A DNA stretch of 64,000 nt from Saccharofermentans sp. (GTDB taxonomy: Bacteria; Bacillota; Clostridia; Saccharofermentanales; Saccharofermentanaceae), in the NCBI GenBank assembly GCA_024684815.1, contig JAIKWL010000023.1, forward strand, positions 41,331 to 105,330. Reading direction: 5' to 3'. Shown here piece by piece: positions 1 through 64,000 of the stretch; the stretch's first letter is position 1, and each line of letters begins with the position of its first letter. Position numbers and translations under genes: made by a program. Under the pieces are notes generated by a model. That model was not told where the DNA came from. It did not search any database and saw nothing but the letters and a program-made list of their open reading frames with translations.

Positions 1-7
1 ACATTCT

Positions 8-811
8 ATGTATTGTGAATCATGCGGCTCATTTATTCCGGACGGTCAGTCATTTTGTTCTAACTGCGGATCACCTGCACCTCAGGTAGCACCACAGCCC
101 GTTGCTCAACCCGTTCCTTTTGCTCAACCTGTGGCTCAGCCTGTTCCGGTTGCTCAGCCTGTAGCTCAGCCGGCAGTTCAGCCTGTAGCTCAGCCCGTTG
201 CTCAAAGCATTCCTGTTGCACAGCCTGTAGCTCAATCCGTTCCTGTAGCTCAGCCTGTTGCTCAAGCTGTACCCGTAGCACAGTCCGTTCCGGTTCAGCC
301 TGTTTATCAGCAGCCGGTATATACCCAGCCTGTTTATACTCAGCCCGTCATGGTTGCAGCCGCACCGGTCAAGCGCGGAAACGGCGCTGCAACTGCGGGA
401 TTGGTATTCGGCATCCTTGCTCTCGTTTTATCCTGGATACCCGGATTCAATATTTTTACCACTGCTTTATTCGGTCTGTTAGGTCTGATCTTCTCTATAG
501 TCGGACTTGTAAAAAAGAACGCCGGCGGAAAAGGCAAGGCTGTCGCAGGCCTAATCCTCACCGTACTCGCTGTTATCGTTACGATCGTCTATTATGTTGC
601 TATAGCTTCATATCTGACAAATGAGCTCGGAGATCTTGACGAAGATACTGTCTATTCATGGCTTGAGGAATTCGAGACTATGGATATGTATGACACAGCA
701 TTCGATTACACTGATTCCGATTTCTATATCAACGGCGACTACGTTACCACAGAGAACGGTTATGTCAGCGGTGTTCTTCATATCGACACCTATTTAGTAG
801 ATTTTAATTAA
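8..811 (+). CDS. Zinc-ribbon, VAQP-repeat, DUF4190-like membrane protein
   Basis: 267 aa. An N-terminal zinc ribbon (CESCG then CSNCG, residues 3-22) is followed by about 90 residues of Val-Ala-Gln-Pro repeats (roughly 25-115), then two hydrophobic segments (about 127-147 and 150-200) of DUF4190 type, and an acidic, Tyr/Asp-rich tail. I infer a membrane-anchored protein with a cytoplasmic metal knuckle joined by a disordered spacer; no enzymatic motif is visible. It is the first of five tandem paralogues. The start codon lies 8 bases from the window edge, so its ribosome binding site cannot be judged, but the MYCESCG opening matches the downstream copies. Function unknown. Confidence 0.85.
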   Translation: MYCESCGSFIPDGQSFCSNCGSPAPQVAPQPVAQPVPFAQPVAQPVPVAQPVAQPAVQPVAQPVAQSIPVAQPVAQSVPVAQPVAQAVPVAQSVPVQPVYQQPVYTQPVYTQPVMVAAAPVKRGNGAATAGLVFGILALVLSWIPGFNIFTTALFGLLGLIFSIVGLVKKNAGGKGKAVAGLILTVLAVIVTIVYYVAIASYLTNELGDLDEDTVYSWLEEFETMDMYDTAFDYTDSDFYINGDYVTTENGYVSGVLHIDTYLVDFN

Positions 812-860
812 TCTTATCTGACACTTTCCTACATTCAGAAAAGATCAAGAAGGAGATATT

Positions 861-1478
861 ATGATCTGTGAATCCTGCGGTGCCACTATTCCTGACGACG
901 CATCTGTTTGTCCCGAATGCGGGGTGTCCACATCTTTATTTCTTGAAAAACCTGTTCTTCAGACAGTAGCTCAGACTGTTCCCGGCTTTGTGAAAAAATC
1001 GGGAGCTGTATCTGCCGACCCTGGTCAGACCGAAGAACTTCCAGCCGGGAATCAGGAGCAGCCGGTTAACAGATCTAACTCTTCCGCCTATCAACCTGCC
1101 AAAAAGCAAAACAGTGCAAGATCCGGATCGGATAAAAACGGATTTGCTACTTTGAGTCTGGTTATCAGCACCGCAACTTTATTGATCGGTGGTATTATCC
1201 TGCTTTTGTGGATCTTATTGAATATCTGGCTGGATATATTCAGCCTGTATACTTATTTCATGTTTGCACTGCCTGCAGCATTTTTATTATCAATTATCGG
1301 TATTATTTATTCTATCAAAAATCCGAAGACCGCATTCAATGCATATTTAAGTCTTATCTTTTGCTTGCTTGCAACTGCTCTGTTTTTCTATGTTTTCAAG
1401 TTCTGCATAGTGCCTCATGTTATGAAAAGTGTTTCCGGATTCCTTATTCCGGGTATGCAAAGATTTATTTTTAATTAG
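861..1478 (+). CDS. Zinc-ribbon membrane protein, tandem paralogue 2
   Basis: 205 aa. The CESCG/CPECG zinc ribbon (residues 3-21) is followed by a polar linker rich in Gln and Pro (about 35-95) and three hydrophobic segments (about 100-125, 133-152 and 160-185). The ribosome binding site AAGGAGA sits just before the ATG. It lies 49 bases after the first paralogue on the same strand, so co-transcription is likely. The region immediately after the ribbon (about residues 22-40) is almost identical to that of the next gene, which points to recent duplication. Function unknown. Confidence 0.82.
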   Translation: MICESCGATIPDDASVCPECGVSTSLFLEKPVLQTVAQTVPGFVKKSGAVSADPGQTEELPAGNQEQPVNRSNSSAYQPAKKQNSARSGSDKNGFATLSLVISTATLLIGGIILLLWILLNIWLDIFSLYTYFMFALPAAFLLSIIGIIYSIKNPKTAFNAYLSLIFCLLATALFFYVFKFCIVPHVMKSVSGFLIPGMQRFIFN

Positions 1479-1530
1479 TTTTCAGCAGAAATACATGTAT
1501 TTCTTAATCAGATAACAAAGGAGAAAAAAT

Positions 1531-2163
1531 ATGCTTTGTGAAGCCTGCGGTTCCACTATTCCTGATGATGCAGCCACCTGTCCTGAATGCGGAGTTTCCA
1601 CATCTTTATTTCTGGTAAAACCTGCTCTTCAGACAGTAATTCAGACTGTACCGGATTTTGTTAAAACACCGGGCTCTCAGCCTGAAGTTCAAACAGATGA
1701 TATGCCGGCTAACACTCCTGATACTCAACAAACCTCCGTTCAACAACAGGTTGCATCTGATACTGCTGAAATACCTGTAAATCCAAAAGTCCAGCAAGAA
1801 GCTAATCAACAGCGCGTTATCCATAAAAACACAAAGAGAATAAATGTCTCAGTATTTATCAGTCTTTTCCTTGGTATTATAATTTTGTTCACAAATATCT
1901 TGTTTGCACTGGGTTTCTCGGGATCAGAGAATTATTATCTCTGGATTTTTGTTGCTTGGATTGTTGATTTAGTATTCTCTTGTATAGGATTATCAGAAAG
2001 CAAGTCTATACCGGAAAGCAAGCCAATAGCTATTGCCGGTTTGATTATTTGCATTATTGATTTCATCATTACTATTCTTGTTTTTTGGTTTGTTATTTTG
2101 CCAATAATGATGAGGCACATTTTTGCTTCTTTACCTACGGGATTCCCCTCAGGGCCAATTTAA
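1531..2163 (+). CDS. Zinc-ribbon membrane protein, tandem paralogue 3
   Basis: 210 aa with the same plan: a zinc ribbon (CEACG/CPECG, residues 3-21), a Gln/Pro/Thr linker to about residue 110, then three hydrophobic segments ending near residue 200. The ribosome binding site AAGGAG is well placed. The first 40 residues resemble the preceding gene, whereas the membrane part (for example the SKPIAIAGLIICIIDF stretch) matches the following gene. The copies therefore look like mosaics of a shared family. No catalytic motif is seen; function unknown. Confidence 0.82.
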   Translation: MLCEACGSTIPDDAATCPECGVSTSLFLVKPALQTVIQTVPDFVKTPGSQPEVQTDDMPANTPDTQQTSVQQQVASDTAEIPVNPKVQQEANQQRVIHKNTKRINVSVFISLFLGIIILFTNILFALGFSGSENYYLWIFVAWIVDLVFSCIGLSESKSIPESKPIAIAGLIICIIDFIITILVFWFVILPIMMRHIFASLPTGFPSGPI

Positions 2164-2188
2164 AAATTCCTTTTAAGAGAGTTGTATT

Positions 2189-2707
2189 ATGTATTGCGAA
2201 TCATGCGGAACACCGATCAATGACGGTCAGACATCCTGTTACAAGTGCGGAGCGCCCGTCCTTCCTGAATTAGTCCAGTCAGAAAGCAAGGACAAAGTCC
2301 TTATTGATCTTACGGCTGCAGAACAAAAGCTCCCGCCGTTTGTTCAGGCACAGTCTGATGTTCAGCAGGCTGCAGCACAAAAAGCTGCAAAGAAAATAAA
2401 CGTCTTCGCATATATCAGTCTTTTCCTCGGTATTATAGCTTTGATCTTAGTTATTTTGTCTGCGCGGGGAAACTCGGGAACAGTGAGTCTTTTTGAATAT
2501 GCTTTTTTTGCTTTGTTTGCTGATATAGTGTTCTCTATAATAGGATTTATTAAAAGCATGTCAATTAAAGAAAGTAAACCAATAGCTATCGCAGGTTTGA
2601 TAATTTGTATTATCGATTTCATTATTACTCTTCTTGTTTTTGCCTTGATAGTTTGGCCTATAATGTATCAAATGTTTTATCAATTTACCCATAGTGGACC
2701 ATTTTAA
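2189..2707 (+). CDS. Zinc-ribbon membrane protein, tandem paralogue 4
   Basis: 172 aa, the shortest copy, mainly because the linker is reduced to about 40 residues. The ribbon is CESCG/CYKCG (residues 3-21), then a conserved acidic block (about 30-50, including KDKVLIDLTAAEQ) shared with the next gene, then three membrane segments. The gene starts 25 bases after the previous stop with AGAGAG upstream of the ATG. It belongs to the same presumed operon. Function unknown. Confidence 0.82.
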   Translation: MYCESCGTPINDGQTSCYKCGAPVLPELVQSESKDKVLIDLTAAEQKLPPFVQAQSDVQQAAAQKAAKKINVFAYISLFLGIIALILVILSARGNSGTVSLFEYAFFALFADIVFSIIGFIKSMSIKESKPIAIAGLIICIIDFIITLLVFALIVWPIMYQMFYQFTHSGPF

Positions 2708-2733
2708 TATTTTCTGTTTTCGGGAGTTGTATT

Positions 2734-3372
2734 ATGAATTGTGAATCATGCGGAACACCAATCAATGAAGGTCAGACTTCCTGTTACAAGTGCGGAGCGC
2801 CCGTCCTTCCTGAACTAGTCCAGACAGAAGAAAAGGATAAAGTCCTTATTGATCTTACGGCAGCAGAACAGACGATCCCGCCGTTTGTTCATGCCCCCGG
2901 TTCTGAACCGGAAATTCAAGCAGATACCACGCAGACTCAAACTCCTGCTAATCAACCCGACGCTCCGCAGAAGGTTGCGTCTGCTACGGCAGAAATACCT
3001 GTAATATCAACAGTTCAACATAACACATATAAGAAGTCTGCAGCACAAAAACCTGTCAAAAGAGTTAACGTCTGTGCATTTATAGGCCTTTTCCTTGGTG
3101 TAGCAATTATGCTTATAGAGATTTTAACTTTACTTAAATTATTGGACATCAGTTATTTGCATATTGGCATGCTAATTGCTTGGATTGCAAGTTTTGTGTT
3201 CTCATTAATAGGATTAGTTATAAAAGGGAATAAGCCAATAGCTATTATTAGTATTATTATATGTGTTTTACATATAGTTCTTTTTTATTTTATAGTTAGG
3301 TTTATTCTCATGCCTGAGTTTTTTGAAAGAATAAAAGACATGCTTCCTCCGCCCATGCCGGGGGTTATTTAA
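2734..3372 (+). CDS. Zinc-ribbon membrane protein, tandem paralogue 5
   Basis: 212 aa and the last of the tandem set. The ribbon (CESCG/CYKCG, residues 3-21) and the following block to residue 55 are nearly identical to paralogue 4, while a longer Gln/Thr/Pro linker (about 55-110) precedes three hydrophobic segments. The membrane part is the most divergent of the five. A short A/T-rich convergent gap and the trmL terminator follow. Function unknown; zinc-ribbon plus membrane layouts of this sort are common but uncharacterised in Clostridia. Confidence 0.82.
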   Translation: MNCESCGTPINEGQTSCYKCGAPVLPELVQTEEKDKVLIDLTAAEQTIPPFVHAPGSEPEIQADTTQTQTPANQPDAPQKVASATAEIPVISTVQHNTYKKSAAQKPVKRVNVCAFIGLFLGVAIMLIEILTLLKLLDISYLHIGMLIAWIASFVFSLIGLVIKGNKPIAIISIIICVLHIVLFYFIVRFILMPEFFERIKDMLPPPMPGVI

Positions 3373-3434
3373 ACTGACCATAGAGAATCAGACATAAATA
3401 AAATTTGTAAGTTTTTATCTTACTATGAATAACT

Positions 3435-3463
3435 AAAAAAATGCCCGGATCATTTCCGGGTAT
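3435..3463 (-). terminator. Intrinsic terminator of trmL
   Basis: Read on the minus strand, ATACCCGG and CCGGGCAT form an 8-bp stem (one G-U) with a 7-nt loop, followed by a run of seven T. The hairpin begins at the trmL stop codon. Confidence 0.85.
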
Positions 3464-4035
3464 TACTTTTTCTTTTTCCTTAATGTCTCATCGTAGGAAT
3501 AATACTGTTCTATAAAGTCTTCACCTTTTTGCTCTTCGGTAAAGGACAGACCGGGATAGCCCAGCTGTCTTAAGACTTCATAGATCGCTATGGCGCAGGC
3601 ATTTGAAAGGTTAAGACATCTGCAGTCGGCATTCATGGGGATGCGGAAACACCTGTCGAGATTAGCTCTTAAGATCTCACCCGGGATGCCTGTACTTTCC
3701 TTGCCGAATATCAGATAGATATTGGAATTCTTTGAAGCTTCGCGGAAATCGATATCTGACGGAGGCACTTTGCCGTACCTGGTCATGAAATAATATTCGC
3801 CTTCGTTCTTTTCCGCAAAGTCATTCCACGAGTCATAGAGAGTATAATCGGCCCATGTTATGTGATTTGTTGAGGCTCTTCTGAACTCGGGATTATCTAT
3901 ATCAAAACCGACAGGACCTATTATATGAAGAGTCGTACCTGCAGCCACACATGTACGCATTATATTACCGGTATTTTGAGGGATCTCCGGTTCGAAAAGA
4001 ACTACATTGACCAGATTGTTACCAGTATTTCCCAT
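3463..4035 (-). CDS. trmL: tRNA (cytidine(34)-2'-O)-methyltransferase
   Basis: 190 aa SPOUT-class methyltransferase. TrmL-family enzymes methylate the ribose of the wobble base in tRNA-Leu using S-adenosylmethionine. Visible family signatures are EPEIPQNTGNIMRTC near the N-terminus (about 15-30), FGKESTGIP (about 119-127) and the knot-forming RIPMNADCRCLNLSNACAI (about 139-157). Length is a little above the usual 155-165 aa because of short N- and C-terminal extensions; the C-terminus is Lys-rich. GGAG lies a few bases before the ATG. A terminator follows immediately, so this gene closes its transcription unit. Confidence 0.92.
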   Translation of the reverse strand: MGNTGNNLVNVVLFEPEIPQNTGNIMRTCVAAGTTLHIIGPVGFDIDNPEFRRASTNHITWADYTLYDSWNDFAEKNEGEYYFMTRYGKVPPSDIDFREASKNSNIYLIFGKESTGIPGEILRANLDRCFRIPMNADCRCLNLSNACAIAIYEVLRQLGYPGLSFTEEQKGEDFIEQYYSYDETLRKKKK

Positions 4036-4092
4036 TAAATGCTCCGTAAAAACATAGATGCTTATCTATATAATTGTTTTGCCGTAATGTTT

Positions 4093-5820
4093 TTATGCCT
4101 TTTTCGCAGCAACTTTGCTCTTGCCTTTTCCCTTACCCGTCTCTTCAGGTTCGGTATTATCTGCAACCTTAAATGCGATCTGGTTGGATTCGGCTGCAGC
4201 CTCGGCTATATTGAGCATATGATCTCCCAGACGCTCGAAGTCTGTAAGCATTTCCGAATAGATAACGCATGCATCACCTGAGCATACACCGGACTTAAGT
4301 CTCTCGAGCTGATGTTCTCTGTAGTCTTCGGTCATGTCATCTATCTTCTGCTCCATCTGAGCCATCTTGATATGGACAGAACCCGGTTTGCTGCTGAACA
4401 GGATATTATAAGCATCGCTGGTCGTCTTTACCATCTGGGCGACTTCCGCTCTGGCCTTTTCTGAAAGCTTCAATCCCTTGCTCTCAAGAAGATTTGCATA
4501 ACCGGAGATATTTGTCGCATGATCGCCCATACGCTCGATATTACCCGTTATCTTAAAAAGCGCACTCATGGTAACGGCATCTTTCTCAGACATTTCGAAG
4601 ACCATGGCGTGTGAGATGTAATAGGAGATCTCCTTATTAAGATAGTCAACGTACTCTTCCGTATCGTTGATCTCCTGCTGTTTCTTCTCATTGTTATCGA
4701 GAACCGTTTCTATACTCATCTGGACATTTCCGCCTGCCATTACGAGCATCCTGCTTATTTCACTGCAAAGAGCCCTAATAAGGACTTCCATGCCGAGTGA
4801 ATTCTGTGTGTTGAGCATTTTAGGACTGAGATATTTGAGGTACTTTACACCCTCTGATTCACCGCCCTTTGAAGGAACAATGAGCTTGACCAGTTTGACG
4901 ATAAGACCGCCGAACGGAAGAAGGATTATCGTTGAGGCAAGATTGAACACAAGATGCATATTCGCAAACTGTCTTGCGACATCGTTCGGTGACAGAGCTC
5001 TTACCCAGTCAGCTACGGGAATCAGATAGTAAGCAACCGTGAATATGGCCGTCCCGATAACATTGAACATCATGTGGAGCATGCCGGCTCTTGTGGCATT
5101 GCGCGAACCACCTATTGAGGCGAATACTGCCGTAACACAGGTTCCGATATTAAGTCCGAAGATTATGAACATGGCCTGCTCAAGACTTATGAGCTGGGCA
5201 CCCGATGCAGACATCGCCATAGCCTGCAAAACACCGACACCGGCAGCAGAACTCTGGATAATGATTACGAAGATGATTCCCACGACAATACCGATAAAAG
5301 GATTGTTGATCGACGAGAAAATGTCCTTTACTATATCAAGTTCGCTTAGAGGTGCCATGGACTCTTTCATCAATGACATGGCAACGAAAATAAATCCCAG
5401 TCCGGCAATGGCTTCGCCAATGCTCCTGAGCTTCTTATTCTTTGTGAGAAGGCAGAAGAAAGTACCTAAGAGAGCAATGATGGGGGCAGCAGCTCCGACA
5501 TCAAAAGCTATAAGCTGTGCAGTGATATTCGTACCGATATTGGCACCCATGATTATCCATAATGCCTGATAAAGGTTCATGAGTCCCGCATTAACAAATC
5601 CGACTGCCATAACCGAGGTAGCTGTTGAGGATTGGATCAGTGCCGTGATAAATGCACCTACCAATACACCTATTACTCTGTTTCCCGTGAGCTTGGCAAG
5701 GACATTCTTAAGCTTGTCCCCTGCTATTGTCTGTAAACTTCCGCTGGTGATCTTGACACTATACAGGAACAACGCCATACCGGAGCAAAGCCCCAATAAC
5801 GACGGCCAAACATCTACCAT
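4093..5820 (-). CDS. Na+/phosphate cotransporter with PhoU-like domain
   Basis: 575 aa from the ATG at 5820, which has GGAGG eight bases upstream; an upstream in-frame codon would add nine residues but lacks a site. The N-terminal half carries two Na/Pi-cotransporter (NptA/YjbB-type) repeats with the QSSTATS and QSSAAGVG signatures (near 60 and 190) and about eight hydrophobic helices to residue 310. The C-terminal half (about 345-545) is a soluble helical PhoU-like domain with MGDHA and LGDHM motifs. Expected role is sodium-coupled phosphate uptake or export at the membrane. The tail is Lys/Gly-rich. It stands alone between trmL and the exosortase operon. Confidence 0.93.
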   Translation of the reverse strand: MVDVWPSLLGLCSGMALFLYSVKITSGSLQTIAGDKLKNVLAKLTGNRVIGVLVGAFITALIQSSTATSVMAVGFVNAGLMNLYQALWIIMGANIGTNITAQLIAFDVGAAAPIIALLGTFFCLLTKNKKLRSIGEAIAGLGFIFVAMSLMKESMAPLSELDIVKDIFSSINNPFIGIVVGIIFVIIIQSSAAGVGVLQAMAMSASGAQLISLEQAMFIIFGLNIGTCVTAVFASIGGSRNATRAGMLHMMFNVIGTAIFTVAYYLIPVADWVRALSPNDVARQFANMHLVFNLASTIILLPFGGLIVKLVKLIVPSKGGESEGVKYLKYLSPKMLNTQNSLGMEVLIRALCSEISRMLVMAGGNVQMSIETVLDNNEKKQQEINDTEEYVDYLNKEISYYISHAMVFEMSEKDAVTMSALFKITGNIERMGDHATNISGYANLLESKGLKLSEKARAEVAQMVKTTSDAYNILFSSKPGSVHIKMAQMEQKIDDMTEDYREHQLERLKSGVCSGDACVIYSEMLTDFERLGDHMLNIAEAAAESNQIAFKVADNTEPEETGKGKGKSKVAAKKA

Positions 5821-5972
5821 AAAACCTGCCTCCAATCGGCTAACCAAATAAACCCGTTAAAATACACACATAATAATATTGATGAAGGAACGAGTTTTCA
5901 AGGCTTTGGATTAAATATCAAAGTCTTTTACGGTTATCAGGAGCCTGTTTTGTGCAACATATAGATGGCGGT

Positions 5973-8540
5973 CTATTTATTGTCCGTTTCCTTTTTGCGT
6001 CTGATAAAGAACACCATTATGGCAATAACCGCAACACCTGACAATGACAGGAGTGAACCCTGCAGGAGATATGGGTATTTGTATGTAATTGTCGTCTCAC
6101 CTTTGTCGACATAGACCAGTCTGTTAAAGGCTTTGTAATTGCCGTTAAAGATATCATGATCGGCAATGGAAGTGTTGACACCGTCTTTCGGGGAAGAAAC
6201 AGTGATCGAGTTGCCGGAATGAGTAATATCTATCGGTACAACTTCTCTTACCGGAACTTCATACTCACTTGTCTCAACTATGCCTGCGAGAAGAGCACCT
6301 ATGGTCCTGTCCTTGGTAAGCGCATAGTAATATGTGAGATTGAAAGCAATGAAGTTGATATTATCGTTAGTTCCTTTGCCGTAGAACGGGAGAGTCTCAC
6401 CAAGGACTTCCGAATAGCCCTGAACTTTGGTCAGGCCGTTGATATAGACTGTTCTCCACTGCTTTAAATCATTGGGGAAGAGCGCAATTTCAAGATCTCC
6501 CATGAACGTTGTCTTAAGTGCAGGAAAACCGTTATCGAATTCAACCGACTGGCATTCTACGTCGAGGAACCTGTATGTTCTGCTCTCAGCATTTTCGGGG
6601 ATTCCGTCAGCAAGGACATAAACCTTGGTACCTGCTTCGGCAGCTCTGGTGATCAGGTCTTCAGCAGCGTGGATATCGTGATATAAGAAACCGTCAAGAT
6701 AGATAATGTTATAACTTGAAAGTTCTTCGAATGTGAAGTCGTCGATATATTCACTGGGTGCCTCACAGATCGTCGGGAACATCATGGAGATGTAATAAGC
6801 ACCATTACCTATAGCCAGACCGTAATAATCACTGACTGTGCCGTATGTGCCGGTAACATCCTGATGATGGTAGACGACATAAATGCCTTCCTCGTATTCT
6901 TTTACATATCCTCTTAATGTGGCTGCGGCATCAGCTTCTATCTCGTTATAAGGTTCCTTTGCTGCGGCATCCTTTTTGATAAGGACTGTATCACAGCCGA
7001 ATTCAAGGAGTCTGTCAAACAGGAAGTAATAGTAACCGTTGTCGAAAGCTTCGTTTATCTGGGCAATCTGGAGGGATGTTGAAGCAGCCTCCCAGCCCTG
7101 ACCGAACAACTGATCTACAGAGCTCTCATAATCCGTAAGATAGAATACACCGTTAAACAACGCTTTATTGCTGTCAATAAGAGCTATCCTGTTATCAGTG
7201 ATCGACTTGGCTTCGTCAATGAGTGTGTTTTCGGTCATGTTCTCGAAGTAACCTCTTACTGTTTTAGGATCTGTCGCATCAGGTCTTAATGTAAGAACAG
7301 ACAGGAAACAATCAACAGTCAGCAAGGTTGAAACAGCAACAACAAGAGGTTTTTTGAGGCTGTCCCATTCGAGCATCGAGAAAAGGATCATTGCAGATGC
7401 GATCTGAAGGAAACGCATCATCCACATCAATGAACCGCCGGGGAGCATCTTTATTATAGGAGCGGCCGTGTTCGAAGTCAGCAAGACAATAATTATTGCG
7501 GTAATAAAACCGGCGCGGGCACGTTTTTTGCTTGCAATGGCTCCGAACACGGCAAAGATAAAGGAAATTATTCCGAAATAAGAAGCTGAATAGCCTTCCT
7601 TAAATTTCTTTACAGGATTCAAAGTGATAAATATGCTCTGGAAAAAGCTCTCGGCAGCCTGACTTGCATTTGAAGTGTTTGATGCAAGGCCGCCCTTAAG
7701 TGCGGGCAGGAGGAATACGCCGCACAAAAGGAAGCCGGCCAATACTGCAACAATAATTTCCAGATCTCTTTTACGCGATCTCTGAAGTCTTCCCGAACCG
7801 GTAAAACAGCAGAGTCTGTATATAAGCAGATAAATAAGACATGCCAGAGCAACCATGCCGGTGTAACCCACATGGCATGCGCACATGGCAGAGAATGTAA
7901 GAGCAGTTCCTATGAAGTTCTTTACACCGCCCTTTTTCAGATACTCGTTGATAAACAGGAACGACAGAGGGAAGATCGCCATGATAAGGCTTCTCGGCAG
8001 GTTGCCCTCTGCAAACAAAACGTACAGGCTCTGAGGCATAAAGAACCACAGAACACCGATGACAGCTCCCGTAACAGGTCTGTTCTTGATAAAACCGGTT
8101 ATATTCCAGGTAACCGCGCCGATAAGATATATAAGGCCGCAATAGACCGCAAATCCTTCAAAGACGTAGTTTTCCGTAAATATCCCCGGAAGGCTTCTTG
8201 CAATAAACTGGCAGAAAGCCATAGCGTATGCCGCAACAGGCGGCCAGTAACGCATAAGCTCAACGCCGTTATACCATACAGTGTTATAAAGGGGCCACAG
8301 ATCGCCCGAGGAAACGGAATTAAGGATCCAGTCTCCTCTATATACGTGATACATCGAGTCAGAACCCTTGAACAGGATACTGCTGCGGCTTACAAACCAG
8401 ATAACAGCTGCACCTATTATCAGGTTTATCAGTAAGCTGATGATTAATGTTAATGTCTTTCGGCTCTTAGTCTCCAAAACCCTTCTCCAGTCTTGATACT
8501 GCTGCTTCAACCTCGTCTGAGGTATTTCTGTCTCCGGCAC
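5973..8540 (-). CDS. 6-pyruvoyl-tetrahydropterin-synthase-related membrane protein (XrtG system)
   Basis: 855 aa. About ten hydrophobic segments lie in the first 420 residues, followed by a roughly 380-residue extracytoplasmic region and a final transmembrane helix with a positive tail (RRKKETDNK). The plan matches the integral membrane proteins called PTPS-related, which occur beside exosortase G genes. It resembles oligosaccharyl- or lipid-linked-sugar transferases in topology, but no catalytic motif can be assigned by eye. It is the last gene of the operon and, from a GTG start, overlaps the preceding gene by 74 bases; a TTG near 8477 just after GGAGAAGG is an alternative start. Product family likely, function unknown. 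Confidence 0.8.
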   Translation of the reverse strand: MPETEIPQTRLKQQYQDWRRVLETKSRKTLTLIISLLINLIIGAAVIWFVSRSSILFKGSDSMYHVYRGDWILNSVSSGDLWPLYNTVWYNGVELMRYWPPVAAYAMAFCQFIARSLPGIFTENYVFEGFAVYCGLIYLIGAVTWNITGFIKNRPVTGAVIGVLWFFMPQSLYVLFAEGNLPRSLIMAIFPLSFLFINEYLKKGGVKNFIGTALTFSAMCACHVGYTGMVALACLIYLLIYRLCCFTGSGRLQRSRKRDLEIIVAVLAGFLLCGVFLLPALKGGLASNTSNASQAAESFFQSIFITLNPVKKFKEGYSASYFGIISFIFAVFGAIASKKRARAGFITAIIIVLLTSNTAAPIIKMLPGGSLMWMMRFLQIASAMILFSMLEWDSLKKPLVVAVSTLLTVDCFLSVLTLRPDATDPKTVRGYFENMTENTLIDEAKSITDNRIALIDSNKALFNGVFYLTDYESSVDQLFGQGWEAASTSLQIAQINEAFDNGYYYFLFDRLLEFGCDTVLIKKDAAAKEPYNEIEADAAATLRGYVKEYEEGIYVVYHHQDVTGTYGTVSDYYGLAIGNGAYYISMMFPTICEAPSEYIDDFTFEELSSYNIIYLDGFLYHDIHAAEDLITRAAEAGTKVYVLADGIPENAESRTYRFLDVECQSVEFDNGFPALKTTFMGDLEIALFPNDLKQWRTVYINGLTKVQGYSEVLGETLPFYGKGTNDNINFIAFNLTYYYALTKDRTIGALLAGIVETSEYEVPVREVVPIDITHSGNSITVSSPKDGVNTSIADHDIFNGNYKAFNRLVYVDKGETTITYKYPYLLQGSLLSLSGVAVIAIMVFFIRRKKETDNK

Positions 8541-8907
8541 CTTCAGCTTCAGGGAATCTTACTCCGTAAGTTCTTACAGGTGTCTCACTGCCTTCAAATC
8601 TTCTTAAGTGGTAGTTCATAGGCTTAACCGCTTCAGCGATCTGTGCCGCAAAATACTCGGTTATATTTTCCAGTGAAGGGATGATCGCATTGAACGGTTC
8701 ATGATCGTTCATGATCTGATTCTGATAAGGCTCAAAGATCTTCATTATCTGCTTCTCAGGCTCAGTGAACTTAATGATATCCGAACCGGTCGTATATACT
8801 GTCGCAACGAACTCCCATGTGTGGGGATGCACGTCGCCCTTCTTTCCGTCAAAGACCACGAAGTGGCTGGCATTAAGATATGCTTTTATCCTGTAATATC
8901 TGAGCAT
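8467..8907 (-). CDS. 6-pyruvoyl-tetrahydropterin synthase-related protein (XrtG-associated)
   Basis: 146 aa. The zinc-site pattern of PTPS enzymes is visible: H15 in ASHFVVF and the H27-x-H29 pair in DVHPHTWEF. The ENITEYFA block (about 78-85) matches the PTPS active-site helix. The Cys that real PTPS enzymes carry just before the HxH pair (GKCxxxHGH) is replaced by Lys22, so synthase activity is doubtful. This divergent subfamily is known from exosortase G neighbourhoods. The ATG touches the stop of the sensor gene upstream (1-base spacing), and the 3' end overlaps the large membrane protein. Role in the system unknown. Confidence 0.85.
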   Translation of the reverse strand: MLRYYRIKAYLNASHFVVFDGKKGDVHPHTWEFVATVYTTGSDIIKFTEPEKQIMKIFEPYQNQIMNDHEPFNAIIPSLENITEYFAAQIAEAVKPMNYHLRRFEGSETPVRTYGVRFPEAEGAGDRNTSDEVEAAVSRLEKGFGD

Positions 8908-9960
8908 TTATTTACCCTCCCCTGTTTTGCATAAAGCTTCGTAAACTGCAACTGCATCTGTTTTCTCATCAGCTGTATAGGCAACGGTGCCTTCAGGTAT
9001 AGTCTCCTTCGGGATCTTCTGTTCAAGTATCTTCATCGACTCCTCGGCATTCTTGCCTCCGAACAGGAGCATAAATCCGTCTTTGCAATATCTGAGCCAT
9101 ACCACCTGCTCACCTAACAGTTTGCTGTTAGCCGAGTAGAAGCTCATCATGTGTTCTGTATCGAGCTTCATCTTTATGAATGTACAGGGATAGACTTTTC
9201 TTTCATCGATCCTGTGAAGAAGTCTCATCACCTTGCCTTCACCGGTGATAATGGCTGTCTGGCTCCTGCCCATGACAACATTGTCAAGATAGTCGATATA
9301 GGTATTAAGTTCTGAATTGACACGTTTTACGTCTTCTACTTTTTTCCTGGCATCGATAAGTTTGGTTGCATAGTAGATAACGATTATCGCCAGCAAAGCT
9401 ATAAGGATAATGAATACTATAAGAAGATATAACTTGCTGCTCAGATAAGCGTTATTGGTGAGCATAATGTTGTAGTCTGTAAGGAGACAGAGTCTGTATT
9501 CTGTTCCGGAGTATTCAAAAATGATACCCGATGCAACATATTTGTCGCCTTCGAGTGTGATGATCGAGTGGGTTACATTACCTTTGACAAGTGTAGCCAA
9601 AAAGCTCTGGGCACTCTGTGTGTTATAGAAAGTATCCGTTGAGAATGTCTTATAAACGTTTGTCTCACTGATACTCTTAACAAAAAGGAAGTATTGTGAG
9701 TTATCGAGTGTCCAGTAACGCTGGGAAGTGGAGTCGAGCATCTCGATCGTATCTTCTACGAACTTATCGCCTGCGATATCACCGTAGAGCTCTATCTGCC
9801 TTGCAACGATCTCAACATAACCATCCTGCTCCTGTGCATAAAGCTCGGCCACACCCTGCTCGTAATTGTAGATCTGCCACATGGCAAATGCCGAGAAGAG
9901 CAGTGCAAGGATCACAACGCCTGCCGTTATTAGAATTAGTGATTTGCGAGACTTATTCAT
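8908..9960 (-). CDS. Membrane-anchored sensor-like protein with degenerate GGDEF-like domain
   Basis: 350 aa. A first transmembrane helix (about 8-30) is followed by an extracytoplasmic region of about 140 residues, a second helix (about 172-195), a short linker helix and a cytoplasmic domain. The cytoplasmic part has the secondary-structure rhythm of a nucleotide-cyclase/GGDEF fold but no GGDEF motif, so I treat it as a degenerate relative at best. The start chosen (9960) has TGAGGAT eight bases upstream and overlaps the glycosyltransferase stop by 8 bases; a weaker start five codons upstream exists. It is embedded in the exosortase G operon, which suggests it senses or scaffolds that system. 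Confidence 0.7.
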   Translation of the reverse strand: MNKSRKSLILITAGVVILALLFSAFAMWQIYNYEQGVAELYAQEQDGYVEIVARQIELYGDIAGDKFVEDTIEMLDSTSQRYWTLDNSQYFLFVKSISETNVYKTFSTDTFYNTQSAQSFLATLVKGNVTHSIITLEGDKYVASGIIFEYSGTEYRLCLLTDYNIMLTNNAYLSSKLYLLIVFIILIALLAIIVIYYATKLIDARKKVEDVKRVNSELNTYIDYLDNVVMGRSQTAIITGEGKVMRLLHRIDERKVYPCTFIKMKLDTEHMMSFYSANSKLLGEQVVWLRYCKDGFMLLFGGKNAEESMKILEQKIPKETIPEGTVAYTADEKTDAVAVYEALCKTGEGK

Positions 9961-11335
9961 AGTATTTATCCTCATAATTTACTTTCGCTCTGAACTTCTT
10001 TATTGCACCGGAGATCTTTCCGAGATTCTCTCTGGCTGCGACACGGAACATATCCGCTTCTCTTGTGAGCGTATCTGTCTTCCAGCTGCTCTGTGTGTTG
10101 ATGCTGTTGATAATCCCCGCAAGTCTGATAAAGAAAACAACAAAGTTATAGAAAGGCAGAAGCGCAACGACACCCCATTGTTTCATATAGTAATCCCGGG
10201 TCTCGGGGAAAGGCTTGAGAAGATACTGGGCAATGTAGAAATACAGATAGCCGCAGATGATATAAAAGAGGAATATTACTCCCATCGAAAGCAGGACCGT
10301 GCCTGATGAGAATCCGTAACACATCAGAACTATCAGCGCCAGATACCAGATCATTCTCGGGAATGCGAAAGTATGGTCGAACAGCAAAGTGTGTATGTTC
10401 GTATCTTTTGCAAATCTCCATGGCCTGAGCTTGCTCTGGGGGTATAATCTTGCGACTTCAAGAGAGCCTCTCTGCCAGCGCTGACGCTGGGTATAGAGCT
10501 TGTTTACGCCTTCGATAGGATCCGTGAAATAAATGGCATCAACACAGATTCCGACTTTCTGTTTCTGAATATATCTCATCTGGAAAGTGATCTCTGTATC
10601 CTCCGAGATCGTCTCGGTATTATACAGATGTGACTTACGGATGGAACTCATTCTGAATGCCGAGAAAGCACCGGATAACGTATACATCGAGTTCGTCTCG
10701 GAAGCAAAGTTTCTTCCTGCGAGGAATGCCTGGCAGTATTCGCAAAATTCGATCTTTCTGAACAGTCTTGATTTGAACGACTTGTATTTCTCGATCTTGT
10801 CGGGACGTGTCAGAATAGAACCTGTAAGGCATGTGTATTCCGGATAGTTCTCAAGACGGAGGATCATGTTCCTTAAAGCACTCTTTTCGAGATAACCGTC
10901 TGAGTCAATGTTTATCAGATAACTTCCCTTACTGTTATAGATAGCAAGGTTTAAAGCTCTGGATTTTCCCTGTCCCGAGTTGAGCCAGTTAAGACGCAGA
11001 TTCGGGAACTTCGCCTGAGCTCTGGCAAAAGCATCAAAGCTGTGATCCGAGCTCTGGTTATTAACAAGATAGACTTCGATATGCTCATTCGGATAATCGC
11101 AGTCATGTACTGATTCAAGACATCTCTCAAGGCTGTCCTCTGAATTGTAGACAGGAATGATAAGAACGATATCCGGCCAGATCTTCGGCTCTTCCATTCG
11201 CTTCTTCTTGTGTTCCTGACGAAGCAGCACAAAGAAAGATCCGATTGAAGGAATGACTTCAACGATCAGGGGGATTATTACCCATGCAAGCCAATAGAAA
11301 AAAGGATTTATTACATGTGTTAAGAATGTATTCAT
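9953..11335 (-). CDS. Processive family 2 glycosyltransferase, exosortase G-associated
   Basis: 460 aa. A transmembrane segment (about 8-35) precedes a GT2 domain with NIDSDGY (about 140), SEDTEI (about 240) and the QRQRWQRG motif (about 283-290) of processive, BcsA-like synthases. Two further hydrophobic segments follow (about 325-380). The enzyme should use a nucleotide sugar on the cytoplasmic face and extrude or hand over a glycan. It matches the glycosyltransferase subfamily known to accompany XrtG. Its ATG overlaps the xrtG stop as ATGA, so translation is coupled. The glycan and acceptor are unknown. Confidence 0.9.
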   Translation of the reverse strand: MNTFLTHVINPFFYWLAWVIIPLIVEVIPSIGSFFVLLRQEHKKKRMEEPKIWPDIVLIIPVYNSEDSLERCLESVHDCDYPNEHIEVYLVNNQSSDHSFDAFARAQAKFPNLRLNWLNSGQGKSRALNLAIYNSKGSYLINIDSDGYLEKSALRNMILRLENYPEYTCLTGSILTRPDKIEKYKSFKSRLFRKIEFCEYCQAFLAGRNFASETNSMYTLSGAFSAFRMSSIRKSHLYNTETISEDTEITFQMRYIQKQKVGICVDAIYFTDPIEGVNKLYTQRQRWQRGSLEVARLYPQSKLRPWRFAKDTNIHTLLFDHTFAFPRMIWYLALIVLMCYGFSSGTVLLSMGVIFLFYIICGYLYFYIAQYLLKPFPETRDYYMKQWGVVALLPFYNFVVFFIRLAGIINSINTQSSWKTDTLTREADMFRVAARENLGKISGAIKKFRAKVNYEDKYYE

Positions 11336-11961
11336 TCTTTTAAAGCCTCACTTTCTATGGCATCTGTATCTTTCTTTGTATAAGCGAAGTCTCCGGTCTT
11401 CATCTTAAGAACGTGCGGCTTCGTAAATACGAAGAAGTAAAGGATAACCTGAAGTACGTAGAATATTATTCTTCCGACAACGGTATGAGCTATGTAGTAG
11501 TAATCCGTACCGAGGAAGTGGATCATCGTACAGATAACGCCGACCCTTAACGCATTTGTAAGGAGTGTATAAAGTGTTCCGATGATTCCGACGTAGATCC
11601 TTTCGGGCACGTTATATATCTGATAAAAGACCAGAAGTGAAAGGAATGCTGATATCTCGATAATACCGGAACACTCCATATCGATATTCACCGTAATGGC
11701 CCCGTTAACAGATTCAATAAAGATAACGCCGTATCTGAAATAAGCCTGGTAATATCCCGTTACCTTGCCGAATATTCCCGCGATGGCCGCAACTATCCTT
11801 GCAAGAGGCAAAACAAGCCATGGTCTTACAACTACAAGGAGTATAAGGAATATCCCGCAGGCCCCTAAAAGATACCTCCAAAACCTGAGCCCAGCTTTCC
11901 TGAGCACTCTTAGAAGCCAGACCCACAATGCGATTGCGGCGGCATAGATTATGTATGTCAT
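11332..11961 (-). CDS. xrtG: Exosortase family protein XrtG
   Basis: 209 aa integral membrane protein with about six hydrophobic helices. The exosortase/archaeosortase catalytic residues can be placed: Cys97 in MECSGI, Arg139 in NALRVGV and His159 in YIAHTVVG. These enzymes are transpeptidase-like and recognise a C-terminal tripartite sorting signal on secreted proteins, cutting it and probably transferring the protein to a membrane or wall acceptor. The short length and neighbourhood fit the Firmicutes-specific XrtG group. Its start overlaps the stop of the upstream substrate gene as TAATG, and its stop overlaps the next start as ATGA. All three catalytic residues are intact, so it should be active. 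Confidence 0.92.
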   Translation of the reverse strand: MTYIIYAAAIALWVWLLRVLRKAGLRFWRYLLGACGIFLILLVVVRPWLVLPLARIVAAIAGIFGKVTGYYQAYFRYGVIFIESVNGAITVNIDMECSGIIEISAFLSLLVFYQIYNVPERIYVGIIGTLYTLLTNALRVGVICTMIHFLGTDYYYIAHTVVGRIIFYVLQVILYFFVFTKPHVLKMKTGDFAYTKKDTDAIESEALKE

Positions 11962-13238
11962 TAGTCCTTCTTTCTGCGATTAAGGGTGTAATAGGAACCC
12001 GCCGCCATGGTTGTTAGTGCAACTACAAAAAGAGGACCGGTCGACACGCCCGATGTAGGGAACAACTTCCAGCCTACTCTGTGGAAAAGGACCTGGATCT
12101 TACCTGCGAAAGACGAGTCAATACCTCCGCACCTCTGAAGCGCAGCGACATCAAACCAGAACTCCGTCTCATCGTGAAGATTCCGTGTTGTGATATACAT
12201 TTCTCCGAGATAATGATCAAGTGAGGAAATGTTATTTATATTTGTTGAAGTCCTTGAATCCGAGAAATAGAACAATGCGTAATGATGTGTTCCTTCCGGA
12301 AGACTTCTTGTGTTGGGGGACGGCCAGCTGAGACTGCCGTCATCACCGAGATCTACTGCGATCAGCTTCGTATGTGTATAGTCGAAGAGGATCGTAACCT
12401 CGAGGAATTCAGAACCGCGCTGATAACCGGTGTCAGAACCGTCCCAATAGTTTGTAAAGCAGTGAACATATGCAATGCCGTCTTCGGTATAGATAGATCC
12501 CTTGGCATCTGCGTAATTGTTTGTCGTTCCTGATGTATCGTATTCTACTGTGCTTACGGGATAATACTCCCAGTCACGGTAATCACCGTCGATAACTATG
12601 CCGGAACCGTCATTATGAGGACCCGGAGTAGGTGTCGGATCATCCTCACCGTGCGATATTCCGTTTGCATCAGCAACATCGGTGATGATATTCTCGCCGA
12701 GATAATATCCGAAATTGATCGTTGATGAATACTGGGGCAATACGGAGGAAGGGATAGCTATCTCAGTGAGGCTCGGAGCTCCCCATACTGAGTAATCGCT
12801 GTTGAAAGCTACCTGCAGTCCGCCGTTTGTGTTTGAAAGATAAGTATTGGTAACGGGATTGGTAACTTCAATGGTATTGCCTGCTCCGCCGTTATTGTGA
12901 ACCGAGATCATAAGCACTTCGCCAAGATCCGTCACGATATTAAAGTTACCGTTGTGTCTGGGGCCTGACCAGGAAGCGGAATTCTGCTGGACTTCATCAA
13001 GATAGATGTAGATCCAGTCACCGTCCCATACCATGGCACACTGATTCATCGGGTTCTGTCCGTCGTACAAAGTGGTGAAGTCATATTTAACGACACTGTC
13101 CCAGTCACTGAAATTACCGTCAATCGTTATTCCCGAATAGGAATCAGCGCTTGCGGGTAATGCAAAGTAAGGGACAACGAAAAGCGTTGCTGCAATGCCG
13201 CTCAAGACTCTGAAAAATCTGTTAAAACTCTTATTCAT
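11961..13238 (-). CDS. Secreted Firmicu-CTERM surface protein, likely XrtG substrate
   Basis: 425 aa. A signal peptide (residues 1-31, ending ALPASA) leads into two related beta-rich modules, one starting GITIDGNFSDW (about 35) and one GIVIDGDYRDW (about 213), of the type often called DOMON-like. A Pro/Thr hinge separates them. The C-terminus has a short STGP motif, a hydrophobic helix and a basic NRRKKD tail, which is the layout of the Firmicu-CTERM sorting signal recognised by XrtG. The ATG has a strong AAGGAGGG site. Being the first gene and overlapping xrtG by one base, it is almost certainly the dedicated substrate. Ligand unknown; sugar or haem binding are possibilities for this fold. 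Confidence 0.88.
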   Translation of the reverse strand: MNKSFNRFFRVLSGIAATLFVVPYFALPASADSYSGITIDGNFSDWDSVVKYDFTTLYDGQNPMNQCAMVWDGDWIYIYLDEVQQNSASWSGPRHNGNFNIVTDLGEVLMISVHNNGGAGNTIEVTNPVTNTYLSNTNGGLQVAFNSDYSVWGAPSLTEIAIPSSVLPQYSSTINFGYYLGENIITDVADANGISHGEDDPTPTPGPHNDGSGIVIDGDYRDWEYYPVSTVEYDTSGTTNNYADAKGSIYTEDGIAYVHCFTNYWDGSDTGYQRGSEFLEVTILFDYTHTKLIAVDLGDDGSLSWPSPNTRSLPEGTHHYALFYFSDSRTSTNINNISSLDHYLGEMYITTRNLHDETEFWFDVAALQRCGGIDSSFAGKIQVLFHRVGWKLFPTSGVSTGPLFVVALTTMAAGSYYTLNRRKKD

Positions 13239-13270
13239 GGTCCCTCCTTATTTTTGCAAACCATAGTAGG

Positions 13271-13298
13271 ATATCACAAACGATTTGAATTGTGTCAA
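13271..13298 (-). promoter_or_regulatory. Candidate promoter of the exosortase G operon
   Basis: On the minus strand TTGACA (13293-13298) is followed after 16 bases by TGATAT (13271-13276), 33 bases before the start codon of the Firmicu-CTERM gene. The rest of the gap 13239-13541 shows no gene; it presumably also holds the promoter of the divergent lipase gene, which I could not place. Confidence 0.45.
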
Positions 13299-13541
13299 CA
13301 ATATGGCGATTTTTTGAAATTTGTTCATTTTTGCATCATTGCCATTTGGTTTTTGTGCAACCTGTATCAATAAAGGCCTGAAAATGCCGCTCTCACCCTT
13401 CCCAGGGCCTCTAAAATGCGGCAATTCTTGAGTAATACCGCTCTTGCACAAGGTTCAGTATTGAATATTGAATAATAGTAATCTATACTCCGTTTATAGA
13501 TCAGAGGCGTAATTTCGCTGCTGTTTATAAGGGAATTATTT

Positions 13542-14366
13542 ATGAATAACGACTGTAATCTAAAATATCCGCTGCTCATGGTTCACGGAATGGGTTTTCG
13601 CGACCGGAAGCACCTGTGTTACTGGGGCAGAGTACCCGGAACTTTGGAATCACAGGGAGCAAGAGTTTTTTTCGGAAATCAGGATTCCGTAGGTTCAATT
13701 GAAAGCAATGCAAAGATAATAGCGAAAAGCCTCGACGAGGCATTGGAGATAACAGGTGCCGGGAAGGTCAATATCCTTGCACATTCAAAAGGCGGACTTG
13801 AAGCCAGATATCTGGTCAATCACGGTTACCGCGACAAGATAGCATCCATAACAACTATAGATACTCCTCATCACGGATCGCACACCGTGGATTTCCTGAT
13901 GAAAAGTCCGAGATGGCTTGTAAAGACCGCGGCAAAAGGCACTGATATCTGGATGAAGATCTTAGGAGACAAAAATCCCTCGAGCTACAGCTGTTTTGAC
14001 AGTCTTACAACAAAGACCGCCGAACAGTTTAATATCGATAATCCGGCTCCCGAAGATGTATATTGTCAAAGCTACGCATTCATGTGTGACGGAGCATTCT
14101 CTGATCCGGTGTTCTGCATCACCTATCCTGTTGTCAGTAAATTCGACGGAGATAATGACGGTATGGTCTCTGTGGCTTCCGCCAGTTGGGAAAACTTTAA
14201 AGGGGTTCACACATCAGCTACATACAGAGGGATCTCCCATGCGGATGTCGTGGATCTGAGGCGCAGAAGATTTACTTCCAGAACTCCCTCATCCGTAAAT
14301 GAAGTCAGCGATATAACCTCTTTCTATGTGTCTGTGATCAGGGAACTTAAGCTTATGGGATACTAA
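13542..14366 (+). CDS. Lipase/esterase, alpha/beta hydrolase
   Basis: 274 aa. The oxyanion-hole motif MVHGMGF (about 13-19) and nucleophile elbow LAHSKGG with Ser82 place it among triacylglycerol lipases of the type found in clostridia and staphylococci. The elbow begins with Ala rather than the usual Gly, as in several Bacillus lipases. Likely acid and base are the Asp in FDGDNDGMV (about 205) and the His in GISHADVV (about 232). No signal peptide is visible, so it is predicted to be cytoplasmic. It stands alone, divergent from the exosortase operon. The substrate is not predictable. Confidence 0.85.
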   Translation: MNNDCNLKYPLLMVHGMGFRDRKHLCYWGRVPGTLESQGARVFFGNQDSVGSIESNAKIIAKSLDEALEITGAGKVNILAHSKGGLEARYLVNHGYRDKIASITTIDTPHHGSHTVDFLMKSPRWLVKTAAKGTDIWMKILGDKNPSSYSCFDSLTTKTAEQFNIDNPAPEDVYCQSYAFMCDGAFSDPVFCITYPVVSKFDGDNDGMVSVASASWENFKGVHTSATYRGISHADVVDLRRRRFTSRTPSSVNEVSDITSFYVSVIRELKLMGY

Positions 14367-14431
14367 CTAAGCATAAAACGTTCGAAATATCCGTACTTAT
14401 TTAAATATCAATATAATTTTCTGCTTTCTGG

Positions 14432-14440
14432 TGTTATAAT
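14432..14440 (+). promoter_or_regulatory. Extended -10 promoter element
   Basis: TGTTATAAT is a perfect extended -10 (TGN plus TATAAT), 39 bases before the start of the glycosyltransferase gene. No good -35 is seen, which is usual for extended -10 promoters. Confidence 0.55.
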
Positions 14441-14479
14441 GACATGCGATTTGCAGAAGAAAGGTTTTTATAGTCAGCT

Positions 14480-15514
14480 ATGCAAAAGCTTCTTTCGGTG
14501 GCAATCCCTTGTTACAATTCACAGGATTATGTCCGCCGGGCTATTGACAGTTTATTACCTGGTAAGGAAAAGGTAGAGGTTCTCGTCGTTGATGACGGCT
14601 CTACCGATGATACATATAAGATCGCAGAAGGATACGCAGAGAAGTATCCCGGTATTGTTCGTGTGATCCACAAGGAAAACGGCGGTCATGGCGATGCTGT
14701 TATGACCGGACTTAATAATGCAACCGGACTTTATTACAGAGTACTTGATTCAGATGACTGGCTTGATGAAAGCGCTCTTATGAAACTTCTCGATGTCATC
14801 GAAGAGATGACTGATCCCGAAAAAGCTGCAGATCTTATCATTACCAATTATGTATATGAGAAGGTCAGAGAAGGCCGCAGTCATACGATCGACTACCGTA
14901 AGACTCTCCCCGTAGGAAGACTTTTTGATTGGAGCGAAGTCGGCAAATTTGCAACCGGTTCTTATATCCTTATGCATTCAGCCACATACCGCACCGAACT
15001 TCTCAAGAGTTCCGGGATAGATCTTCCCAAGCACACTTTCTATGTGGATCACCTTTATGTCTGCTATCCGATGATCAATGTCTCTAAGATGTATTATCTG
15101 GATGTCGATCTTTACAGATACTTTATCGGCCGTGATGACCAGTCCGTAAACGAGAAAGTCATGCTCAGCAGAATGGATCAGCAGCTCCGCGTCAACAGAC
15201 TGATGCTCTACAATCTTAATGTTGATCCTATTGCTAATAAAGAGAAAAAAGAATATCTCTATTACTATACTGAGATCGTTACTCTCGCCACCCTTTCCTT
15301 CCTGCTCAGGACCGGAACAAAAGAAAACGAGAAGGAACTCGAGTCATTCCTCGATGAGATCCACGATAAGAGACCTGCTTACTACAAATGGATCATGGGC
15401 AGACCGTTCTACCGTCATCCGATAAGACCCCTGCGCAAACTTCCCCGCTGGATGAGCTATCCTCTCTACCGTGCTTCATATCTCGTCGCACGCAAACACT
15501 TCGGATTTAACTGA
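14480..15514 (+). CDS. Family 2 glycosyltransferase
   Basis: 344 aa. The GT-A fold is clear: VAIPCYNSQDY at the N-terminus, DDGSTDDT (about 38-45) for nucleotide binding and DSDDW (about 91-95) as the metal-binding DxD. No transmembrane helix is seen, so the enzyme should act at the inner face of the membrane in cell-surface polysaccharide, glycolipid or teichoic-acid-type synthesis. The C-terminal third is basic and may help membrane association. A flippase-like gene lies in convergent orientation directly behind it, and the two stop codons abut with no gap. Donor and acceptor unknown. Confidence 0.88.
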   Translation: MQKLLSVAIPCYNSQDYVRRAIDSLLPGKEKVEVLVVDDGSTDDTYKIAEGYAEKYPGIVRVIHKENGGHGDAVMTGLNNATGLYYRVLDSDDWLDESALMKLLDVIEEMTDPEKAADLIITNYVYEKVREGRSHTIDYRKTLPVGRLFDWSEVGKFATGSYILMHSATYRTELLKSSGIDLPKHTFYVDHLYVCYPMINVSKMYYLDVDLYRYFIGRDDQSVNEKVMLSRMDQQLRVNRLMLYNLNVDPIANKEKKEYLYYYTEIVTLATLSFLLRTGTKENEKELESFLDEIHDKRPAYYKWIMGRPFYRHPIRPLRKLPRWMSYPLYRASYLVARKHFGFN

Positions 15515-16549
15515 TCAATTATTTCCCTTATTGTCTTTGTTCCCTGTAATAATCTGAAGAAGGAACAGACCAAGTCCGCTTATGACAAGCGGCAGCACGA
15601 AGCTGCAAAAACGTGATAAGAGCATTGCACTTCCCATAACTTCCACAGGGATAAGGTCAGCATAGAATAAAGCATATCCGTATTCTGTAACACCGGCGGC
15701 ACCGGGAAGAGGCAATGAGGAAACAGATATGAATAATGAAGACTGTGTCCGTAATACGGTAAACCAGTCAAGATCTACGCATCCGATGGCACGGGCACAG
15801 AAAAACGTTACTGAGTGGAACAGTACTATCTGAACCAGTGATGTCAAAAGCATCTTAAGGAACACGGTCTTATTCATCTTCAGAAGCGCTGCAGCTTTGC
15901 GGTATGCGGCAAAAGACCGCAAAAATCCGAATCTGTCTCCGGGCTTTATCCCGCGAAGTTTCATTAATTTAAGACCTATACCGGCAAACATTCCGGCGAT
16001 CTTTCTTGTAAAGAGCACACATATCAGGCATATGATAATGGCAACATTAAGAGCAAATCCTATCGGAAATACATAGGCAAATTTACCCTGGAGCTTAAAG
16101 ACTTCTCCGCGCGAAAAGATCACTCCCAAGATACCCAGTAAGACCGCAATACATTGAAAGCTCAAAAGAGCGCACAGCAAGGTAAATGCACTGTGCGAGA
16201 CTTTCAGTTTGTCTTTTGACATGAAATAAAGCTGTCCCGGCTGTCCTCCGGTAGAAGACGGAGTTATCGAGCTGAAGAAAAAACCGGCAAAAGAATACTT
16301 CATCATCTGTGCAAAAGTGATCTTATAACCGGCAAGCCTTAAACACCTGCTGATATTGATCCCGTCAGCTATGGAATAAAGAGCCATGGCGAAAACCGCC
16401 GCCAATACCCACCTGATATCGGCGTGCTTTAATGTTCCTATGATATCCTGCCCTTGAAGTTCACGGTGAATGACATACAATGTCGCGCCGCCAAGAAGCA
16501 CAAGAAATATCGCACCAAGCCAAAGAGATTTCTTTTTTAAAAGATTCAT
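15515..16549 (-). CDS. Lysylphosphatidylglycerol synthetase TM-region / AglD-like flippase-domain protein
   Basis: 344 aa with about eight hydrophobic helices over its whole length. Motifs such as SSITPSSTGGQPGQLY (about 99-114) and SSLPLPGAAGVTEYGYALF (near 280) match the UPF0104/MprF flippase-like membrane domain. The C-terminal synthetase domain of MprF is absent, so it should move or organise a lipid rather than make lysyl-PG. No ribosome binding site is visible, while a TATAAT sits 7 bases before the ATG, suggesting a leaderless mRNA. It faces the neighbouring glycosyltransferase gene tail to tail. Substrate unknown. Confidence 0.85.
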   Translation of the reverse strand: MNLLKKKSLWLGAIFLVLLGGATLYVIHRELQGQDIIGTLKHADIRWVLAAVFAMALYSIADGINISRCLRLAGYKITFAQMMKYSFAGFFFSSITPSSTGGQPGQLYFMSKDKLKVSHSAFTLLCALLSFQCIAVLLGILGVIFSRGEVFKLQGKFAYVFPIGFALNVAIIICLICVLFTRKIAGMFAGIGLKLMKLRGIKPGDRFGFLRSFAAYRKAAALLKMNKTVFLKMLLTSLVQIVLFHSVTFFCARAIGCVDLDWFTVLRTQSSLFISVSSLPLPGAAGVTEYGYALFYADLIPVEVMGSAMLLSRFCSFVLPLVISGLGLFLLQIITGNKDNKGNN

Positions 16550-16556
16550 AGGGGGA

Positions 16557-16565
16557 ATTATAGCA
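16557..16565 (-). promoter_or_regulatory. Extended -10 element, possible leaderless start
   Basis: On the minus strand TGCTATAAT ends 7 bases before the ATG of the flippase-like gene and no Shine-Dalgarno sequence lies between. Transcription would start at or next to the A of the start codon. Confidence 0.5.
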
Positions 16566-16638
16566 TATATGCTTTGACAGATTGAGGCATATTAAAGATA
16601 TATATGCCTGCTGCTAAAAAGCATTTGCCGGTCCGGTC

Positions 16639-17487
16639 TTAACAGTTTCCCGTATAAACGTATTCCAGTTTTTCCCGTGCGATATCGGCAAGTTCATATA
16701 TCCTGCCGACATCCGTGGCTTCTCTGTCACACATCTTATATCTCGGGAAAAACCTTGAGATATGAAGCGGTATCTTACTGCCGATGACATTTCCTCTCCC
16801 GTCAGTCAGACCGGCTATCCATGAGGCAAGATCTGTCATTTCCTCATAACTGTCATTCATATCAGTTACGATCAGCATCGTAAGTTCAACATGGCAGACC
16901 TGAACAGCTCTTGTGATAAAAGTTTTTACAGTCTTAAGATCTCCGCCTAAAACCTCTTTATATGTTTTATCCGACATGCTCTTTATATCAATGTTCATTG
17001 CATCGATATATGGTAATATTTCTTCTTCGATCTCGGGTTCTGCTGACCCGTTCGTAACGAGCACATTTTTCATTCCCGCTTCTTTTACAAGCTTTGCAGT
17101 ATCCCTGACGAATTCGTATCCTGCAAGAGGTTCATTATATGTATAAGCAATGCCTATATTGCCCCTGTCTTTGTATTTCAGTGCGAGCTTTACAAGATCT
17201 TCGGGTGTTATCTCATCATCAAACTCACTGCCTGATGATCTGGATATCTCATGATTCTGGCAGAACGGACAGAAAAGATTACACCCGTAACTTCCGACAG
17301 ATAAGATCTTTGAACCCGGATAAAAACGGGATAAAGGTTTTTTCTCAATAGGATCTAAAGCAAGTGAAGTGATCCTCCCGTAATTATCAGAGACGACTTT
17401 ACCCTCTCTTGCGGTTCTTGCACCGCAAGGTCCTGTCATTCCTTCCTTCAGATCGCAATGTCTGAAGCAAACCCTGCAGACTGCCAT
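16639..17487 (-). CDS. amrS: AmmeMemoRadiSam system radical SAM enzyme
   Basis: 282 aa radical SAM protein. The 4Fe-4S motif CNLFCPFCQ (about 69-77) is of CxxxCxxC type and resembles pyruvate-formate-lyase activators. An N-terminal Cys-rich segment (CRVCFRHC, residues 4-11, then CG near 21) matches AmrS. The system couples this enzyme to MEMO-like and AMMECR1-like proteins; its substrate is not established. It starts one base after the stop of the fused B/A gene, so the two are surely co-translated. The family is widespread in anaerobes. Confidence 0.9.
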   Translation of the reverse strand: MAVCRVCFRHCDLKEGMTGPCGARTAREGKVVSDNYGRITSLALDPIEKKPLSRFYPGSKILSVGSYGCNLFCPFCQNHEISRSSGSEFDDEITPEDLVKLALKYKDRGNIGIAYTYNEPLAGYEFVRDTAKLVKEAGMKNVLVTNGSAEPEIEEEILPYIDAMNIDIKSMSDKTYKEVLGGDLKTVKTFITRAVQVCHVELTMLIVTDMNDSYEEMTDLASWIAGLTDGRGNVIGSKIPLHISRFFPRYKMCDREATDVGRIYELADIAREKLEYVYTGNC

Positions 17488-17488
17488 A

Positions 17489-18886
17489 TCACCTGTACCT
17501 TACGACTTCAAATCTTTCAAGCCTGTAATCGTCCGAATGAGATATCCCGCCCTTGCGCATCGCAATATCTATCTGATCTTCAACGGTGTCGACGCCTTCA
17601 AGATCAGGAAGCAGGAGCCCCCTTCTCGAACCGCACGATACGATGACACCGTAGCGCTTGACATCCAGTTCCTCCGGACCTTTTATACTCTCCGGTTTTC
17701 CGAGGATGTCAACGTTTATCTCAAGAAGATCAAGTTCATCCTCCCTTACCCTGTCAAATCTCGGATCGCGGGACACGGCGCTAATGGCATTGCTGATTAT
17801 CTCTTCAGCGATCGAATCACGGACCGGCGATATCGTGCCGATACAGCCTCTTAACATGCCGTTTTTATGAACTGATACGAAAGTGCCTGCCCGTTCTTTG
17901 ACAGCTTCCTGCGGCAGATCGTCTGCCAGTCCTTCAGGGAGCTCTATAGGGAATCTCAGTTTTTTATTGGTCTTCACATATTTTTCGATAGTTGCCCTGG
18001 CAAGCCTGACATAAGGAGAAGACCCCCAGGCCTGCGCCTTTAACCTGTCTGCCATGATCTTGAGAAAACATCTTTCCTTGTTCATTCCCCCGGGCTCGAA
18101 AATACATATGCCGTACCCGACGCCCGTTACATCCTGATGCGACAACACTTCCGGCTTTACATCAACACCGTCAAGGGTCCCCGCCATTATCACGAACGAC
18201 CGATGTCCGCACTCCGCAGCCTTATCAAGGAACTCCTCATCAAATCCGAGCATTCCCTCAAAATCGGCTTTTGCTGCAGCTTCCATTATCTTCTCATCGT
18301 AAACGGGTCCTTCAGGAGCAAATCCGTACGGACCGTAGTCTTTGAGTTTGTGAGACAGATCACCGCTTGCCACTATCACTGTCTTACGGTCCAGTTCTTC
18401 TGAAACCTGCCTGATGAAAGTTCCGAACTTGTAGTGATCAGCCAGAGGAAGTCCTGAAAGACCGATCCTAATTATCTTTCCGCCCTGATAGTATTTTCTG
18501 ATGAAATACAGGGGCACCATGGTGCCGTGATCGAGGTCCTTGTCGCGCTGACCTGAAGTGCCGCCGGGAAAACCGTGTTCTTCGAGAAGTTCTTCCAGTC
18601 TTAAGACAAATTCAGTGTCATAAGTCTCAGCAAATCTCACCTGAGGAGCACCGAAATTTCCGAAGTCACCTGTCGCTCCCGCGCCCGGTGAGATATGAAA
18701 ATAATCGGCATACATCACTGAATGAGGACTTAAGATAACGATCGTGTCAGGTGCAACCTTCGAGATCTCTTCTGCAACACGTTCATATGCTTTTGTCGTC
18801 TCTATGATCTTCTTTTCTCCGCCTCTTCCCACATCAGGTACTATAAGCGGCGGATGCGGTACCATATAAGCAGCTTTGATTCCCAT
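17489..18886 (-). CDS. AmmeMemoRadiSam system protein B-protein A fusion (MEMO + AMMECR1)
   Basis: 465 aa from the ATG at 18886, preceded by AGAGG; a TTG six codons upstream is less likely. Residues about 1-265 are MEMO-like, with HPPLIVP, SPHSVMY, HGTMVPLYF and GHRSF containing the putative metal-binding His residues. Residues about 280-465 are AMMECR1-like, with the diagnostic RGCIGT motif. In many genomes these are separate genes; here the two are one chain, next to the radical SAM partner, which supports physical association of all three activities. The biochemical role is unknown; a link to protein or tRNA modification is speculation. Confidence 0.9.
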   Translation of the reverse strand: MGIKAAYMVPHPPLIVPDVGRGGEKKIIETTKAYERVAEEISKVAPDTIVILSPHSVMYADYFHISPGAGATGDFGNFGAPQVRFAETYDTEFVLRLEELLEEHGFPGGTSGQRDKDLDHGTMVPLYFIRKYYQGGKIIRIGLSGLPLADHYKFGTFIRQVSEELDRKTVIVASGDLSHKLKDYGPYGFAPEGPVYDEKIMEAAAKADFEGMLGFDEEFLDKAAECGHRSFVIMAGTLDGVDVKPEVLSHQDVTGVGYGICIFEPGGMNKERCFLKIMADRLKAQAWGSSPYVRLARATIEKYVKTNKKLRFPIELPEGLADDLPQEAVKERAGTFVSVHKNGMLRGCIGTISPVRDSIAEEIISNAISAVSRDPRFDRVREDELDLLEINVDILGKPESIKGPEELDVKRYGVIVSCGSRRGLLLPDLEGVDTVEDQIDIAMRKGGISHSDDYRLERFEVVRYR

Positions 18887-18904
18887 TTCAGATACCTCTG
18901 ACAA

Positions 18905-19426
18905 CTAGATCTGTATTTCGCTTATTGTTCTGTCGTAATCCTCTTTTATTATAACTAACTGTTCTCCTGCATTGCCAAAGCCTTCGATAAATTTCCGGTT
19001 CTCATCCTTAAGGAAGTCAACTGTAAGACCGGCATCGTCAAGCCTTGATTCTATATCAGAAGCATGTGTCTTTATTTCTTCAAAATGGGAATCGATATAT
19101 TCCCCGGTCATGGCAAGACAGATAAAACATATCTGTGCCAGGTAATCCTCATCAAGATCCTGACGCCATGTATAAGGGATATAGCAGCCTTCTACTATAA
19201 GATTCTGGTCATTCTCTATGGCCGTCTTTATCATCTCACGGACAACAGGCCAGAGATAATCCGTCAGCTTGTCATCGTCCTCCGGTGTAAGATCGGTATT
19301 ACCGCTTCTTATCAGACCCATCTTCAGATGATCGACGGACAGATACGGGAATCTGTATCTCTCCAAAAGCTTCTGCGACAGAAGTGTCTTCCCGGTATGG
19401 GAAGCTCCGGTTATCAGTATGATCAT
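18905..19426 (-). CDS. P-loop AAA-type small-molecule kinase
   Basis: 173 aa. A Walker A motif GASHTGKT (residues 7-14) opens a compact NTP-binding fold, with LSVDHLKMG (about 35-43) and LIVEGCYIP (about 97-105) in the places of substrate- and Mg-binding strands. This resembles uncharacterised 2-phosphoglycerate-kinase/zeta-toxin-like kinases. It ends 18 bases before the MEMO fusion gene and may be co-expressed with the AmmeMemoRadiSam genes. Substrate not predictable. Confidence 0.78.
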   Translation of the reverse strand: MIILITGASHTGKTLLSQKLLERYRFPYLSVDHLKMGLIRSGNTDLTPEDDDKLTDYLWPVVREMIKTAIENDQNLIVEGCYIPYTWRQDLDEDYLAQICFICLAMTGEYIDSHFEEIKTHASDIESRLDDAGLTVDFLKDENRKFIEGFGNAGEQLVIIKEDYDRTISEIQI

Positions 19427-19457
19427 ATAGCCTGTCCTCTTAAATACTTTGGCGAGC

Positions 19458-20513
19458 TTAACTCAAGAGTTCCACAACATTTCCCTGCGCATCTTTGATG
19501 TAGTGATGAGCAGGAAGTGCGCCGCCGCAGTGCGGACATGTCGTGTGCATGCCTATGATGTATATGCCCCCGCAGAAATTGCACGGTTCCTGATATACTG
19601 CCGTAAGTTCGCAAAGCTTTGCGTTCTTGTATTCCTCCGGTACCTTTTCCGGTTTGTAAGCCACTGCAAATGAATACCAGGTAATAAGAGCAAAAAGAAC
19701 AAAAACAAACAGTCCTGAGAAAAACATGACCTTATTCATCCGGACCTTCATCATTTGCGGATTGTATTCGTCAAAAGTAACTGCGATCGCAGTATCCACA
19801 TCATATTTATCACGCTGCAGAAGACGTGTATGAAGTGATTCCGTAAATCTGTCAGCAATATCTTCCGTAAGGATCGGATCAGTGTTGTTGCCTTGCATTC
19901 CTTCCCAGTACCAGTCGTTGAAACCGTTGTCCTTCTCAGCTTCGGAGTAAACAATAAGCCAGTGATATTCATCACGGAAACGGTTGACATAGAGATCATA
20001 TGCATAAGCTTCAAGATTAGTATAGTTTTCCTGCCATGTCTCGTTGCTTATCGTAACCACGGCCGGAACAATGCCTGTGGTATCGAAAAAAGACTCCATT
20101 GACTCTTTGAGTCTGTCTTCATCTTTAATTACACCTATATTGTCTTCAACGACAAGCTCCGGGCATTTATGGTAATAGGTCAGTCTTTTCGGAGGCTGAA
20201 AAGAAAAACACATTGCTATTACACTTCCGATCAGGATCGGGAGAAAAAACAGGAAAAAGATTATCAGACCGCTAATGAGCGGCATCGGATCCCTTTTCCT
20301 GATATCGTAATTCGAATAAATGAAGTACGGCTTGTTATCCCTGTAATAGAGATATCTTCTGGAGCCTTTAAAAGGCTGGGAAGATGTCCTTCTGTTGCTG
20401 GGAAGTCCGCCGCCGCTGCTGCTTCCGCCGCTTCTCCTGCTTGAACTGTGGTGTGATCCTCCGCTGCTGTGACTGCCGCCGGAGTGTGAACCGCCTCCTG
20501 ATGAATGTGGCAT
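19458..20513 (-). CDS. TPM-like membrane protein with N-terminal GSH-rich region and C-terminal zinc ribbon
   Basis: 351 aa. Residues 1-40 are almost only Ser, Gly and His, then a basic stretch, a transmembrane helix (about 80-103), an alpha/beta domain with the rhythm of a TPM domain (about 120-255), a second helix (about 263-285) and a zinc ribbon (CNFCG and CPHCG, about 316-337). TPM-domain proteins act in extracytoplasmic quality control, but the His-rich leader and the ribbon are additions that might bind metal. It starts after a good GGAG site. Function inferred only from domain layout. Confidence 0.78.
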   Translation of the reverse strand: MPHSSGGGSHSGGSHSSGGSHHSSSRRSGGSSSGGGLPSNRRTSSQPFKGSRRYLYYRDNKPYFIYSNYDIRKRDPMPLISGLIIFFLFFLPILIGSVIAMCFSFQPPKRLTYYHKCPELVVEDNIGVIKDEDRLKESMESFFDTTGIVPAVVTISNETWQENYTNLEAYAYDLYVNRFRDEYHWLIVYSEAEKDNGFNDWYWEGMQGNNTDPILTEDIADRFTESLHTRLLQRDKYDVDTAIAVTFDEYNPQMMKVRMNKVMFFSGLFVFVLFALITWYSFAVAYKPEKVPEEYKNAKLCELTAVYQEPCNFCGGIYIIGMHTTCPHCGGALPAHHYIKDAQGNVVELLS

Positions 20514-20623
20514 TTTGATTCTCCTATCCTTATTCCTTATTTGAACATGAACCGACGGGTAACGGTCTTTTAATCAAATATATTATATATTCTTCACGCG
20601 TGTTTCGGAATATAAGAGGTCCG

Positions 20624-21694
20624 TCAGAAAACTAAGCCGATATTCGGAAACACAACCTTATATAAGAACAGACCCAATAAAATAAAAAAGATGATCAGGC
20701 ACAGCGTTACCAGCTTGGGTATAAAAGTCGGCGCATCACAGAATATCTCGCCTGTCTGTCCGTTGATGGTCACTAATAGTTTTTTCTTCTTGTACCTGTA
20801 TGAAGCAATATATATAGGTGCCAAAAAGTATCTGAACCTGACGTTATAGTAGTTGGTATTAAATTCTTCAAAGAAGAAATTAAGTCCCTTCTTCCGGTAA
20901 ATATCTCTTTTTATCTTTTCAGTCATCTGTGTCTTAGCGCGCTCCCATCCTTCGTTAAGGCCGACCGTATAACGCTCTGCAGGAATGCCTGCCAGGTATT
21001 CCGGTGAATAGGGAACCACTCCGGAAAAGTCAAAATGCTGGACTTTCTTTATGACAGGATGACGGAATCTGTCAGAAGCGGAGATTATATTATCATCGAA
21101 GAATTGATTCCAGATACCTGTATAATAGTTTTTCACTTTCATAACATAGTAGTATGCCTTGAAAGAAGACACCGTAAGTGCGTCAAAAGTCCAATATGGA
21201 AGATAGATGCCTGTGACATTCTCCAGTTTGCTGTCGACTACGCCTTTAGCAAGACAGTGCTTTCTTTTCATATATGCGGTAAAGATATTCTGCGTCATAT
21301 CCTTGCTGACCGAAAAAGGGATTATGCCCTGCGGAGCCATGATCTGAGGATTTTCCGCAGCAGGATTCACGCTTGTCGATCCGCAAAAAGGACAGGCGCC
21401 TGTAATCTGTTCGGCATCATAAAGAGTCTGACCGCCGCAGTTTGCGCATACGATCAGTTTCTTGACCTTGCCCCAGTTAACACTGGCGCGCTGATAAGCC
21501 GAATTAAAATCAACTTCTCTTACTGCAGGAACTGTTCCGGGCTGTGGAAGCCTTGATGACAATCCGCAGAACGGACAACACAGATTAAGACTCTCAGGAT
21601 CAAATTTGATGCCTATTGTTCCGCCGCATCCCGGACACTTTACTTCCGTGCTCGTTACATTAACTGCACCTATTAATACTTTATTCTCTGACAT
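20624..21694 (-). CDS. Double zinc-ribbon membrane protein
   Basis: 356 aa from the ATG at 21694, which has GGGA eight bases upstream; an ATG three codons earlier is possible. Two zinc ribbons lie near the N-terminus (CPGCG with CPFCG, about 20-43; CANCG with CPFCG, about 82-105). A central region (about 130-310) rich in aromatic and basic residues follows, and a single C-terminal transmembrane helix (about 325-348) anchors the chain. It resembles clostridial proteins annotated vaguely as TFIIB-type zinc-ribbon or primosomal-like; no helicase motif is present. It may be co-transcribed with the following TPM-like gene. Function unknown. Confidence 0.8.
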   Translation of the reverse strand: MSENKVLIGAVNVTSTEVKCPGCGGTIGIKFDPESLNLCCPFCGLSSRLPQPGTVPAVREVDFNSAYQRASVNWGKVKKLIVCANCGGQTLYDAEQITGACPFCGSTSVNPAAENPQIMAPQGIIPFSVSKDMTQNIFTAYMKRKHCLAKGVVDSKLENVTGIYLPYWTFDALTVSSFKAYYYVMKVKNYYTGIWNQFFDDNIISASDRFRHPVIKKVQHFDFSGVVPYSPEYLAGIPAERYTVGLNEGWERAKTQMTEKIKRDIYRKKGLNFFFEEFNTNYYNVRFRYFLAPIYIASYRYKKKKLLVTINGQTGEIFCDAPTFIPKLVTLCLIIFFILLGLFLYKVVFPNIGLVF

Positions 21695-21837
21695 CTTTTC
21701 CATCCCTTCCCTTCCATGTCATATTATATCATACGGGCAACAGATCAGTTCAGGACACCACGTTTTTGAGATGTCACGAACTCATGGAGCATTTGTTATA
21801 ATTCCAATATATGACATAAGGGTGAAAAGGAATAATT

Positions 21838-21897
21838 ATGAAAAGAGAACTCGGAATCGCGCGCTGCGGACTGGCATGTTGCCTGTGATCTGATAAT
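21838..21897 (+). pseudogene. Remnant of a DUF3795-type Cys-rich protein gene
   Basis: After a ribosome-binding-site-like AAAAGGAAT, the frame opens with 16 codons (MKRELGIARCGLACCL) that resemble the start of DUF3795 proteins, then a TGA where the family usually has Cys, then three more in-frame codons before the HAD remnant. Only the first 19 or so codons survive. A selenocysteine reading is unlikely because nothing of the family follows. Confidence 0.5.
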
Positions 21898-22102
21898 ATG
21901 GTCAAACTCATTCTTACAGACCTGGATCACACTCTGTTAAGAGAGGACGGGAACGTTTCTGATGAAACGCTTCGTGTATTGGATGAATGCCGTTCCCGAA
22001 GCATTATCTGCAGCAGACGAATTAACGTGTTCGAACAATGAAGACGGGGTAGCCTGCTGGCTTAAAGAAAACTGCATTGGCGGATTAAAGGAAAATATCT
22101 AA
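21898..22102 (+). pseudogene. Internally deleted Cof-type HAD phosphatase gene
   Basis: The first 36 codons (opening MVKLILTDLDHTLL with the catalytic DxD of HAD phosphatases) are intact. The frame then stops at 22039-22041. Shifted by one base, an open stretch from about 22013 to the TAA at 22102 reads ADELTCSNNEDGVACWLKEN and beyond, the typical C-terminal end of a Cof-like hydrolase. About 200 central residues are missing and the two ends are joined out of frame. It is therefore a deletion remnant, not a functional gene. Confidence 0.75.
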
Positions 22103-22125
22103 CTCTTCAGATACGGGGAATCAAC

Positions 22126-22956
22126 ATGAGAAAAATGTTTGAAAGAGCAATTCTTTTATGCCTGATCGGAGCAATCCTGATGACGGGATGCACTCCCGGG
22201 CAGGAAGCAACAGTGTCAAGTAAGGAAAGCACGACTTCTGCGACATTGACAACAAAGAAAAAAGAGATGGTCAGGCCTGATCTGACCGAAGAAGAGATCA
22301 TTAACATGTCTGATGAAAAGCTCACGGAATTAGGTCTCCTTCTGATCGAACACCAAATAGAAGATGTTCAGACTCCAAATCCGCAGCGAAAGGAATTCGG
22401 CTTTACACGCGAAGAAGGATACCGTTATGCCGGTATGCCGGCCCAAAGATCTGCTTCGGATTATGAAGAAGCGCTGAATATAGCAAAAGAAGAATGGCAG
22501 GATGATCTTCAGAATAAGTACACGGACATAAGTCTGTTGGGTGAGAATGACAAGTTCTGGCTCTTCAAATGCACCAACTATTACGGAAACGAATTCAATA
22601 TGATATGCACCGCGGCGGTATGGAAAAAAGACTATTACGATGAGGAGACATCTACAGCCTTTTTTGAACTTAACGAAGAAAATATCCGCAATTTCTTTGC
22701 TTACCGCTCTTATGATCAGATCGATCAGGGCTGGACATGTATCGGCGAATTCGTTATCAAGACGGATGAAGGATTTATTTTCAGAAGATATTCTATGATG
22801 ATCTGTTATGGAGACTATGGAATAAATGATGAAGTAAGCCTGTCAAGAAGTGAATGGAAGATCTCAAATGACGGCAAGATCGAACCCTCAACATCAGAAG
22901 GTTTTGGAAGATCTTTGGAACTTCCGGTAAGCTCGATCGGCGATTACCCGGGATAA
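22126..22956 (+). CDS. Lipoprotein, unknown function
   Basis: 276 aa. A lipoprotein signal peptide ends in the lipobox LMTGC (Cys24), then a Ser/Thr-rich spacer (to about residue 45) and an acidic globular domain. The protein should be anchored on the outer face of the membrane. The C-terminal part is rich in Tyr and Phe. CGGGGAA lies before the ATG, and the gene begins 24 bases after the HAD pseudogene, so the deletion that made the pseudogene may have left it with the old promoter. No family recognised. Confidence 0.8.
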   Translation: MRKMFERAILLCLIGAILMTGCTPGQEATVSSKESTTSATLTTKKKEMVRPDLTEEEIINMSDEKLTELGLLLIEHQIEDVQTPNPQRKEFGFTREEGYRYAGMPAQRSASDYEEALNIAKEEWQDDLQNKYTDISLLGENDKFWLFKCTNYYGNEFNMICTAAVWKKDYYDEETSTAFFELNEENIRNFFAYRSYDQIDQGWTCIGEFVIKTDEGFIFRRYSMMICYGDYGINDEVSLSRSEWKISNDGKIEPSTSEGFGRSLELPVSSIGDYPG

Positions 22957-22973
22957 AAAAACTGCTGTAATAC

Positions 22974-23013
22974 CAAAACAAAAACCTCCCGGGTGTGATC
23001 ACTCCGGGAGGTT
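22974..23013 (-). terminator. Terminator of tRNA-Ser (bidirectional)
   Basis: AACCTCCCGG and CCGGGAGGTT form a perfect 10-bp stem with an 11-nt loop. On the minus strand it is followed by TTTGTTTT, and on the plus strand by a short T run, so it may also end the upstream lipoprotein transcript. Confidence 0.85.
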
Positions 23014-23020
23014 TAATAAG

Positions 23021-23113
23021 TGGCGGAGAAGGAGAGATTCGAACTCTCGAAACCCTTTTGGGGTTTACACGATTTCCAGTCGTGCGCCCTCGACCAGGCT
23101 AGGCGACTTCTCC
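23021..23113 (-). tRNA. tRNA-Ser(GGA)
   Basis: Minus strand, 93 nt with encoded CCA. The acceptor GGAGAAG pairs with CTTCTCC; the anticodon loop CTGGAAA contains GGA; a long variable arm (AACCCCAAAAGGGTT) is typical of tRNA-Ser; the T loop is TTCGAAT. It decodes UCC/UCU. Confidence 0.95.
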
Positions 23114-23147
23114 GTGTTCCTTGATATAAGGACTAAAATGCTCAATG

Positions 23148-23176
23148 ATTTTATAATCTTTGATTACCTTTGTCAA
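23148..23176 (-). promoter_or_regulatory. Promoter of tRNA-Ser
   Basis: On the minus strand TTGACA (23171-23176), a 17-base spacer and TAAAAT (23148-23153) lie 35 bases upstream of the tRNA. Confidence 0.7.
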
Positions 23177-23207
23177 CATTTTAATCTGTTCCGGCATATC
23201 GGATTTG

Positions 23208-23236
23208 TTGTCAATGGTCTCTTACTGTGTTATACT
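23208..23236 (+). promoter_or_regulatory. Promoter of tRNA-Thr
   Basis: TTGTCA (23208-23213), a 17-base spacer and TATACT (23231-23236) end 16 bases before the tRNA 5' end. Confidence 0.75.
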
Positions 23237-23252
23237 TCATAGGCTTTGACTT

Positions 23253-23328
23253 GCCCCCATAGCTCAGTCGGTAGAGCGCATCCATGGTAAGGATGAGGTC
23301 TCCGGTTCAAGTCCGGATAGGGGCTCCA
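23253..23328 (+). tRNA. tRNA-Thr(GGT)
   Basis: 76 nt with encoded CCA. The D arm GCTC/GAGC, anticodon stem CATCC/GGATG with loop ATGGTAA (anticodon GGU), and T arm TCCGG/CCGGA are all regular. The acceptor stem has one C-A mismatch at pair 6-67. It decodes ACC/ACU. Confidence 0.95.
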
Positions 23329-23336
23329 TCTAAAAC

Positions 23337-23398
23337 AGCCTTTTTGAGCGTACGGGCAGATTGCTCCGGTTACCGATTCAAAAAGGCTTTTTTATTTT
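23337..23398 (+). terminator. Intrinsic terminator after tRNA-Thr
   Basis: AGCCTTTTTGA and TCAAAAAGGCT form an 11-bp stem around a 30-nt loop, followed by TTTTTATTTT. The stem lies just before the stop of the convergent azlCD gene. Confidence 0.8.
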
Positions 23399-24567
23399 CA
23401 GATATACATCAATACTACGCTTGTGATCAAAGAGGCAAGGCATGTTCCGATCGCGACGATAAGAAGCGATCTCTCAAAAAAGCCGAGCAGCAAAGAGACG
23501 GCAAAACCAGCCGCTGCCGTAATAAATGATCCTGTTGCATAAAGGATCGCGGGAAAAGTCATAGCTGACAATACCGTGTACGGAATGTAATCGAAAAAAG
23601 CTTTAACGGCCGGTTTTTCGAGTTTTCTCCGGAAAAGAACAAAGGGGATCATCCTTACCAGATATGTTGTGACCGCCATAACGATAAGCAGAGGGATAAA
23701 CACTTTATAATCAAGCATGCCTCCCGCTTTTTCCGGTGTGACACCTGTCATTTCGGCATGATATGAAGGTGCGACGGCAATAACAAGTCCTATAAGTACT
23801 GTTCCCGCTATAACCGCTCCTGCATTACCGGCTTTGCCCGCAAGTTTATTCCTTAAGAGAACTGCTGCAAGAGCTGCTGCCACTGCGGAGATTATAACTG
23901 CAAATCCCTGTGATACATGTGCTGACAGGACCGGAATGTAAAAGAACAGGCAGGATAGTATGCAGGCTATAAGAGAACCGTTCAGAATAACCTTGTCATG
24001 TTTGGCTTTTGGAAGAACTATCGATACGAACATGCCGTATATTCCGATGGCAAGGGCATTTGTCAAAAATTCCGGGAATACCTGACCCATTATGGCCCCG
24101 ACAACAGTTCCTGATACCCATCCTATAACGGGAAGGATCGTCAGACCGAAGAAATACCGGGCTCCGAATTCATACTTCTTGCTTGCCGCCACTCCGAAGA
24201 TCTCATCAGTTATTCCATAAGCAAGAAGGATCCTCAGTAAAGGAGTCATCGTCTTGTCGGCCTTCTGGGAAAGAGCGATCCCCATCAGAGAATAACGGAG
24301 ATTGATAACTATCTGGGAGATGATCATGGCAAGTATCCCGCCTGCAGTCGTCATGATCCCAAGACCTGCCACCTGCCCTGCGGACGTGATATTCGTTAAA
24401 GATATGATACCCGCCTGAACCCACGATAGACCTTTGGATACCGCAAGGATACCAAAGGTGAAAGACACAGACAGATATCCCAAACCAATGGGGAGACCGT
24501 CTCTGACGCCCTCCCCTAATGTGTATCCTTTAAATTCATTCTTTTCGGGCACGGAAAAATCAGGCAT
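23398..24567 (-). CDS. Fused AzlC-AzlD branched-chain amino acid exporter
   Basis: 389 aa, twice the usual AzlC length. Residues about 15-250 are AzlC-like, with an early GLPIGLGYLSVSFTFGILA stretch and about six helices. Residues about 285-389 are AzlD-like, starting LDYKVFIPLLIVMAVTTYLVR. AzlC and AzlD are normally two adjacent genes whose products together export branched-chain amino acids or analogues. Here they form one chain with no intervening stop. The gene overlaps the end of the upstream lipoprotein gene by 8 bases, so the two are probably co-translated. Substrate inferred from the family only. Confidence 0.88.
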   Translation of the reverse strand: MPDFSVPEKNEFKGYTLGEGVRDGLPIGLGYLSVSFTFGILAVSKGLSWVQAGIISLTNITSAGQVAGLGIMTTAGGILAMIISQIVINLRYSLMGIALSQKADKTMTPLLRILLAYGITDEIFGVAASKKYEFGARYFFGLTILPVIGWVSGTVVGAIMGQVFPEFLTNALAIGIYGMFVSIVLPKAKHDKVILNGSLIACILSCLFFYIPVLSAHVSQGFAVIISAVAAALAAVLLRNKLAGKAGNAGAVIAGTVLIGLVIAVAPSYHAEMTGVTPEKAGGMLDYKVFIPLLIVMAVTTYLVRMIPFVLFRRKLEKPAVKAFFDYIPYTVLSAMTFPAILYATGSFITAAAGFAVSLLLGFFERSLLIVAIGTCLASLITSVVLMYI

Positions 24568-25147
24568 ATTCGGTTCTTATCTCATCAAAAGATAGATAGA
24601 TATCTATGTTTGCTCTGATCTCTTCGGCAGAAGGATCACTAAGATCCGTGATCTTTGTTACGGTCTTGGCAGTACCGTCAATCTTATAGAGTGCGCCTTC
24701 CGTGATGTAGTATTTATCTACAGGATCAAACTTGCCGTCATTGTACATCGTCGAGCGTGTAATGAAGACAGCATCCACAAGATTGAAATACTCATCGACC
24801 TGAGTTCCGCCGCCCAGATCTTTTTCCATCTGGAGAACTTCATATTTTCCGTCCTGAGATATTGTATAAGTGCAGGTAGCGGGAACTCCGCCGAGTGTCG
24901 CCCCGTGAGTCATGCTCTGCTTGACTTCGGATGAATTATTCCTCATGAATTCATTAAGATCAAATGTATACTCGCGTGTCTTAGCATCCAGAACAGAAAA
25001 CGACAACGGATCAACAGATTCCTGTGCTGTAACTACAGTTGCCTGTGTTTCCGACTCAAGCTTTTTGGCGCATCCCGAACCTGCCACAGCTATCAGGAAT
25101 ACAAGTCCGAAAGCGGCAGTCTTTTTTCCAAATCCCATATTATTCAT
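24560..25147 (-). CDS. Lipoprotein, unknown function
   Basis: 195 aa from the ATG at 25147, chosen because AAGGAG lies eight bases before it; an upstream in-frame start is not supported. The signal peptide ends in lipobox AGSGC, then a short polar spacer and a soluble domain of about 160 residues rich in Asp, Thr and Tyr. It is expected on the outer membrane surface. Its stop overlaps the start of the AzlC-AzlD fusion, which suggests a shared transcript and possibly a function linked to the transporter. No family recognised. Confidence 0.8.
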   Translation of the reverse strand: MNNMGFGKKTAAFGLVFLIAVAGSGCAKKLESETQATVVTAQESVDPLSFSVLDAKTREYTFDLNEFMRNNSSEVKQSMTHGATLGGVPATCTYTISQDGKYEVLQMEKDLGGGTQVDEYFNLVDAVFITRSTMYNDGKFDPVDKYYITEGALYKIDGTAKTVTKITDLSDPSAEEIRANIDIYLSFDEIRTEYA

Positions 25148-25277
25148 ATCCTTTGCTCCTTGCGTCACATTTTCTATGCCGATAGATTATAGCACAAGGA
25201 AAAGCACAGAGTTTTAAAACAAATCTTTTTATGTTATAGTTCACATTGTTTTTATATAAGAAGGGATGGAACTGAGA

Positions 25278-25859
25278 ATGAATAAAAGATCATTAACTGC
25301 AGGCGCTTTGCTGCTTTCTTTATCAATCCTGTTTACAGGTTGTGCAGGAATAACACACGAACCAAAAGTTGATATGTCTTCTCTTAAAACTATCGAGAAA
25401 GAAGACTTTTTCAAAGCACTCGAATCGATCAACATTGAGGAATCCGATACGGATACTATGGAAAACACTAGTTTTTCATTCGCCGGTGACAGCCAGGATT
25501 TTGAGATAGAGTACAACATCGATGCCACGTCAGATAACGAGAACCAGTACAGTTACACAAAGTGCGTTGACGAAGAGACCGCCAAGGAACTTTTCAATTA
25601 CTACTACGATAACTACGATCACATCTTTGATGCGAAGGATTTCTCCGGCATCAAGAGTTATGAGGTCAATGACAATACAGCTTATATCCTTATAGACGGA
25701 AGATTCGATGACAAGACATCCAATACCTATACACCATATCACGATGCGATCTTCCTCAAAGGAAATACGGTGATCGTCGCTATTGCAAGCGATTACGATC
25801 TGTCGATCGAGAAAGAAGTCAACAACTTCCTTGATGCTCTCGGTTATCCTCATCCTTAA
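25278..25859 (+). CDS. Lipoprotein, unknown function
   Basis: 193 aa from the ATG at 25278, preferred because the signal peptide MNKRSLTAGALLLSLS is then canonical; the ATG at 25266 would directly abut the AGAAGGG site. The lipobox is LFTGC. The mature part is acidic and includes a region (about 70-100) rich in Asp, Asn and Glu. Expected to be anchored on the outer face of the membrane. A strong terminator follows. It is divergent from the lipoprotein-azlCD unit. No family recognised. Confidence 0.8.
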   Translation: MNKRSLTAGALLLSLSILFTGCAGITHEPKVDMSSLKTIEKEDFFKALESINIEESDTDTMENTSFSFAGDSQDFEIEYNIDATSDNENQYSYTKCVDEETAKELFNYYYDNYDHIFDAKDFSGIKSYEVNDNTAYILIDGRFDDKTSNTYTPYHDAIFLKGNTVIVAIASDYDLSIEKEVNNFLDALGYPHP

Positions 25860-25890
25860 GTCGTTAACTGATATTTATATCCATAACAAA

Positions 25891-25921
25891 GGGCTGCTCA
25901 TTTAAAAGCAGCCCTGTTTTT
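25891..25921 (+). terminator. Intrinsic terminator between convergent genes
   Basis: GGGCTGCT and AGCAGCCC form an 8-bp stem with an 8-nt loop, followed by TGTTTTT. On the minus strand the stem is followed by TTTGTT, so it may serve both neighbouring genes. Confidence 0.88.
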
Positions 25922-25942
25922 GAATCAAACTTTCAGATCCGT

Positions 25943-27037
25943 TTACTTGATCTCGGCGTAAGCTACGACATAAGGTTTTTTGAAGCTATCGTCAGAAGCA
26001 ACGATCACAACATAGTAACCTTTCTTCAGGCTCTTTGAACACTCAATGTCATAGAAGACCTTGTCATCAGACTCATAAAGCTTAGGTCCGATATAATCAT
26101 CGAAGATCGGCTTGCTCAGATCTTTACTGTCAAATTCTTTGTCCTTGCTGTAGTAGTATGCGAAATAAATATCCTCATCAACATCGTCATTAACTTCGAT
26201 GGAGAATGCAAGTGTTTCCGTGTCAGTGGTATATACACCGGGCTTGACCATTGTATCGTCATAGTCCCACCATCTGGCTTCGATTATGTAATCGTTAAAG
26301 TCTTCACTGTATATGGTGTATTTCTTGCCGGAATCAACTTTGTCTTTTTTCTCGATACGCTCAAGCAGCGTTCCGCCGAAAACATTACTGTAAAGTATAA
26401 AGGCTCCGACACCGATAAGAGCGATCAGAACAACGCCGCATGCAGCGAGGATTGCGATAAGCGCGCCTTTTCCCTTCTTCTTGGGAGCTTCAGGAGCAGC
26501 AATTGCAGCGGGATCGGGAACCGGTCCTGATGGTGCTTCGAAAGGCATAGGTGCAGGAGCTGTAACAGGTGCTGTAACAGGTGCTGCAGCAGGAGCTGCA
26601 ACGGGAACTGCAGATGCAGGTTCAGCAGCGGGCGCCGGTGCAGGTGCAGGTTGATCAACCGGTGTTGCCTCGGGAACAGATGCAGTAACAGGAGCAACTG
26701 CCGCAGGAACTACAGGTGCTGCAGGAGCAGCTTCAGCAACAGGAGCTGCCGGAGCAGCTTCAACAACAGGTTCAGCAACGGGTGCAGGCTGGATTGCAGG
26801 TGCTGCTTCAGGAGCAGGCTCTGCAACAGGAGCAACCGCTGCGGGAATTACAGGTTCAACAGGTGCAGGTTCAGCAACAGGAGCAGCAGGAACAGCTTCA
26901 ACAACAGGAGAAGCCTCTACAGGTGCAGCCGCAGGAGCAATTACAGGATTGGAATCAGACAACTTGGTTCCGCATTTAGCGCAGAAAGCAGCGCCGTCTC
27001 TTACCATGCTGCCGCAATTAGGACAAAAACCGGGCAT
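25943..27037 (-). CDS. Zinc-ribbon, Ala/Pro/Val-repeat membrane protein
   Basis: 364 aa. A zinc ribbon (CPNCG and CAKCG, residues 5-22) is followed by about 150 residues of almost pure Ala, Pro, Val and Glu repeats (35-185), a Lys-rich turn, one transmembrane helix (about 192-214) and an extracytoplasmic domain of about 140 residues with many Asp and Tyr. It has the same architecture as the tandem zinc-ribbon genes at 1-3.4 kb, with a longer disordered spacer. The ATG has AAGGAGG upstream. I infer a ribbon in the cytoplasm tethered to an outer sensing or binding domain. Function unknown. Confidence 0.85.
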   Translation of the reverse strand: MPGFCPNCGSMVRDGAAFCAKCGTKLSDSNPVIAPAAAPVEASPVVEAVPAAPVAEPAPVEPVIPAAVAPVAEPAPEAAPAIQPAPVAEPVVEAAPAAPVAEAAPAAPVVPAAVAPVTASVPEATPVDQPAPAPAPAAEPASAVPVAAPAAAPVTAPVTAPAPMPFEAPSGPVPDPAAIAAPEAPKKKGKGALIAILAACGVVLIALIGVGAFILYSNVFGGTLLERIEKKDKVDSGKKYTIYSEDFNDYIIEARWWDYDDTMVKPGVYTTDTETLAFSIEVNDDVDEDIYFAYYYSKDKEFDSKDLSKPIFDDYIGPKLYESDDKVFYDIECSKSLKKGYYVVIVASDDSFKKPYVVAYAEIK

Positions 27038-27129
27038 ATAATATCCTCCTTAAAAAGAGTTCTTAACTCCTAGATATTACCACATAAGAGAGCCACATGC
27101 TCAAAAAAGGAAGGCGCTTTTGTGAAAGT

Positions 27130-27564
27130 TCAGTTATTTCCTCTGCAAAGGTAGTCTATAGCCTCAATATAACCGTCAAAGCCTTTGCCCGTAATCGTTT
27201 TCGAGCAGTAGTAGGAAACATAGGATATCTGTCTGAAAGCTTCCCGTTCGTTCACTTTTGAGATATGGACTTCAACAGCAGGGATCATGACGGCTTTGAG
27301 CGCATCAAGAAGCGCAACGGAAGTATGTGTATAAGCACCGGGATTGATCACGATCCCGTCTGTTTTATCAAAGAAAGCCTGCTGGATATAGTCAACCAGA
27401 TCACCCTCGTGATTGCTCTGGAGGCACTTAACTTCAATCCCTTTGCTGTCGCAGTATTTGCCGATCATGGATACAAGATCATCATAGGTGGCAGAACCGT
27501 ATATTTCAGGTTCCCTGATTCCGAGCATATTAAGGTTGGGACCGTTAAGCACAAGTATCTTCAT
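27130..27564 (-). CDS. aroQ: 3-dehydroquinate dehydratase, type II
   Basis: 144 aa, normal length for the type II enzyme, which converts 3-dehydroquinate to 3-dehydroshikimate. Signatures are NGPNLNMLGIREPEIYG (about 6-22, with the catalytic Tyr), QSNHEGDLVD (about 50-59) and NPGAYTHTS (about 76-84), plus VEVHISKVNERE (about 98-109) with the catalytic His. It is the last gene of the aro operon, starting 3 bases after the fused CM-AroE-AroK gene. Confidence 0.96.
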   Translation of the reverse strand: MKILVLNGPNLNMLGIREPEIYGSATYDDLVSMIGKYCDSKGIEVKCLQSNHEGDLVDYIQQAFFDKTDGIVINPGAYTHTSVALLDALKAVMIPAVEVHISKVNEREAFRQISYVSYYCSKTITGKGFDGYIEAIDYLCRGNN

Positions 27565-27567
27565 AGC

Positions 27568-29127
27568 TTATTTCAACTTTCCGAGGATATCTGCGATCGC
27601 TTTGTCGTAGAAATCCTGCTTTACTTCGAATCTGTCATAAAAGACTTTGTAGTCGCACCATGTCTCATATTTGTCTTTGCGCTGGGAATAAAGTTTCTCA
27701 ACACCGTGGAGCTGGGATATAGGTCTGTTCTTATCAGTCAGGGCCGTAAGCGGACGCTCGAGATAGAACACGTTGGAATTGCAGCGGACATAGAATTTAT
27801 TTACGTCGCGCGTGACAATACCGCCTCCGCAGGAGATAACGAGCCCGCTCTTGGGCAGGAATTCCTTAGCAACCTCACACTCCATTTCCCTGAAAGCATC
27901 TTCACCCGGACCGTTCAGGACCTCAGCCGGAGTCTGACCGAACTTTTCTGCAAATGCGATATCAAGATCGACAAGGGTACGTCCCGTAACCGCCGCAATA
28001 TTGCGCGCAAGAAGTGATTTGCCTGAACCCGGCATTCCGATGATGGTTATGTTGAGCATGCGGTTTTCAAGGATCCTGATAACCTTCTCGATACGTTCTT
28101 CAGCTTCTGCCGACACATTCTCGGCACCGGTGTCAGGATTGCCGAGCACAGATGCACCTTCTATATCACCTGCGAAGATCCTCGATGACTTGTATGCCTG
28201 TGCAACGAGCATTGCAAGACCGCCGCAGTTCTTAAGGCCGAGAGATTCAGCCTCCTGAAGGAACTTTGTCCTTGAAGGATTGTAGACGACATCCGCACAG
28301 GCTTCGAGGGCAGGAAATCTTGTGAGATCAACAAGTGAAGCATCGACTTTTGGATACATTCCGACAGGCGTGCAGTTGACAATGACATTCGCATCTCCCG
28401 CCTTCTCATAAACATTGGAATAATTGATCTCTGCCTCAAGATCACAGGCATATATATCTGCTGCTCCCAATGTCTTCAAAGCATAGAAGACCGCCGAAGC
28501 AGCTCCGCCTGTTCCGAGTACGAGCACCTTCTTTCCCGATACCCGTATCCCCTTTCTGTGGAGCATGTAGATAAAGCCGAAATAATCGGTGTTCCAGCCC
28601 TTTACCTTTCCGTCTGAAAAAACGACTGTGTTAACGCTTCCTGTTGTTTTCGAAGCATCGTCAAGTTCATCACACATAGCGCAGGCATTCTTTTTGTAAG
28701 GAATCGTAACGTTGAAGCCCTTGAATACTCCGCTCTTAAAGAGAGCCTCAAGTTCCTCGGGCTCGCGCTCTATAACGGAATATGAGTAAGACGGATCGAA
28801 AAGACTGTGTATCTCAGGAGAATATGTGTGAGCAAGCGTTCTTCCGAGAACACCGAATGCCGGCTTGTTCTGATGAACCTTCGAGATATCCATCAGGGTC
28901 TTAAACAGTTCTCTTACATAAGGTCTGCTCTCAAATCCCGCGATCTCTTCCAGAGCTTTAAACTTCTCCTCTTCTCTGGCAGGAACATAAACGTCCATGC
29001 CGCTTTCTCTCTTGACGTTTCCTATCTCACGGCATGTCGCGATCCTGGCTTCGAAAAGATCGAGAATATCATTATCGATCTGATCGAGCTTGCCTCTCAG
29101 GTCATTCAAATCAGGTCTTCCGCTCAT
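27568..29127 (-). CDS. Trifunctional chorismate mutase-shikimate dehydrogenase-shikimate kinase
   Basis: 519 aa from the ATG at 29127, which has GGAGG eight bases upstream. Residues 1-85 form an AroQ-class chorismate mutase (LRGKLDQIDNDIL, then KRESGMDVYVPAREEEK). Residues about 88-335 are shikimate dehydrogenase AroE, with SPEIHS, FNVTIPYKK, GWNTDYFGF and the NADP-binding GTGGAAS. Residues about 360-519 are shikimate kinase AroK with Walker A GMPGSGKS and CGGGIV. The chain would catalyse dehydroshikimate to shikimate to shikimate-3-phosphate, and chorismate to prephenate, thus joining two non-consecutive parts of the pathway. All key motifs appear intact. Confidence 0.93.
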   Translation of the reverse strand: MSGRPDLNDLRGKLDQIDNDILDLFEARIATCREIGNVKRESGMDVYVPAREEEKFKALEEIAGFESRPYVRELFKTLMDISKVHQNKPAFGVLGRTLAHTYSPEIHSLFDPSYSYSVIEREPEELEALFKSGVFKGFNVTIPYKKNACAMCDELDDASKTTGSVNTVVFSDGKVKGWNTDYFGFIYMLHRKGIRVSGKKVLVLGTGGAASAVFYALKTLGAADIYACDLEAEINYSNVYEKAGDANVIVNCTPVGMYPKVDASLVDLTRFPALEACADVVYNPSRTKFLQEAESLGLKNCGGLAMLVAQAYKSSRIFAGDIEGASVLGNPDTGAENVSAEAEERIEKVIRILENRMLNITIIGMPGSGKSLLARNIAAVTGRTLVDLDIAFAEKFGQTPAEVLNGPGEDAFREMECEVAKEFLPKSGLVISCGGGIVTRDVNKFYVRCNSNVFYLERPLTALTDKNRPISQLHGVEKLYSQRKDKYETWCDYKVFYDRFEVKQDFYDKAIADILGKLK

Positions 29128-29141
29128 GTGCTCTTCCTCCG

Positions 29142-30233
29142 TTACATTGATACGAGCAGCAGGTCGTATAATGCTATCGCTGCCGCTGCTTCCACTACAG
29201 GAACGGCACGCGGTGCAACACACGGATCGTGCCTTCCCTCAATACTGATCGTTGTATTCTTATGTTCTGCCAGATCGACCGTCTCCTGAGTTTTTGAGAT
29301 AGACGGTGTCGGCTTCATTGCAACATCGAAAACTATAGGCGCGGCATCACCGAGACTGATACCGCCCTGGATGCCTCCGCTGTGATTTGTCTTAAGACAG
29401 AGCCTGCCCTCATCATCGAACATAAAAGGATCGTTATTTTCCGAGCCTTTAAGCTCAGAGCCTTCAAAACCGTTGCCGAATTCGACACCCTTTACTGCAG
29501 GTATCGCATACAGGATCTGTGCAAGTTTTGCTTCTATCCCGTCAAAGATCGGTCCTCCGATACCTTCCGGATAACCGTAAACCACACATTCGATGACTCC
29601 TCCGACAGAATCACCCTCCATACGGGCCTCTTCTATCTTCTCTTTCATAAGTTCACCTTTGGCATCGTCAACAACCGGGAAATCCTTGTTCTCAACGACT
29701 GCAAGAGCATTTCTGAAAGATTCGTCATTGACGCCGTGATCGAAGTAGGAATCGTCGCTTACTCCTCCCACTCTCTTAAGGTGTGCGCTTATCTGGATCC
29801 CTCTTTTGTTGAGTTCCTGAAGCGCGATCGAACCTGCAATGCATAAGGGAGCAGTCATGCGGCCGGAGAAGATACCGCCTCCTGACTTCGAAGCCTCGTC
29901 ACCATAGATGAGCCTTGCCGCATAATCAGCATGCGAAGGCCTCGGACAGTTCATTATCGAAGCATAGTCCTTAGGCTTTGTATTCGTGTTGATGATGTAT
30001 CCGTGGAGCATTGCTCCGTTGCGTTCAAAGATGACTTCGTCAGCTTCCTTTCTGGGTGTCGACCAGGCATTCTTACCCGGAGCTCTTCTTGCCATGAAAG
30101 CGGCTGTCTTTAACGGATCCGGCTTAACATCTTCGGGAAGACCGTTGATATATACGCCGATCGTCTCGCTGTGGGACTCCCCGTAGATCATTATGTCGAG
30201 GGCATCGCCCTGGTATGTGCTGCTCGAATTCAT
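29142..30233 (-). CDS. aroC: Chorismate synthase
   Basis: 363 aa, typical length. The enzyme uses reduced FMN to eliminate phosphate from EPSP, giving chorismate. Signatures include YGESHSETIGV (about 17-27), ARRAPGKNAWSTPRKE (about 48-63, binding EPSP), and GGIQGGISLGDAAP (about 283-296). The start overlaps the aroA stop by one base. The reading frame is intact. Confidence 0.96.
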   Translation of the reverse strand: MNSSSTYQGDALDIMIYGESHSETIGVYINGLPEDVKPDPLKTAAFMARRAPGKNAWSTPRKEADEVIFERNGAMLHGYIINTNTKPKDYASIMNCPRPSHADYAARLIYGDEASKSGGGIFSGRMTAPLCIAGSIALQELNKRGIQISAHLKRVGGVSDDSYFDHGVNDESFRNALAVVENKDFPVVDDAKGELMKEKIEEARMEGDSVGGVIECVVYGYPEGIGGPIFDGIEAKLAQILYAIPAVKGVEFGNGFEGSELKGSENNDPFMFDDEGRLCLKTNHSGGIQGGISLGDAAPIVFDVAMKPTPSISKTQETVDLAEHKNTTISIEGRHDPCVAPRAVPVVEAAAAIALYDLLLVSM

Positions 30234-31474
30234 TACAGGACCATCTCCTTTTGTACTGTCTTCCTGAACTCAGGAAATGATTTATCAAGACAATCGATGT
30301 TATCAAGTTCGATATCTTTGCCGGTGGCAGCGGCACACAAAACTGCAGCCATTGCCATCCTGTGATCGCCCGACGAAGTAAGCTTGATGCCGTCAGCGAT
30401 CTTATCTATATATTCTATCGTAATAGTGTCTTCTTCGAGAATAACATTTCCGCCTATTGCGGAAAGCATTTCCTCTATTGCCTTTGCCCTGTCAGACTCT
30501 TTGATCCGAAGTCTCCTTATTCCTTTTAAAACTGTCTTTTCAGCTCTGAAAGCTCCCGTTACTGCCATGTAGGGAACAATGTCCGGAATATCCGGGCAGT
30601 CCATCTCGATCAACGGCCTTATGCCGTTTCTCAGGCTGTCCTGAACAAAAACAGTATCGCCTTCAACCAGGTATGTTATGTTTGCAAGTCTTAAGAAATC
30701 AAGTATCGCCCTGTCACCCTGAACAGACTCCATATTAAGTCCTGTCACCTTAGCTGAACCGCCGTGTATAAGGCTTCCAAGGCAAAGCAGAAATGCACCG
30801 TTGCTCCAGTCACCTTCAACTTCGAAGTTCCCGTCAGGAACCTGATCTGCAGTCTTCGCAGGCACCCTGAAGATATTGTCTTCCTTAACTATGTTGATAC
30901 CGTATTTGGAAAGCGCAGCTATAGTAAGCTCTATGTAGTGGATCGAAGCGATCGAGCCTTCAACTTCAATTAAGGATTCCCTGTCAAAGCATGACAGCGC
31001 CATCAGAAGACCTGAGATATACTGCGATGAGACACTTCCGTCGATAACATATTTACCGGGCTCTATATCACCTGTAACCCTGATCTCATTTGCATCAGGA
31101 TCCGGGATGATCTTTACTCCAAAAGGAGCAAGGCAGTCGGCAAGTTCTTTTATAGGTCTTTCTATGAGTCTTCCCTTTGTCTTGAAGATAAGCGTCTTCA
31201 CATTTGAAGACTTTACGGCGAGCGATACGGGGATCATGAATCGAAGTGTCGATCCGCTCTCGTTGCAGTTAAGTACAAGCGTATCTGAATCAGTTTTTCC
31301 GAACGCTCTGAGGCAAGCCTTGGTGGCTTTTATATCATCATTATCGTCTTCGGAATCATCAAGAAAACTGCCTCTGGCACCGAGCATGAAGTTAATTATG
31401 AGCTCCCTGTGAAAGACCGATTTTGAAAGCGGTGCCTTGATATCAAGATTAAGATTTCTGCAAGAGATTTTCAT
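30233..31474 (-). CDS. aroA: 3-phosphoshikimate 1-carboxyvinyltransferase (EPSP synthase)
   Basis: 413 aa, slightly shorter than the common 425-440. It joins phosphoenolpyruvate to shikimate-3-phosphate. Signatures are PLSKSVFHRELI near the N-terminus, NCNESGSTLRFMIPV (about 69-83), GSVSSQYISGLLMAL (about 145-159) and the RLRIKESDRA segment (about 324-333). The start overlaps the aroB stop as ATGA. The usual N-terminal PxxKSxxxR site reads PLSKSVFHR, so the enzyme should be active. Confidence 0.95.
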   Translation of the reverse strand: MKISCRNLNLDIKAPLSKSVFHRELIINFMLGARGSFLDDSEDDNDDIKATKACLRAFGKTDSDTLVLNCNESGSTLRFMIPVSLAVKSSNVKTLIFKTKGRLIERPIKELADCLAPFGVKIIPDPDANEIRVTGDIEPGKYVIDGSVSSQYISGLLMALSCFDRESLIEVEGSIASIHYIELTIAALSKYGINIVKEDNIFRVPAKTADQVPDGNFEVEGDWSNGAFLLCLGSLIHGGSAKVTGLNMESVQGDRAILDFLRLANITYLVEGDTVFVQDSLRNGIRPLIEMDCPDIPDIVPYMAVTGAFRAEKTVLKGIRRLRIKESDRAKAIEEMLSAIGGNVILEEDTITIEYIDKIADGIKLTSSGDHRMAMAAVLCAAATGKDIELDNIDCLDKSFPEFRKTVQKEMVL

Positions 31475-32538
31475 ACGGACAAAAACTTCAGGAACTCCTC
31501 TTTTGTCATCTTCTTTATCTCGGCTTTGCCGATCTTATTTACAAGTATAACCGATAAAGTGTCTCCACGTTTCTTTTTGTCGTTCATTGCGCCTTCAACT
31601 ATTGCTTCAGGCGTGATGTCATCACTTACGGGGAGCTTATAAAGCTTTAACAGAGCCTTCATTCTCTCCGCATCTTCAGGAGCCAGGGTTCCTGCTCTGA
31701 CGCATGCATCCATAACGATTCCCATACCTTTTGCGACGCAGATCCCGTGAGGCTTTGTAAAACCGCTGTCGCGCTCTATCACGTGTCCAACGGTGTGGCC
31801 ATAATTCAGCGTCTGTCGTCTGCCGTTATCATTCTCATCCTCGCCTACCACGCTCGCCTTGTCAGCAACGTTCATGCAGACGATCTCTTCAAGAAGATCT
31901 CCGTTATCTCTTATGTCGCCGTTCGCTTTTTCGAGCTTGTCGAAAAGAGCGGTATCCATGATGAAGGCATGCTTTGTAACTTCACCCATGCCCTCAGTAA
32001 ATACCTCATCAGGAAGTGTCTTAAGAAATGAAATATCTTCCAGAACAAGTGACGGCTGCCAGAAAGCGCCTACCTGGTTCTTGCCCATAGGGATATCGAT
32101 TCCGGTCTTGCCTCCGACAGATGCATCGACCATAGCAAGGAGTGACGTCGGCAGCTGTATCACTTTTATTCCGCGAAGGAATGTCGAAGCCGCAAAGCCT
32201 GCCATATCAGTCGTTACGCCGCCGCCAAGACCGACAACAAAGTCAGTCCTGGTAAATCCGTTTTCCGCCATCTTATTCCACATGCCGGCGATCTCATTTA
32301 TATTCTTATTCTGTTCGCCGGCTTCGAATACGTAATCAACAGTCTCTAACCCTGCGCCCGCAAGCTCTGTCTTTACTGCATCCAAATAAAGCGGTGCGAC
32401 ATTTGTCTCAGATACGATAAGGGCCTTTAACGCACCGGGGCAAAGCTTTTTTGCCTCCTGCCCAAGCTCTTTGACAGCATCCTTTCCGATAAGAACGTCG
32501 TAGCTTTTTGATGCTGCATTTACACGTACTGTTCTCAT
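31471..32538 (-). CDS. aroB: 3-dehydroquinate synthase
   Basis: 355 aa, normal length. Cyclises DAHP to 3-dehydroquinate using NAD and a divalent metal. Signatures are GGGVTTDMAGFAAS (about 104-117), DASVGGKTGID (about 137-147), the metal-binding NYGHTVGHVIE (about 244-254) and FTEGMGEVTKHAF (about 179-191). Both ends overlap neighbouring genes by four bases. Confidence 0.96.
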   Translation of the reverse strand: MRTVRVNAASKSYDVLIGKDAVKELGQEAKKLCPGALKALIVSETNVAPLYLDAVKTELAGAGLETVDYVFEAGEQNKNINEIAGMWNKMAENGFTRTDFVVGLGGGVTTDMAGFAASTFLRGIKVIQLPTSLLAMVDASVGGKTGIDIPMGKNQVGAFWQPSLVLEDISFLKTLPDEVFTEGMGEVTKHAFIMDTALFDKLEKANGDIRDNGDLLEEIVCMNVADKASVVGEDENDNGRRQTLNYGHTVGHVIERDSGFTKPHGICVAKGMGIVMDACVRAGTLAPEDAERMKALLKLYKLPVSDDITPEAIVEGAMNDKKKRGDTLSVILVNKIGKAEIKKMTKEEFLKFLSV

Positions 32539-33380
32539 ATACCGTCGACCTCTTCTTTGATCTTTCTGCCTTCGTCTAACAGATCGCGAAGGCCGTCGAA
32601 ATCATCCTCCACCAGAGCTTTTCTGTATTTGGCAAGTTCTTCCTGAAGATGGTCGATCTCAAAGATCAAGTTGTCCTTGTTCTCCAGAAAGAGCTGTGTC
32701 CACATCGTCGGATTCAGCCATGCGACTCTTGTCATATCCTTATATGATCCTGCCGAGAAACCCTTGTGATTCCTTGCTGAAGGGCTCTTGATATAAGCGT
32801 TCGACACAAGGTGCGCCATCTGCGAAGTAAAAGCGATCATCTTATCGTGCTCGTCAGCGTGGGATAAATGGTAGCTTCCGAATCCGCACGGCGACAGAAG
32901 ATCCTTTACCCTGTCTAAAAGGAACATGTCATCGAATCTCGGAGGAACGACTACCATAGGTGCGCCGAAATACATATCACCTCTCGAATGCGTCATGCCT
33001 GAGAACTTGGTTCCTGCCATCGGGTGACAGCCGACAAATAAAAGACCGTTCTCTTCAGCGATCTTAAAGCACTTCTCACAGACAAGCCTCTTGGTGCCGC
33101 ACGCGTCGATTATCATGCCATTCTTATTGAAGTGCTCCTTATGCGTTTCCATCCAGTTTATGCTTGCTTCGGGATACAGCGAGAGGATGACAAGATCACA
33201 GGATCCGAGATTCTCATCTGTGAGCTCGGCGTCAATGATGCCCTGCATCTGAGCCATCCGGGTTATGCTCTTTGTACGGTTCCAGCCATATACGGTTGCT
33301 TCAGCTTCATTCTCTTTATAAGCCTTCGCGAATGAGGCACCTATAAGACCTAATCCTACTATTCCTACTGTCATCTTCAT
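32535..33380 (-). CDS. tyrA: Prephenate dehydrogenase
   Basis: 281 aa, about the core TyrA size without an ACT regulatory domain. It oxidises and decarboxylates prephenate to 4-hydroxyphenylpyruvate, the precursor of tyrosine. The NAD-binding GLGLIGASFAKAY (about 9-21), DACGTKR (about 92-98) and GCHPMAGTKFSG (about 117-128) motifs are present. Lack of an ACT domain suggests that feedback is exerted elsewhere, for instance on AroF or by the leader attenuator. A good GGAAG site precedes the ATG. Confidence 0.93.
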   Translation of the reverse strand: MKMTVGIVGLGLIGASFAKAYKENEAEATVYGWNRTKSITRMAQMQGIIDAELTDENLGSCDLVILSLYPEASINWMETHKEHFNKNGMIIDACGTKRLVCEKCFKIAEENGLLFVGCHPMAGTKFSGMTHSRGDMYFGAPMVVVPPRFDDMFLLDRVKDLLSPCGFGSYHLSHADEHDKMIAFTSQMAHLVSNAYIKSPSARNHKGFSAGSYKDMTRVAWLNPTMWTQLFLENKDNLIFEIDHLQEELAKYRKALVEDDFDGLRDLLDEGRKIKEEVDGI

Positions 33381-33419
33381 TTAAAATGCACTTCCTTCAA
33401 TTACTGTTTTCGAGCTTAT

Positions 33420-33449
33420 ATAAAAAGGCGCTGACAAAAGATCAGCGCC
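33420..33449 (-). terminator. Terminator inside the aro operon, after aroF
   Basis: On the minus strand GGCGCTGA and TCAGCGCC form a perfect 8-bp stem with a 7-nt loop followed by TTTTTATA. It lies between the aroF stop (33457) and the tyrA start (33380), so downstream genes depend on read-through or a promoter of their own. Confidence 0.88.
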
Positions 33450-33456
33450 CTATTGA

Positions 33457-34455
33457 TTACAGAATACTTCTTGCCTTTGCGATTGCTTCCATCACTTCTT
33501 CGAACTGTGAAGGAGTAAGCTGCTGGGCAGCATCCGAAAGAGCCTTCTCGGGATTGCAGTGAACTTCGATCTCGAGGGCATCCGCGCCTGATACGACTGC
33601 AGCCATGGACATCGGCTTGATGAGGGATGACTTTCCTGTCGCATGTGAAGGGTCACCTACAACAGGAAGGTGTGTGATCTGCTTCAACACCGAGATCGCA
33701 CTTACATCGAAAGTATTTCTCGTGTATGTCTCGTATGTTCTGATTCCTCTCTCACAGAGGATTACGTTGGGATTTCCTTCGCTCATGATGTACTCGGCAC
33801 TCATGAGGAGCTCCTTGATCGTAGCTGAAAGGCCTCTCTTCAAAAGGATCGGCTTGCCTGTCTTTCCAAGAGCTTTCAGGAGGTCGAAATTCTGCATATT
33901 GCGTGCACCGACCTGGAGGAAATCAACTTCCTCGAAGATCGGGATCTGCTCGGGGCTCATGATCTCGGAGCAAATCGGAAGTCCTGTTTCCTTCTTTGCC
34001 TCAAGGAGAAGTCTTATTCCCTCTTCGTGGAGTCCCTGGAAATCATAAGGAGAAGTTCTGGGCTTGAAAGCGCCGCCTCTTAAGATCGTTGCGCCTGCAG
34101 CCTTAACTGCTTTTGCTGCACTCATGATCTGTTCTTCGGTCTCGACGGAGCAGGGACCTGCGATCACTGCAAAATTACCGCCGCCGATCTTAACTCCGGC
34201 AACATCCACGACAGTATCCTCGGGATGGAACTTCCTGTTTGCCTTCTTGAAGGTCTCTGATACTCTCGTTACCTTCTCGATGATATCAAGGCCCTGCAGC
34301 ATATCGATATCGACCGTTGAAGTATCACCGATGAGGCCGAGCACAGTGCAGAACTCACCCTTTGACTCGTTGACCTTAAGGCCTTTGTCCTCAAACCACG
34401 AGATGAGGCTTGCTATCTGTTCTCTTGTTGCCGTGTTCTTAAGTACTGCAATCAT
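33457..34455 (-). CDS. aroF: 3-deoxy-7-phosphoheptulonate (DAHP) synthase, type I-beta
   Basis: 332 aa. Residues 1-70 form the ferredoxin-like N-terminal regulatory domain of type I-beta enzymes; the barrel follows, with AGPCSVE (about 99-105), [17 protein letters not shown] (about 125-141) and DPSHATGK (about 263-270). It condenses phosphoenolpyruvate with erythrose-4-phosphate, the first committed step of aromatic synthesis. AAGGAG lies nine bases before the ATG. It is the first structural gene behind the Phe/Tyr leader, and its own terminator follows, so its level should respond most directly to aromatic amino acid supply. Confidence 0.95.
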
Positions 34456-34521
34456 TTTATTTATCTCCTTAATGGGGCCTTTACCCCTTTTTTATCCTGT
34501 TCATGACTTAACTTCATGTTT

Positions 34522-34563
34522 AATAAAAAACGCTGCCGGGTCTTTAGCGTACCCTGCAGCGTT
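34522..34563 (-). terminator. Attenuator terminator of the aro leader
   Basis: On the minus strand AACGCTGC and GCAGCGTT form an 8-bp stem that continues, past an A/G mismatch, with GGGT/ACCC around a 9-nt loop, then a run of T. A segment just downstream of the leader ORF, GCAAGCG, could pair with CGCTGC of the first arm (one bulged A) as an antiterminator. Confidence 0.88.
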
Positions 34564-34615
34564 ATTCAAATCAAATCAATATCTTTGGTTTTCTTTGGCG
34601 CTTGCAAAAGCCGCT

Positions 34616-34678
34616 TTAGTTCTTCTCCCTAAAGTAGTAGTAATAGCTATACGCATAAAAGAAAACCGCAGTCTTCAT
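34616..34678 (-). CDS. Phe/Tyr-rich leader peptide of the aro operon
   Basis: 20 codons: MKTAVFFYAYSYYYYFREKN. Nine of the eleven residues 6-16 are Phe (3) or Tyr (6). The start has a strong AAGGAG seven bases upstream. The ORF sits between a promoter-like sequence and a terminator, in front of aroF. In classical attenuation, ribosomes that stall at these codons when Phe or Tyr is scarce prevent terminator formation. It is too short for routine gene calling. Inference of function rests on codon content, position and the downstream hairpin. Confidence 0.93.
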   Translation of the reverse strand: MKTAVFFYAYSYYYYFREKN

Positions 34679-34707
34679 AAGGACTCTCCTTAAATTAAAC
34701 TGCGGTT
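34664..34707 (-). promoter_or_regulatory. 9-bp inverted repeat enclosing the leader RBS and start codon
   Basis: On the minus strand AACCGCAGT (34699-34707) is perfectly complementary to ACTGCGGTT (34664-34672), with a 26-nt loop containing the leader ribosome binding site and start codon. The 3' arm covers codons 3-5 and is followed by TTCTTTT. The hairpin may act as the pause hairpin or may control entry of the ribosome. Confidence 0.6.
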
Positions 34708-34736
34708 ATTAAATCACACCTTTTTGCATATTGCAA
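34708..34736 (-). promoter_or_regulatory. Candidate promoter of the aro leader
   Basis: On the minus strand TTGCAA (34731-34736), a 17-base spacer and TTTAAT (34708-34713). Transcription would begin at or near the first arm of the leader hairpin. Confidence 0.55.
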
Positions 34737-34760
34737 TAACTAATACCGACTAAACAGGGT

Positions 34761-35282
34761 TTAAGCGAAATCCTCAAGCCCCGTCTTCTCATGGATCAGT
34801 TCGATGACACTGTCAGGTTCCATATTGAGAGCTACAGCTATCTCATTATTCATTCTGTTCCTTGCGTCATTTAACGCACGCTCGTCCTGGGCATTAAGAT
34901 GCTTGCCCTCCTTTGAGAGCTTCTCGGCATGCCTGTTGATCAGGTAAATGAGTCCGACGATATCTTCCCTGCTGCCGTTAACGATTATGTCAGTAAATGT
35001 AGCCTTGCGCTCGTTACGGTCATCGATCCAGCTGCAATTATCTATCGGCAGCTTATCGAGCAGCGCAATAGCTTCCTTCTTGGAAGCGACAGGCCTGATC
35101 CTGCTGACCTGCGCCTCATTATTGAGAGGCACATAAACGTACTGTGATCTTGTTACAAAGAGAGGCTTAAGAACATAGTATTTCTGAGGCTTCTCTTTGA
35201 AAAAACTAATGTCTTTAATGTCATCTATCTGGCATACGCCACTGCCCGCATAAACGATGTTGTCACCTATCTTGAACCCCAT
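34761..35282 (-). CDS. CarD-family transcriptional regulator
   Basis: 173 aa from the ATG at 35282, chosen for AGAGAGG five bases upstream; six extra residues would come from an earlier ATG. The N-terminal 60 residues form the CarD/CdnL/TRCF RNA-polymerase-interacting domain (GDNIVYAGSGVCQIDDI), followed by a helical domain (about 80-170) that binds DNA in CarD proteins. Members bind RNA polymerase beta and stabilise open complexes at rRNA and other promoters. It is upstream of the aro leader on the same strand but separated by a promoter. Confidence 0.88.
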   Translation of the reverse strand: MGFKIGDNIVYAGSGVCQIDDIKDISFFKEKPQKYYVLKPLFVTRSQYVYVPLNNEAQVSRIRPVASKKEAIALLDKLPIDNCSWIDDRNERKATFTDIIVNGSREDIVGLIYLINRHAEKLSKEGKHLNAQDERALNDARNRMNNEIAVALNMEPDSVIELIHEKTGLEDFA

Positions 35283-35536
35283 TCCAACCTCTCTTTCCAT
35301 AAATTAGTCAAAAAAATTTATAAAAATTGCAAAAAAACTATTTGTAAAAAACGAATTATGGTATATACTACAAGATTTATTTTAGCATGCGTCAAAAAGA
35401 ATTGCCTCATGGCAAATTCTACAAAAAACGCTCTATTTCGGGCGATTAGTTTGACTTTGTCAGGTTTTTACAAAAGCGGTCTTAAACTTATCGACCACCA
35501 ATTGCTTCAAGTGCCTGTTTTTTCATATTCCCCAAG

Positions 35537-37015
35537 TCAGGCCTTATCGCATGCTTCCTTTATCCTGTCGATCACGATCTCCAGAGCCTTGATACGGGCA
35601 TACTTCTTGTCGACCGACTCAAGGATGTACCAGGGGGCAAATTCCGTCGATGTCTTCTTGATCATCTCGTCGATCGCCGACTCGTACTTATCCCATTTCT
35701 CGCGGTTGCGCCAGTCCTCTTCGGTTATCTTCCACTGCTTCTCCGGATTTGCCTGACGCTCCTTAAAACGTTTGAGCTGTGTTTTCTTATCGATCTGGAC
35801 CCAGAACTTGATCACAACTGCGCCCCAGTCAGTGAGTTCCTTTTCAAATTCATTGATCTCGTTATAAGCTCTCTGCCAGTCGTTCTCCGAGCAGAAGCCT
35901 TCGATACGTTCGACCATGACCCTGCCGTACCATGTACGGTCAAAGATCGCGATATGTCCCGTCCTCGGAAGCCTTGTCCAGAATCTCCAAAGGAAATGCC
36001 TGGCCTTCTCATGCGGTTCCGGGCTTGCGATCGGAAGCACCTCATATCCTCTCGGATCGAGAGCTCCCGCGATCCTTTTAATGTTTCCGCCCTTTCCTGC
36101 GGCATCCCAGCCTTCATAGCAGATTATGACAGGGATCTTTTTTCTGTAGAGCTTATTATGCAGATCTCTTAATTCGTCCTGAAGTTTGTCGAGCTTCTCC
36201 TCATATTCCTCATCCGTCAGTATCTTATCCTTAAGATCGATCTCCTTAAGCAGCGGTGTCTTCTTGAGCGGGAACACATTCTGAAGGATCGGAGCAGCAG
36301 TGCTCTGATTCTTCAGCGCTGTCTCGATCCCCTGATTAAGGAACTCCAAAACCTGCAGCTCGGCAAATTTCCTGTCCTTGCTGTCGATTATGTACCAGGG
36401 CGCCGTCGGATTATTGGTATCCTTGAGGTACTGGTCATATACTTCAAGACAATCGTCATAGTGCTTGTTCTCATACAGATCGCCTTTGTCGACTCGCCAC
36501 TTTGTATCTTTGTCATCGAGAAGTTTTTCGAGCCTTTCCTTCTGCTCCTTTTTCCCTATATGGAAGAAAAACTTCATCACAAGATAGCCGTTATCAACAA
36601 GAGATCTCTCGGTCCTGTTGATCGAATCGATCATCTCCTCATATTCATCATCATCAAGAACTTCTTCTACTCTGGAATCGGTGATCTCTTCCATCCAGAA
36701 GGTATCATAAAAAGCAAACTTCCCCTTCTCGGGAATCTCTCTCATGTATCTGTACAGGAACGGATACCTGAGATCCTCTTTTGACGGCTTCGGGAAAGTC
36801 TTTACCCTGAAGAATCTGGGGTCGATGTTTTTGATTATCTTGCCCAGCACACTGCCTTTGCCTGCCGCACCCCAGCCCTCGAAAATGACCATTACGGGGA
36901 GTCCGGCTTCCTTTATCTTCATCTGGGAAGCAAAGAGCTTGCTCCTCTCTTCCTCTAATCTCTTTGTAAACTCATCATCTTCCGGCTTGACCGCCTTAAC
37001 AAAATCCTTAAGCAT
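35537..37015 (-). CDS. pap: Polyphosphate:AMP phosphotransferase (double PPK2)
   Basis: 492 aa with two PPK2 domains in tandem, at about 10-230 and 255-490. Each has a Walker A loop, GWGAAGKGS and GWDAAGKGG. The second domain has FDRTWYGR after strand 4, whereas the first has the altered YDTFWMEE, so the C-terminal half is probably the catalytic one, as in other two-domain PPK2 proteins. The reaction is AMP plus polyphosphate to ADP. GGAGG precedes the start codon. It stands alone. Confidence 0.92.
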   Translation of the reverse strand: MLKDFVKAVKPEDDEFTKRLEEERSKLFASQMKIKEAGLPVMVIFEGWGAAGKGSVLGKIIKNIDPRFFRVKTFPKPSKEDLRYPFLYRYMREIPEKGKFAFYDTFWMEEITDSRVEEVLDDDEYEEMIDSINRTERSLVDNGYLVMKFFFHIGKKEQKERLEKLLDDKDTKWRVDKGDLYENKHYDDCLEVYDQYLKDTNNPTAPWYIIDSKDRKFAELQVLEFLNQGIETALKNQSTAAPILQNVFPLKKTPLLKEIDLKDKILTDEEYEEKLDKLQDELRDLHNKLYRKKIPVIICYEGWDAAGKGGNIKRIAGALDPRGYEVLPIASPEPHEKARHFLWRFWTRLPRTGHIAIFDRTWYGRVMVERIEGFCSENDWQRAYNEINEFEKELTDWGAVVIKFWVQIDKKTQLKRFKERQANPEKQWKITEEDWRNREKWDKYESAIDEMIKKTSTEFAPWYILESVDKKYARIKALEIVIDRIKEACDKA

Positions 37016-37225
37016 AAAAAGCCTCCGTTTCTGTTTATATCATTCAAATCGCAGGTCCAGACAGCGCCGCTGATTTCACGACTTATCTTTTATTCTTTAA
37101 TTATGAGAACTATCAAACGGATTTAACAGTCGGGAATTGCATACTTTTCCGGTTGCCCTATTGTGCATTTAACATAGGCAGTAAATTATATAATTAAAAT
37201 CCGCCAATCCCGGAAACATTGCAAA
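37016..37225. other. Intergenic stretch with no recognised feature
   Basis: A/T-rich sequence upstream of the phosphotransferase gene. It presumably contains its promoter, but I could not place one with confidence, and no ORF or structured RNA was seen. Confidence 0.5.
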
Positions 37226-37257
37226 TAAAAAAAGCGGACCGCAGCAGCGTCCACTTT
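37226..37257 (-). terminator. Terminator after the 48-aa ORF
   Basis: On the minus strand AGTGGAC and GTCCGCT pair (one G-U) around a 9-nt loop, followed by TTTTTTT. A second hairpin CCGGCC-TCCC-GGCCGG lies at 37273-37288 between the ORF and this terminator. Confidence 0.78.
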
Positions 37258-37315
37258 TGAGTATTTAATATACCGGCCGGGAGGCCGGGGCAGCATCAAG
37301 GCAGATATAACCTAA

Positions 37316-37462
37316 TCAGATCCTGATCTCTTCAAGCAGAGTCTCGAAATCCACGCGGTCGAGTTCGACTTCCTCATTCAGAGTATCGATGTCGATCTCA
37401 CTCATCGAAGAGATGCCCTGCTCGCTTTCCTCATTGTGATCGTAAGAAATAAAATCTTCCAT
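37316..37462 (-). CDS. 48-aa acidic small protein
   Basis: 48 codons starting MEDFISYDHNEESEQG, with a GAAGGTG site upstream. Fifteen residues are Asp or Glu and only two are Arg; there is no Lys, no Cys and no membrane segment. The C-terminal half looks helical (alternating Leu/Ile and acidic residues). A terminator behind it supports a real short transcript. It is too short for family assignment; an acidic binding protein or antitoxin-like role is only a guess. Confidence 0.6.
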   Translation of the reverse strand: MEDFISYDHNEESEQGISSMSEIDIDTLNEEVELDRVDFETLLEEIRI

Positions 37463-37601
37463 AACAGAAACACCTTCATAAGTTACTGTTCGTATTCTAC
37501 TACTAATGTTCCGGATTTTTGGAAGACTTTTTCAAAAGTAATCTAAACATAATATTACAAATGACCCGGCCATCTTAAAGCCTGATCAATTCCCGGAAAA
37601 T

Positions 37602-37635
37602 AAAACTCCCGCAGGAAAAACACTGCGGGAGTTTT
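37602..37635 (-). terminator. Terminator of nrdD
   Basis: AAAACTCCCGCA and TGCGGGAGTTTT form a perfect 12-bp stem with a 10-nt loop. On the minus strand it is followed by ATTTT; it lies 29 bases after the nrdD stop. Confidence 0.88.
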
Positions 37636-37663
37636 CTGTTCAGTTATTAAACCGGTTGATGAT

Positions 37664-40069
37664 TTAAGCCTTTATGCCCTTGCAATCGTTGATGTACTGT
37701 CTGATGGGTCCGATGTCGGTATATTTAGCGATACCGCCTTCCTCAGGGATAACGAGGACCGGAACATTAACGATCTCGAACTGCTTAGCGAGCTCAGTCT
37801 CATCATCAGCATAGATAAGCTCATAATCAAAGTGCTGCTCATCGAACATTGCCTTTACGGCCTTGCACTTGGCGCATGTATGTGTCGAGAAGAGCATCGG
37901 CTTTGAACCTGTTGCCTCAGGAGCGGGCTTAAGCTCGGGAAGTTCCTTTTCTTCAACAGCACTTACAGTAACAGTTGCTGTTCTGGGCTTCATTGAAGAA
38001 TTGCAGGTGTCATACGTCTTTCTGTCCTTGAACTCCTGGAGTTTACCGTCATTCCAGTTCTTAACCGGACGGTAATAACCCGTGATGCGGCTGTATGTCT
38101 CGGTCGGGTTGCCGCATTCAGGGCATGCCTTTACTTCGCCGGGGAGGTATCCGTGGACGGAGCAAATGGAGTATGTAGGTGACATTGTATAGTAAGGCAG
38201 TCTGTAATTCTCGGCGATCTTTCTTACGAGAGAAGCTGCAGCCTTCCAGTCAGGGAGACGCTCGCCTAAGAATGCGTGGAATACCGTACCTGATGTATAG
38301 AGAGTCTGGAGATTATCCTGGACATCAAGTGCATCAAAGATGTCGGAAGTGTAGCCGACAGGAAGGTGTGAGCTGTTGGTGTAGTAATATACGCCGGAAG
38401 CTTCGTTAGCCGTGATGATATCCGGATATCTTGCCTTATCGTGCTTTGCAAGACGGTAAGCTGTGGACTCGGCAGGTGTAGCCTCAAGGTTATAAAGGTC
38501 ACCGTACTTCTCCTGATATTCGGAAAGCTTGTTTCTCATGTGATTGAGAACGTCAGCTGCAAACTTCTGTGTCTCCTCGTGTGTGAGATCCTTTCTGAGC
38601 CACTTGGCATTGAGGCCTGCCTCGTTCATGCCGACAAGACCGATCGTTGAGAAGTGGTTATTGAATGTTCCCAGATAGTGTCTCGTGTAAGGATAGAGAC
38701 CCTCTTCAAGGAGCTTGGTTATGGTGTTTCTCTTGATCTTGAGGGATCTTGCAGAAATATCCATAAGGTGGTCAAGTCTCTTGTAGAAGTCTTCCTCGTC
38801 AAGAGCGAGATAAGCGATACGGGGAATGTTAATGGTAACAACGCCTACTGAACCTGTTGACTCGCCTGATCCGAAGAAGCCGCCGGACTTCTTACGGAGC
38901 TCACGAAGGTCAAGACGGAGTCTGCAGCACATTGAACGCACATCGGAAGGCTCCATGTCGGAGTTGATGTAGTTGGAGAAATAAGGGATTCCGTACTTTG
39001 CAGCCATCTCGAAAAGAAGCTTGTTGTTCTCGGTCTCAGACCAGTCGAAGTCTCTCGTGATGGAGTATGTGGGGATAGGATACTGGAAGCCGCGGCCGTT
39101 AGCATCACCTTCGATCATGATCTCGATGAAAGCCTTGTTGACCATGTCCATCTCAGCTTTACAATCCTTATACTTGAAATCCATCTCTTTTCCGCCGACG
39201 ATACAGTTCTGCTCTGCCAGGTCATTCGGAACTGTCCAGTCAAGAGTGATGTTTGTGAACGGGCTCTGTGTACCCCATCTTGAAGGAGTGTTGACGCCGT
39301 AGATGAAGGACTGGATGTCCTGCTTGACCTGCTTGTAGTTAAGGTTATCCACCTTAACAAAAGGTGCAAGATATGTATCGAACGATGAGAAAGCCTGAGC
39401 TCCGGCCCATTCGTTCTGCATGATGCCGAGGAAGTTGACCATCTGGTTGCAAAGTGTGGAGAGGTGTTTTGCAGGAGCAGATGTGATCTTTCCTACGATG
39501 CCGCCCAAGCCTTCCTGGATGAGCTGCTTTAAGGACCATCCTGCACAGTAACCTGTGAGCATGGAAAGATCGTGAATGTGGATGTCTGCATTTCTGTGAG
39601 CATCTGCGATCTCTTTGTCGTAGATCTCAGAAAGCCAGTAGTTTGCCGTGATAGCGCCTGAATTGGAGAGGATGAGGCCGCCTACGGAATATGTAACAGT
39701 GGAGTTCTCTTTAACACGCCAGTCCTCTACCTTAACGTAGCTGTCTACAAGATTCTTGTAGTTCAGGAGAGCGGAATTCATGTTACGGATCTTTTCACGC
39801 TGGTTACGATAGAGGATGTAAGCCTTGGCAACGTCCTCATAACCCATTCTCTGAAGTGTAGCCTCAACGCTGTCCTGAATGGACTCGACGTCGACCTTGC
39901 CGCCTTCGGCTTTCTTCTCGGCATCGGATACTGCATTTAAAGCGAGCATGTCAATGATCTGACTGTTATACTCTCTCTTCTGTGCTACAAAAGCCTTCTC
40001 GATAGCTCCCGAGATCTTGCTTAAATCAAAGTCTACAACTTTGCCGTCTCTCTTGATGATTTGAAACAT
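37664..40069 (-). CDS. nrdD: Anaerobic ribonucleoside-triphosphate reductase with C-terminal glutaredoxin-like domain
   Basis: 801 aa. Residues 1-90 are an ATP-cone (IIKRDGKVVDFDLSKI). The class III catalytic barrel follows to about 680, with CSVHGYLPGE and CPECG making the zinc site and RITGYYRP as the probable glycyl-radical region. A further 80 residues (about 720-801) form a glutaredoxin-like fold with CAKC, which is not part of ordinary NrdD. The enzyme reduces ribonucleotides to deoxyribonucleotides without oxygen. The gene lies ten bases after nrdG and shares its promoter. The extra domain may supply the reducing thiols in cis. Confidence 0.93.
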   Translation of the reverse strand: MFQIIKRDGKVVDFDLSKISGAIEKAFVAQKREYNSQIIDMLALNAVSDAEKKAEGGKVDVESIQDSVEATLQRMGYEDVAKAYILYRNQREKIRNMNSALLNYKNLVDSYVKVEDWRVKENSTVTYSVGGLILSNSGAITANYWLSEIYDKEIADAHRNADIHIHDLSMLTGYCAGWSLKQLIQEGLGGIVGKITSAPAKHLSTLCNQMVNFLGIMQNEWAGAQAFSSFDTYLAPFVKVDNLNYKQVKQDIQSFIYGVNTPSRWGTQSPFTNITLDWTVPNDLAEQNCIVGGKEMDFKYKDCKAEMDMVNKAFIEIMIEGDANGRGFQYPIPTYSITRDFDWSETENNKLLFEMAAKYGIPYFSNYINSDMEPSDVRSMCCRLRLDLRELRKKSGGFFGSGESTGSVGVVTINIPRIAYLALDEEDFYKRLDHLMDISARSLKIKRNTITKLLEEGLYPYTRHYLGTFNNHFSTIGLVGMNEAGLNAKWLRKDLTHEETQKFAADVLNHMRNKLSEYQEKYGDLYNLEATPAESTAYRLAKHDKARYPDIITANEASGVYYYTNSSHLPVGYTSDIFDALDVQDNLQTLYTSGTVFHAFLGERLPDWKAAASLVRKIAENYRLPYYTMSPTYSICSVHGYLPGEVKACPECGNPTETYSRITGYYRPVKNWNDGKLQEFKDRKTYDTCNSSMKPRTATVTVSAVEEKELPELKPAPEATGSKPMLFSTHTCAKCKAVKAMFDEQHFDYELIYADDETELAKQFEIVNVPVLVIPEEGGIAKYTDIGPIRQYINDCKGIKA

Positions 40070-40079
40070 GTTCCTCTCC

Positions 40080-40778
40080 TTAACTTTCTCCGCGGATCTT
40101 TGCTTGCGGTATTATTTTCTTCGCATTTTCCAAAGACTTTTCCAGATCTTCGCGCGGCATTCCGCTTAAGCCTTCGCCGTTCAGCAGATTCCCCGAATCA
40201 ACAAAGCCCTGGAGGAAGTAATTATCAGCTCCTTCCACCTGACTTGCGATCTCATCGAAATCCTCAGGCTTATGCAGAGGCGACACCACTGTCGTTCTGA
40301 ACTCATGAGCGACTCCGCTGTCTTCGATCACCTTGATGCTCCGCTTTATAAGTGAAGTATCAAAGCCTGATATTCCGACTGTCTGAGCATACTTATCGAA
40401 AGTGTTCTTGATGTCCATTGCCACATAATCGACATTGCCTTCAGAGAGGATCTTCTCCAGTCTTTCCGGAAATGTGCCGTTGGTATCGAGTTTTACCTTG
40501 AATCCCATCGACTTGATCTTTGCAATAAACTCACCGATATCAGCATGCATAAGCGGTTCACCGCCCGTGATGGCAACTCCGTCAAGGATCCCCTGCCTTT
40601 TCTTAAGGAAAGCGAAAAAATCCTCCTCGCTGATCCTCATGTCTTCCGGGGGATCAAAAACCAGTGCCGGGTTGTGGCAAAAAGGGCATCTCAGGTTGCA
40701 GCCGACAGTAAACACCGTGCAGGCCACATTACCGGGGAAGTCCAAAAGAGTAAGCTTCTGAAGTCCGCCGATGATCAT
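40080..40778 (-). CDS. nrdG: Anaerobic ribonucleotide reductase activating protein
   Basis: 232 aa from the ATG at 40778, with GCGAGG eight bases upstream; a TTG two codons earlier is too close to that site. The radical SAM cluster motif is CNLRCPFCHNP (about 28-38). The enzyme installs the glycyl radical on NrdD using S-adenosylmethionine. The protein is longer than the classic 155-aa NrdG and resembles the clostridial type with an extended C-terminal part. It is first in the nrdG-nrdD operon. Confidence 0.92.
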   Translation of the reverse strand: MIIGGLQKLTLLDFPGNVACTVFTVGCNLRCPFCHNPALVFDPPEDMRISEEDFFAFLKKRQGILDGVAITGGEPLMHADIGEFIAKIKSMGFKVKLDTNGTFPERLEKILSEGNVDYVAMDIKNTFDKYAQTVGISGFDTSLIKRSIKVIEDSGVAHEFRTTVVSPLHKPEDFDEIASQVEGADNYFLQGFVDSGNLLNGEGLSGMPREDLEKSLENAKKIIPQAKIRGES

Positions 40779-40848
40779 GCCCAATACCTCGCTTTTGAAT
40801 TGAAAAATAGGTGCGAATGCGCTTCGTTTTTCATCGAAACGCTCTTAA

Positions 40849-40877
40849 AGGATACCTATATGTTGTGGTTGTGTCAA
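40849..40877 (-). promoter_or_regulatory. Promoter of nrdG-nrdD
   Basis: On the minus strand TTGACA (40872-40877), a 17-base spacer and TATCCT (40849-40854), about 70 bases before the nrdG start. Confidence 0.65.
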
Positions 40878-40900
40878 CGGCAAAACCCAACATATTGTGC
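40855..40900 (-). promoter_or_regulatory. Paired NrdR-box-like sequences
   Basis: Two similar motifs, GCACAATATGTTGGG (40886-40900) and CCACAACATATAGG (40855-40868), read on the minus strand, lie exactly 32 bp apart, three helical turns. One is just upstream of the -35 and the other directly abuts the -10. Spacing and sequence fit tandem boxes of the NrdR repressor. Confidence 0.7.
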
Positions 40901-41056
40901 TTGTAACGTGATTGTAACAAAAAGCATGAAAACTTGACAACCACAAGGTGTTTAGGGTTTTTCAGGGGTATTTCAGATATGGATGAACAGGAAAAATGTA
41001 ATATTTCTGTCCCGGAAAATGTCCCCTTCAAGGGACAGGCATTCTGCCAAAAAAGA

Positions 41057-43174
41057 TCAGGAGGCCGGAGTGAGATTCCAGGTCAGGCCGGGCTTATCTT
41101 TGAGCAGATCATAATAAGCCCGGGTGTCGAAGCTGAATGTGTAATCGGTAAAGTCGCTGATACGGATGGTGCCGTCTTCGGGATCCTTATACATCGCGCC
41201 GGCTTCCCCGTGACAGATCGTATATGTGCCGTCCCTGTTTTCGAGAATGACAAATTCCTGGGAATCATCAAACGAGAAATAGTCGGGCTTTACCGCTCCG
41301 TCCCTGCCGGTCAGATATATATTCTCGGAATAGACATCATTTACCAGTCTCATACGGTATTTGCCGGCATATCTTGAAAGCTCAACTTTGATGCCTGAAT
41401 TGCCGTCAGTTGATGATGCAGGACTAAGATCGTATATTCCGCTTTCTACTGGCTTCCTTGAACGGGACAATGTCTCGTTATAGTAAGTCCTGTATTCACT
41501 GCGGCCGTCAACGAGCTGAAGTTTTACCGTTCCGAGGCCTGCAGCAGCAAAAAGGAATACCAGCGTTCCCGCAATAAAGAACAGCAGGCCTGAAGCACTC
41601 GGCTGTATTCTTGTATTATTAAGTTTCTTGAGGTCGAGCTTTGAAAGCTTTTTTATAAGTGCAATAAGTCCGGCAGCATCTGCAGGGATCATCAGTGCCA
41701 TGTAAGCCATCGTATAGAACGGGGCAGATTCCCAGATCAGGTGGAAGACATATCCTCCGACAAAGGTCAGGATAAGGAGCAAAGCCGGAGTGCCTTCTTT
41801 TCTTCTTGCGGTCTTCACCGAATAAGCCGCGCCGCCAATGAACATCAGAAGCTGGAATACCTTAAGGAATGATGCCGCAGCGCGGATCACTTTCGGACTG
41901 GCCATAAACCATGCAAGAGGAGAATCATTGGTGTCAAGATATGTGTTCCTGCTGATGAACTCAAATCCGCAGTGTGTCGGATCGGACCACTGGATCATGG
42001 CCTTCCTTGTATAAAAGCCCAGTCCGCTGTTCGGTTCAGATATAAAAGATCTCAGGCTTTCGGCGATATCCTGCTTTGCGGTCTGAGCCTGAACGGCGGT
42101 ATCAAAACCCGCTTCGGCATAGGTCTGAGCATTATAGCCGTTGAACATGCCGCCCTCCTCCTGCATGCCCATTGCGACATAAGACCACATGGACTCGCCC
42201 GAGGATACCGGCCTTCCGATGAAGGCTCCGACAATGAGATTAAAGCAAGGGTTAAGAAGGACTGCCGCTGCAATGACCGCAACGGGAATATAAAGCTCCT
42301 TAAATCTCTTCTGCCTCAGAAGTTCTGCCGCCAGATAGATGGTTATCGCGATCGCATAGATCAGGAAGTTGTTCTTGAATACGCACGCCACTGCGATAAA
42401 TGATGCAACGATAACAGTACTCTTAATGCTCTTCTTTTGTGAAGCAATGTCAGATGCATGCTTCATTGCCCTGACAGCCAGAAACAGCCCCGGGATCTCA
42501 CCGTATACGATCATGGCCTTTGCCTGAAGTGGCAGGAATAAGACTCCGCATATCATGACCAGGACCTTTGACTTTTTGGAAAGACCGAACTTGCCTCCGA
42601 TCTCTGAAAGGTCTGAATAGATGAACGGGATCATCAGTGAATTTATCAGCATGAGGACAGTGTTGTTGTAATGACCGAGCACTGAACTCAAAAGATATAT
42701 GACAACAGACATTCCGGTGTTCTGCGGACATATGCCGAGATATCCGGGCGGCGTGAAAGCATCAGTCTGACCCCAGGCAAAGCTGTATGCGGCCTGCTCT
42801 ATCTCGAGCTGGTCAACGCGCTGGCTTATTCCGCCTGCGGCAAGAGTAAAGATAAGGCACTCGGCGAATATTACTATCTTTAGAATGGTCATGGCACGGC
42901 TATATGTATCTTTATCTTCGAACCTCGCGAAAAAAGCTGCCGCCTTCTGCATCTTGAATAAATATATCCCCAAAGCTAAAACGGCAGCAATAACAGGCAA
43001 TAAGATCCAAACCGAATTAAGAAAGATAACGCGAACATTACCGATGTCGGATATGAGCCTGTATGTACCCGTGAAACTTATCAGGAAAAGATAAAAGCAT
43101 GCAGCAAAAGCTATAACCGTAATTACGGCTTTATAGAATGAATATAATCTGCCTTTGCTCTGCGAACTGTTCAT
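41057..43174 (-). CDS. Large polytopic membrane protein, GT-C/ArnT-like
   Basis: 705 aa. About eleven to twelve hydrophobic helices lie in residues 15-540, followed by an extracytoplasmic tail of about 150 residues. Topology resembles lipid-linked glycosyltransferases of the PMT/ArnT class, but I cannot place an acidic catalytic motif with certainty. No strong ribosome binding site is seen before the ATG. It is alone between nrdG and the SDR gene. Likely role is in surface glycosylation; low certainty. Confidence 0.7.
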   Translation of the reverse strand: MNSSQSKGRLYSFYKAVITVIAFAACFYLFLISFTGTYRLISDIGNVRVIFLNSVWILLPVIAAVLALGIYLFKMQKAAAFFARFEDKDTYSRAMTILKIVIFAECLIFTLAAGGISQRVDQLEIEQAAYSFAWGQTDAFTPPGYLGICPQNTGMSVVIYLLSSVLGHYNNTVLMLINSLMIPFIYSDLSEIGGKFGLSKKSKVLVMICGVLFLPLQAKAMIVYGEIPGLFLAVRAMKHASDIASQKKSIKSTVIVASFIAVACVFKNNFLIYAIAITIYLAAELLRQKRFKELYIPVAVIAAAVLLNPCFNLIVGAFIGRPVSSGESMWSYVAMGMQEEGGMFNGYNAQTYAEAGFDTAVQAQTAKQDIAESLRSFISEPNSGLGFYTRKAMIQWSDPTHCGFEFISRNTYLDTNDSPLAWFMASPKVIRAAASFLKVFQLLMFIGGAAYSVKTARRKEGTPALLLILTFVGGYVFHLIWESAPFYTMAYMALMIPADAAGLIALIKKLSKLDLKKLNNTRIQPSASGLLFFIAGTLVFLFAAAGLGTVKLQLVDGRSEYRTYYNETLSRSRKPVESGIYDLSPASSTDGNSGIKVELSRYAGKYRMRLVNDVYSENIYLTGRDGAVKPDYFSFDDSQEFVILENRDGTYTICHGEAGAMYKDPEDGTIRISDFTDYTFSFDTRAYYDLLKDKPGLTWNLTPAS

Positions 43175-43231
43175 ATAGATGAATAATAAGATATATAAGT
43201 GCTTATTTCAATTTCAGGGTTATGAGGATTG

Positions 43232-43924
43232 TTACCCCTTTTTCTTTTCTATCCTGTTGAACTGAGGCCTAACTTCAACTTCCGTGACGGCAGCACCTTC
43301 ACGCATGGTGATTATATCCTTTACGCACTCTGCGATATCTTCAGGAACCAGATAGCAGCCTTCCTCTTCCGAAGGAGCAAAATCCGCATTCCTGTAAAGC
43401 TTTGTTCCCGCGCAAAGATCCGGACAGACCGTAACGACCCGGATACCGGTCTTCCTGACTTCTTCATAGAGACTTCTTCCGTAACTTCTAAGTCCGGCTT
43501 TGAGAGCTCCGTATGCAGCACCGTGGGTGTTGATCCTGGTGGATGTGACCGAAGCAATGTTTATGACCATGCCTCTTGTCTCTTTAAGCTTCGGAAGCAG
43601 GGCTGATGTAAGTATCATTGGAGCTTCAAGATCGGTCCTGCACATCTCTTTTATCTGGTCCGGCGTGTTGAATTCCGCAAGTCCGTAGTATGCGCTGCCC
43701 GCAGCATTTACGAGAAGATCGACTCTTTTGATCTCCCTGACCTTCTCCAGAAGGATATCCGTATCTCTTAGATCGAGTGATATTCTCTTCTCGAAAAAAT
43801 CACTGTTCTCAGGGAACACCCTTCCGATACCATAAACTTTGTATCCTTCGCCTATCAGCATCCTGGCTATTGCAAGACCTATTCCGGATGATGCTCCGGT
43901 CACTACAGCTGTCTTTAATTCCAT
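43232..43924 (-). CDS. Short-chain dehydrogenase/reductase
   Basis: 230 aa classical SDR. TGASSGIGLAIAR (residues 9-21) is the cofactor-binding motif, NAAG (about 73-76) stabilises the sheet, and Ser (near 125) with YGALK (about 138-142) provides the catalytic set. Substrate cannot be told. It overlaps the end of the radical SAM gene by ten bases, so the two are translated together; GGGAGA precedes the start. Confidence 0.9.
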   Translation of the reverse strand: MELKTAVVTGASSGIGLAIARMLIGEGYKVYGIGRVFPENSDFFEKRISLDLRDTDILLEKVREIKRVDLLVNAAGSAYYGLAEFNTPDQIKEMCRTDLEAPMILTSALLPKLKETRGMVINIASVTSTRINTHGAAYGALKAGLRSYGRSLYEEVRKTGIRVVTVCPDLCAGTKLYRNADFAPSEEEGCYLVPEDIAECVKDIITMREGAAVTEVEVRPQFNRIEKKKG

Positions 43925-44889
43925 TTGAATATCTTCTCCCTTCCTATATGTTCCCCGAGAAGACCGCAGATATATTCCTGCATCTCTTTATCTGTATCAG
44001 GCCCGTATTGCGCGACGCCGTTTTTTACAACATAAGGATACCATGCGATCTTTGAATCGGGATAAGCCTTCCTCATCTTGTTCAGATAATCAGAAGAGAT
44101 CCTGAAAGTGCCTACGCTGACATCAGTAAGTTCCTTCAGATCGATCTCAGCCGTGATCTGATGTATCAGTCTTTTATATGCATCCCTGTAATCCGGGATC
44201 CTGATCACCGGATCAAAACAAAGCCTTACCTTTGCGCCGCGAGATAACGCACCTGCAGCAGATCTGATCCTGGCACTTACTGATGCCGTATAACGTTCAT
44301 AACAGGTTACAGTCTCTTCAGGTGAAATGGTATATGCATAGATGACGTTCGATATATTATCTTCGATCACCGGAGCTGCCTTTGTTCTTAATTCCACAAG
44401 AAGATCATCGTGAGAAAGCGCCATCTCCTTCCAGAAATCCGCATGCCCCGTAAGTGAGTTCATGGCAATAAGATCGGTATCGTAAGAAGCACAGACATAC
44501 ATCGGTCCTTCTTTTAGTTTTTCCTCAACGTCTTTTCTATAGTCATCGAGATTTACAAATACAACCATATAAGACGACGGATACATACCCCTCAGATAGC
44601 AGTATTCGCAGTCAAAAGGACAATTCATCATTGAACTTGCATAGTAGAAATTCTTCTGCCCGAAAGACTGGCAGACAGGAGCTCCTTCAAATATCCTGTT
44701 GCCTTCCCTTACGGCAATTATCAGGGCCTGATTATCCTTCTGCAAAGTCCGGTCCTGTCTCTTCCTGTCGAAAACATCTTTATAGTGCCTGATATATATC
44801 ACATTGGCATCCCGGGCCTTGCTCAAGATCTTTTCGGTCTCCTTAAGCCCTGCTGCTCTTTCCTCAACGTAGATATGAGTAAATCTCAT
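43915..44889 (-). CDS. Spore photoproduct lyase-like radical SAM protein
   Basis: 324 aa. The cluster motif CPFDCEYCYL (about 82-91) followed by RGMYPSSYMVVFVN matches spore photoproduct lyase, which repairs the thymine dimer 5-thyminyl-5,6-dihydrothymine in spores. Length and order of motifs agree. Whether this strain makes spores is not shown by this window, so a related DNA-repair role is possible. It overlaps the upstream phosphorylase-like gene by 26 bases and the downstream SDR by ten, giving a three-gene unit. Confidence 0.82.
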   Translation of the reverse strand: MRFTHIYVEERAAGLKETEKILSKARDANVIYIRHYKDVFDRKRQDRTLQKDNQALIIAVREGNRIFEGAPVCQSFGQKNFYYASSMMNCPFDCEYCYLRGMYPSSYMVVFVNLDDYRKDVEEKLKEGPMYVCASYDTDLIAMNSLTGHADFWKEMALSHDDLLVELRTKAAPVIEDNISNVIYAYTISPEETVTCYERYTASVSARIRSAAGALSRGAKVRLCFDPVIRIPDYRDAYKRLIHQITAEIDLKELTDVSVGTFRISSDYLNKMRKAYPDSKIAWYPYVVKNGVAQYGPDTDKEMQEYICGLLGEHIGREKIFKWN

Positions 44890-45592
44890 CGAGCACCTCC
44901 CTTCCGGATCTTTTGTCCTTTACGGGGAGCCTGCCCTGCTCTTCCAGCTTTTTTAAAAGGTCTGACAGTTCATCTTCCCTGCCTGATACGGCACAATAAT
45001 GCTCAATATCCTTAAGTTCATTCCGCATATATTGGGTGAGCCTTAATTTATCTTCAATATCATCCGGCAGGAATTCGTATCTTTTAGTTTCGCCACCAGC
45101 TGAAAGATAAGAGACGATCTTCTTTATGTCTTTGAGGTTTTTGCTTATGAGACCGGCAACCTCCTTAGGGGAAGGAAAACTGTCGCCGCTGTCAGATACG
45201 ACTTTATATACAGCAAGATTTGAAGGAGGGATTATCTTAAGTGCTTCATCACATATAAGAGCAGCTTCCATATCGTAGAGCATTCCGTCCTCAACTTCAG
45301 TAACAATCCCTGAAGAAGTCGTAAGAGATATCTCATCTATTCCTGTCTCAAACAGGATATCAGGATAATATCTTCTGCCTGTCTCCTGCGAGATGACCTG
45401 GTTAACAAGATATCCCTTGCCCTTGTTTTTTCCTGCACAAATGCCGATATTGAGCACCCTGTCAGAAGAAGACAGTTCCAGCGCGCTTATCACATCAAGG
45501 GCTTTTTTCCCGACACCGGTGACTACCACTTCACCGTCAAGTCCGTTAAGCGACGATGCTTCACATTTGAGAGCTGCAAGAATATAGAGCAA
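44864..45592 (-). CDS. Nucleoside phosphorylase-like protein
   Basis: 242 aa. The start is a TTG with AAGGG eight bases upstream. The N-terminus (MLYILAALKCEASSL, then VVVTGVGKKAL) and GDSFPSPK (about 135-142) resemble the purine-nucleoside phosphorylase/5'-methylthioadenosine nucleosidase fold. Helical residues about 170-242 are an extension. Overlap with the photoproduct-lyase-like gene suggests a shared function, perhaps removal of 5'-deoxyadenosine, a radical SAM by-product; this is inference. Confidence 0.72.
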   Translation of the reverse strand: MLYILAALKCEASSLNGLDGEVVVTGVGKKALDVISALELSSSDRVLNIGICAGKNKGKGYLVNQVISQETGRRYYPDILFETGIDEISLTTSSGIVTEVEDGMLYDMEAALICDEALKIIPPSNLAVYKVVSDSGDSFPSPKEVAGLISKNLKDIKKIVSYLSAGGETKRYEFLPDDIEDKLRLTQYMRNELKDIEHYCAVSGREDELSDLLKKLEEQGRLPVKDKRSGREVLDEIYSYLR

Positions 45593-45673
45593 GTGATTAC
45601 CCTTCCCTTTGTTTTTGATAATTATATTATAAAGTGTTAAGATTAGTCGTCTTGAAGAAAACGGAGGTTTAAT

Positions 45674-46663
45674 ATGGACAGATTACTTACGGGACTTCAG
45701 CCCAGCGGCTCACTTACTATCGGCAATTATGCCGGAGGCATCTCTCAGATCGTAAACTATCAGAAAGACTATGAGACATTCCTCTTCGTCCCTGATATGC
45801 ATGCCATCACGGTTCCCCAGGATCCTGAGGCTCTTCACAGGAACATAATCAATGCCATTGCCATGTATATTGCATGCGGAGTTGATCCCAACCTCGAGAA
45901 TATGCATATCTACATCCAGTCAGAGAATCTCTATCACGCTAATCTCTCATGGATATTCGAGTGCCATACACCTCACGGCGATCTTACGAGAATGCATCAG
46001 TTCAAGGCCAAGTCCGCTCTTCACGAAGCTTTCACGGAAGGTCTCGTTACATATCCCGACCTTATGGCTGCAGACATCCTTCTTTACGATCCGAAGTATG
46101 TCCCTACAGGGATCGATCAGAAGCAGCATGTCGAGCTTGCAAGAAACCTCGCTATCCGTTTCAACAACCGTTACGGCGAGCTCTTTAAGATCCCCGAGCC
46201 CCTGATCCCCACGATTGGAGCCAAGATCCGTGACCTCCAGACACCTACACAGAAGATGAGCAAATCAACTGACAATCCGAAGGCATCGGTCTTCCTTTCC
46301 GATCCGGAGAAAACGATCCGCAAGAAGATCATGAGCGCTGTTACGGATTCCGACGGCATCATAAAATTCGACGAAGATGAAAAGCCCGGTGTATCCAACC
46401 TTCTTACCATCTACTCCGTATTCGAAGGCTGCTCCATCGAAGATGCAGTTGCAAGATTCGAAGGCGGCGGATACGGCGATCTTAAGAAAGCCGTTGCGGA
46501 AGCAGTCGTCAGCAAAGTCGTTCCTTTCCAGGATAAATATAATGAAGTCATGAACAGCGGTATCATCGATGATATCCTTGACGCAGGCCGTGACTACACG
46601 AACAGGATCGCAAAAGAGAAGTACGAACTCGTCAGAAAGGCTGTCGGCTTCGGAAGGCTCTGA
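45674..46663 (+). CDS. trpS: Tryptophanyl-tRNA synthetase
   Basis: 329 aa, standard class I TrpRS size. GLQPSGSLTIGNYAGG (about 7-22) contains the HIGH-like motif and KMSKST (about 194-199) is the KMSKS loop. ADILLYDP and GIDQKQHVELARN (about 150-162) bind Trp and ATP. It attaches tryptophan to tRNA-Trp. GGAGG precedes the start. The gap upstream is 81 bases, too short for a T-box. It is divergent from the phosphorylase-like gene. Confidence 0.96.
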   Translation: MDRLLTGLQPSGSLTIGNYAGGISQIVNYQKDYETFLFVPDMHAITVPQDPEALHRNIINAIAMYIACGVDPNLENMHIYIQSENLYHANLSWIFECHTPHGDLTRMHQFKAKSALHEAFTEGLVTYPDLMAADILLYDPKYVPTGIDQKQHVELARNLAIRFNNRYGELFKIPEPLIPTIGAKIRDLQTPTQKMSKSTDNPKASVFLSDPEKTIRKKIMSAVTDSDGIIKFDEDEKPGVSNLLTIYSVFEGCSIEDAVARFEGGGYGDLKKAVAEAVVSKVVPFQDKYNEVMNSGIIDDILDAGRDYTNRIAKEKYELVRKAVGFGRL

Positions 46664-46685
46664 TCTTTATACAAACCGAAAAACA

Positions 46686-46717
46686 AACGCCGGATCTTTT
46701 TTATTCCGGCGTTTTTT
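46686..46717 (+). terminator. Bidirectional terminator between trpS and the response regulator
   Basis: AACGCCGGA and TCCGGCGTT form a perfect 9-bp stem with a 10-nt T-rich loop, followed by a T run on the plus strand and by TTTGTTTTTC on the minus strand. Confidence 0.9.
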
Positions 46718-47405
46718 AATTTGTTTTGTTTCTCCAGATATATCCGCTCTTTATCACGGTCTCGATGTGATAACCGGCATCCCCCAGTGAAGCGCGGAGC
46801 TTCTTTATGTAGGTATCAACGGCACGGTCATAGCCTTCAAAATCCCTGCCCCATACCGCATCGAGTATCCGGTCTCTTGAAAGTATCTGTTCTTTGTTCT
46901 CAGCGAAAAACAATAGAAGATCATATTCTTTCGGGGAGAGTACGATATGCCTGCCGTCAACGCTTACCTGCTTTCTTGCAGGTTCGATCTCGATCTCGTC
47001 TATCTCGATACGTCCGTCTTTTACGAGCAGACCCCTGTAGCGGTTGATAAGCGCATTTATCTTTGCAAGGAGCAGCTTTGACGAATAAGGTTTTGTCAGA
47101 TATTCATCGGCTCCTATCTCATAGCCTTCGATTATATTGTTCTCGCTGATAAGAGCTGTCAGGAAAATGACCGGAACATCGTAGCGGCTCCTAATAAACT
47201 TGCAGACTTCCCTCCCGTCTTTGCCGGGCATCATGATATCGAGGATTATCGCATCATAACGGTTCTTCATTACCAGACTGCAGGCATCATCGCCGTCACC
47301 GACCTGGTCCACTTCAAATCCGTTTGCCGAAAGGAATTTTGAAGTAATAGTCCTTAAGGACACATCATCTTCTGCAAAAAGGATCCTGTATTTACTGTCT
47401 GTCAT
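46716..47405 (-). CDS. OmpR/PhoB-family response regulator
   Basis: 229 aa. The receiver domain (1-120) has AEDD near the start, phospho-acceptor Asp in ILDIMMPGKDG (about 53) and a Lys near 105. The C-terminal winged helix (about 130-227) binds DNA. The ATG overlaps the kinase stop, so the pair is translated together. Target genes are unknown. Confidence 0.94.
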   Translation of the reverse strand: MTDSKYRILFAEDDVSLRTITSKFLSANGFEVDQVGDGDDACSLVMKNRYDAIILDIMMPGKDGREVCKFIRSRYDVPVIFLTALISENNIIEGYEIGADEYLTKPYSSKLLLAKINALINRYRGLLVKDGRIEIDEIEIEPARKQVSVDGRHIVLSPKEYDLLLFFAENKEQILSRDRILDAVWGRDFEGYDRAVDTYIKKLRASLGDAGYHIETVIKSGYIWRNKTN

Positions 47406-48967
47406 TCCTTTGCCTTTTTCATCTCGAACCAGAATGTTGTCTCACCCGATCCGCTGTTTACTCCGAACTTTGCCTTATGAAGATCAAGTATGCTCTTGTT
47501 AACGGCAAGACCTACGCCTGTGCTGCCCATCCTGTCGGTGCCGGACTTGTCCTTTTTATAGAACAGATCCCATATCTTCTTCTGATCTTTGGCACTTATC
47601 GTCTCGCCGTCATTCGTGATCTTGAATATTATATTCCTGCCGCTGCTCTGAAGGCTTACTTCAACTTTTTCCTTACCGTATTTTATCGCATTGGACAGGA
47701 AATTAGAGATAGCCATATTCATCATGTCAAGATCGGCCATAACAACGTATTCGCTGTTTTCATCGTCTTTCGTAAAACTAACGTCGATATTGCGCTCATC
47801 AGCAATGGCTTTCATATGCTTGCTGCATGCCTCCGCCATCTCGAAAAGCTCCACTTCCTCAAGATCGAGCTTTACATCACCGGAATCCATTTTCGAGAGA
47901 TTTAAAAGAGTATTGACCCTCTTGTTCATATGCTCTATCTCTTCATTGATCTTGGCAGCCACACCGGCTCTTTCATTCTCGCTTACGAACTCCCAGTTCT
48001 CGACATAAGCCTGTGTCACGGCAAGAGGAGTCTTCAACTCATGGGCAAAACTTCTCGTCAGATTCTTTGCTCTCGCCTCATAGTTCATTCTGTTGATATA
48101 CATTCTGCGCATTGCAAAGCATGTAATAAGCCAGAGAACGATAAGCAGGACCACAAAAAGGATATATGCATAAGCATAATTTCTTAAAACCGCCTCAAGC
48201 GGATGGTATACATATGTATCATACATATATACCTTCAACGGGTCATAAACCATCGGAAGATATAATGATTCCGTCTTTATGTTAAATGCATATGACGTTA
48301 ACCAGCCATTCTCAAAGACAGAGGCACTGTCACTGAATTTGTATTCTTCAATGAGCTTTTCATATATTTCCATGGCTTCCCGGTTAAGCTGAAGCTGTTT
48401 ATTCTCCTCATCGGACCTGCCGAAACCTTCATAATCCTCATCTTCAGCATAAGCGGTACTTATCGTCCATGAATTTGCATTTGAACTTGATGTCTGAAGA
48501 TAAATACTCATCGAGCTGTCGAGTTCAGTAACTTCCTCAAGATCACCCGCGAGGTGCACTTCCACAGGCAGACCTTCCTCATCACCCTGCTCAATATATT
48601 CATACTCATCAACTTGTGTATCACCATCCAGGATAAACTGAAAACGGATCGCTCCGCTCGGATCCATATTGTTCTGCCAAAAACTGTCGTTGTATATATA
48701 ACGTCCGTAATGTCCTATATCGGGATCAGTCCTGTTTGTCAGATACTTCAGTCCGTTAAACACGACCAGTGTCGCTTCAAGATTATCACTGCTGTCGACA
48801 GTCATATCGCTTAACTGAGGAGTGTCTTCCATGCTGCTGATCTGTTTATTGAATCCTGAGTTGGCTTTGTTCACCTGAACTATGGTAAAGAGGATGCCGC
48901 CAAGCGCAATTGCGACCATTATCAATACACATATCAGAGCCGTGATCTTAATATACGATTTCTTCAT
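47402..48967 (-). CDS. Sensor histidine kinase
   Basis: 521 aa from the ATG at 48967, which has GGGGGA upstream; 21 extra codons upstream lack a site. Two transmembrane helices (about 8-30 and 270-290) flank an extracytoplasmic sensor of about 240 residues. HisKA follows with RSFAHELKTPLA, then the HATPase domain with SNFLSNAIKYG, DQKKIWDLF and GSTGVGLAV. It phosphorylates the adjacent regulator. The signal is unknown. Confidence 0.93.
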   Translation of the reverse strand: MKKSYIKITALICVLIMVAIALGGILFTIVQVNKANSGFNKQISSMEDTPQLSDMTVDSSDNLEATLVVFNGLKYLTNRTDPDIGHYGRYIYNDSFWQNNMDPSGAIRFQFILDGDTQVDEYEYIEQGDEEGLPVEVHLAGDLEEVTELDSSMSIYLQTSSSNANSWTISTAYAEDEDYEGFGRSDEENKQLQLNREAMEIYEKLIEEYKFSDSASVFENGWLTSYAFNIKTESLYLPMVYDPLKVYMYDTYVYHPLEAVLRNYAYAYILFVVLLIVLWLITCFAMRRMYINRMNYEARAKNLTRSFAHELKTPLAVTQAYVENWEFVSENERAGVAAKINEEIEHMNKRVNTLLNLSKMDSGDVKLDLEEVELFEMAEACSKHMKAIADERNIDVSFTKDDENSEYVVMADLDMMNMAISNFLSNAIKYGKEKVEVSLQSSGRNIIFKITNDGETISAKDQKKIWDLFYKKDKSGTDRMGSTGVGLAVNKSILDLHKAKFGVNSGSGETTFWFEMKKAKE

Positions 48968-49062
48968 TTTCCTATTCCCCCACTTTGCGCTTAGCGTCCC
49001 TTCGCATCTCTCTATGCCAGGAGTATACAATCTCCATGTGTATTCTTTATGTACATATCCTT

Positions 49063-49101
49063 AAAAAAGTCAAACGCCGGAGCTTTATCTGCTTCGGCGT
49101 T
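49063..49101 (-). terminator. Terminator between a WW-like protein gene and the kinase gene
   Basis: On the minus strand AACGCCGAAGC pairs with GCTCCGGCGTT (one G-U pair) around a 7-nt loop, with TTTTTT after TGAC. It separates the two minus-strand genes. Confidence 0.8.
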
Positions 49102-49134
49102 TTTCCTATCCCTTTCTATTCCCACATCTGCAGC

Positions 49135-49707
49135 CTATTCCACATGCCACAGACGACTTCTGTCATATTCTTCCGGCAGGATTATCCACTCGCCGTCATA
49201 TTCTTCTATATACCATTCCTTCTCATCTTTATCCCATTCCATCCATCCGTAATCACCGAAATCAGATGAGATGCCCTCATACCAGTACTGCCATGTGTGA
49301 GTCTTGGTCGTATTGTTATACCAGAAATAGCAGTCAGTCTCCTCATCATAGTAACAATCATATTCGTCATTCCAGTCGCAGGAACGGCCGAGCGATTTTA
49401 CATAATAACTGTCCTGAACCGCCGTTGCTTCGTATTCCCGTTGTTTCTCCATTCCGCTGTTAATCGTATCTGCGATAAATGAAGGAAATTCAGGAATCTT
49501 TTTCAGGAACTCGAGAGCTCTTTCTTTTTCCATCGACCCGCCGGTGATAATGAAGAATCCTCCGAATCCCAGCATCAGCAATAATATCGGAAGTTTTACG
49601 AGCAGATCGAATGCGTTGAGCTTTCCGGGATTTCTGCGGTATCCGTTGTTGTAATCGCGGTCGTTTGAATCATAATGTGTAGATGAACTCTTTTGTGAAG
49701 GCGGCAT
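49135..49707 (-). CDS. Single-pass membrane protein with aromatic tail
   Basis: 190 aa. A polar N-terminus rich in Ser, Asn and Tyr, one transmembrane helix (about 34-55), then a Trp/Tyr-rich tail. Within the tail a segment CYFWYNNTTKTHTWQYW (about 126-142) resembles the two-Trp spacing of a WW domain, followed by more Trp-acidic motifs (GYGWMEWD type) to residue 185. No family recognised. GGAGG precedes the start. Confidence 0.75.
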   Translation of the reverse strand: MPPSQKSSSTHYDSNDRDYNNGYRRNPGKLNAFDLLVKLPILLLMLGFGGFFIITGGSMEKERALEFLKKIPEFPSFIADTINSGMEKQREYEATAVQDSYYVKSLGRSCDWNDEYDCYYDEETDCYFWYNNTTKTHTWQYWYEGISSDFGDYGWMEWDKDEKEWYIEEYDGEWIILPEEYDRSRLWHVE

Positions 49708-49876
49708 ATATGATTCCTCCCTTATTCCTTTAGAGCCTGATCATTAAGGCTTTTGCCCCGGCCTTTGCCGTAATTTCTATCCCGATTACATTTTATGGAA
49801 ATCAAATATTCATGTCCACATTCTTCGAATGCACAGAGTAGACAAATCAGATTTATCCTCAGATATCGCTTATATC

Positions 49877-50061
49877 TTTAGTGCACTAAAAGTTTTTGTG
49901 CGTTACCCGGTTGTTTGTATTCAAAACAATCTGAAACCGGATCCGTATGATCCGGGCGCAGTTCAATAAATACACTATCTCGGTCCGAGCAAAGGCCAAA
50001 TAGTGCATAAAACTCAAAATAATGCACTATATGCGTCAAAAAAGAAGCCATATAGTGCATT
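49877..50061. repeat. Cluster of TAGTGCA inverted repeats
   Basis: A 14-bp palindrome TTTAGTGCACTAAA lies at 49877-49890. Further on, ATAGTGCAT (50000-50008), AATGCACTATAT (50021-50032) and ATATAGTGCATT (50050-50061) repeat the same core in alternating orientation; the last two form a perfect 12-bp inverted repeat with a 17-base spacer. They occupy the 369-base gap between the marR stop and the next gene, which holds no convincing ORF. They look like binding sites for a dimeric regulator such as the neighbouring MarR protein. Confidence 0.7.
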
Positions 50062-50076
50062 ATTCAGGAAAACTAT

Positions 50077-50496
50077 TTAAATGAGTTTATATAATATTTT
50101 ATATAGAGTTGCTGCTTCACTCCTGCTCAAACTTACACACGAACCCACTTTAGCCGGAATATCCTTTGCTTTTTTATACAGAGCTTTTCCCTCTTCAGTC
50201 AGAGTAATGATCACCACTCTCTCATCCTCTCCGCTTCTTGTTCTTGTGATAAAGCCCTGTTTTTCTGTATTCTTCAGCATCGGTGTCACGGTACCCGTAT
50301 CCAGCATCAGTCTCCTGCACAGATCTCCCACAGTGATATTATCTTCTTCCCAGAGCACCAGGAACATTATGTACTGGGTGTATGTGATCCCCAAAGGTTT
50401 CAGATACGGTGTGTAGAGATTAACTATCTTCCTCGATGCTGCGTACAGAGGGAAACACAACTGCGAATCAAGCTTCATGGATTCATCGATCTTCAT
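50077..50496 (-). CDS. MarR-family transcriptional regulator
   Basis: 139 aa. The winged-helix domain (about 30-110) is clear, with TYTQYIMFLVLWEEDN, the recognition region DLCRRLMLDTGTVTPMLKNTEKQGFI and the wing RTRSGEDERVVIITLTEEG. No cysteine pair typical of OhrR is prominent, though Cys14 near the N-terminus could be redox-active as in OhrR. It follows glutathione peroxidase by 12 bases, so both should respond to peroxide or a related stress. Confidence 0.92.
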   Translation of the reverse strand: MKIDESMKLDSQLCFPLYAASRKIVNLYTPYLKPLGITYTQYIMFLVLWEEDNITVGDLCRRLMLDTGTVTPMLKNTEKQGFITRTRSGEDERVVIITLTEEGKALYKKAKDIPAKVGSCVSLSRSEAATLYKILYKLI

Positions 50497-50508
50497 TTAT
50501 TGCACCTT

Positions 50509-51051
50509 TCAGATAAGGCTTTCCACAAAAGCCCTTACGTCCTTCATATCTTCGGTCGGCTCGAATCTCTTCACGACGTTGCCGCTTCTGTCTACGACAA
50601 ACTTGGTAAAATTCCATTTGATGTCAGGCTTGCTTGCATAATCCTTGTCAGACTTCTGGAGCATCTTGCTCATGAGAAGTGCCGTGGGTCCCTTGCCGAA
50701 TCCTTCAAATCCCTTCTGCTCCTTGAGATATTTAAAGAGAGGAAGAGCATTTTCCCCGTTAACGTCAGACTTCTTCATCTGCGGGAACTGTGTCTTGTAT
50801 TTAAGCTGGCAGAATTCGTGTATCTCCTCGTCTGTTCCGGGAGTCTGCCCCGCAAACTGATTGCACGGAACGTCTATTATCTCCAGTCCCTTATCGTGAA
50901 GATCTTCGTACATCTTTTCGAGCGGCTTGTAGTGAGGCGTAAATCCGCATCCTGTAGCCGTATTCACGATGAGTATGACCTTGCCCTCAAAATCTTTCAG
51001 AGATATCTCTTCACCTTTAGGTGCAGGTACCGAATAATCATAGATCGACAT
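50509..51051 (-). CDS. Glutathione peroxidase family protein
   Basis: 180 aa from the ATG at 51051, with AGGGAG upstream; an earlier in-frame codon adds 16 residues without support. NTATGCGFTPHY (about 30-41) gives the peroxidatic Cys35; VPCNQFAGQTPGT (about 75-87) and WNFTKF (about 145) complete the active site. Cys rather than selenocysteine is encoded. Such proteins usually draw electrons from thioredoxin in bacteria. The gene forms an operon with marR. Confidence 0.93.
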   Translation of the reverse strand: MSIYDYSVPAPKGEEISLKDFEGKVILIVNTATGCGFTPHYKPLEKMYEDLHDKGLEIIDVPCNQFAGQTPGTDEEIHEFCQLKYKTQFPQMKKSDVNGENALPLFKYLKEQKGFEGFGKGPTALLMSKMLQKSDKDYASKPDIKWNFTKFVVDRSGNVVKRFEPTEDMKDVRAFVESLI

Positions 51052-51154
51052 ATTATCGTTCTCCCTTCGTTTGTATTTATTCAAATTATATTGTGTCAAA
51101 TATAAAATGTATATTCTGTATCCGTCTGTTTATGTTCAGTTTTTTGCATGCGTG

Positions 51155-51194
51155 AAAAAGGGCTGTCCGGTGAATTTGCTTTTCACGACAGCCC
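51155..51194 (-). terminator. Terminator after the 52-aa membrane protein gene
   Basis: On the minus strand GGGCTGTC and GACAGCCC form an 8-bp stem with a 19-nt loop, followed by TTTTTC. Confidence 0.82.
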
Positions 51195-51206
51195 CATAAA
51201 ATCAAT

Positions 51207-51365
51207 TTATTTAAATTGTAATACAAATATCCCCATATAGGCCAGCCCCAGGATCCCCAAAAGTAATAACAGACATAGAAACCCTCCGAGCACACGCATC
51301 TTATTTGCGAATGCGAATATGATACCAATGATCAATAATGCAAAAATCAAGATTGCTGCGTCCAT
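51207..51365 (-). CDS. 52-aa small membrane protein
   Basis: 52 codons starting MDAAILIFALLIIG. Two hydrophobic helices (about 3-20 and 26-49) are joined by a short basic turn NKMRVLGG. GAGG lies eight bases before the ATG, and the gene ends just ahead of a clear terminator. It follows the 51377-52183 lipoprotein gene by 11 bases, so both are probably on one transcript. It is too short for family assignment; small two-helix proteins often act as regulators of membrane complexes. Confidence 0.75.
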   Translation of the reverse strand: MDAAILIFALLIIGIIFAFANKMRVLGGFLCLLLLLGILGLAYMGIFVLQFK

Positions 51366-51376
51366 ATTTAGTACCT

Positions 51377-52183
51377 CTACTTTATAGTATAACCTTCTTT
51401 TGCGTTACCGCTGATCGTCATCTCAGTCGCTTCACCGAGCTTTACCGTGCCCTCAAACCTGCCTTCGACATCTACGGTAACACCATTCGTTGTCGTAACA
51501 GTGAACGTTACTTCAAGTTCAAAAGGTTCATCCATATCGTACTTTTTATACAGGCTGTACTCAGGCACGCCAAGGTCTAGTATCTCCCCTTTTTCGAACG
51601 GAGAAAGATCGGTGTTCTTGACGCCGCCGGTCCCGCTGTCATTACCGTTGATCTTATAGTCCCTGCCAAGTTCCCTGATATCTTCTGCATCACATTTAAC
51701 GTTGATCGCAAATTCTCTCATCTCCGGATAACCGCCTGAGCTTCCCCATTCCTCATAATCAAATGATTCAATGTAATCAGGTGTAAAGATGTCTTCTCCG
51801 TATGTCGTGAAATCCCTCCAGACAACGGGCTGTTCCATGATCCCGTTTATATTTTTTATCAGGAGATAATTATCATAAGGATCTTCACAGAGCGAATAGA
51901 TCCTTGTATTCCTGTCATCATCGACGTATCCGAAGCAGTCTCTTAATGACTCATTCGAAATAGAGCTCTTTATCCTGCCGTAAGGCGCGTAAGTCTTTCC
52001 TGCAACGTCAATGAACATCATGTCGATGCTGTCCTTCTCGTACATCTTAACTGATTCCGGATTGCCCGGAAGGTCCGGCGCTTTTGTGACAATATTCGTC
52101 AGTACAGAACAGCCCGGGAAACCAAGCAGCATGATAAGCGCACACGCAAAAGCAGTCAGTTTGGTCTTGTTAGTATCTTTCAT
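51377..52183 (-). CDS. Lipoprotein, unknown function
   Basis: 268 aa. A lipoprotein signal peptide ends with lipobox GFPGC (Cys25), then a beta-rich extracytoplasmic domain with many Asp, Tyr and Gly. The last 60 residues (VTFTVTTTNGVTVDVEGRFEG) look like an all-beta module. A very strong GAGGAGG precedes the ATG. No family recognised. Confidence 0.82.
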   Translation of the reverse strand: MKDTNKTKLTAFACALIMLLGFPGCSVLTNIVTKAPDLPGNPESVKMYEKDSIDMMFIDVAGKTYAPYGRIKSSISNESLRDCFGYVDDDRNTRIYSLCEDPYDNYLLIKNINGIMEQPVVWRDFTTYGEDIFTPDYIESFDYEEWGSSGGYPEMREFAINVKCDAEDIRELGRDYKINGNDSGTGGVKNTDLSPFEKGEILDLGVPEYSLYKKYDMDEPFELEVTFTVTTTNGVTVDVEGRFEGTVKLGEATEMTISGNAKEGYTIK

Positions 52184-52301
52184 TATCCTACCTCCTCATT
52201 TGAGGTTATAGTAGCACGCTTATCTTTGAAACGCAATAAATTTTTATCGAATTTCAATATATTTTTATTATTCAACAGGTGTCATGGCCAATTCAAAAAC
52301 G

Positions 52302-52332
52302 AAAAAAGGCCGGTTCTTTTACAAAACCGGCC
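52302..52332 (-). terminator. Terminator of the 52358-52948 gene
   Basis: On the minus strand GGCCGGTT and AACCGGCC form a perfect 8-bp stem with a 9-nt loop, followed by TTTTTTC. Confidence 0.9.
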
Positions 52333-52357
52333 CGTAATGATCATGAACTTTCTAAAT

Positions 52358-52948
52358 CTAGTTCTCGTTCGGATAGACGAGACGCCGGTCGGTATCAAAC
52401 CACTCGGCAACAGTCCTGAACAGCTTAACGATAAACTTACCGCTCTCCGTTATAGAGTAAGAGCCGTCGGGATTCTGCTCTATAGTACCTGTCTCGACCT
52501 GTTCATTGAAACGCTTTTCAAATGCTCCGTAGTCTTCAACATATTTCTTCGTGAAAACTTCCCCGACGGATTCCTGAGTGAATGTCTGGTCAGAATTCTC
52601 CTCCATATAGCTGAGCATGAATACCGATACTGAACGCTCGACTGTAACAGGAACAAGTACGAACAGAACTGTATTTACGCAGCAGAAGATGCAGAACATC
52701 ATGATGATGTCCCTTACCGCGATAAAGCCCCAGAACTTACGGACTACAGCCATTATGACCGCGGATATGATTCCGGTGATTATTATGAACGCGATTCCTC
52801 TGTACATAAGGACTTCCATATTCTTTAGAAGTCCCGTGTGGAACAATCCGACGAACATCGCCGAGCATACGATATATATGAGCGCATAGAGGCCTATGAG
52901 CGCGAAAATGTTGCCGACTGTTCCGTTGCTCTTACTTGTTTTAGACAT
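52358..52948 (-). CDS. Four-helix membrane protein with C-terminal winged-helix-like domain
   Basis: 196 aa. Four hydrophobic helices (about 13-32, 45-68, 77-97, and a short one) precede a cytoplasmic domain (about 108-185) with the pattern helix-turn-helix and a small wing (PDGSYSITESGKFI). This could sense membrane state or bind DNA or RNA weakly. It overlaps the upstream zinc-ribbon gene by 8 bases. No family named. Confidence 0.75.
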   Translation of the reverse strand: MSKTSKSNGTVGNIFALIGLYALIYIVCSAMFVGLFHTGLLKNMEVLMYRGIAFIIITGIISAVIMAVVRKFWGFIAVRDIIMMFCIFCCVNTVLFVLVPVTVERSVSVFMLSYMEENSDQTFTQESVGEVFTKKYVEDYGAFEKRFNEQVETGTIEQNPDGSYSITESGKFIVKLFRTVAEWFDTDRRLVYPNEN

Positions 52949-53339
52949 TCACTGTTTCCCCGTTCTTACGCCTGAGTTCCTCAGCAGCCAATGCCCTTTC
53001 CCTCTCGACCGGATCAGCTATGCAGATATCGCCTTTGCCGCTGATCTGGATCGCCGTACCGCAGAACTGGCAGAAACCTGTGGAACTGCGTCTGATGCGG
53101 TTGCCTGTAGCACCGCAGTTAGGGCACTCGACAGCAACGCTGTCACGTGCTATCTGATCCTCCAATTGCGTTCTTCTGTATCTTGAATTCTCTTCGATTG
53201 TTTTTTCTCTTGAAGCTTCAGCCTGCAGCCTTGCTTTCTCTGCAGCAGTTCTTGAACGTTCGATCTCCTGCTGCTTCAGTATATGATCGCTGACTCTGAA
53301 ACCGATCTTAACGAGACTACCAAGTCCTATCCCAAACAT
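52941..53339 (-). CDS. Zinc-ribbon coiled-coil protein
   Basis: 132 aa. A short hydrophobic start is followed by a Glu/Arg-rich coiled coil (about 20-62), a zinc ribbon (CPNCG then CQFCG, about 74-99) and a second charged helix (about 108-128). It starts after AAGGAGGG and overlaps the following membrane-protein gene by 8 bases, so the two proteins probably act together. No enzymatic motif is seen. Confidence 0.78.
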   Translation of the reverse strand: MFGIGLGSLVKIGFRVSDHILKQQEIERSRTAAEKARLQAEASREKTIEENSRYRRTQLEDQIARDSVAVECPNCGATGNRIRRSSTGFCQFCGTAIQISGKGDICIADPVERERALAAEELRRKNGETVNV

Positions 53340-53364
53340 TAGTATTCCCTCCTTTTTCCAAAAC

Positions 53365-53985
53365 TTATTCCAACGGATATTTTACCATGTCATAGAGCTC
53401 CCGCGCCAGTCTCGGCACGGGTAATCCGACAACGTTGGAGTAGTCTCCTTTTATGCACTTTACCAGTAATGCACCCTTGTCCTGAATGCCATATCCGCCG
53501 GCTTTGTCGTAAGGGGATCCGCTGTCGCAGTAATCTGATATCAAAAGTTTCTGGTAGTCATCAAGCGCATTGAATTCGACATAAGTTTCTTCTGTAAACA
53601 TCTTTACATCGGGACCGGACAAAAGTGCGACACCGGTCGCAACCACATGAGTATGTCCCGACAGTACCGACAGCATATTCATTGCCTCTTCACGGTCTTT
53701 TGGCTTGCCGAAGATAACATTATCCAGGATGACCGAAGTGTCCGCTCCGATAATGACCGAATCTTTCCTTTCTTCTTCAGGCAGCGAATCGAAAACTGCC
53801 TTTGCTTTCAGAAAAGCCAGTCCCTCACTGACTTTTAAAGCGGGAACACCGGCATCATCCATCCTGATTTCTGCTGACCGCTCATCGACTTCGGCAGTGA
53901 TCACATCGAAATTATCCGTAACCAAAGACAGCAATTCGCGCCTCCTCGGAGACGCGCTTGCTAAGATTATTCTTTTACTATTCAT
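53365..53985 (-). CDS. maf: Nucleoside triphosphate pyrophosphatase (Maf)
   Basis: 206 aa from the ATG at 53985; a GTG four codons upstream is possible. ILASASPRRRELL (about 5-17), GADTSV (about 78-83) and DKAGGYGIQDKGA (about 156-168) are Maf signatures. Members hydrolyse dTTP, UTP or modified nucleotides and affect septation. It lies just behind the epimerase-tail gene on the same strand. Confidence 0.93.
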   Translation of the reverse strand: MNSKRIILASASPRRRELLSLVTDNFDVITAEVDERSAEIRMDDAGVPALKVSEGLAFLKAKAVFDSLPEEERKDSVIIGADTSVILDNVIFGKPKDREEAMNMLSVLSGHTHVVATGVALLSGPDVKMFTEETYVEFNALDDYQKLLISDYCDSGSPYDKAGGYGIQDKGALLVKCIKGDYSNVVGLPVPRLARELYDMVKYPLE

Positions 53986-54015
53986 TACTGATTCCACAGC
54001 TGTTCTGCTCTTCGA

Positions 54016-56391
54016 TCAATTGCCCGGATTCTTCGGCGGAGCAAAGATTCCCGGAGGAACTGAAGATCCTGAAGACGGTGAGAATGCTTCGATCTCCGCT
54101 TCAATGTCATCTGCTGAATTCATGAATCCGCCCGATTTATCTGTTGCGAAGATATTTGAAGATGATTCCGTCTTGAAAGGACTCGGACTGTCAGACTTGA
54201 TCGGAGTATATGCACTTGCACCGTTTGAATGGGGATTCAGATAAGACTCTGAATCCTCAAGTCCGGAAGTGTTAAGCTGGCCTAAGCCTTCAGCCTGAGA
54301 GTTCTTGAACATGTTGGAACTGTCTGACTTCGAAGCCTTGAACGGACTTGCGTTATCAGCCTGCGCATTCTTGAACGGGCTTGCATTATCAGCCTGTGCA
54401 TTCTTAAAAGGGCTTGCGTTATCGGCAGGTGCACTCTTGAAAGGACTCTGACTCTCTGTCTGAGCAGATTTGAATGCGGAATTGATCGGCTGCGAAGGAG
54501 CTTCCTTAGGAGCAGCAGGTGCTGCAGGAGCTGCAGGAGCAGGTGCTGAAGGTGTAGCGGCTGCCTTGGGGAACCCTGATGAAGGTGTAGCGGCTGCTCT
54601 CGGGAATCCTGATGAAGGTGCGGCAGGTTTAGGTGCCTCGGCTGCCTTGGGTTCTGCAGCCTTCGGTGCTTCTGCCGGCTTCGGAGCTTCCGCCTTAGGT
54701 GCGGAAGGAGCTGCAGGTGTTGCTGCTGCCTTGGGGAACCCTGATGAAGGTGTTGCAGCTGCCCTCGGGAACCCTGATGAAGGTGTTGCAGCTGCTCTCG
54801 GGAATCCTGACGAAGGTGCGGCAGGCTTAGGTGCCTCGGCTGCCTTGGGTTCTGCAGCCTTCGGTGCTTCTGCCGGTTTCGGAGCCTCAGTTGACTTGGG
54901 AGGCATCTGAGGGATTATCGACTTAACGGGCTCAGACTTGGGAGCTGCAGGAGCAGGTGCCTGAGTCTTGGGCGGTTCCTTCGGAGGGATTATCGATTTA
55001 GCAGGTTCCTGTGCGGGCTGCTGTATGCGTGTAAACGTTGTGGCTGTTGCCGTTCCGAACCTGAATGTTGTCTCTTTGTTCTGGCTGTCGAGCTTTTCTT
55101 CGTCAGATACATAGTTATTAGCCGGATCCTTCAAAGAAGACTCAGGGATGATCGACTTATTCTTTTCTTCTTCCTTTTTGGCTGCTTCCTCCTCGGCTGC
55201 CTTAGCTGCGGCAGCTGCCTGGGCAGCAGCGGTTGCAGGTCTTGTGTGGGCGGGCTTTGCCGGAGCTTCAGTCTGGGAAGTTGATGTTGTGTGTGCCTTT
55301 GCGGTCACGTTCTGCTGCTGCTTAAGCCTAGCTTCCATAGCATCAGCGGAAGACTTGCGTTCAGGCTTTGTCTCCTTGACTGCAGCTGCAGCCTGGATAC
55401 CGCCATGCTGGGCACCCTCAATAGTGTCTTTAAGTGATTCCTTAAAGCTGATCGTTATCTCAGGCAAGATGCCGCTGGTATTATCTTCGAATCTTGCATC
55501 GGGATTATCGCTGAATAATGTATAAGCCTGCTTCGGATTCTCCTTATGCGTGATCTTATAGTAGAAGTCAACGAGCTTTGCCAGAGACTTGCTCATAACG
55601 AGCCTTGATGCTGTCTTTACAGGAGCATCGTTGCCGCTGATCTCATTAACGTCCTTGAAGAACTCGCCGCTGGTCTTATAGTCGCCGCTGATAATATAAC
55701 CGGCGCCTGCTTCACCCTTGTCTGCCAGAGTGAGCATTGCATTGGCAACGTCTCTTACATCGACAAACGCACGGCCGCCCTCTCTCGGAGGAATGGTTCC
55801 GTTGTTAAGATAACTGTTCAGGACTTTGTTGATCTCGTAGTCTTCGGAATAACCGGGGCCGATGATAAACGTGGGAAGGACCATTACCGCATTCAGTCTG
55901 TTGAGTGCGATCTTCTCCATAACATAAGCAGCGGCTTCAGCCTTGGACTTGGCATATTCACCTTCCACCTTGTTGCGGTCGAAATGGATCGTAAGATCCT
56001 CTCCTGACACTTCAGGATTAAGAGCATATGCGGAGCTCAGATAAACGAGCTTTCCGATCTTGCGCTTAAGACACATATCGACGACGTTCTCGGCGCCTAT
56101 GACATTAACTCTTCTCATCGTAAGATTCGTGGAATCAGACAGTGATACATATTCGTCAGTGTGGAAGAGCACGGCAGATCTCGGATCGTCGAGTTCGAAG
56201 AACTCTCTCATGGAATCCTTATCTGTGGATATACCATAGCAGATCTCGATATTGGGATTGTTCCTGTAGATCCTTGTATCAGAAAGCTCACTCATGAGGA
56301 TCCTCACTTTTTCTCCTCTTTGGAGAAGCATACTGATAACAGTTTTTCCTAATGCGCCTTCGCCGCCCGATACAAGATATTTAACCGACAT
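54016..56391 (-). CDS. NAD-dependent epimerase/dehydratase fused to a long repetitive Ala/Pro tail
   Basis: 791 aa. Residues 1-330 are an extended SDR: SGGEGALG (about 8-15) for NAD, YLSSAY (about 117-122) and YAKSK (about 145-149) with the catalytic Tyr and Lys. From about 350 to 600 the chain is low complexity (Ala, Pro, Lys, Glu) with repeats such as SSGFPRAAATP and EAPKPAEAPKAAEPKAAE. From about 640 to 791 come short SPFK-type repeats. The tail contains repeats in DNA as well as in protein (54480-54910). The epimerase domain alone would be a normal enzyme of nucleotide-sugar or lipid metabolism; the tail suggests anchoring or protein binding. An AAGGAGA site precedes the start. Confidence 0.85.
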   Translation of the reverse strand: MSVKYLVSGGEGALGKTVISMLLQRGEKVRILMSELSDTRIYRNNPNIEICYGISTDKDSMREFFELDDPRSAVLFHTDEYVSLSDSTNLTMRRVNVIGAENVVDMCLKRKIGKLVYLSSAYALNPEVSGEDLTIHFDRNKVEGEYAKSKAEAAAYVMEKIALNRLNAVMVLPTFIIGPGYSEDYEINKVLNSYLNNGTIPPREGGRAFVDVRDVANAMLTLADKGEAGAGYIISGDYKTSGEFFKDVNEISGNDAPVKTASRLVMSKSLAKLVDFYYKITHKENPKQAYTLFSDNPDARFEDNTSGILPEITISFKESLKDTIEGAQHGGIQAAAAVKETKPERKSSADAMEARLKQQQNVTAKAHTTSTSQTEAPAKPAHTRPATAAAQAAAAAKAAEEEAAKKEEEKNKSIIPESSLKDPANNYVSDEEKLDSQNKETTFRFGTATATTFTRIQQPAQEPAKSIIPPKEPPKTQAPAPAAPKSEPVKSIIPQMPPKSTEAPKPAEAPKAAEPKAAEAPKPAAPSSGFPRAAATPSSGFPRAAATPSSGFPKAAATPAAPSAPKAEAPKPAEAPKAAEPKAAEAPKPAAPSSGFPRAAATPSSGFPKAAATPSAPAPAAPAAPAAPKEAPSQPINSAFKSAQTESQSPFKSAPADNASPFKNAQADNASPFKNAQADNASPFKASKSDSSNMFKNSQAEGLGQLNTSGLEDSESYLNPHSNGASAYTPIKSDSPSPFKTESSSNIFATDKSGGFMNSADDIEAEIEAFSPSSGSSVPPGIFAPPKNPGN
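54480..54900. repeat. Tandem and block repeats within the epimerase tail
   Basis: A module coding EAPKPAEAPKAAEPKAAE followed by PAAPSSGFPRAAATP occurs twice nearly exactly, with internal triplication of the SSGFPxAAATP unit. Next to it, toward 54330-54450, a unit coding FKNAQADNASP recurs. Confidence 0.85.
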
Positions 56392-56549
56392 ACAATCTCT
56401 CCTTGATACTGCATATGTTCTGCAATGGCCTTTCAGGAGTCTCCTTTTTTGTGAACTGGATCCGCCTGATACGGTTCGGGTATTTTAACTGATTGTATTT
56501 ATTTTACTATTTTAAAAAAGCAAGTGCAAAAAATTTATTCTACGGCTTG

Positions 56550-56578
56550 TTGACAATTCTGTTACGCAAGTATATTCT
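56550..56578 (+). promoter_or_regulatory. Promoter of the T-box transcript
   Basis: TTGACA (56550-56555), a 17-base spacer and TATTCT (56573-56578). Transcription would begin near 56586. Confidence 0.8.
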
Positions 56579-56585
56579 TATGACA

Positions 56586-56894
56586 CATTTCCGCTCGGAG
56601 ATGTATACAATTGAATACTGCTAAAGGCTGTGACGAAGCAAGCCGCAGAGATTCGGATCATTACAGAGAAGTGCTATTTGCTGAGAGGCACGTGACGATA
56701 TTTGCATCAGGCTATCCCTTCCGAGCCGGCATTCCGAACAGGATCGATCCCAAGTAGACAATGCCCGTGATGCTGCGTTAATGCAAAGGAGTTGTTAGAC
56801 TTCGTAAGTGGCAAACTGAATGTTTGCAAGTTGAGTGGTACCGCGGATTTTAATTCGTCTCAATGTCCAAGTAGGATGTTGGGGCTTTTTTTTT
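56586..56894 (+). promoter_or_regulatory. T-box leader
   Basis: Stem I region with CAGAGA and the apical GCTGAGAG element (about 56610-56740), stem III GCAAAC/GTTTGC (about 56811-56827), the invariant T-box TGGTACCGCGG (56836-56846) and a terminator overlapping the antiterminator. The T-box UGGU would pair with a tRNA ending ACCA. Judged by its distance from the stem I 3' segment CCGAGCC, the specifier is probably ATC (56714-56716), isoleucine; TAT (Tyr) is the main alternative. It controls the following XRE-cupin-ligase gene. Confidence 0.93.
56857..56894 (+). terminator. T-box terminator
   Basis: GTCTCAATGTCC and GGATGTTGGGGC pair over 12 bp (with G-U pairs) around AAGTA, followed by nine T. 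The alternative antiterminator pairs TTGAG before the T-box with CTCAA at 56859-56863. Confidence 0.9.
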
Positions 56895-56944
56895 GCCCCG
56901 GCAAAGGCAGACTAAAGACAGATTGACGTAAGAGGAGAAAAAGT

Positions 56945-59293
56945 ATGTCAACAAACAACGAAAGCGTAGAGTTAAAACTCTCAGAAGTAGCATCCCGTGT
57001 TCACGGTCTGAGACTTGACATGGGCCTGACACCCGAAGAAGCAGCTGCCAAGCTTGATATTTCCACGGAAGAATATCTTAAGTTCGAGGAAGGCACTCAG
57101 GACTTCAACTTCACATTCATTTACAAATTTGCCAACCTTGCGGGCGTTGAGATCTCCGACATCATGGAGGGATCCTCTCCTTCACTCACGGAATATGCGG
57201 TAACAAGAAACGGACAGGGCAGCCCTATAACAAGACGTACCGGCTACAAGTACCAGCGTCTGGCATCCAGGTTCAAGAATAAGCTCTGCGAGCCTTTCCG
57301 TGTCGTAGTTCCTTATTCTGAAGAGGCTTTGAACCCTCCGTATCACCTCGTTTCACATAACTATCAGGAGATGAACATCGTCGTCAAAGGCACACTTAAG
57401 GTAATCATCGGTGATTCCTCCGAAGTGCTTCACGAAGGCGACTGCATCTATTTCGACTCCACCCAGCCTCACGGTGAATTTGCTTTGGGCGGCGAGGACT
57501 GTGTCTTCTATGCGATCATCTTAAATCCCGAAGCATGGGGCAAGGGTGAGAACTACACCACACCTTACAATTCAGAAGAGATGCGTACAGACAACGTAAC
57601 AAACGTTGATGCAGCTAATCTCGAAGATCCGGTCTATGCACGTTATCTCAACGGTGTCCTGGATGAGAACGGCACGATGGTGGACGTCGACGTTAACGTT
57701 CCTGCCTGCAAAAAGTTCAACTTCGCATACGACTGTGTTGACGTAATCGCTGACAGAAATCCCGATAAACTCGCCATGCTCTGGGTCGCAAAGGATTGCG
57801 TAACGGAGAAGAGATTCACATTCGGCGACATAAAGAAATATTCCAACATGACTGCGAACTACTTCAAGTCATTGGGCATCGGCAAAGGCGACAAGGTCGT
57901 TCTCGTCTTAAAGCGCCACTACCAGTTCTGGTTTGCCATGATGGGCTTAGAAAAGCTCGGCGCCGTTGCTATCCCTGCCACACACCTTCTCCGTGACCAC
58001 GACTACGAATACCGTTTCAACGCAGCAGGCGTCAAGGCAGTATTCTGCACATCAGATGACGATGCTGCAGACGAATGCGAAAAGGCCGCAAAGGTCTGCG
58101 GAGTTGAAACGCTCATCCTCTGCAACGGTTCAAGACCCGGCTGGCATGACTTCAATGAGGAGTTCAAGAACTTCTCCGACGTCTTCGAGCGTCCTGCTGA
58201 CTATGCCTGCGGTTACGATCCTATGGTCATGTTCTTCACATCAGGAACGACAGGATACCCCAAGATGGCTCTGCATTCCTATATGTATGCCATCGGTCAC
58301 ATCCCTACTGCAAAATACTGGCAGAACGTAGATCCTAACGGACTTCACTTCTCCATCTCTGATACAGGCTGGGGCAAGGCACTCTGGGGCAAACTCTATG
58401 GCCAGTGGCTCTGCGAGGCACCTATTTTCACATTCGACTTTGACCGCTTCAAGGCCGAAGAGATCCTTCCGATGTTCAAGAAGTATAATATCACCACATT
58501 CTGCGCACCTCCGACGATGTTCAGATTCTTCATCAAGGAAGATCTTTCAAAATACGATCTGTCTTCACTTAAATATGCGGTCACAGCAGGCGAGGCTTTA
58601 AACCCTGAGGTATTCAACCGCTTCATGTCAGCAACCGGAGTAAGACTCATGGAAGGCTTCGGTCAGACAGAGACAACACTTGCCATCGCAAACCTTGTCG
58701 GCTCCAAGCTCCGTATCGGTTCAATGGGTAAGCCCAACCCGCTCTACGATGTTAAGATCCTTGATCCTGACGGCAACGTATGCAAGCCCGGTGAGACAGG
58801 CGAGATCTGCATCAATACACAGAACTACCATCCGAAGGGACTTTTCCTCCAGTACTACTTAGCTCCTGAACTCACGAATGAAGCATGGCACGACGGCTGG
58901 TACCATACAGGTGATACCGCATGGGCAGATGAGGACGGATACTTCTGGTACGTAGGCCGTACAGATGATGTCATCAAGTCTTCAGGCTACCGTATCGGAC
59001 CCTTCGAGATCGAGAACGTCATCATGGAGCTCCCTTATGTTCTTGAGTGCGCAGTTACGGGTGTACCTGATCCTCAGGGTGTAAGAGGTATCGTAGTAAA
59101 GGCTACGATCACGCTCGTTAAGGGTACTGAGAGGACTGAGGAACTCAAGAAAGAGATCCAGAATTACGTCAAGGAGAAGACTGCTCCCTACAAGTATCCG
59201 AGAGTAGTGGAATTCGTTGACGAACTCCCTAAGACATTCAACGGCAAGATCATGAGAAAGGCGATCAGATCAGCTTCTGAAGAACAGAAGTGA
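56945..59293 (+). CDS. XRE-cupin-AMP-binding acyl-CoA ligase fusion
   Basis: 782 aa. Residues about 8-70 form an XRE-type helix-turn-helix, residues about 110-200 a cupin (HLVSHNYQEMNIVVKG, then FDSTQPHGEF), and residues about 230-780 an ANL-superfamily adenylating enzyme with FFTSGTTGYPKMA (about 434-446), GFGQTETT (about 573-580), YHTGDTAW and the C-terminal catalytic Lys in NGKIMRK. Such ligases activate carboxylates to acyl-CoA. AAGAGGAG precedes the start. Because a T-box precedes it, expression should rise when a particular charged tRNA is low, linking it to amino acid metabolism. A plausible but unproven substrate is a branched-chain acid derived from isoleucine. Confidence 0.92.
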   Translation: MSTNNESVELKLSEVASRVHGLRLDMGLTPEEAAAKLDISTEEYLKFEEGTQDFNFTFIYKFANLAGVEISDIMEGSSPSLTEYAVTRNGQGSPITRRTGYKYQRLASRFKNKLCEPFRVVVPYSEEALNPPYHLVSHNYQEMNIVVKGTLKVIIGDSSEVLHEGDCIYFDSTQPHGEFALGGEDCVFYAIILNPEAWGKGENYTTPYNSEEMRTDNVTNVDAANLEDPVYARYLNGVLDENGTMVDVDVNVPACKKFNFAYDCVDVIADRNPDKLAMLWVAKDCVTEKRFTFGDIKKYSNMTANYFKSLGIGKGDKVVLVLKRHYQFWFAMMGLEKLGAVAIPATHLLRDHDYEYRFNAAGVKAVFCTSDDDAADECEKAAKVCGVETLILCNGSRPGWHDFNEEFKNFSDVFERPADYACGYDPMVMFFTSGTTGYPKMALHSYMYAIGHIPTAKYWQNVDPNGLHFSISDTGWGKALWGKLYGQWLCEAPIFTFDFDRFKAEEILPMFKKYNITTFCAPPTMFRFFIKEDLSKYDLSSLKYAVTAGEALNPEVFNRFMSATGVRLMEGFGQTETTLAIANLVGSKLRIGSMGKPNPLYDVKILDPDGNVCKPGETGEICINTQNYHPKGLFLQYYLAPELTNEAWHDGWYHTGDTAWADEDGYFWYVGRTDDVIKSSGYRIGPFEIENVIMELPYVLECAVTGVPDPQGVRGIVVKATITLVKGTERTEELKKEIQNYVKEKTAPYKYPRVVEFVDELPKTFNGKIMRKAIRSASEEQK

Positions 59294-59304
59294 TACAAGG
59301 ATCA

Positions 59305-60036
59305 TTAAGATGCTTTTAACCAGAGCGGCTCTATCGCAGAGCCGCTTTTCTTTTGCCCCGGTATGGTCCTGACGTCAAACCTCCTGTCTCTTACAAAAGG
59401 CCAGAGGCATTCATATGCTTCGCCGGGATCCCTGAATTCGGCCATGGGAAAATCCGAGATATCAAGGAGCATATTCTGATCTGCATAACATTCAAGAAGC
59501 AGATGATGCCTCTTATCGTAGATAATGAAATCATTGATATCCCTGCGTTTAAGGATAGGCTTTCTTATAATGGGAAGTATGGAATTTGCGGGATTTATCA
59601 ATGAACATAAAGCTTCTTCCCCGATATAAAAATCCAGCTCCTTAAGCGCAGACTGAGCTTCCCTGTACAGATCTCTTATCGCCATCTGTATTCCGTTCAT
59701 AATCTCACTCTTATAGTCTTCCGCTACTATTGCGCCGTACTTGAGCGCAAAGAAGATCATCTTATAAAGATTGATCTCAAGATTAATGCTGTCCGTCAGA
59801 AAATAATCGGACGTCATCTGCTGGACTTCAGCGCTGCTCTTAACAGCTATAAGCGAATACAGATACTGGGCATCCCTAAGATCAGTCATGATATCGACGG
59901 CATCTGTTGTACTTCCGGTCCCTCTGCGGTCAGTTATGGCAGCGGGAACTTTGCCGGATCTTAATGCAGCGAGCACAGCGCAAAGATAACCTTCGAAAGT
60001 ACCGTCATATGTGTATCTCATACCTCTGTCAGCCAT
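59305..60036 (-). CDS. Probable DNA metabolism protein (DUF4130/TIGR03915 type)
   Basis: 243 aa. The family start YTYDGTFEGYLCAV (about 8-21) and the C-terminal AEFRDPGEAYECLWPFV region are recognisable. Members usually sit next to a radical SAM protein implicated in DNA modification or repair and may be related to uracil-DNA glycosylases. No such partner is adjacent here; neighbours are the ligase and a membrane protein. GGAGG precedes the start. The last codons overlap the terminator of the convergent gene. Confidence 0.85.
   Translation of the reverse strand: MADRGMRYTYDGTFEGYLCAVLAALRSGKVPAAITDRRGTGSTTDAVDIMTDLRDAQYLYSLIAVKSSAEVQQMTSDYFLTDSINLEINLYKMIFFALKYGAIVAEDYKSEIMNGIQMAIRDLYREAQSALKELDFYIGEEALCSLINPANSILPIIRKPILKRRDINDFIIYDKRHHLLLECYADQNMLLDISDFPMAEFRDPGEAYECLWPFVRDRRFDVRTIPGQKKSGSAIEPLWLKAS
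59323..59353 (+). terminator. Terminator of the XRE-cupin-ligase gene
   Basis: AGCGGCTC and GAGCCGCT form a perfect 8-bp stem with a 7-nt loop, followed by TTTCTTTT. The stem lies inside the 3' end of the convergent gene. Confidence 0.88.
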
Positions 60037-60134
60037 ATTGTATTCCTCCTGTCCGACTTAAAGTGCCGTCATTCTATCACCCCGAACATATGTTTGTAAA
60101 TACCATTATTGGGACTTTTGCAAAAGCACAAAAT

Positions 60135-60167
60135 AAAAAGGCTATCCCGAAACCAAACGGGATAGTC
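60135..60167 (-). terminator. Terminator of the 60216-60710 gene
   Basis: On the minus strand GACTATCCCG pairs with CGGGATAGCC (one G-U) around an 8-nt loop, followed by TTTTTATTTT. Confidence 0.85.
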
Positions 60168-60215
60168 TCTTTCTATTTACAAAAAGATGTTCAGGATGTG
60201 CTTCTTCTCCTGCCT

Positions 60216-60710
60216 TTACGGATCTCCTAACATATGGACAAAACCGACTGCAAAATAAACGGCTGCCGCTATGAGCGCAAGCCCCATAATGACCGCTAGG
60301 ATCCCGACCGCTTTTCCGCTGCCTTTGCTTATAACCTTGCCTCCGGTAATAACAGAAGCTATGCCCTGTATAGGAAAAAGCATGATCATGAGAGGACAGA
60401 AGATCAAAGAGGAATTCTCGAGATCGTTGAAATCGTCTCCGAGCTTGATGTCGTTTACGATGTGGGTTGCCGGATTAACAGTGGAAAAGATCCTGAAGAA
60501 ACTGTACAAAAACAGACCGAAACCCGCTAACGCAGCTAACATTCCCGGTATCGAAAAACCCAGAAGGACATTTCCGCATATTTTGCGCGTCCTGTCCTTT
60601 GACCGCCTCATGACAAGAGCAATGGCAAACAGCAGCGGACAGATGATCCACATCCACCAGCAGTTTTCAAATACTATGTCCCATTCCATTACTGATCTTA
60701 AACTATCCAT
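60216..60710 (-). CDS. Three- to four-helix membrane protein
   Basis: 164 aa from the ATG at 60710, with AGGA upstream; an earlier start would overlap the truncated acetyltransferase. Hydrophobic helices at about 18-35, 48-75, 105-125 and 135-158. No motif or family recognised. It may be co-transcribed with the truncated gene ahead of it. Confidence 0.72.
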   Translation of the reverse strand: MDSLRSVMEWDIVFENCWWMWIICPLLFAIALVMRRSKDRTRKICGNVLLGFSIPGMLAALAGFGLFLYSFFRIFSTVNPATHIVNDIKLGDDFNDLENSSLIFCPLMIMLFPIQGIASVITGGKVISKGSGKAVGILAVIMGLALIAAAVYFAVGFVHMLGDP

Positions 60711-60730
60711 ATCTTTATTCCTGTTTTTTC

Positions 60731-61000
60731 TTATGCGGGGAAATAATACCATTGTTTATGAACGCTGATACCGCCGATATGCTCTCCGTTATGGATTATG
60801 GCAAACTCATAAAAAACCGGATCGGGCTTTGACCATTCCGCTTCTGCCTTTTTTAGAAATTCCAGTGACTCCTTCTCATCTTCATGGGGAAGAAAACACA
60901 TATATCTGGCATTTTCGGTATTCATGGCATACGCATTATAGGTTTCCAGATACTCCGGTCCCAAGGGTCTTATCAGCAGTCTTTCTGATGTTATCTCCAT
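60731..61000 (-). pseudogene. Truncated GNAT acetyltransferase gene
   Basis: 89 codons. The start (MEITSERLLIRPLGPEYL) and middle (GEHIGGISVHK) are typical of a RimJ/RimL-like GNAT enzyme, with an intact AAGGAAAG site. The reading frame ends after GGISVHKQWYYFPA, before the acetyl-CoA-binding loop (Q/RxxGxG/A) that would lie some 20-30 residues further on. The enzyme cannot be active. The 3' part is absent rather than frameshifted nearby. Confidence 0.78.
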
Positions 61001-61165
61001 AAACTTCTTTCCTTAAAAATCATTTCCGTACATAGTTCGTTATGTTCCGGATATTTACGGTTAAGAACAAAAATCCACAAATCGTACTTTTTCAGCCCTC
61101 AAAAAAGTACCTGTGAGATTATACTGAACCATAAGGACTGCCTGAACTGATCTGCGTTTCGATCC

Positions 61166-61519
61166 TTACCAAACTTCGATCGTCTGATTGAAAACATCTA
61201 CTCCGTCTTTGCCGGAAGTGATAGTGATCTTGCTGGGCACCACGCTCTTGCCCTTATATTCAGGCTTGCATTTAAATGATGATGCTTTGCCCTGCTCTAC
61301 AAGATCTGCAAGTATATTGTCATACCCTACCTTGATCCTGTTCACACCGACAGGAACATAAAGGATATTATGAGGATCATCCGTTCCTCCGAAGATCGGT
61401 GACATGATATACATTCTCTCGAGGTTACCCTTCTTGCATTCTTCCTGAGCCTTGGCGACCGAATCGATCTCCTCAAAGCTTACCGTATTCTTCTTTTTTA
61501 ATGCATCAAATAATCCCAT
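61166..61519 (-). CDS. Hypothetical small soluble protein
   Basis: 117 aa. A short basic N-terminal helix (MGLFDALKKK) is followed by a compact domain ending in a Trp. FGGTDDPHNILYVPVG (about 43-58) is the most distinctive segment. No membrane helix or signal peptide, so cytoplasmic. AGGAAG precedes the ATG. No family recognised. Confidence 0.75.
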   Translation of the reverse strand: MGLFDALKKKNTVSFEEIDSVAKAQEECKKGNLERMYIMSPIFGGTDDPHNILYVPVGVNRIKVGYDNILADLVEQGKASSFKCKPEYKGKSVVPSKITITSGKDGVDVFNQTIEVW

Positions 61520-61611
61520 TTCATTCTTCCTTTCTGCAAAAGTGTTGCTCTGTTAACCTGCCGGTCAACCAGCCTAAGCAATATTTCTTTTATATTATCG
61601 AAAAGCATCCG

Positions 61612-62115
61612 TCAGACGTAGTCCCTGAAGCTTGAGAGATGGAATGCCGAGTCGACCGGTGCCTTTGCAGTCTCTTTATTTACGCTGCAAAGGACGTATA
61701 TCCACTGACCCTCGTATATTGAATCCGATCCTTCGTTGACCGCCAGCGGTTTTGTTTTGGACAGTTCTTTGATCTCGTCTTCCGTGAGCTCCGTATCGGA
61801 AAGATATACGCTCCACTCTATGTCTGATCCGGAATTGTTTGTCGATGACCAGAAGAAGTATGCGCTTGTGAATGAATCGTATTGAACTGCGTAATAACCC
61901 TTTTCGAAGATATCCTCATTTGAAATGTCGAATCCCATCCCCTGCGGAGGTTCGTGATCCGGATCGTCCGGCATATCAGGCGCCTTAAAGTTCGACGATC
62001 TTGTCGAAGTTGCAGACGTCGGAACCCGGGTATCAGTCCCCTTCGAACAGGCAGGCAGAGTGAAGATGATGCCTGCGATAAGAATATATAACATGATGTG
62101 TTTTTTATTAAGCAT
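61612..62115 (-). CDS. Lipoprotein, unknown function
   Basis: 167 aa. Signal peptide with lipobox TLPAC (Cys23), a Thr/Ser spacer, then a soluble domain rich in Asp, Ser and Tyr. The start lacks a strong ribosome binding site; translation may be coupled to the upstream lipoprotein gene, which ends eight bases before it. No family recognised. Confidence 0.78.
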   Translation of the reverse strand: MLNKKHIMLYILIAGIIFTLPACSKGTDTRVPTSATSTRSSNFKAPDMPDDPDHEPPQGMGFDISNEDIFEKGYYAVQYDSFTSAYFFWSSTNNSGSDIEWSVYLSDTELTEDEIKELSKTKPLAVNEGSDSIYEGQWIYVLCSVNKETAKAPVDSAFHLSSFRDYV

Positions 62116-62123
62116 ATTTATGT

Positions 62124-63335
62124 TCAGGTTGCCCGGTCATTGGCCGCAGGAATGATCAGGCGGTTCTTATAGCATATAAATTCAACCGTTGCGCCGGTTT
62201 CCGTGCTGTCCGGTTTCACCTCATTGACTGTCGAGTAATAGGCGAAAATGTGGTAGGCGGAATAGTCCGGCTCTACAAGAGTGCAGCTGAAAAGATGAAA
62301 ACCGACGTAATCGCAGCTTCCCAGTACAAGCTTTTTCTTCGGCATTATGTCAAAACCGTTACCTATGTATTTAAGCTCAGTCTTGTAATCCAGTTCGTAC
62401 GATATGCAGTAGGGTCTTTCAAGACTGTAGTCGTCGACATTGCGGCTTCTTTGGATGTTTACCGCGCCATCCGGGATTACAAACACATCACCGTATTTGG
62501 GAGCTTGTTTCAGGCTTCCCGTATAGAATACCGTCTGACAGTCGAGGTCCTCTGAATCTCCGTTTATGTCAGGAGCATAGTAGTTAAATACAGGGTATCC
62601 GTCTTCCCTTCCGATAAAGATCAGGAATTCTTTTTCATTGAACGATGTGTTGACATCAGGAACTATTACCGTTCCTATTTCCAACCCTGCTCCTTCAGAC
62701 AGCTTCATGATCGCATTATTTTTGTAGACGGCAAAATCGATCGAATCCCCGATAGCATTATTTAATATGTCCGGTCTCCCTTCTTCGGGATTTCTCCACA
62801 TATAGGAAAAAGAATAGATCCTCCCGTTCTTGTCCTTCATTGTGATCGTCGTGAAACTGTTTTCGCTATCAGACCAGTTTTTTTCATTTGTCACTATCAG
62901 CGTCTTCTTTTCCATGTCTTTAAAAACGCTTCCTTTATAGGAAAACTCCGTGTCAGGATCTAATTCATGGAATTCTGCGTACGGATTATATGTTGAGTCT
63001 CCTTTAAGATGAAACTCGAGATCGTATTTGCTTAAGTCTACCTGTTTGCTCGGGGTCACGATGTCACCGTACTTGAAGTTATCCTTGTACTCTCCCTTAT
63101 AGACCATGACCAGATGGGCAAGATCAGTATTTTCAAATTCCTTGCTCGGATAGAAATATTCGAAGGTGGGATAATCCCTGTCATCTACAAACTCCATACC
63201 AAAATAGATCAGAATGCAGTCATTCTCATTTACTGTGTCGTCCGTTTTTTTACAGGCTCCGAATGCCGCTGCGGAAACAAAGGCAACAGCTGTTGTCAAA
63301 AGCAAACGAAGTACACTGATAAATTTATTTCTCAT
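62124..63335 (-). CDS. Large lipoprotein, unknown function
   Basis: 403 aa. Signal peptide ends at AFGAC (Cys28). The mature chain has two related halves: both contain an IYFG/IFIG strand followed by F-x-Y-Y/F, and a K-YGD segment before a V-x-P/IPD turn (about 90 and 280), so it may be an internal duplication. GAGGTGCTGCT precedes the ATG. It is the first gene of a two-lipoprotein unit. Function unknown. Confidence 0.8.
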   Translation of the reverse strand: MRNKFISVLRLLLTTAVAFVSAAAFGACKKTDDTVNENDCILIYFGMEFVDDRDYPTFEYFYPSKEFENTDLAHLVMVYKGEYKDNFKYGDIVTPSKQVDLSKYDLEFHLKGDSTYNPYAEFHELDPDTEFSYKGSVFKDMEKKTLIVTNEKNWSDSENSFTTITMKDKNGRIYSFSYMWRNPEEGRPDILNNAIGDSIDFAVYKNNAIMKLSEGAGLEIGTVIVPDVNTSFNEKEFLIFIGREDGYPVFNYYAPDINGDSEDLDCQTVFYTGSLKQAPKYGDVFVIPDGAVNIQRSRNVDDYSLERPYCISYELDYKTELKYIGNGFDIMPKKKLVLGSCDYVGFHLFSCTLVEPDYSAYHIFAYYSTVNEVKPDSTETGATVEFICYKNRLIIPAANDRAT

Positions 63336-63472
63336 AGCAGCACCTCTCAGCTAAGATGATTATACCATCCGGGTAACGGTCACTTAAAAACGTCTTGGAT
63401 CTCTCCCTGGTTCCCGGTATGATTTATACAGCATTGGATGTCTGATAGATCTTATCCGGGAAAAAGTAAACT

Positions 63473-63725
63473 TCATCCGGTACAAATATAATTATTCCCG
63501 GTGTATTGTTAACATCCTCCTGGCGCATTCCGACGCAGTCGGAATACTCGAAAACACAGTATTTAAATTTGACAAAGATCGTAAGTCTGTTATCATGCAT
63601 CTCTATTACTGAGAACAGTATGTATCAAAACTGTCTTTTAAGATCACATTAAACAACAGCAGCATACATATCGTAACGATTACAAGTGCTATAGATATAA
63701 ATCAAAACAATCTGTTGATCCTCAT
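63473..63725 (-). pseudogene. Decayed small membrane-protein gene
   Basis: After GGGAGAG, an ATG opens MRINRLF, then TGA (Trp codon TGG in an intact gene would fit), then an in-frame transmembrane helix FISIALVIVTICMLLLF and further codons to stop codons near 63600. Shifted by one frame, a coherent stretch begins FSVIEMHDNRLTIFVKFKY and runs to the TGA at 63473. One nonsense change plus one frameshift would explain the layout. No family recognised. Confidence 0.5.
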
Positions 63726-63908
63726 TTTTTCTCTCCCGTTCAATGGCAAGCTTACCATAAATACAGATTTAGCCATATCAATGTTGCACCCATTCCGGAT
63801 AATGCTGATTAGCTGTACTAAACAATTATCAAACCAATTGAGTCCTCCCGGTGTGATATATTCTATGTATTATGATATGACATTTTGAAAAGAGGGAGCA
63901 TGCAGGTT

Positions 63909-64000
63909 ATGTCTGTTTATATCGCATACAGGGATCTTGTAAACTATCAGTTCCAAACGACTCTTTGCGGAGGACCTCCGTTAAATCCCGATTTCCGTCT
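63909..64000 (+). CDS. Partial gene running off the window
   Basis: The frame begins MSVYIAYRDLVNYQFQ and stays open to the edge (30 complete codons). An AGAGGGAG site lies ten bases upstream; an ATG three codons earlier is too close to it. Product unknown. The preceding 63726-63890 interval shows nothing recognisable. Confidence 0.55.
   Translation, partial: MSVYIAYRDLVNYQFQTTLCGGPPLNPDFR

Follow-up and report, generated by a model that had tools for sequence, protein, structure and literature searches.

The window, a stretch of 64,000 nucleotides from Saccharofermentans sp., a bacterium of rumen type, carries on its minus strand a complete six-gene operon that is a further member of the already known XrtG system. 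We read it as an exosortase system dedicated to one substrate and organized around a polysaccharide-making machine in the membrane, to which a regulatory pair would belong and in which XrtG would also have a structural role, and we hold the chances of this reading to be about even.

Operon organization and conservation

The operon runs from position 13238 down to position 5973 and encodes a Firmicu-CTERM protein (TIGR04145), the exosortase XrtG, a processive GT2 glycosyltransferase, a membrane sensor, a PTPS-like protein and a PF10131 membrane protein. The gaps between successive genes are -1, -4, -23, 0 and -74 nt, which bears out an earlier note on this DNA that had described six minus-strand genes overlapping or nearly touching. 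Between window positions 3000 and 17000, no known RNA family reached its gathering score, and scans for promoters and terminators gave results no better than those obtained with shuffled sequences.

The association of the six genes, whose lack the earlier note had set against its proposal, was indeed very strong. Class-type counts were made on the best 80 of 251 relatives, i.e. the nearer ones, and duplicates (L024, L027 and L028, of L067, L040 and L041, respectively) were omitted. In the loci with sufficient flank, the GT2, sensor, PTPS and PF10131 genes were each found in 65/65 and the CTERM gene in 64/65, the exception (L059) having its CTERM gene on a different contig. The comparison of gene order at other XrtG loci, which the note had advised, found the exact order of the window in 46 of these 65 loci. 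Several of the genes were fused to one another among relatives, as sensor-PTPS (L021), PTPS-GT-C (L025, L029, L031 and others), GT-C-CTERM (L029, L034-L036) and CTERM-XrtG (10 genes), and GT2 was fused to a Sulfatase-type domain in L067.

The Firmicu-CTERM protein and XrtG

The Firmicu-CTERM protein (425 aa, positions 11961..13238, minus strand) matched TIGR04145 with 92 bits, against an NCBIfam cut-off of 50, with two domain matches in one frame. It comprises a signal-type hydrophobic N-terminus, two copies of a DGxxxDW domain, an SGVSTGP motif, a hydrophobic stretch and an RRKK tail. This tail architecture was general among the CTERM proteins compared, with a hydrophobic stretch in 81/82, a basic end in 82/82 and the sorting-motif pattern, drawn up after inspection of the tails, in 81/82. 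The DGxxxDW copies resembled each other within the class (hhalign E 1.2e-6), and the first copy resembled the CTERM-type domain of distant relatives weakly (hhalign P 0.0012). A CBM9-type carbohydrate-binding fold was considered for the DGxxxDW domain and dropped, Pfam and PDB-sequence searches having given nothing usable.

As to whether other proteins of the genome carry such a tail, a check called for by the earlier note, a single gene carries the Firmicu-CTERM domain, in two copies within the same protein, in the 76% complete genome of the window. The same 76% complete genome gave one match to the exosortase family (TIGR04178). Of the class genomes that have XrtG, 9/9 contained TIGR04145 (8 above the cut-off), against 0/7 genus or order relatives without XrtG. 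Each genome examined had one full CTERM protein, the TIGR04145 count covering 44 of the genomes of the best 80 (of 251) relatives.

XrtG itself (209 aa, positions 11332..11961, minus strand) matched TIGR03110 with 180 bits, against an NCBIfam cut-off of 102.75. Alignment placed Cys97, Arg139 and His159, which we take to be the exosortase active-site triad, exactly where they had been claimed to lie intact, and the three residues were invariant in nine aligned XrtG. They were also found in 85/86 class-type rows (best 80 of 251 relatives), the 86th ending at a contig edge before the His; L013/L038 (G108; 23.6 bits, no partner genes) was excluded from these residue counts. Since the Cys/Arg/His triad is intact and the substrate has a motif, a transmembrane segment and a basic tail, XrtG could plausibly cleave the CTERM protein.

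Such cleavage could belong to a classical transpeptidase reaction, along the lines of the earlier note, in which XrtG would move the cut CTERM protein onto a glycan or glycolipid made by GT2, yielding a protein-glycan conjugate. XrtG, one CTERM protein and GT2 are constantly found together, in line with this scheme, and archaeosortase substrates in Haloferax are lipid-anchored (excerpts of PMC7157517 and PMC11980579). However, the acceptor is putative, and a clade of Cys-less, CTERM-fused enzymes, described below, keeps XrtG, and GT2 where the contig reaches, without any possible Cys-based transfer; we regard the scheme as unlikely.

Cys-less CTERM-XrtG fusions in distant relatives

In distant relatives, 10 genes from 9 genomes encode an XrtG whose N-terminus carries a CTERM-type domain, the junction lying at the sorting motif. 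The catalytic Cys is replaced by Asn or Ser in all 10 of these fused proteins, which keep the active-site Arg (10/10) and His (9/9), while the Cys is kept in 11/11 unfused distant XrtG. The fused set forms one clade (99/95 support), with a dN/dS of 0.08-0.135 over the exosortase part (11 pairs). Except for a twin Cys-less copy in G604, no second TIGR04178 match was found in the genomes with a fused XrtG. Wider sampling for the fusion covered 10 genomes from the order of G097 and 3 from the class of G116. TIGR04145 matched L029, L030 and L031 at E 0.009-0.013, and did not match L034 and L181 at E up to 1, despite the CTERM-type domain detected there by a purpose-built profile. Among the genes listed around the far loci, none bore a sensor label, so that the regulatory module is not universal.

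Fusion and Cys loss are consistent with a single evolutionary event, and the 10/10 Cys losses should therefore not be counted as ten independent tests. Loss of the Cys in fused XrtG and its conservation in unfused XrtG, together with the retained Arg and His and a dN/dS of about 0.1, nevertheless suggest that XrtG has an additional, non-proteolytic role. As fused XrtG has no Cys, and hence no Cys-catalysed handover to a glycan, the domain would there stay membrane-tethered at XrtG. Alternatively, the fusion may be a mere membrane anchor of one lineage, uninformative on the window-type enzyme, which would be an ordinary protease. That the fused proteins all fall into one clade, far removed from the window type (27% identity between the window XrtG and that of L031), and have an SP[IV]P-like sorting motif instead of the GxSTGP-like motif of the window type, is in line with this view. 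A mere anchor, by contrast, would have no need of an Arg and a His kept throughout at such a low dN/dS, and we consider this alternative doubtful. The Cys-less CTERM-XrtG fusion of these distant relatives is the new element of this comparison.

The two glycosyltransferases

The GT2 protein (460 aa, positions 9953..11335, minus strand) matched TIGR03111 with 577 bits, against an NCBIfam cut-off of 363.95, and has the DxD (144-146), ED (245-246) and QxxRW (283-287) motifs, none of whose residues fell below 97% conservation across 98 sequences. This agrees with the processive GT2 previously proposed at this place. Its nearest named enzyme family was PgaC/IcaA, with a TIGR03937 match of 118 bits, far under the cut-off of 422.

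The last gene (positions 5973..8540, minus strand) encodes an 855 aa protein which matched PF10131 (PTPS_related) with 392 bits, against a Pfam cut-off of 26.4, and showed nine hydrophobic stretches in a simple hydropathy scan. Its former description as a PTPS-related membrane protein stands as far as the PF10131 match goes, but this family is part of the GT-C glycosyltransferase clan (excerpts of PMC7801869), which shifts the reading of the protein. A simple D..H..D/E pattern, taken as a sign of the acidic catalytic residue in the first outer loop, was found in only 3/74 GT-C sequences.

The sensor and the PTPS-like protein

The membrane sensor (355 aa, positions 8908..9975, minus strand) consists, according to a hydropathy scan, of a transmembrane segment (13-31), an outer domain, a second transmembrane segment (182-200) and a C-terminal domain, and matched no Pfam or NCBIfam family. 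It had been taken for an extra gene, which is ruled out: 65/65 loci with sufficient context have a homologue between the GT2 and PTPS genes, so that the sensor is a core part of the system. Remote sequence similarity makes a degenerate GGDEF domain the probable identity of its C-terminal half. Indeed, one relative (L025) has a sensor joined to GGDEF and HD-GYP domains at the sensor position, and a profile of 71 sensor relatives, built without L021, L022, L023, L025 and three short or cut sequences, found this GGDEF-HD protein at 1.1e-18. In hhalign, sensor and GGDEF profiles aligned with a P of 4.9e-4 (probability 31.7), against 0.097 or worse for five controls, the GGDEF reference comprising the usable domain from 18/30 GGDEF loci. 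When the sensor set was searched directly for GGDEF, the best E was 0.064, not significant, and the window protein had no match; the GG[D/E]EF motif is absent from the window sensor. A near-motif, GGGEF, lay within a GGDEF domain only in L025 of 78 sensors, and the AGDEF of the L040 sensor, at residue 65, lies outside the C-terminal domain. The sole GGDEF gene found in each of two similar genomes lies about 10 kb from xrtG.

The PTPS-like protein (146 aa, positions 8467..8907, minus strand) matched TIGR03112 with 114 bits, against an NCBIfam cut-off of 69.35, and its PDB relative is PH0634. It keeps the metal-ligand residues His15, 27 and 29 and the Glu108 position, invariant in 91/91 sequences, and lacks the catalytic Cys and Asp-His pair, which rules out an ordinary PTPS/QueD enzyme. 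The COG0720 signatures CxxxHGH, CxxxxxHGH and ExxHGH (excerpts of PMC5041015) are all absent from the window protein, which has GxxHPH where they would stand. No Cys was found in the eight residues before HxH (0/91 sequences), and the Asp-His pair is replaced by Gln-Asn, as in the window, or Gln-Asp in 75/77 class sequences (best 80 of 251 relatives). Were the PTPS-like protein instead an enzyme that supplies the glycan with a pterin-like or modified-sugar building block, next to a sensor which only reports wall stress, the invariant metal ligands would be accounted for. This is an alternative with little behind it on balance: the missing signatures, Cys and Asp-His pair argue against it, as do fusions of the PTPS-like protein to the sensor half and to GT-C, which suggest regulation, and we judge it quite improbable.

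Proposed mechanism

In the regulated one-substrate system that we favor, the processive GT2 would synthesize and export a polymer, and the GT-C enzyme would act on the outer face by adding sugars. After its export, the CTERM protein would be retained via its C-terminal transmembrane segment, then cut by XrtG (Cys97) just before this segment, in the SGVSTGP region, and a membrane-embedded or membrane-associated acceptor would receive its new C-terminus. The DGxxxDW domains would remain beside the synthase as an outer subunit, perhaps glycan-binding. The sensor, whose inner domain probably derives from GGDEF, would form the regulatory part together with the PTPS-like pseudoenzyme, coupling an outside signal to glycan output, perhaps also with a guanine/pterin-type ligand such as c-di-GMP as input; binding of c-di-GMP by any operon part is a guess. 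Since strong selection elsewhere maintains a Cys-less XrtG fused to a CTERM-type domain, XrtG may have a structural role in addition to cutting.

A bolder version, which we put forward tentatively, would see in XrtG foremost a structural subunit that holds the substrate within a polysaccharide synthase complex under signal control. The Cys chemistry would merely couple a separately made outer domain, and become dispensable once this domain is welded on, with the Arg/His pocket retained. Regulation would lie with the GGDEF-derived sensor and a T-fold (PTPS-like) pseudoenzyme binding a guanine/pterin-type messenger, a function for which we know of no precedent in this fold.

Comparison with known systems

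The literature searched on XrtG, Firmicu-CTERM and Cys-less or fused exosortases, mostly outside subscription journals and without the main exosortase survey, Haft 2012, yielded no description of the fusion or of the sensor, and no established action of exosortase G on its single substrate. An exosortase that is naturally Cys-less, fused to its substrate and kept by purifying selection makes a testable claim, and raises the question of whether exosortases are more than sorting proteases. In many Lachnospiraceae of gut and rumen and their relatives, a processive synthase has beside it the fixed pair of a probably GGDEF-derived sensor and a PTPS-like pseudoenzyme, which is of interest for the control of surface polysaccharide in Gram-positive gut bacteria.

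The window holds the same four curated families as the XrtG/Firmicu-CTERM system, all above cut-off and in one operon, and adds a conserved sensor family, unnamed by Pfam and NCBIfam, and the PF10131 GT-C gene. A PEP-CTERM system serves many substrates; unlike PEP-CTERM and ArtA systems, that of the window has one dedicated substrate, and a Cys-less, substrate-fused branch exists in XrtG. A processive GT2 adjoining a c-di-GMP-type protein is likewise found in c-di-GMP-regulated GT2 polysaccharide synthases (PgaC/D, BcsA/B, Listeria Pss and the Lactobacillus gts operon), the GGDEF origin being probable in the XrtG operon. The gts operon of L. acidophilus carries a degenerate EAL receptor, whereas exosortase, CTERM, PTPS-like and GT-C proteins are parts of the XrtG operon that are unnamed for gts in excerpts of the source (PMC6123363). 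The XrtG system, described as a CTERM protein, an exosortase and two glycosyltransferases, is reportedly over-expressed in interferon-inducing, self-aggregating strains of Lactiplantibacillus plantarum (excerpts of PMC12854382). Finally, exosortase/PEP-CTERM (EpsH) and archaeosortase ArtA likewise combine a multi-spanning membrane cysteine enzyme with a tripartite substrate tail, and share with the XrtG system a link to exopolysaccharide (excerpts of PMC1569441 and PMC11980579).

An exosortase G operon conserved among relatives

Six genes on the minus strand of the window, each overlapping or touching its neighbours, encode a Firmicu-CTERM surface protein (CTERM; 13238-11961), exosortase G (XrtG; 11961-11332), a processive glycosyltransferase (GT2; 11335-9953), a membrane sensor (9975-8908), a PTPS-like protein (8907-8467) and a PF10131 membrane protein (GT-C; 8540-5973). 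CTERM, XrtG, GT2 and the PTPS-like protein match four NCBIfam models and GT-C a Pfam model, all far above the curated cut-offs, and the sensor matched no model in either the NCBIfam or the Pfam scan. XrtG retains Cys97, Arg139 and His159, and GT2 retains its DxD, ED and QxxRW motifs. The N-terminus of the CTERM protein is hydrophobic; the protein shows two Firmicu-CTERM domain matches, and its tail runs from SGVSTGP through a hydrophobic stretch to RRKK. The source is a draft genome of 2.78 Mb in 85 contigs, 76% complete, the window covering positions 41331-105330 of one contig. Divergent from the operon, on the plus strand, lie an alpha/beta hydrolase (13542-14366), of which L027 and L028 (xrtG loci of relatives are numbered L) also have a close homologue not far from the operon, and a separate GT2 (14480-15514). 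Elsewhere in the window, a single 551-aa frame (27568-29223) with chorismate mutase, shikimate dehydrogenase N-domain and shikimate kinase matches adjoins a chorismate synthase gene.

A scan of genome contigs with an XrtG alignment confirmed 251 relatives. The best 80 of these, plus six others and minus duplicates, made up 86 loci, of which 65 were usable (flanks of 2.5 kb or more upstream and 6.5 kb or more downstream). Among these best 80, the closest relatives belonged to genomes from gut and rumen that bear the labels Saccharofermentans, Ruminococcaceae, Oscillospiraceae or Clostridiales (L060 foremost, 85%). Gene order in other XrtG genomes, which the earlier note had proposed to compare, was examined with partner-gene profiles. 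The seeds for these came from the window plus a small number of related loci, in part drawn from the 65 themselves. GT2, sensor, PTPS and GT-C genes were found on the same strand in 65 of 65 loci, and CTERM in 64, the last locus (L059) having its Firmicu-CTERM gene on a different contig. Order was identical to that of the window in 46 loci; GT-C stood between CTERM and XrtG in 17, and ahead of CTERM in one. Where GT-C had moved before XrtG, its former place is occupied by a gene roughly 620-750 aa long (L091:13508-15670; similar size in L065, L072-L074 and L087); the only one scanned, the 720-aa gene of L091, had no Pfam match.

TIGR03110 (XrtG) occurred in 12 of 299 sampled phylum genomes (8 above cut-off) and 9 of 291 sampled class genomes, in both cases counting the window's own genome, and in 3 of 8 sampled genomes of the genus. 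TIGR04145 (CTERM) was found in 9/9 XrtG-bearing class genomes (8 above cut-off), in 0/7 genus or order relatives lacking XrtG and in 0/10 distant phylum members; PF10131 was above cut-off in 9/9 XrtG genomes versus 0/7 relatives without XrtG. As to whether other proteins carry the Firmicu-CTERM tail, which the earlier note had also raised, each of the 44 genomes reached via the loci (44/80) held exactly one protein whose match extended to the tail part of the profile, the additional large protein of genomes G649 and G673 matching partially.

Loss of the catalytic cysteine in substrate-fused XrtG

In other classes of the phylum, these parts are rearranged. A CTERM-type domain forms the C-terminus of GT-C, beside a Cys-containing XrtG, in L029, L034, L035 and L036, with PTPS at the N-terminus of the fusion in three of the four. 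In L184, L185, L187, L188, L189 and L191 it is a gene of its own adjoining a Cys-containing XrtG, and likewise in L037, where XrtG runs into GT2 in one 482-aa frame (L037:10085-11533) with overlapping domain matches, reflecting either a genuine fusion or a frameshift introduced in sequencing. Finally, in L030, L031, L032, L033, L186, L190, L192, L193, L194 and L195 the domain is joined to XrtG at the N-terminal end. Since one genome has two copies (L190 and L192), the fused set comprises nine genomes. The Cys was absent from all ten fused XrtG (nine Asn, one Ser) and present in 11/11 unfused distant XrtG, while Arg was kept in 10/10 fused sequences and His in 9/9, one sequence being cut off.

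The distant domain aligned with the Firmicu-CTERM domain by hhalign (probability 95.3, E 2.3e-8, 61 columns; 12 control comparisons all 0.11 or worse), and TIGR04145 matched three of five scanned proteins carrying it, at E 0.009-0.013 only. In the unfused forms the tail is usually DIQWSP[IV]P or similar, followed by a hydrophobic stretch and a basic end. In the fused forms it is usually DIQWAPFP or similar and runs directly into the first transmembrane segment of XrtG; the junction therefore sits at the sorting motif.

In a tree of 41 XrtG, the fused genes formed one clade (support 99/95) beside the five separate-gene forms (joint node 95/89), which fits a single fusion event, long kept (L030 and L194 are 54% identical). 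The dN/dS of the exosortase part (Nei-Gojobori script; only fused pairs with synonymous difference below 0.70) was 0.08-0.135 across 11 pairs that share branches and are in part near saturation. When 26 genomes were searched for the exosortase signature TIGR04178, 25 had a single match and genome G604 had two, both of the fused type. Completeness is below 95% in three of the nine genomes with the fusion (67, 88 and 92%), where another exosortase could have escaped the search.

Sensor and PTPS-like protein

The sensor, previously regarded as an "extra" gene, turned out to be a constant member, lying between GT2 and PTPS in 65/65 loci; the weakest match (39 bits) was in L021, whose sensor half forms one protein with PTPS, and the next weakest reached 86 bits. 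In L025, its place is taken by a sensor with GGDEF (E 7.4e-18, motif GGGEF) and an HD-GYP-type HD domain (4.9e-34). With L021, L022, L023 and L025 left out, a 71-sensor profile recovered L022 (2.4e-23), L023 (8.3e-23), L021 (2.4e-11) and L025 (1.1e-18, residues 6-311). When aligned by hhalign with 18 GGDEF domains, the sensor C-domain fell into the expected register at P 4.9e-4 (probability 31.7), and five unrelated profiles gave P 0.097 to 0.82. Against this, GGDEF searched directly in the sensor set was not significant (best E 0.064), the window sensor had no Pfam GGDEF hit, and when 64 sensors were scanned against Pfam, one member showed a GGDEF-type family, among the 25 families listed. 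Weighing both, the C-domain is probably a degenerate GGDEF-derived domain devoid of cyclase activity. In L067 and L075, from similar rabbit-gut genomes that are not independent (XrtG 88% identical), roughly 10 kb separate xrtG from the sole GGDEF gene found; in L067 this interval contains a response regulator with an HD domain. The remaining genomes searched had 1 to 42 GGDEF matches, and two order relatives without XrtG had none.

In the PTPS-like proteins (77 class and 14 distant sequences, register taken from PH0634), the metal His triad, Glu80 and Glu108 were invariant and no sequence had a Cys within the 8 residues preceding HxH. At the catalytic Asp-His position, class sequences have Gln, then Asn (55), Asp (20), Glu or Gly. 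The published COG0720 signatures (PMC5041015) are absent from the window's PTPS-like protein. PTPS-like is fused to GT-C in L025 and, within the reach of contigs and matches, in seven to ten distant loci. A second, more diverged PTPS-like gene lies directly upstream of CTERM (L021:7926-8318, L022:8520-8945, L023:8203-8586) and was labelled in 30 of the 65 full loci.

Glycosyltransferases and proposed mechanism

PF10131 is placed in the GT-C clan (PMC7801869). A simple test for the first-loop acid found the pattern D..H..D/E in 3/74 GT-C. Some GT2 carry a C-terminal Sulfatase-family domain (L067:10581-13481, 966 aa, E 1.8e-19; further loci labelled likewise), which we take to be LtaS-like and which suggests phospho-group decoration of the polymer in those lineages. 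A small DPMS-like GT2 was present in 3/65 loci.

We propose that the CTERM domain serves a polysaccharide machine of GT2 and GT-C as its outer subunit. When made as a chain of its own, it would require XrtG catalysis for its installation; joined to XrtG, it would require none, the Arg/His pocket holding it at the machine. In this picture the gene set, residues, fusions and selection are observed, and cleavage in the window organism, the acceptor, sugar binding, ligand binding and the polymer are inferred. The sensor and the PTPS-like pseudoenzyme would adjust the output.

No description of the conserved sensor, of the PTPS-like part as a pseudoenzyme or of a substrate-fused XrtG lacking the Cys was found in the portions of the open-licence literature consulted. 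TIGR03110, TIGR03111, TIGR03112 and TIGR04145 are an already known, curated family set, and an XrtG system is reported to be over-expressed in self-aggregating L. plantarum strains (PMC12854382).
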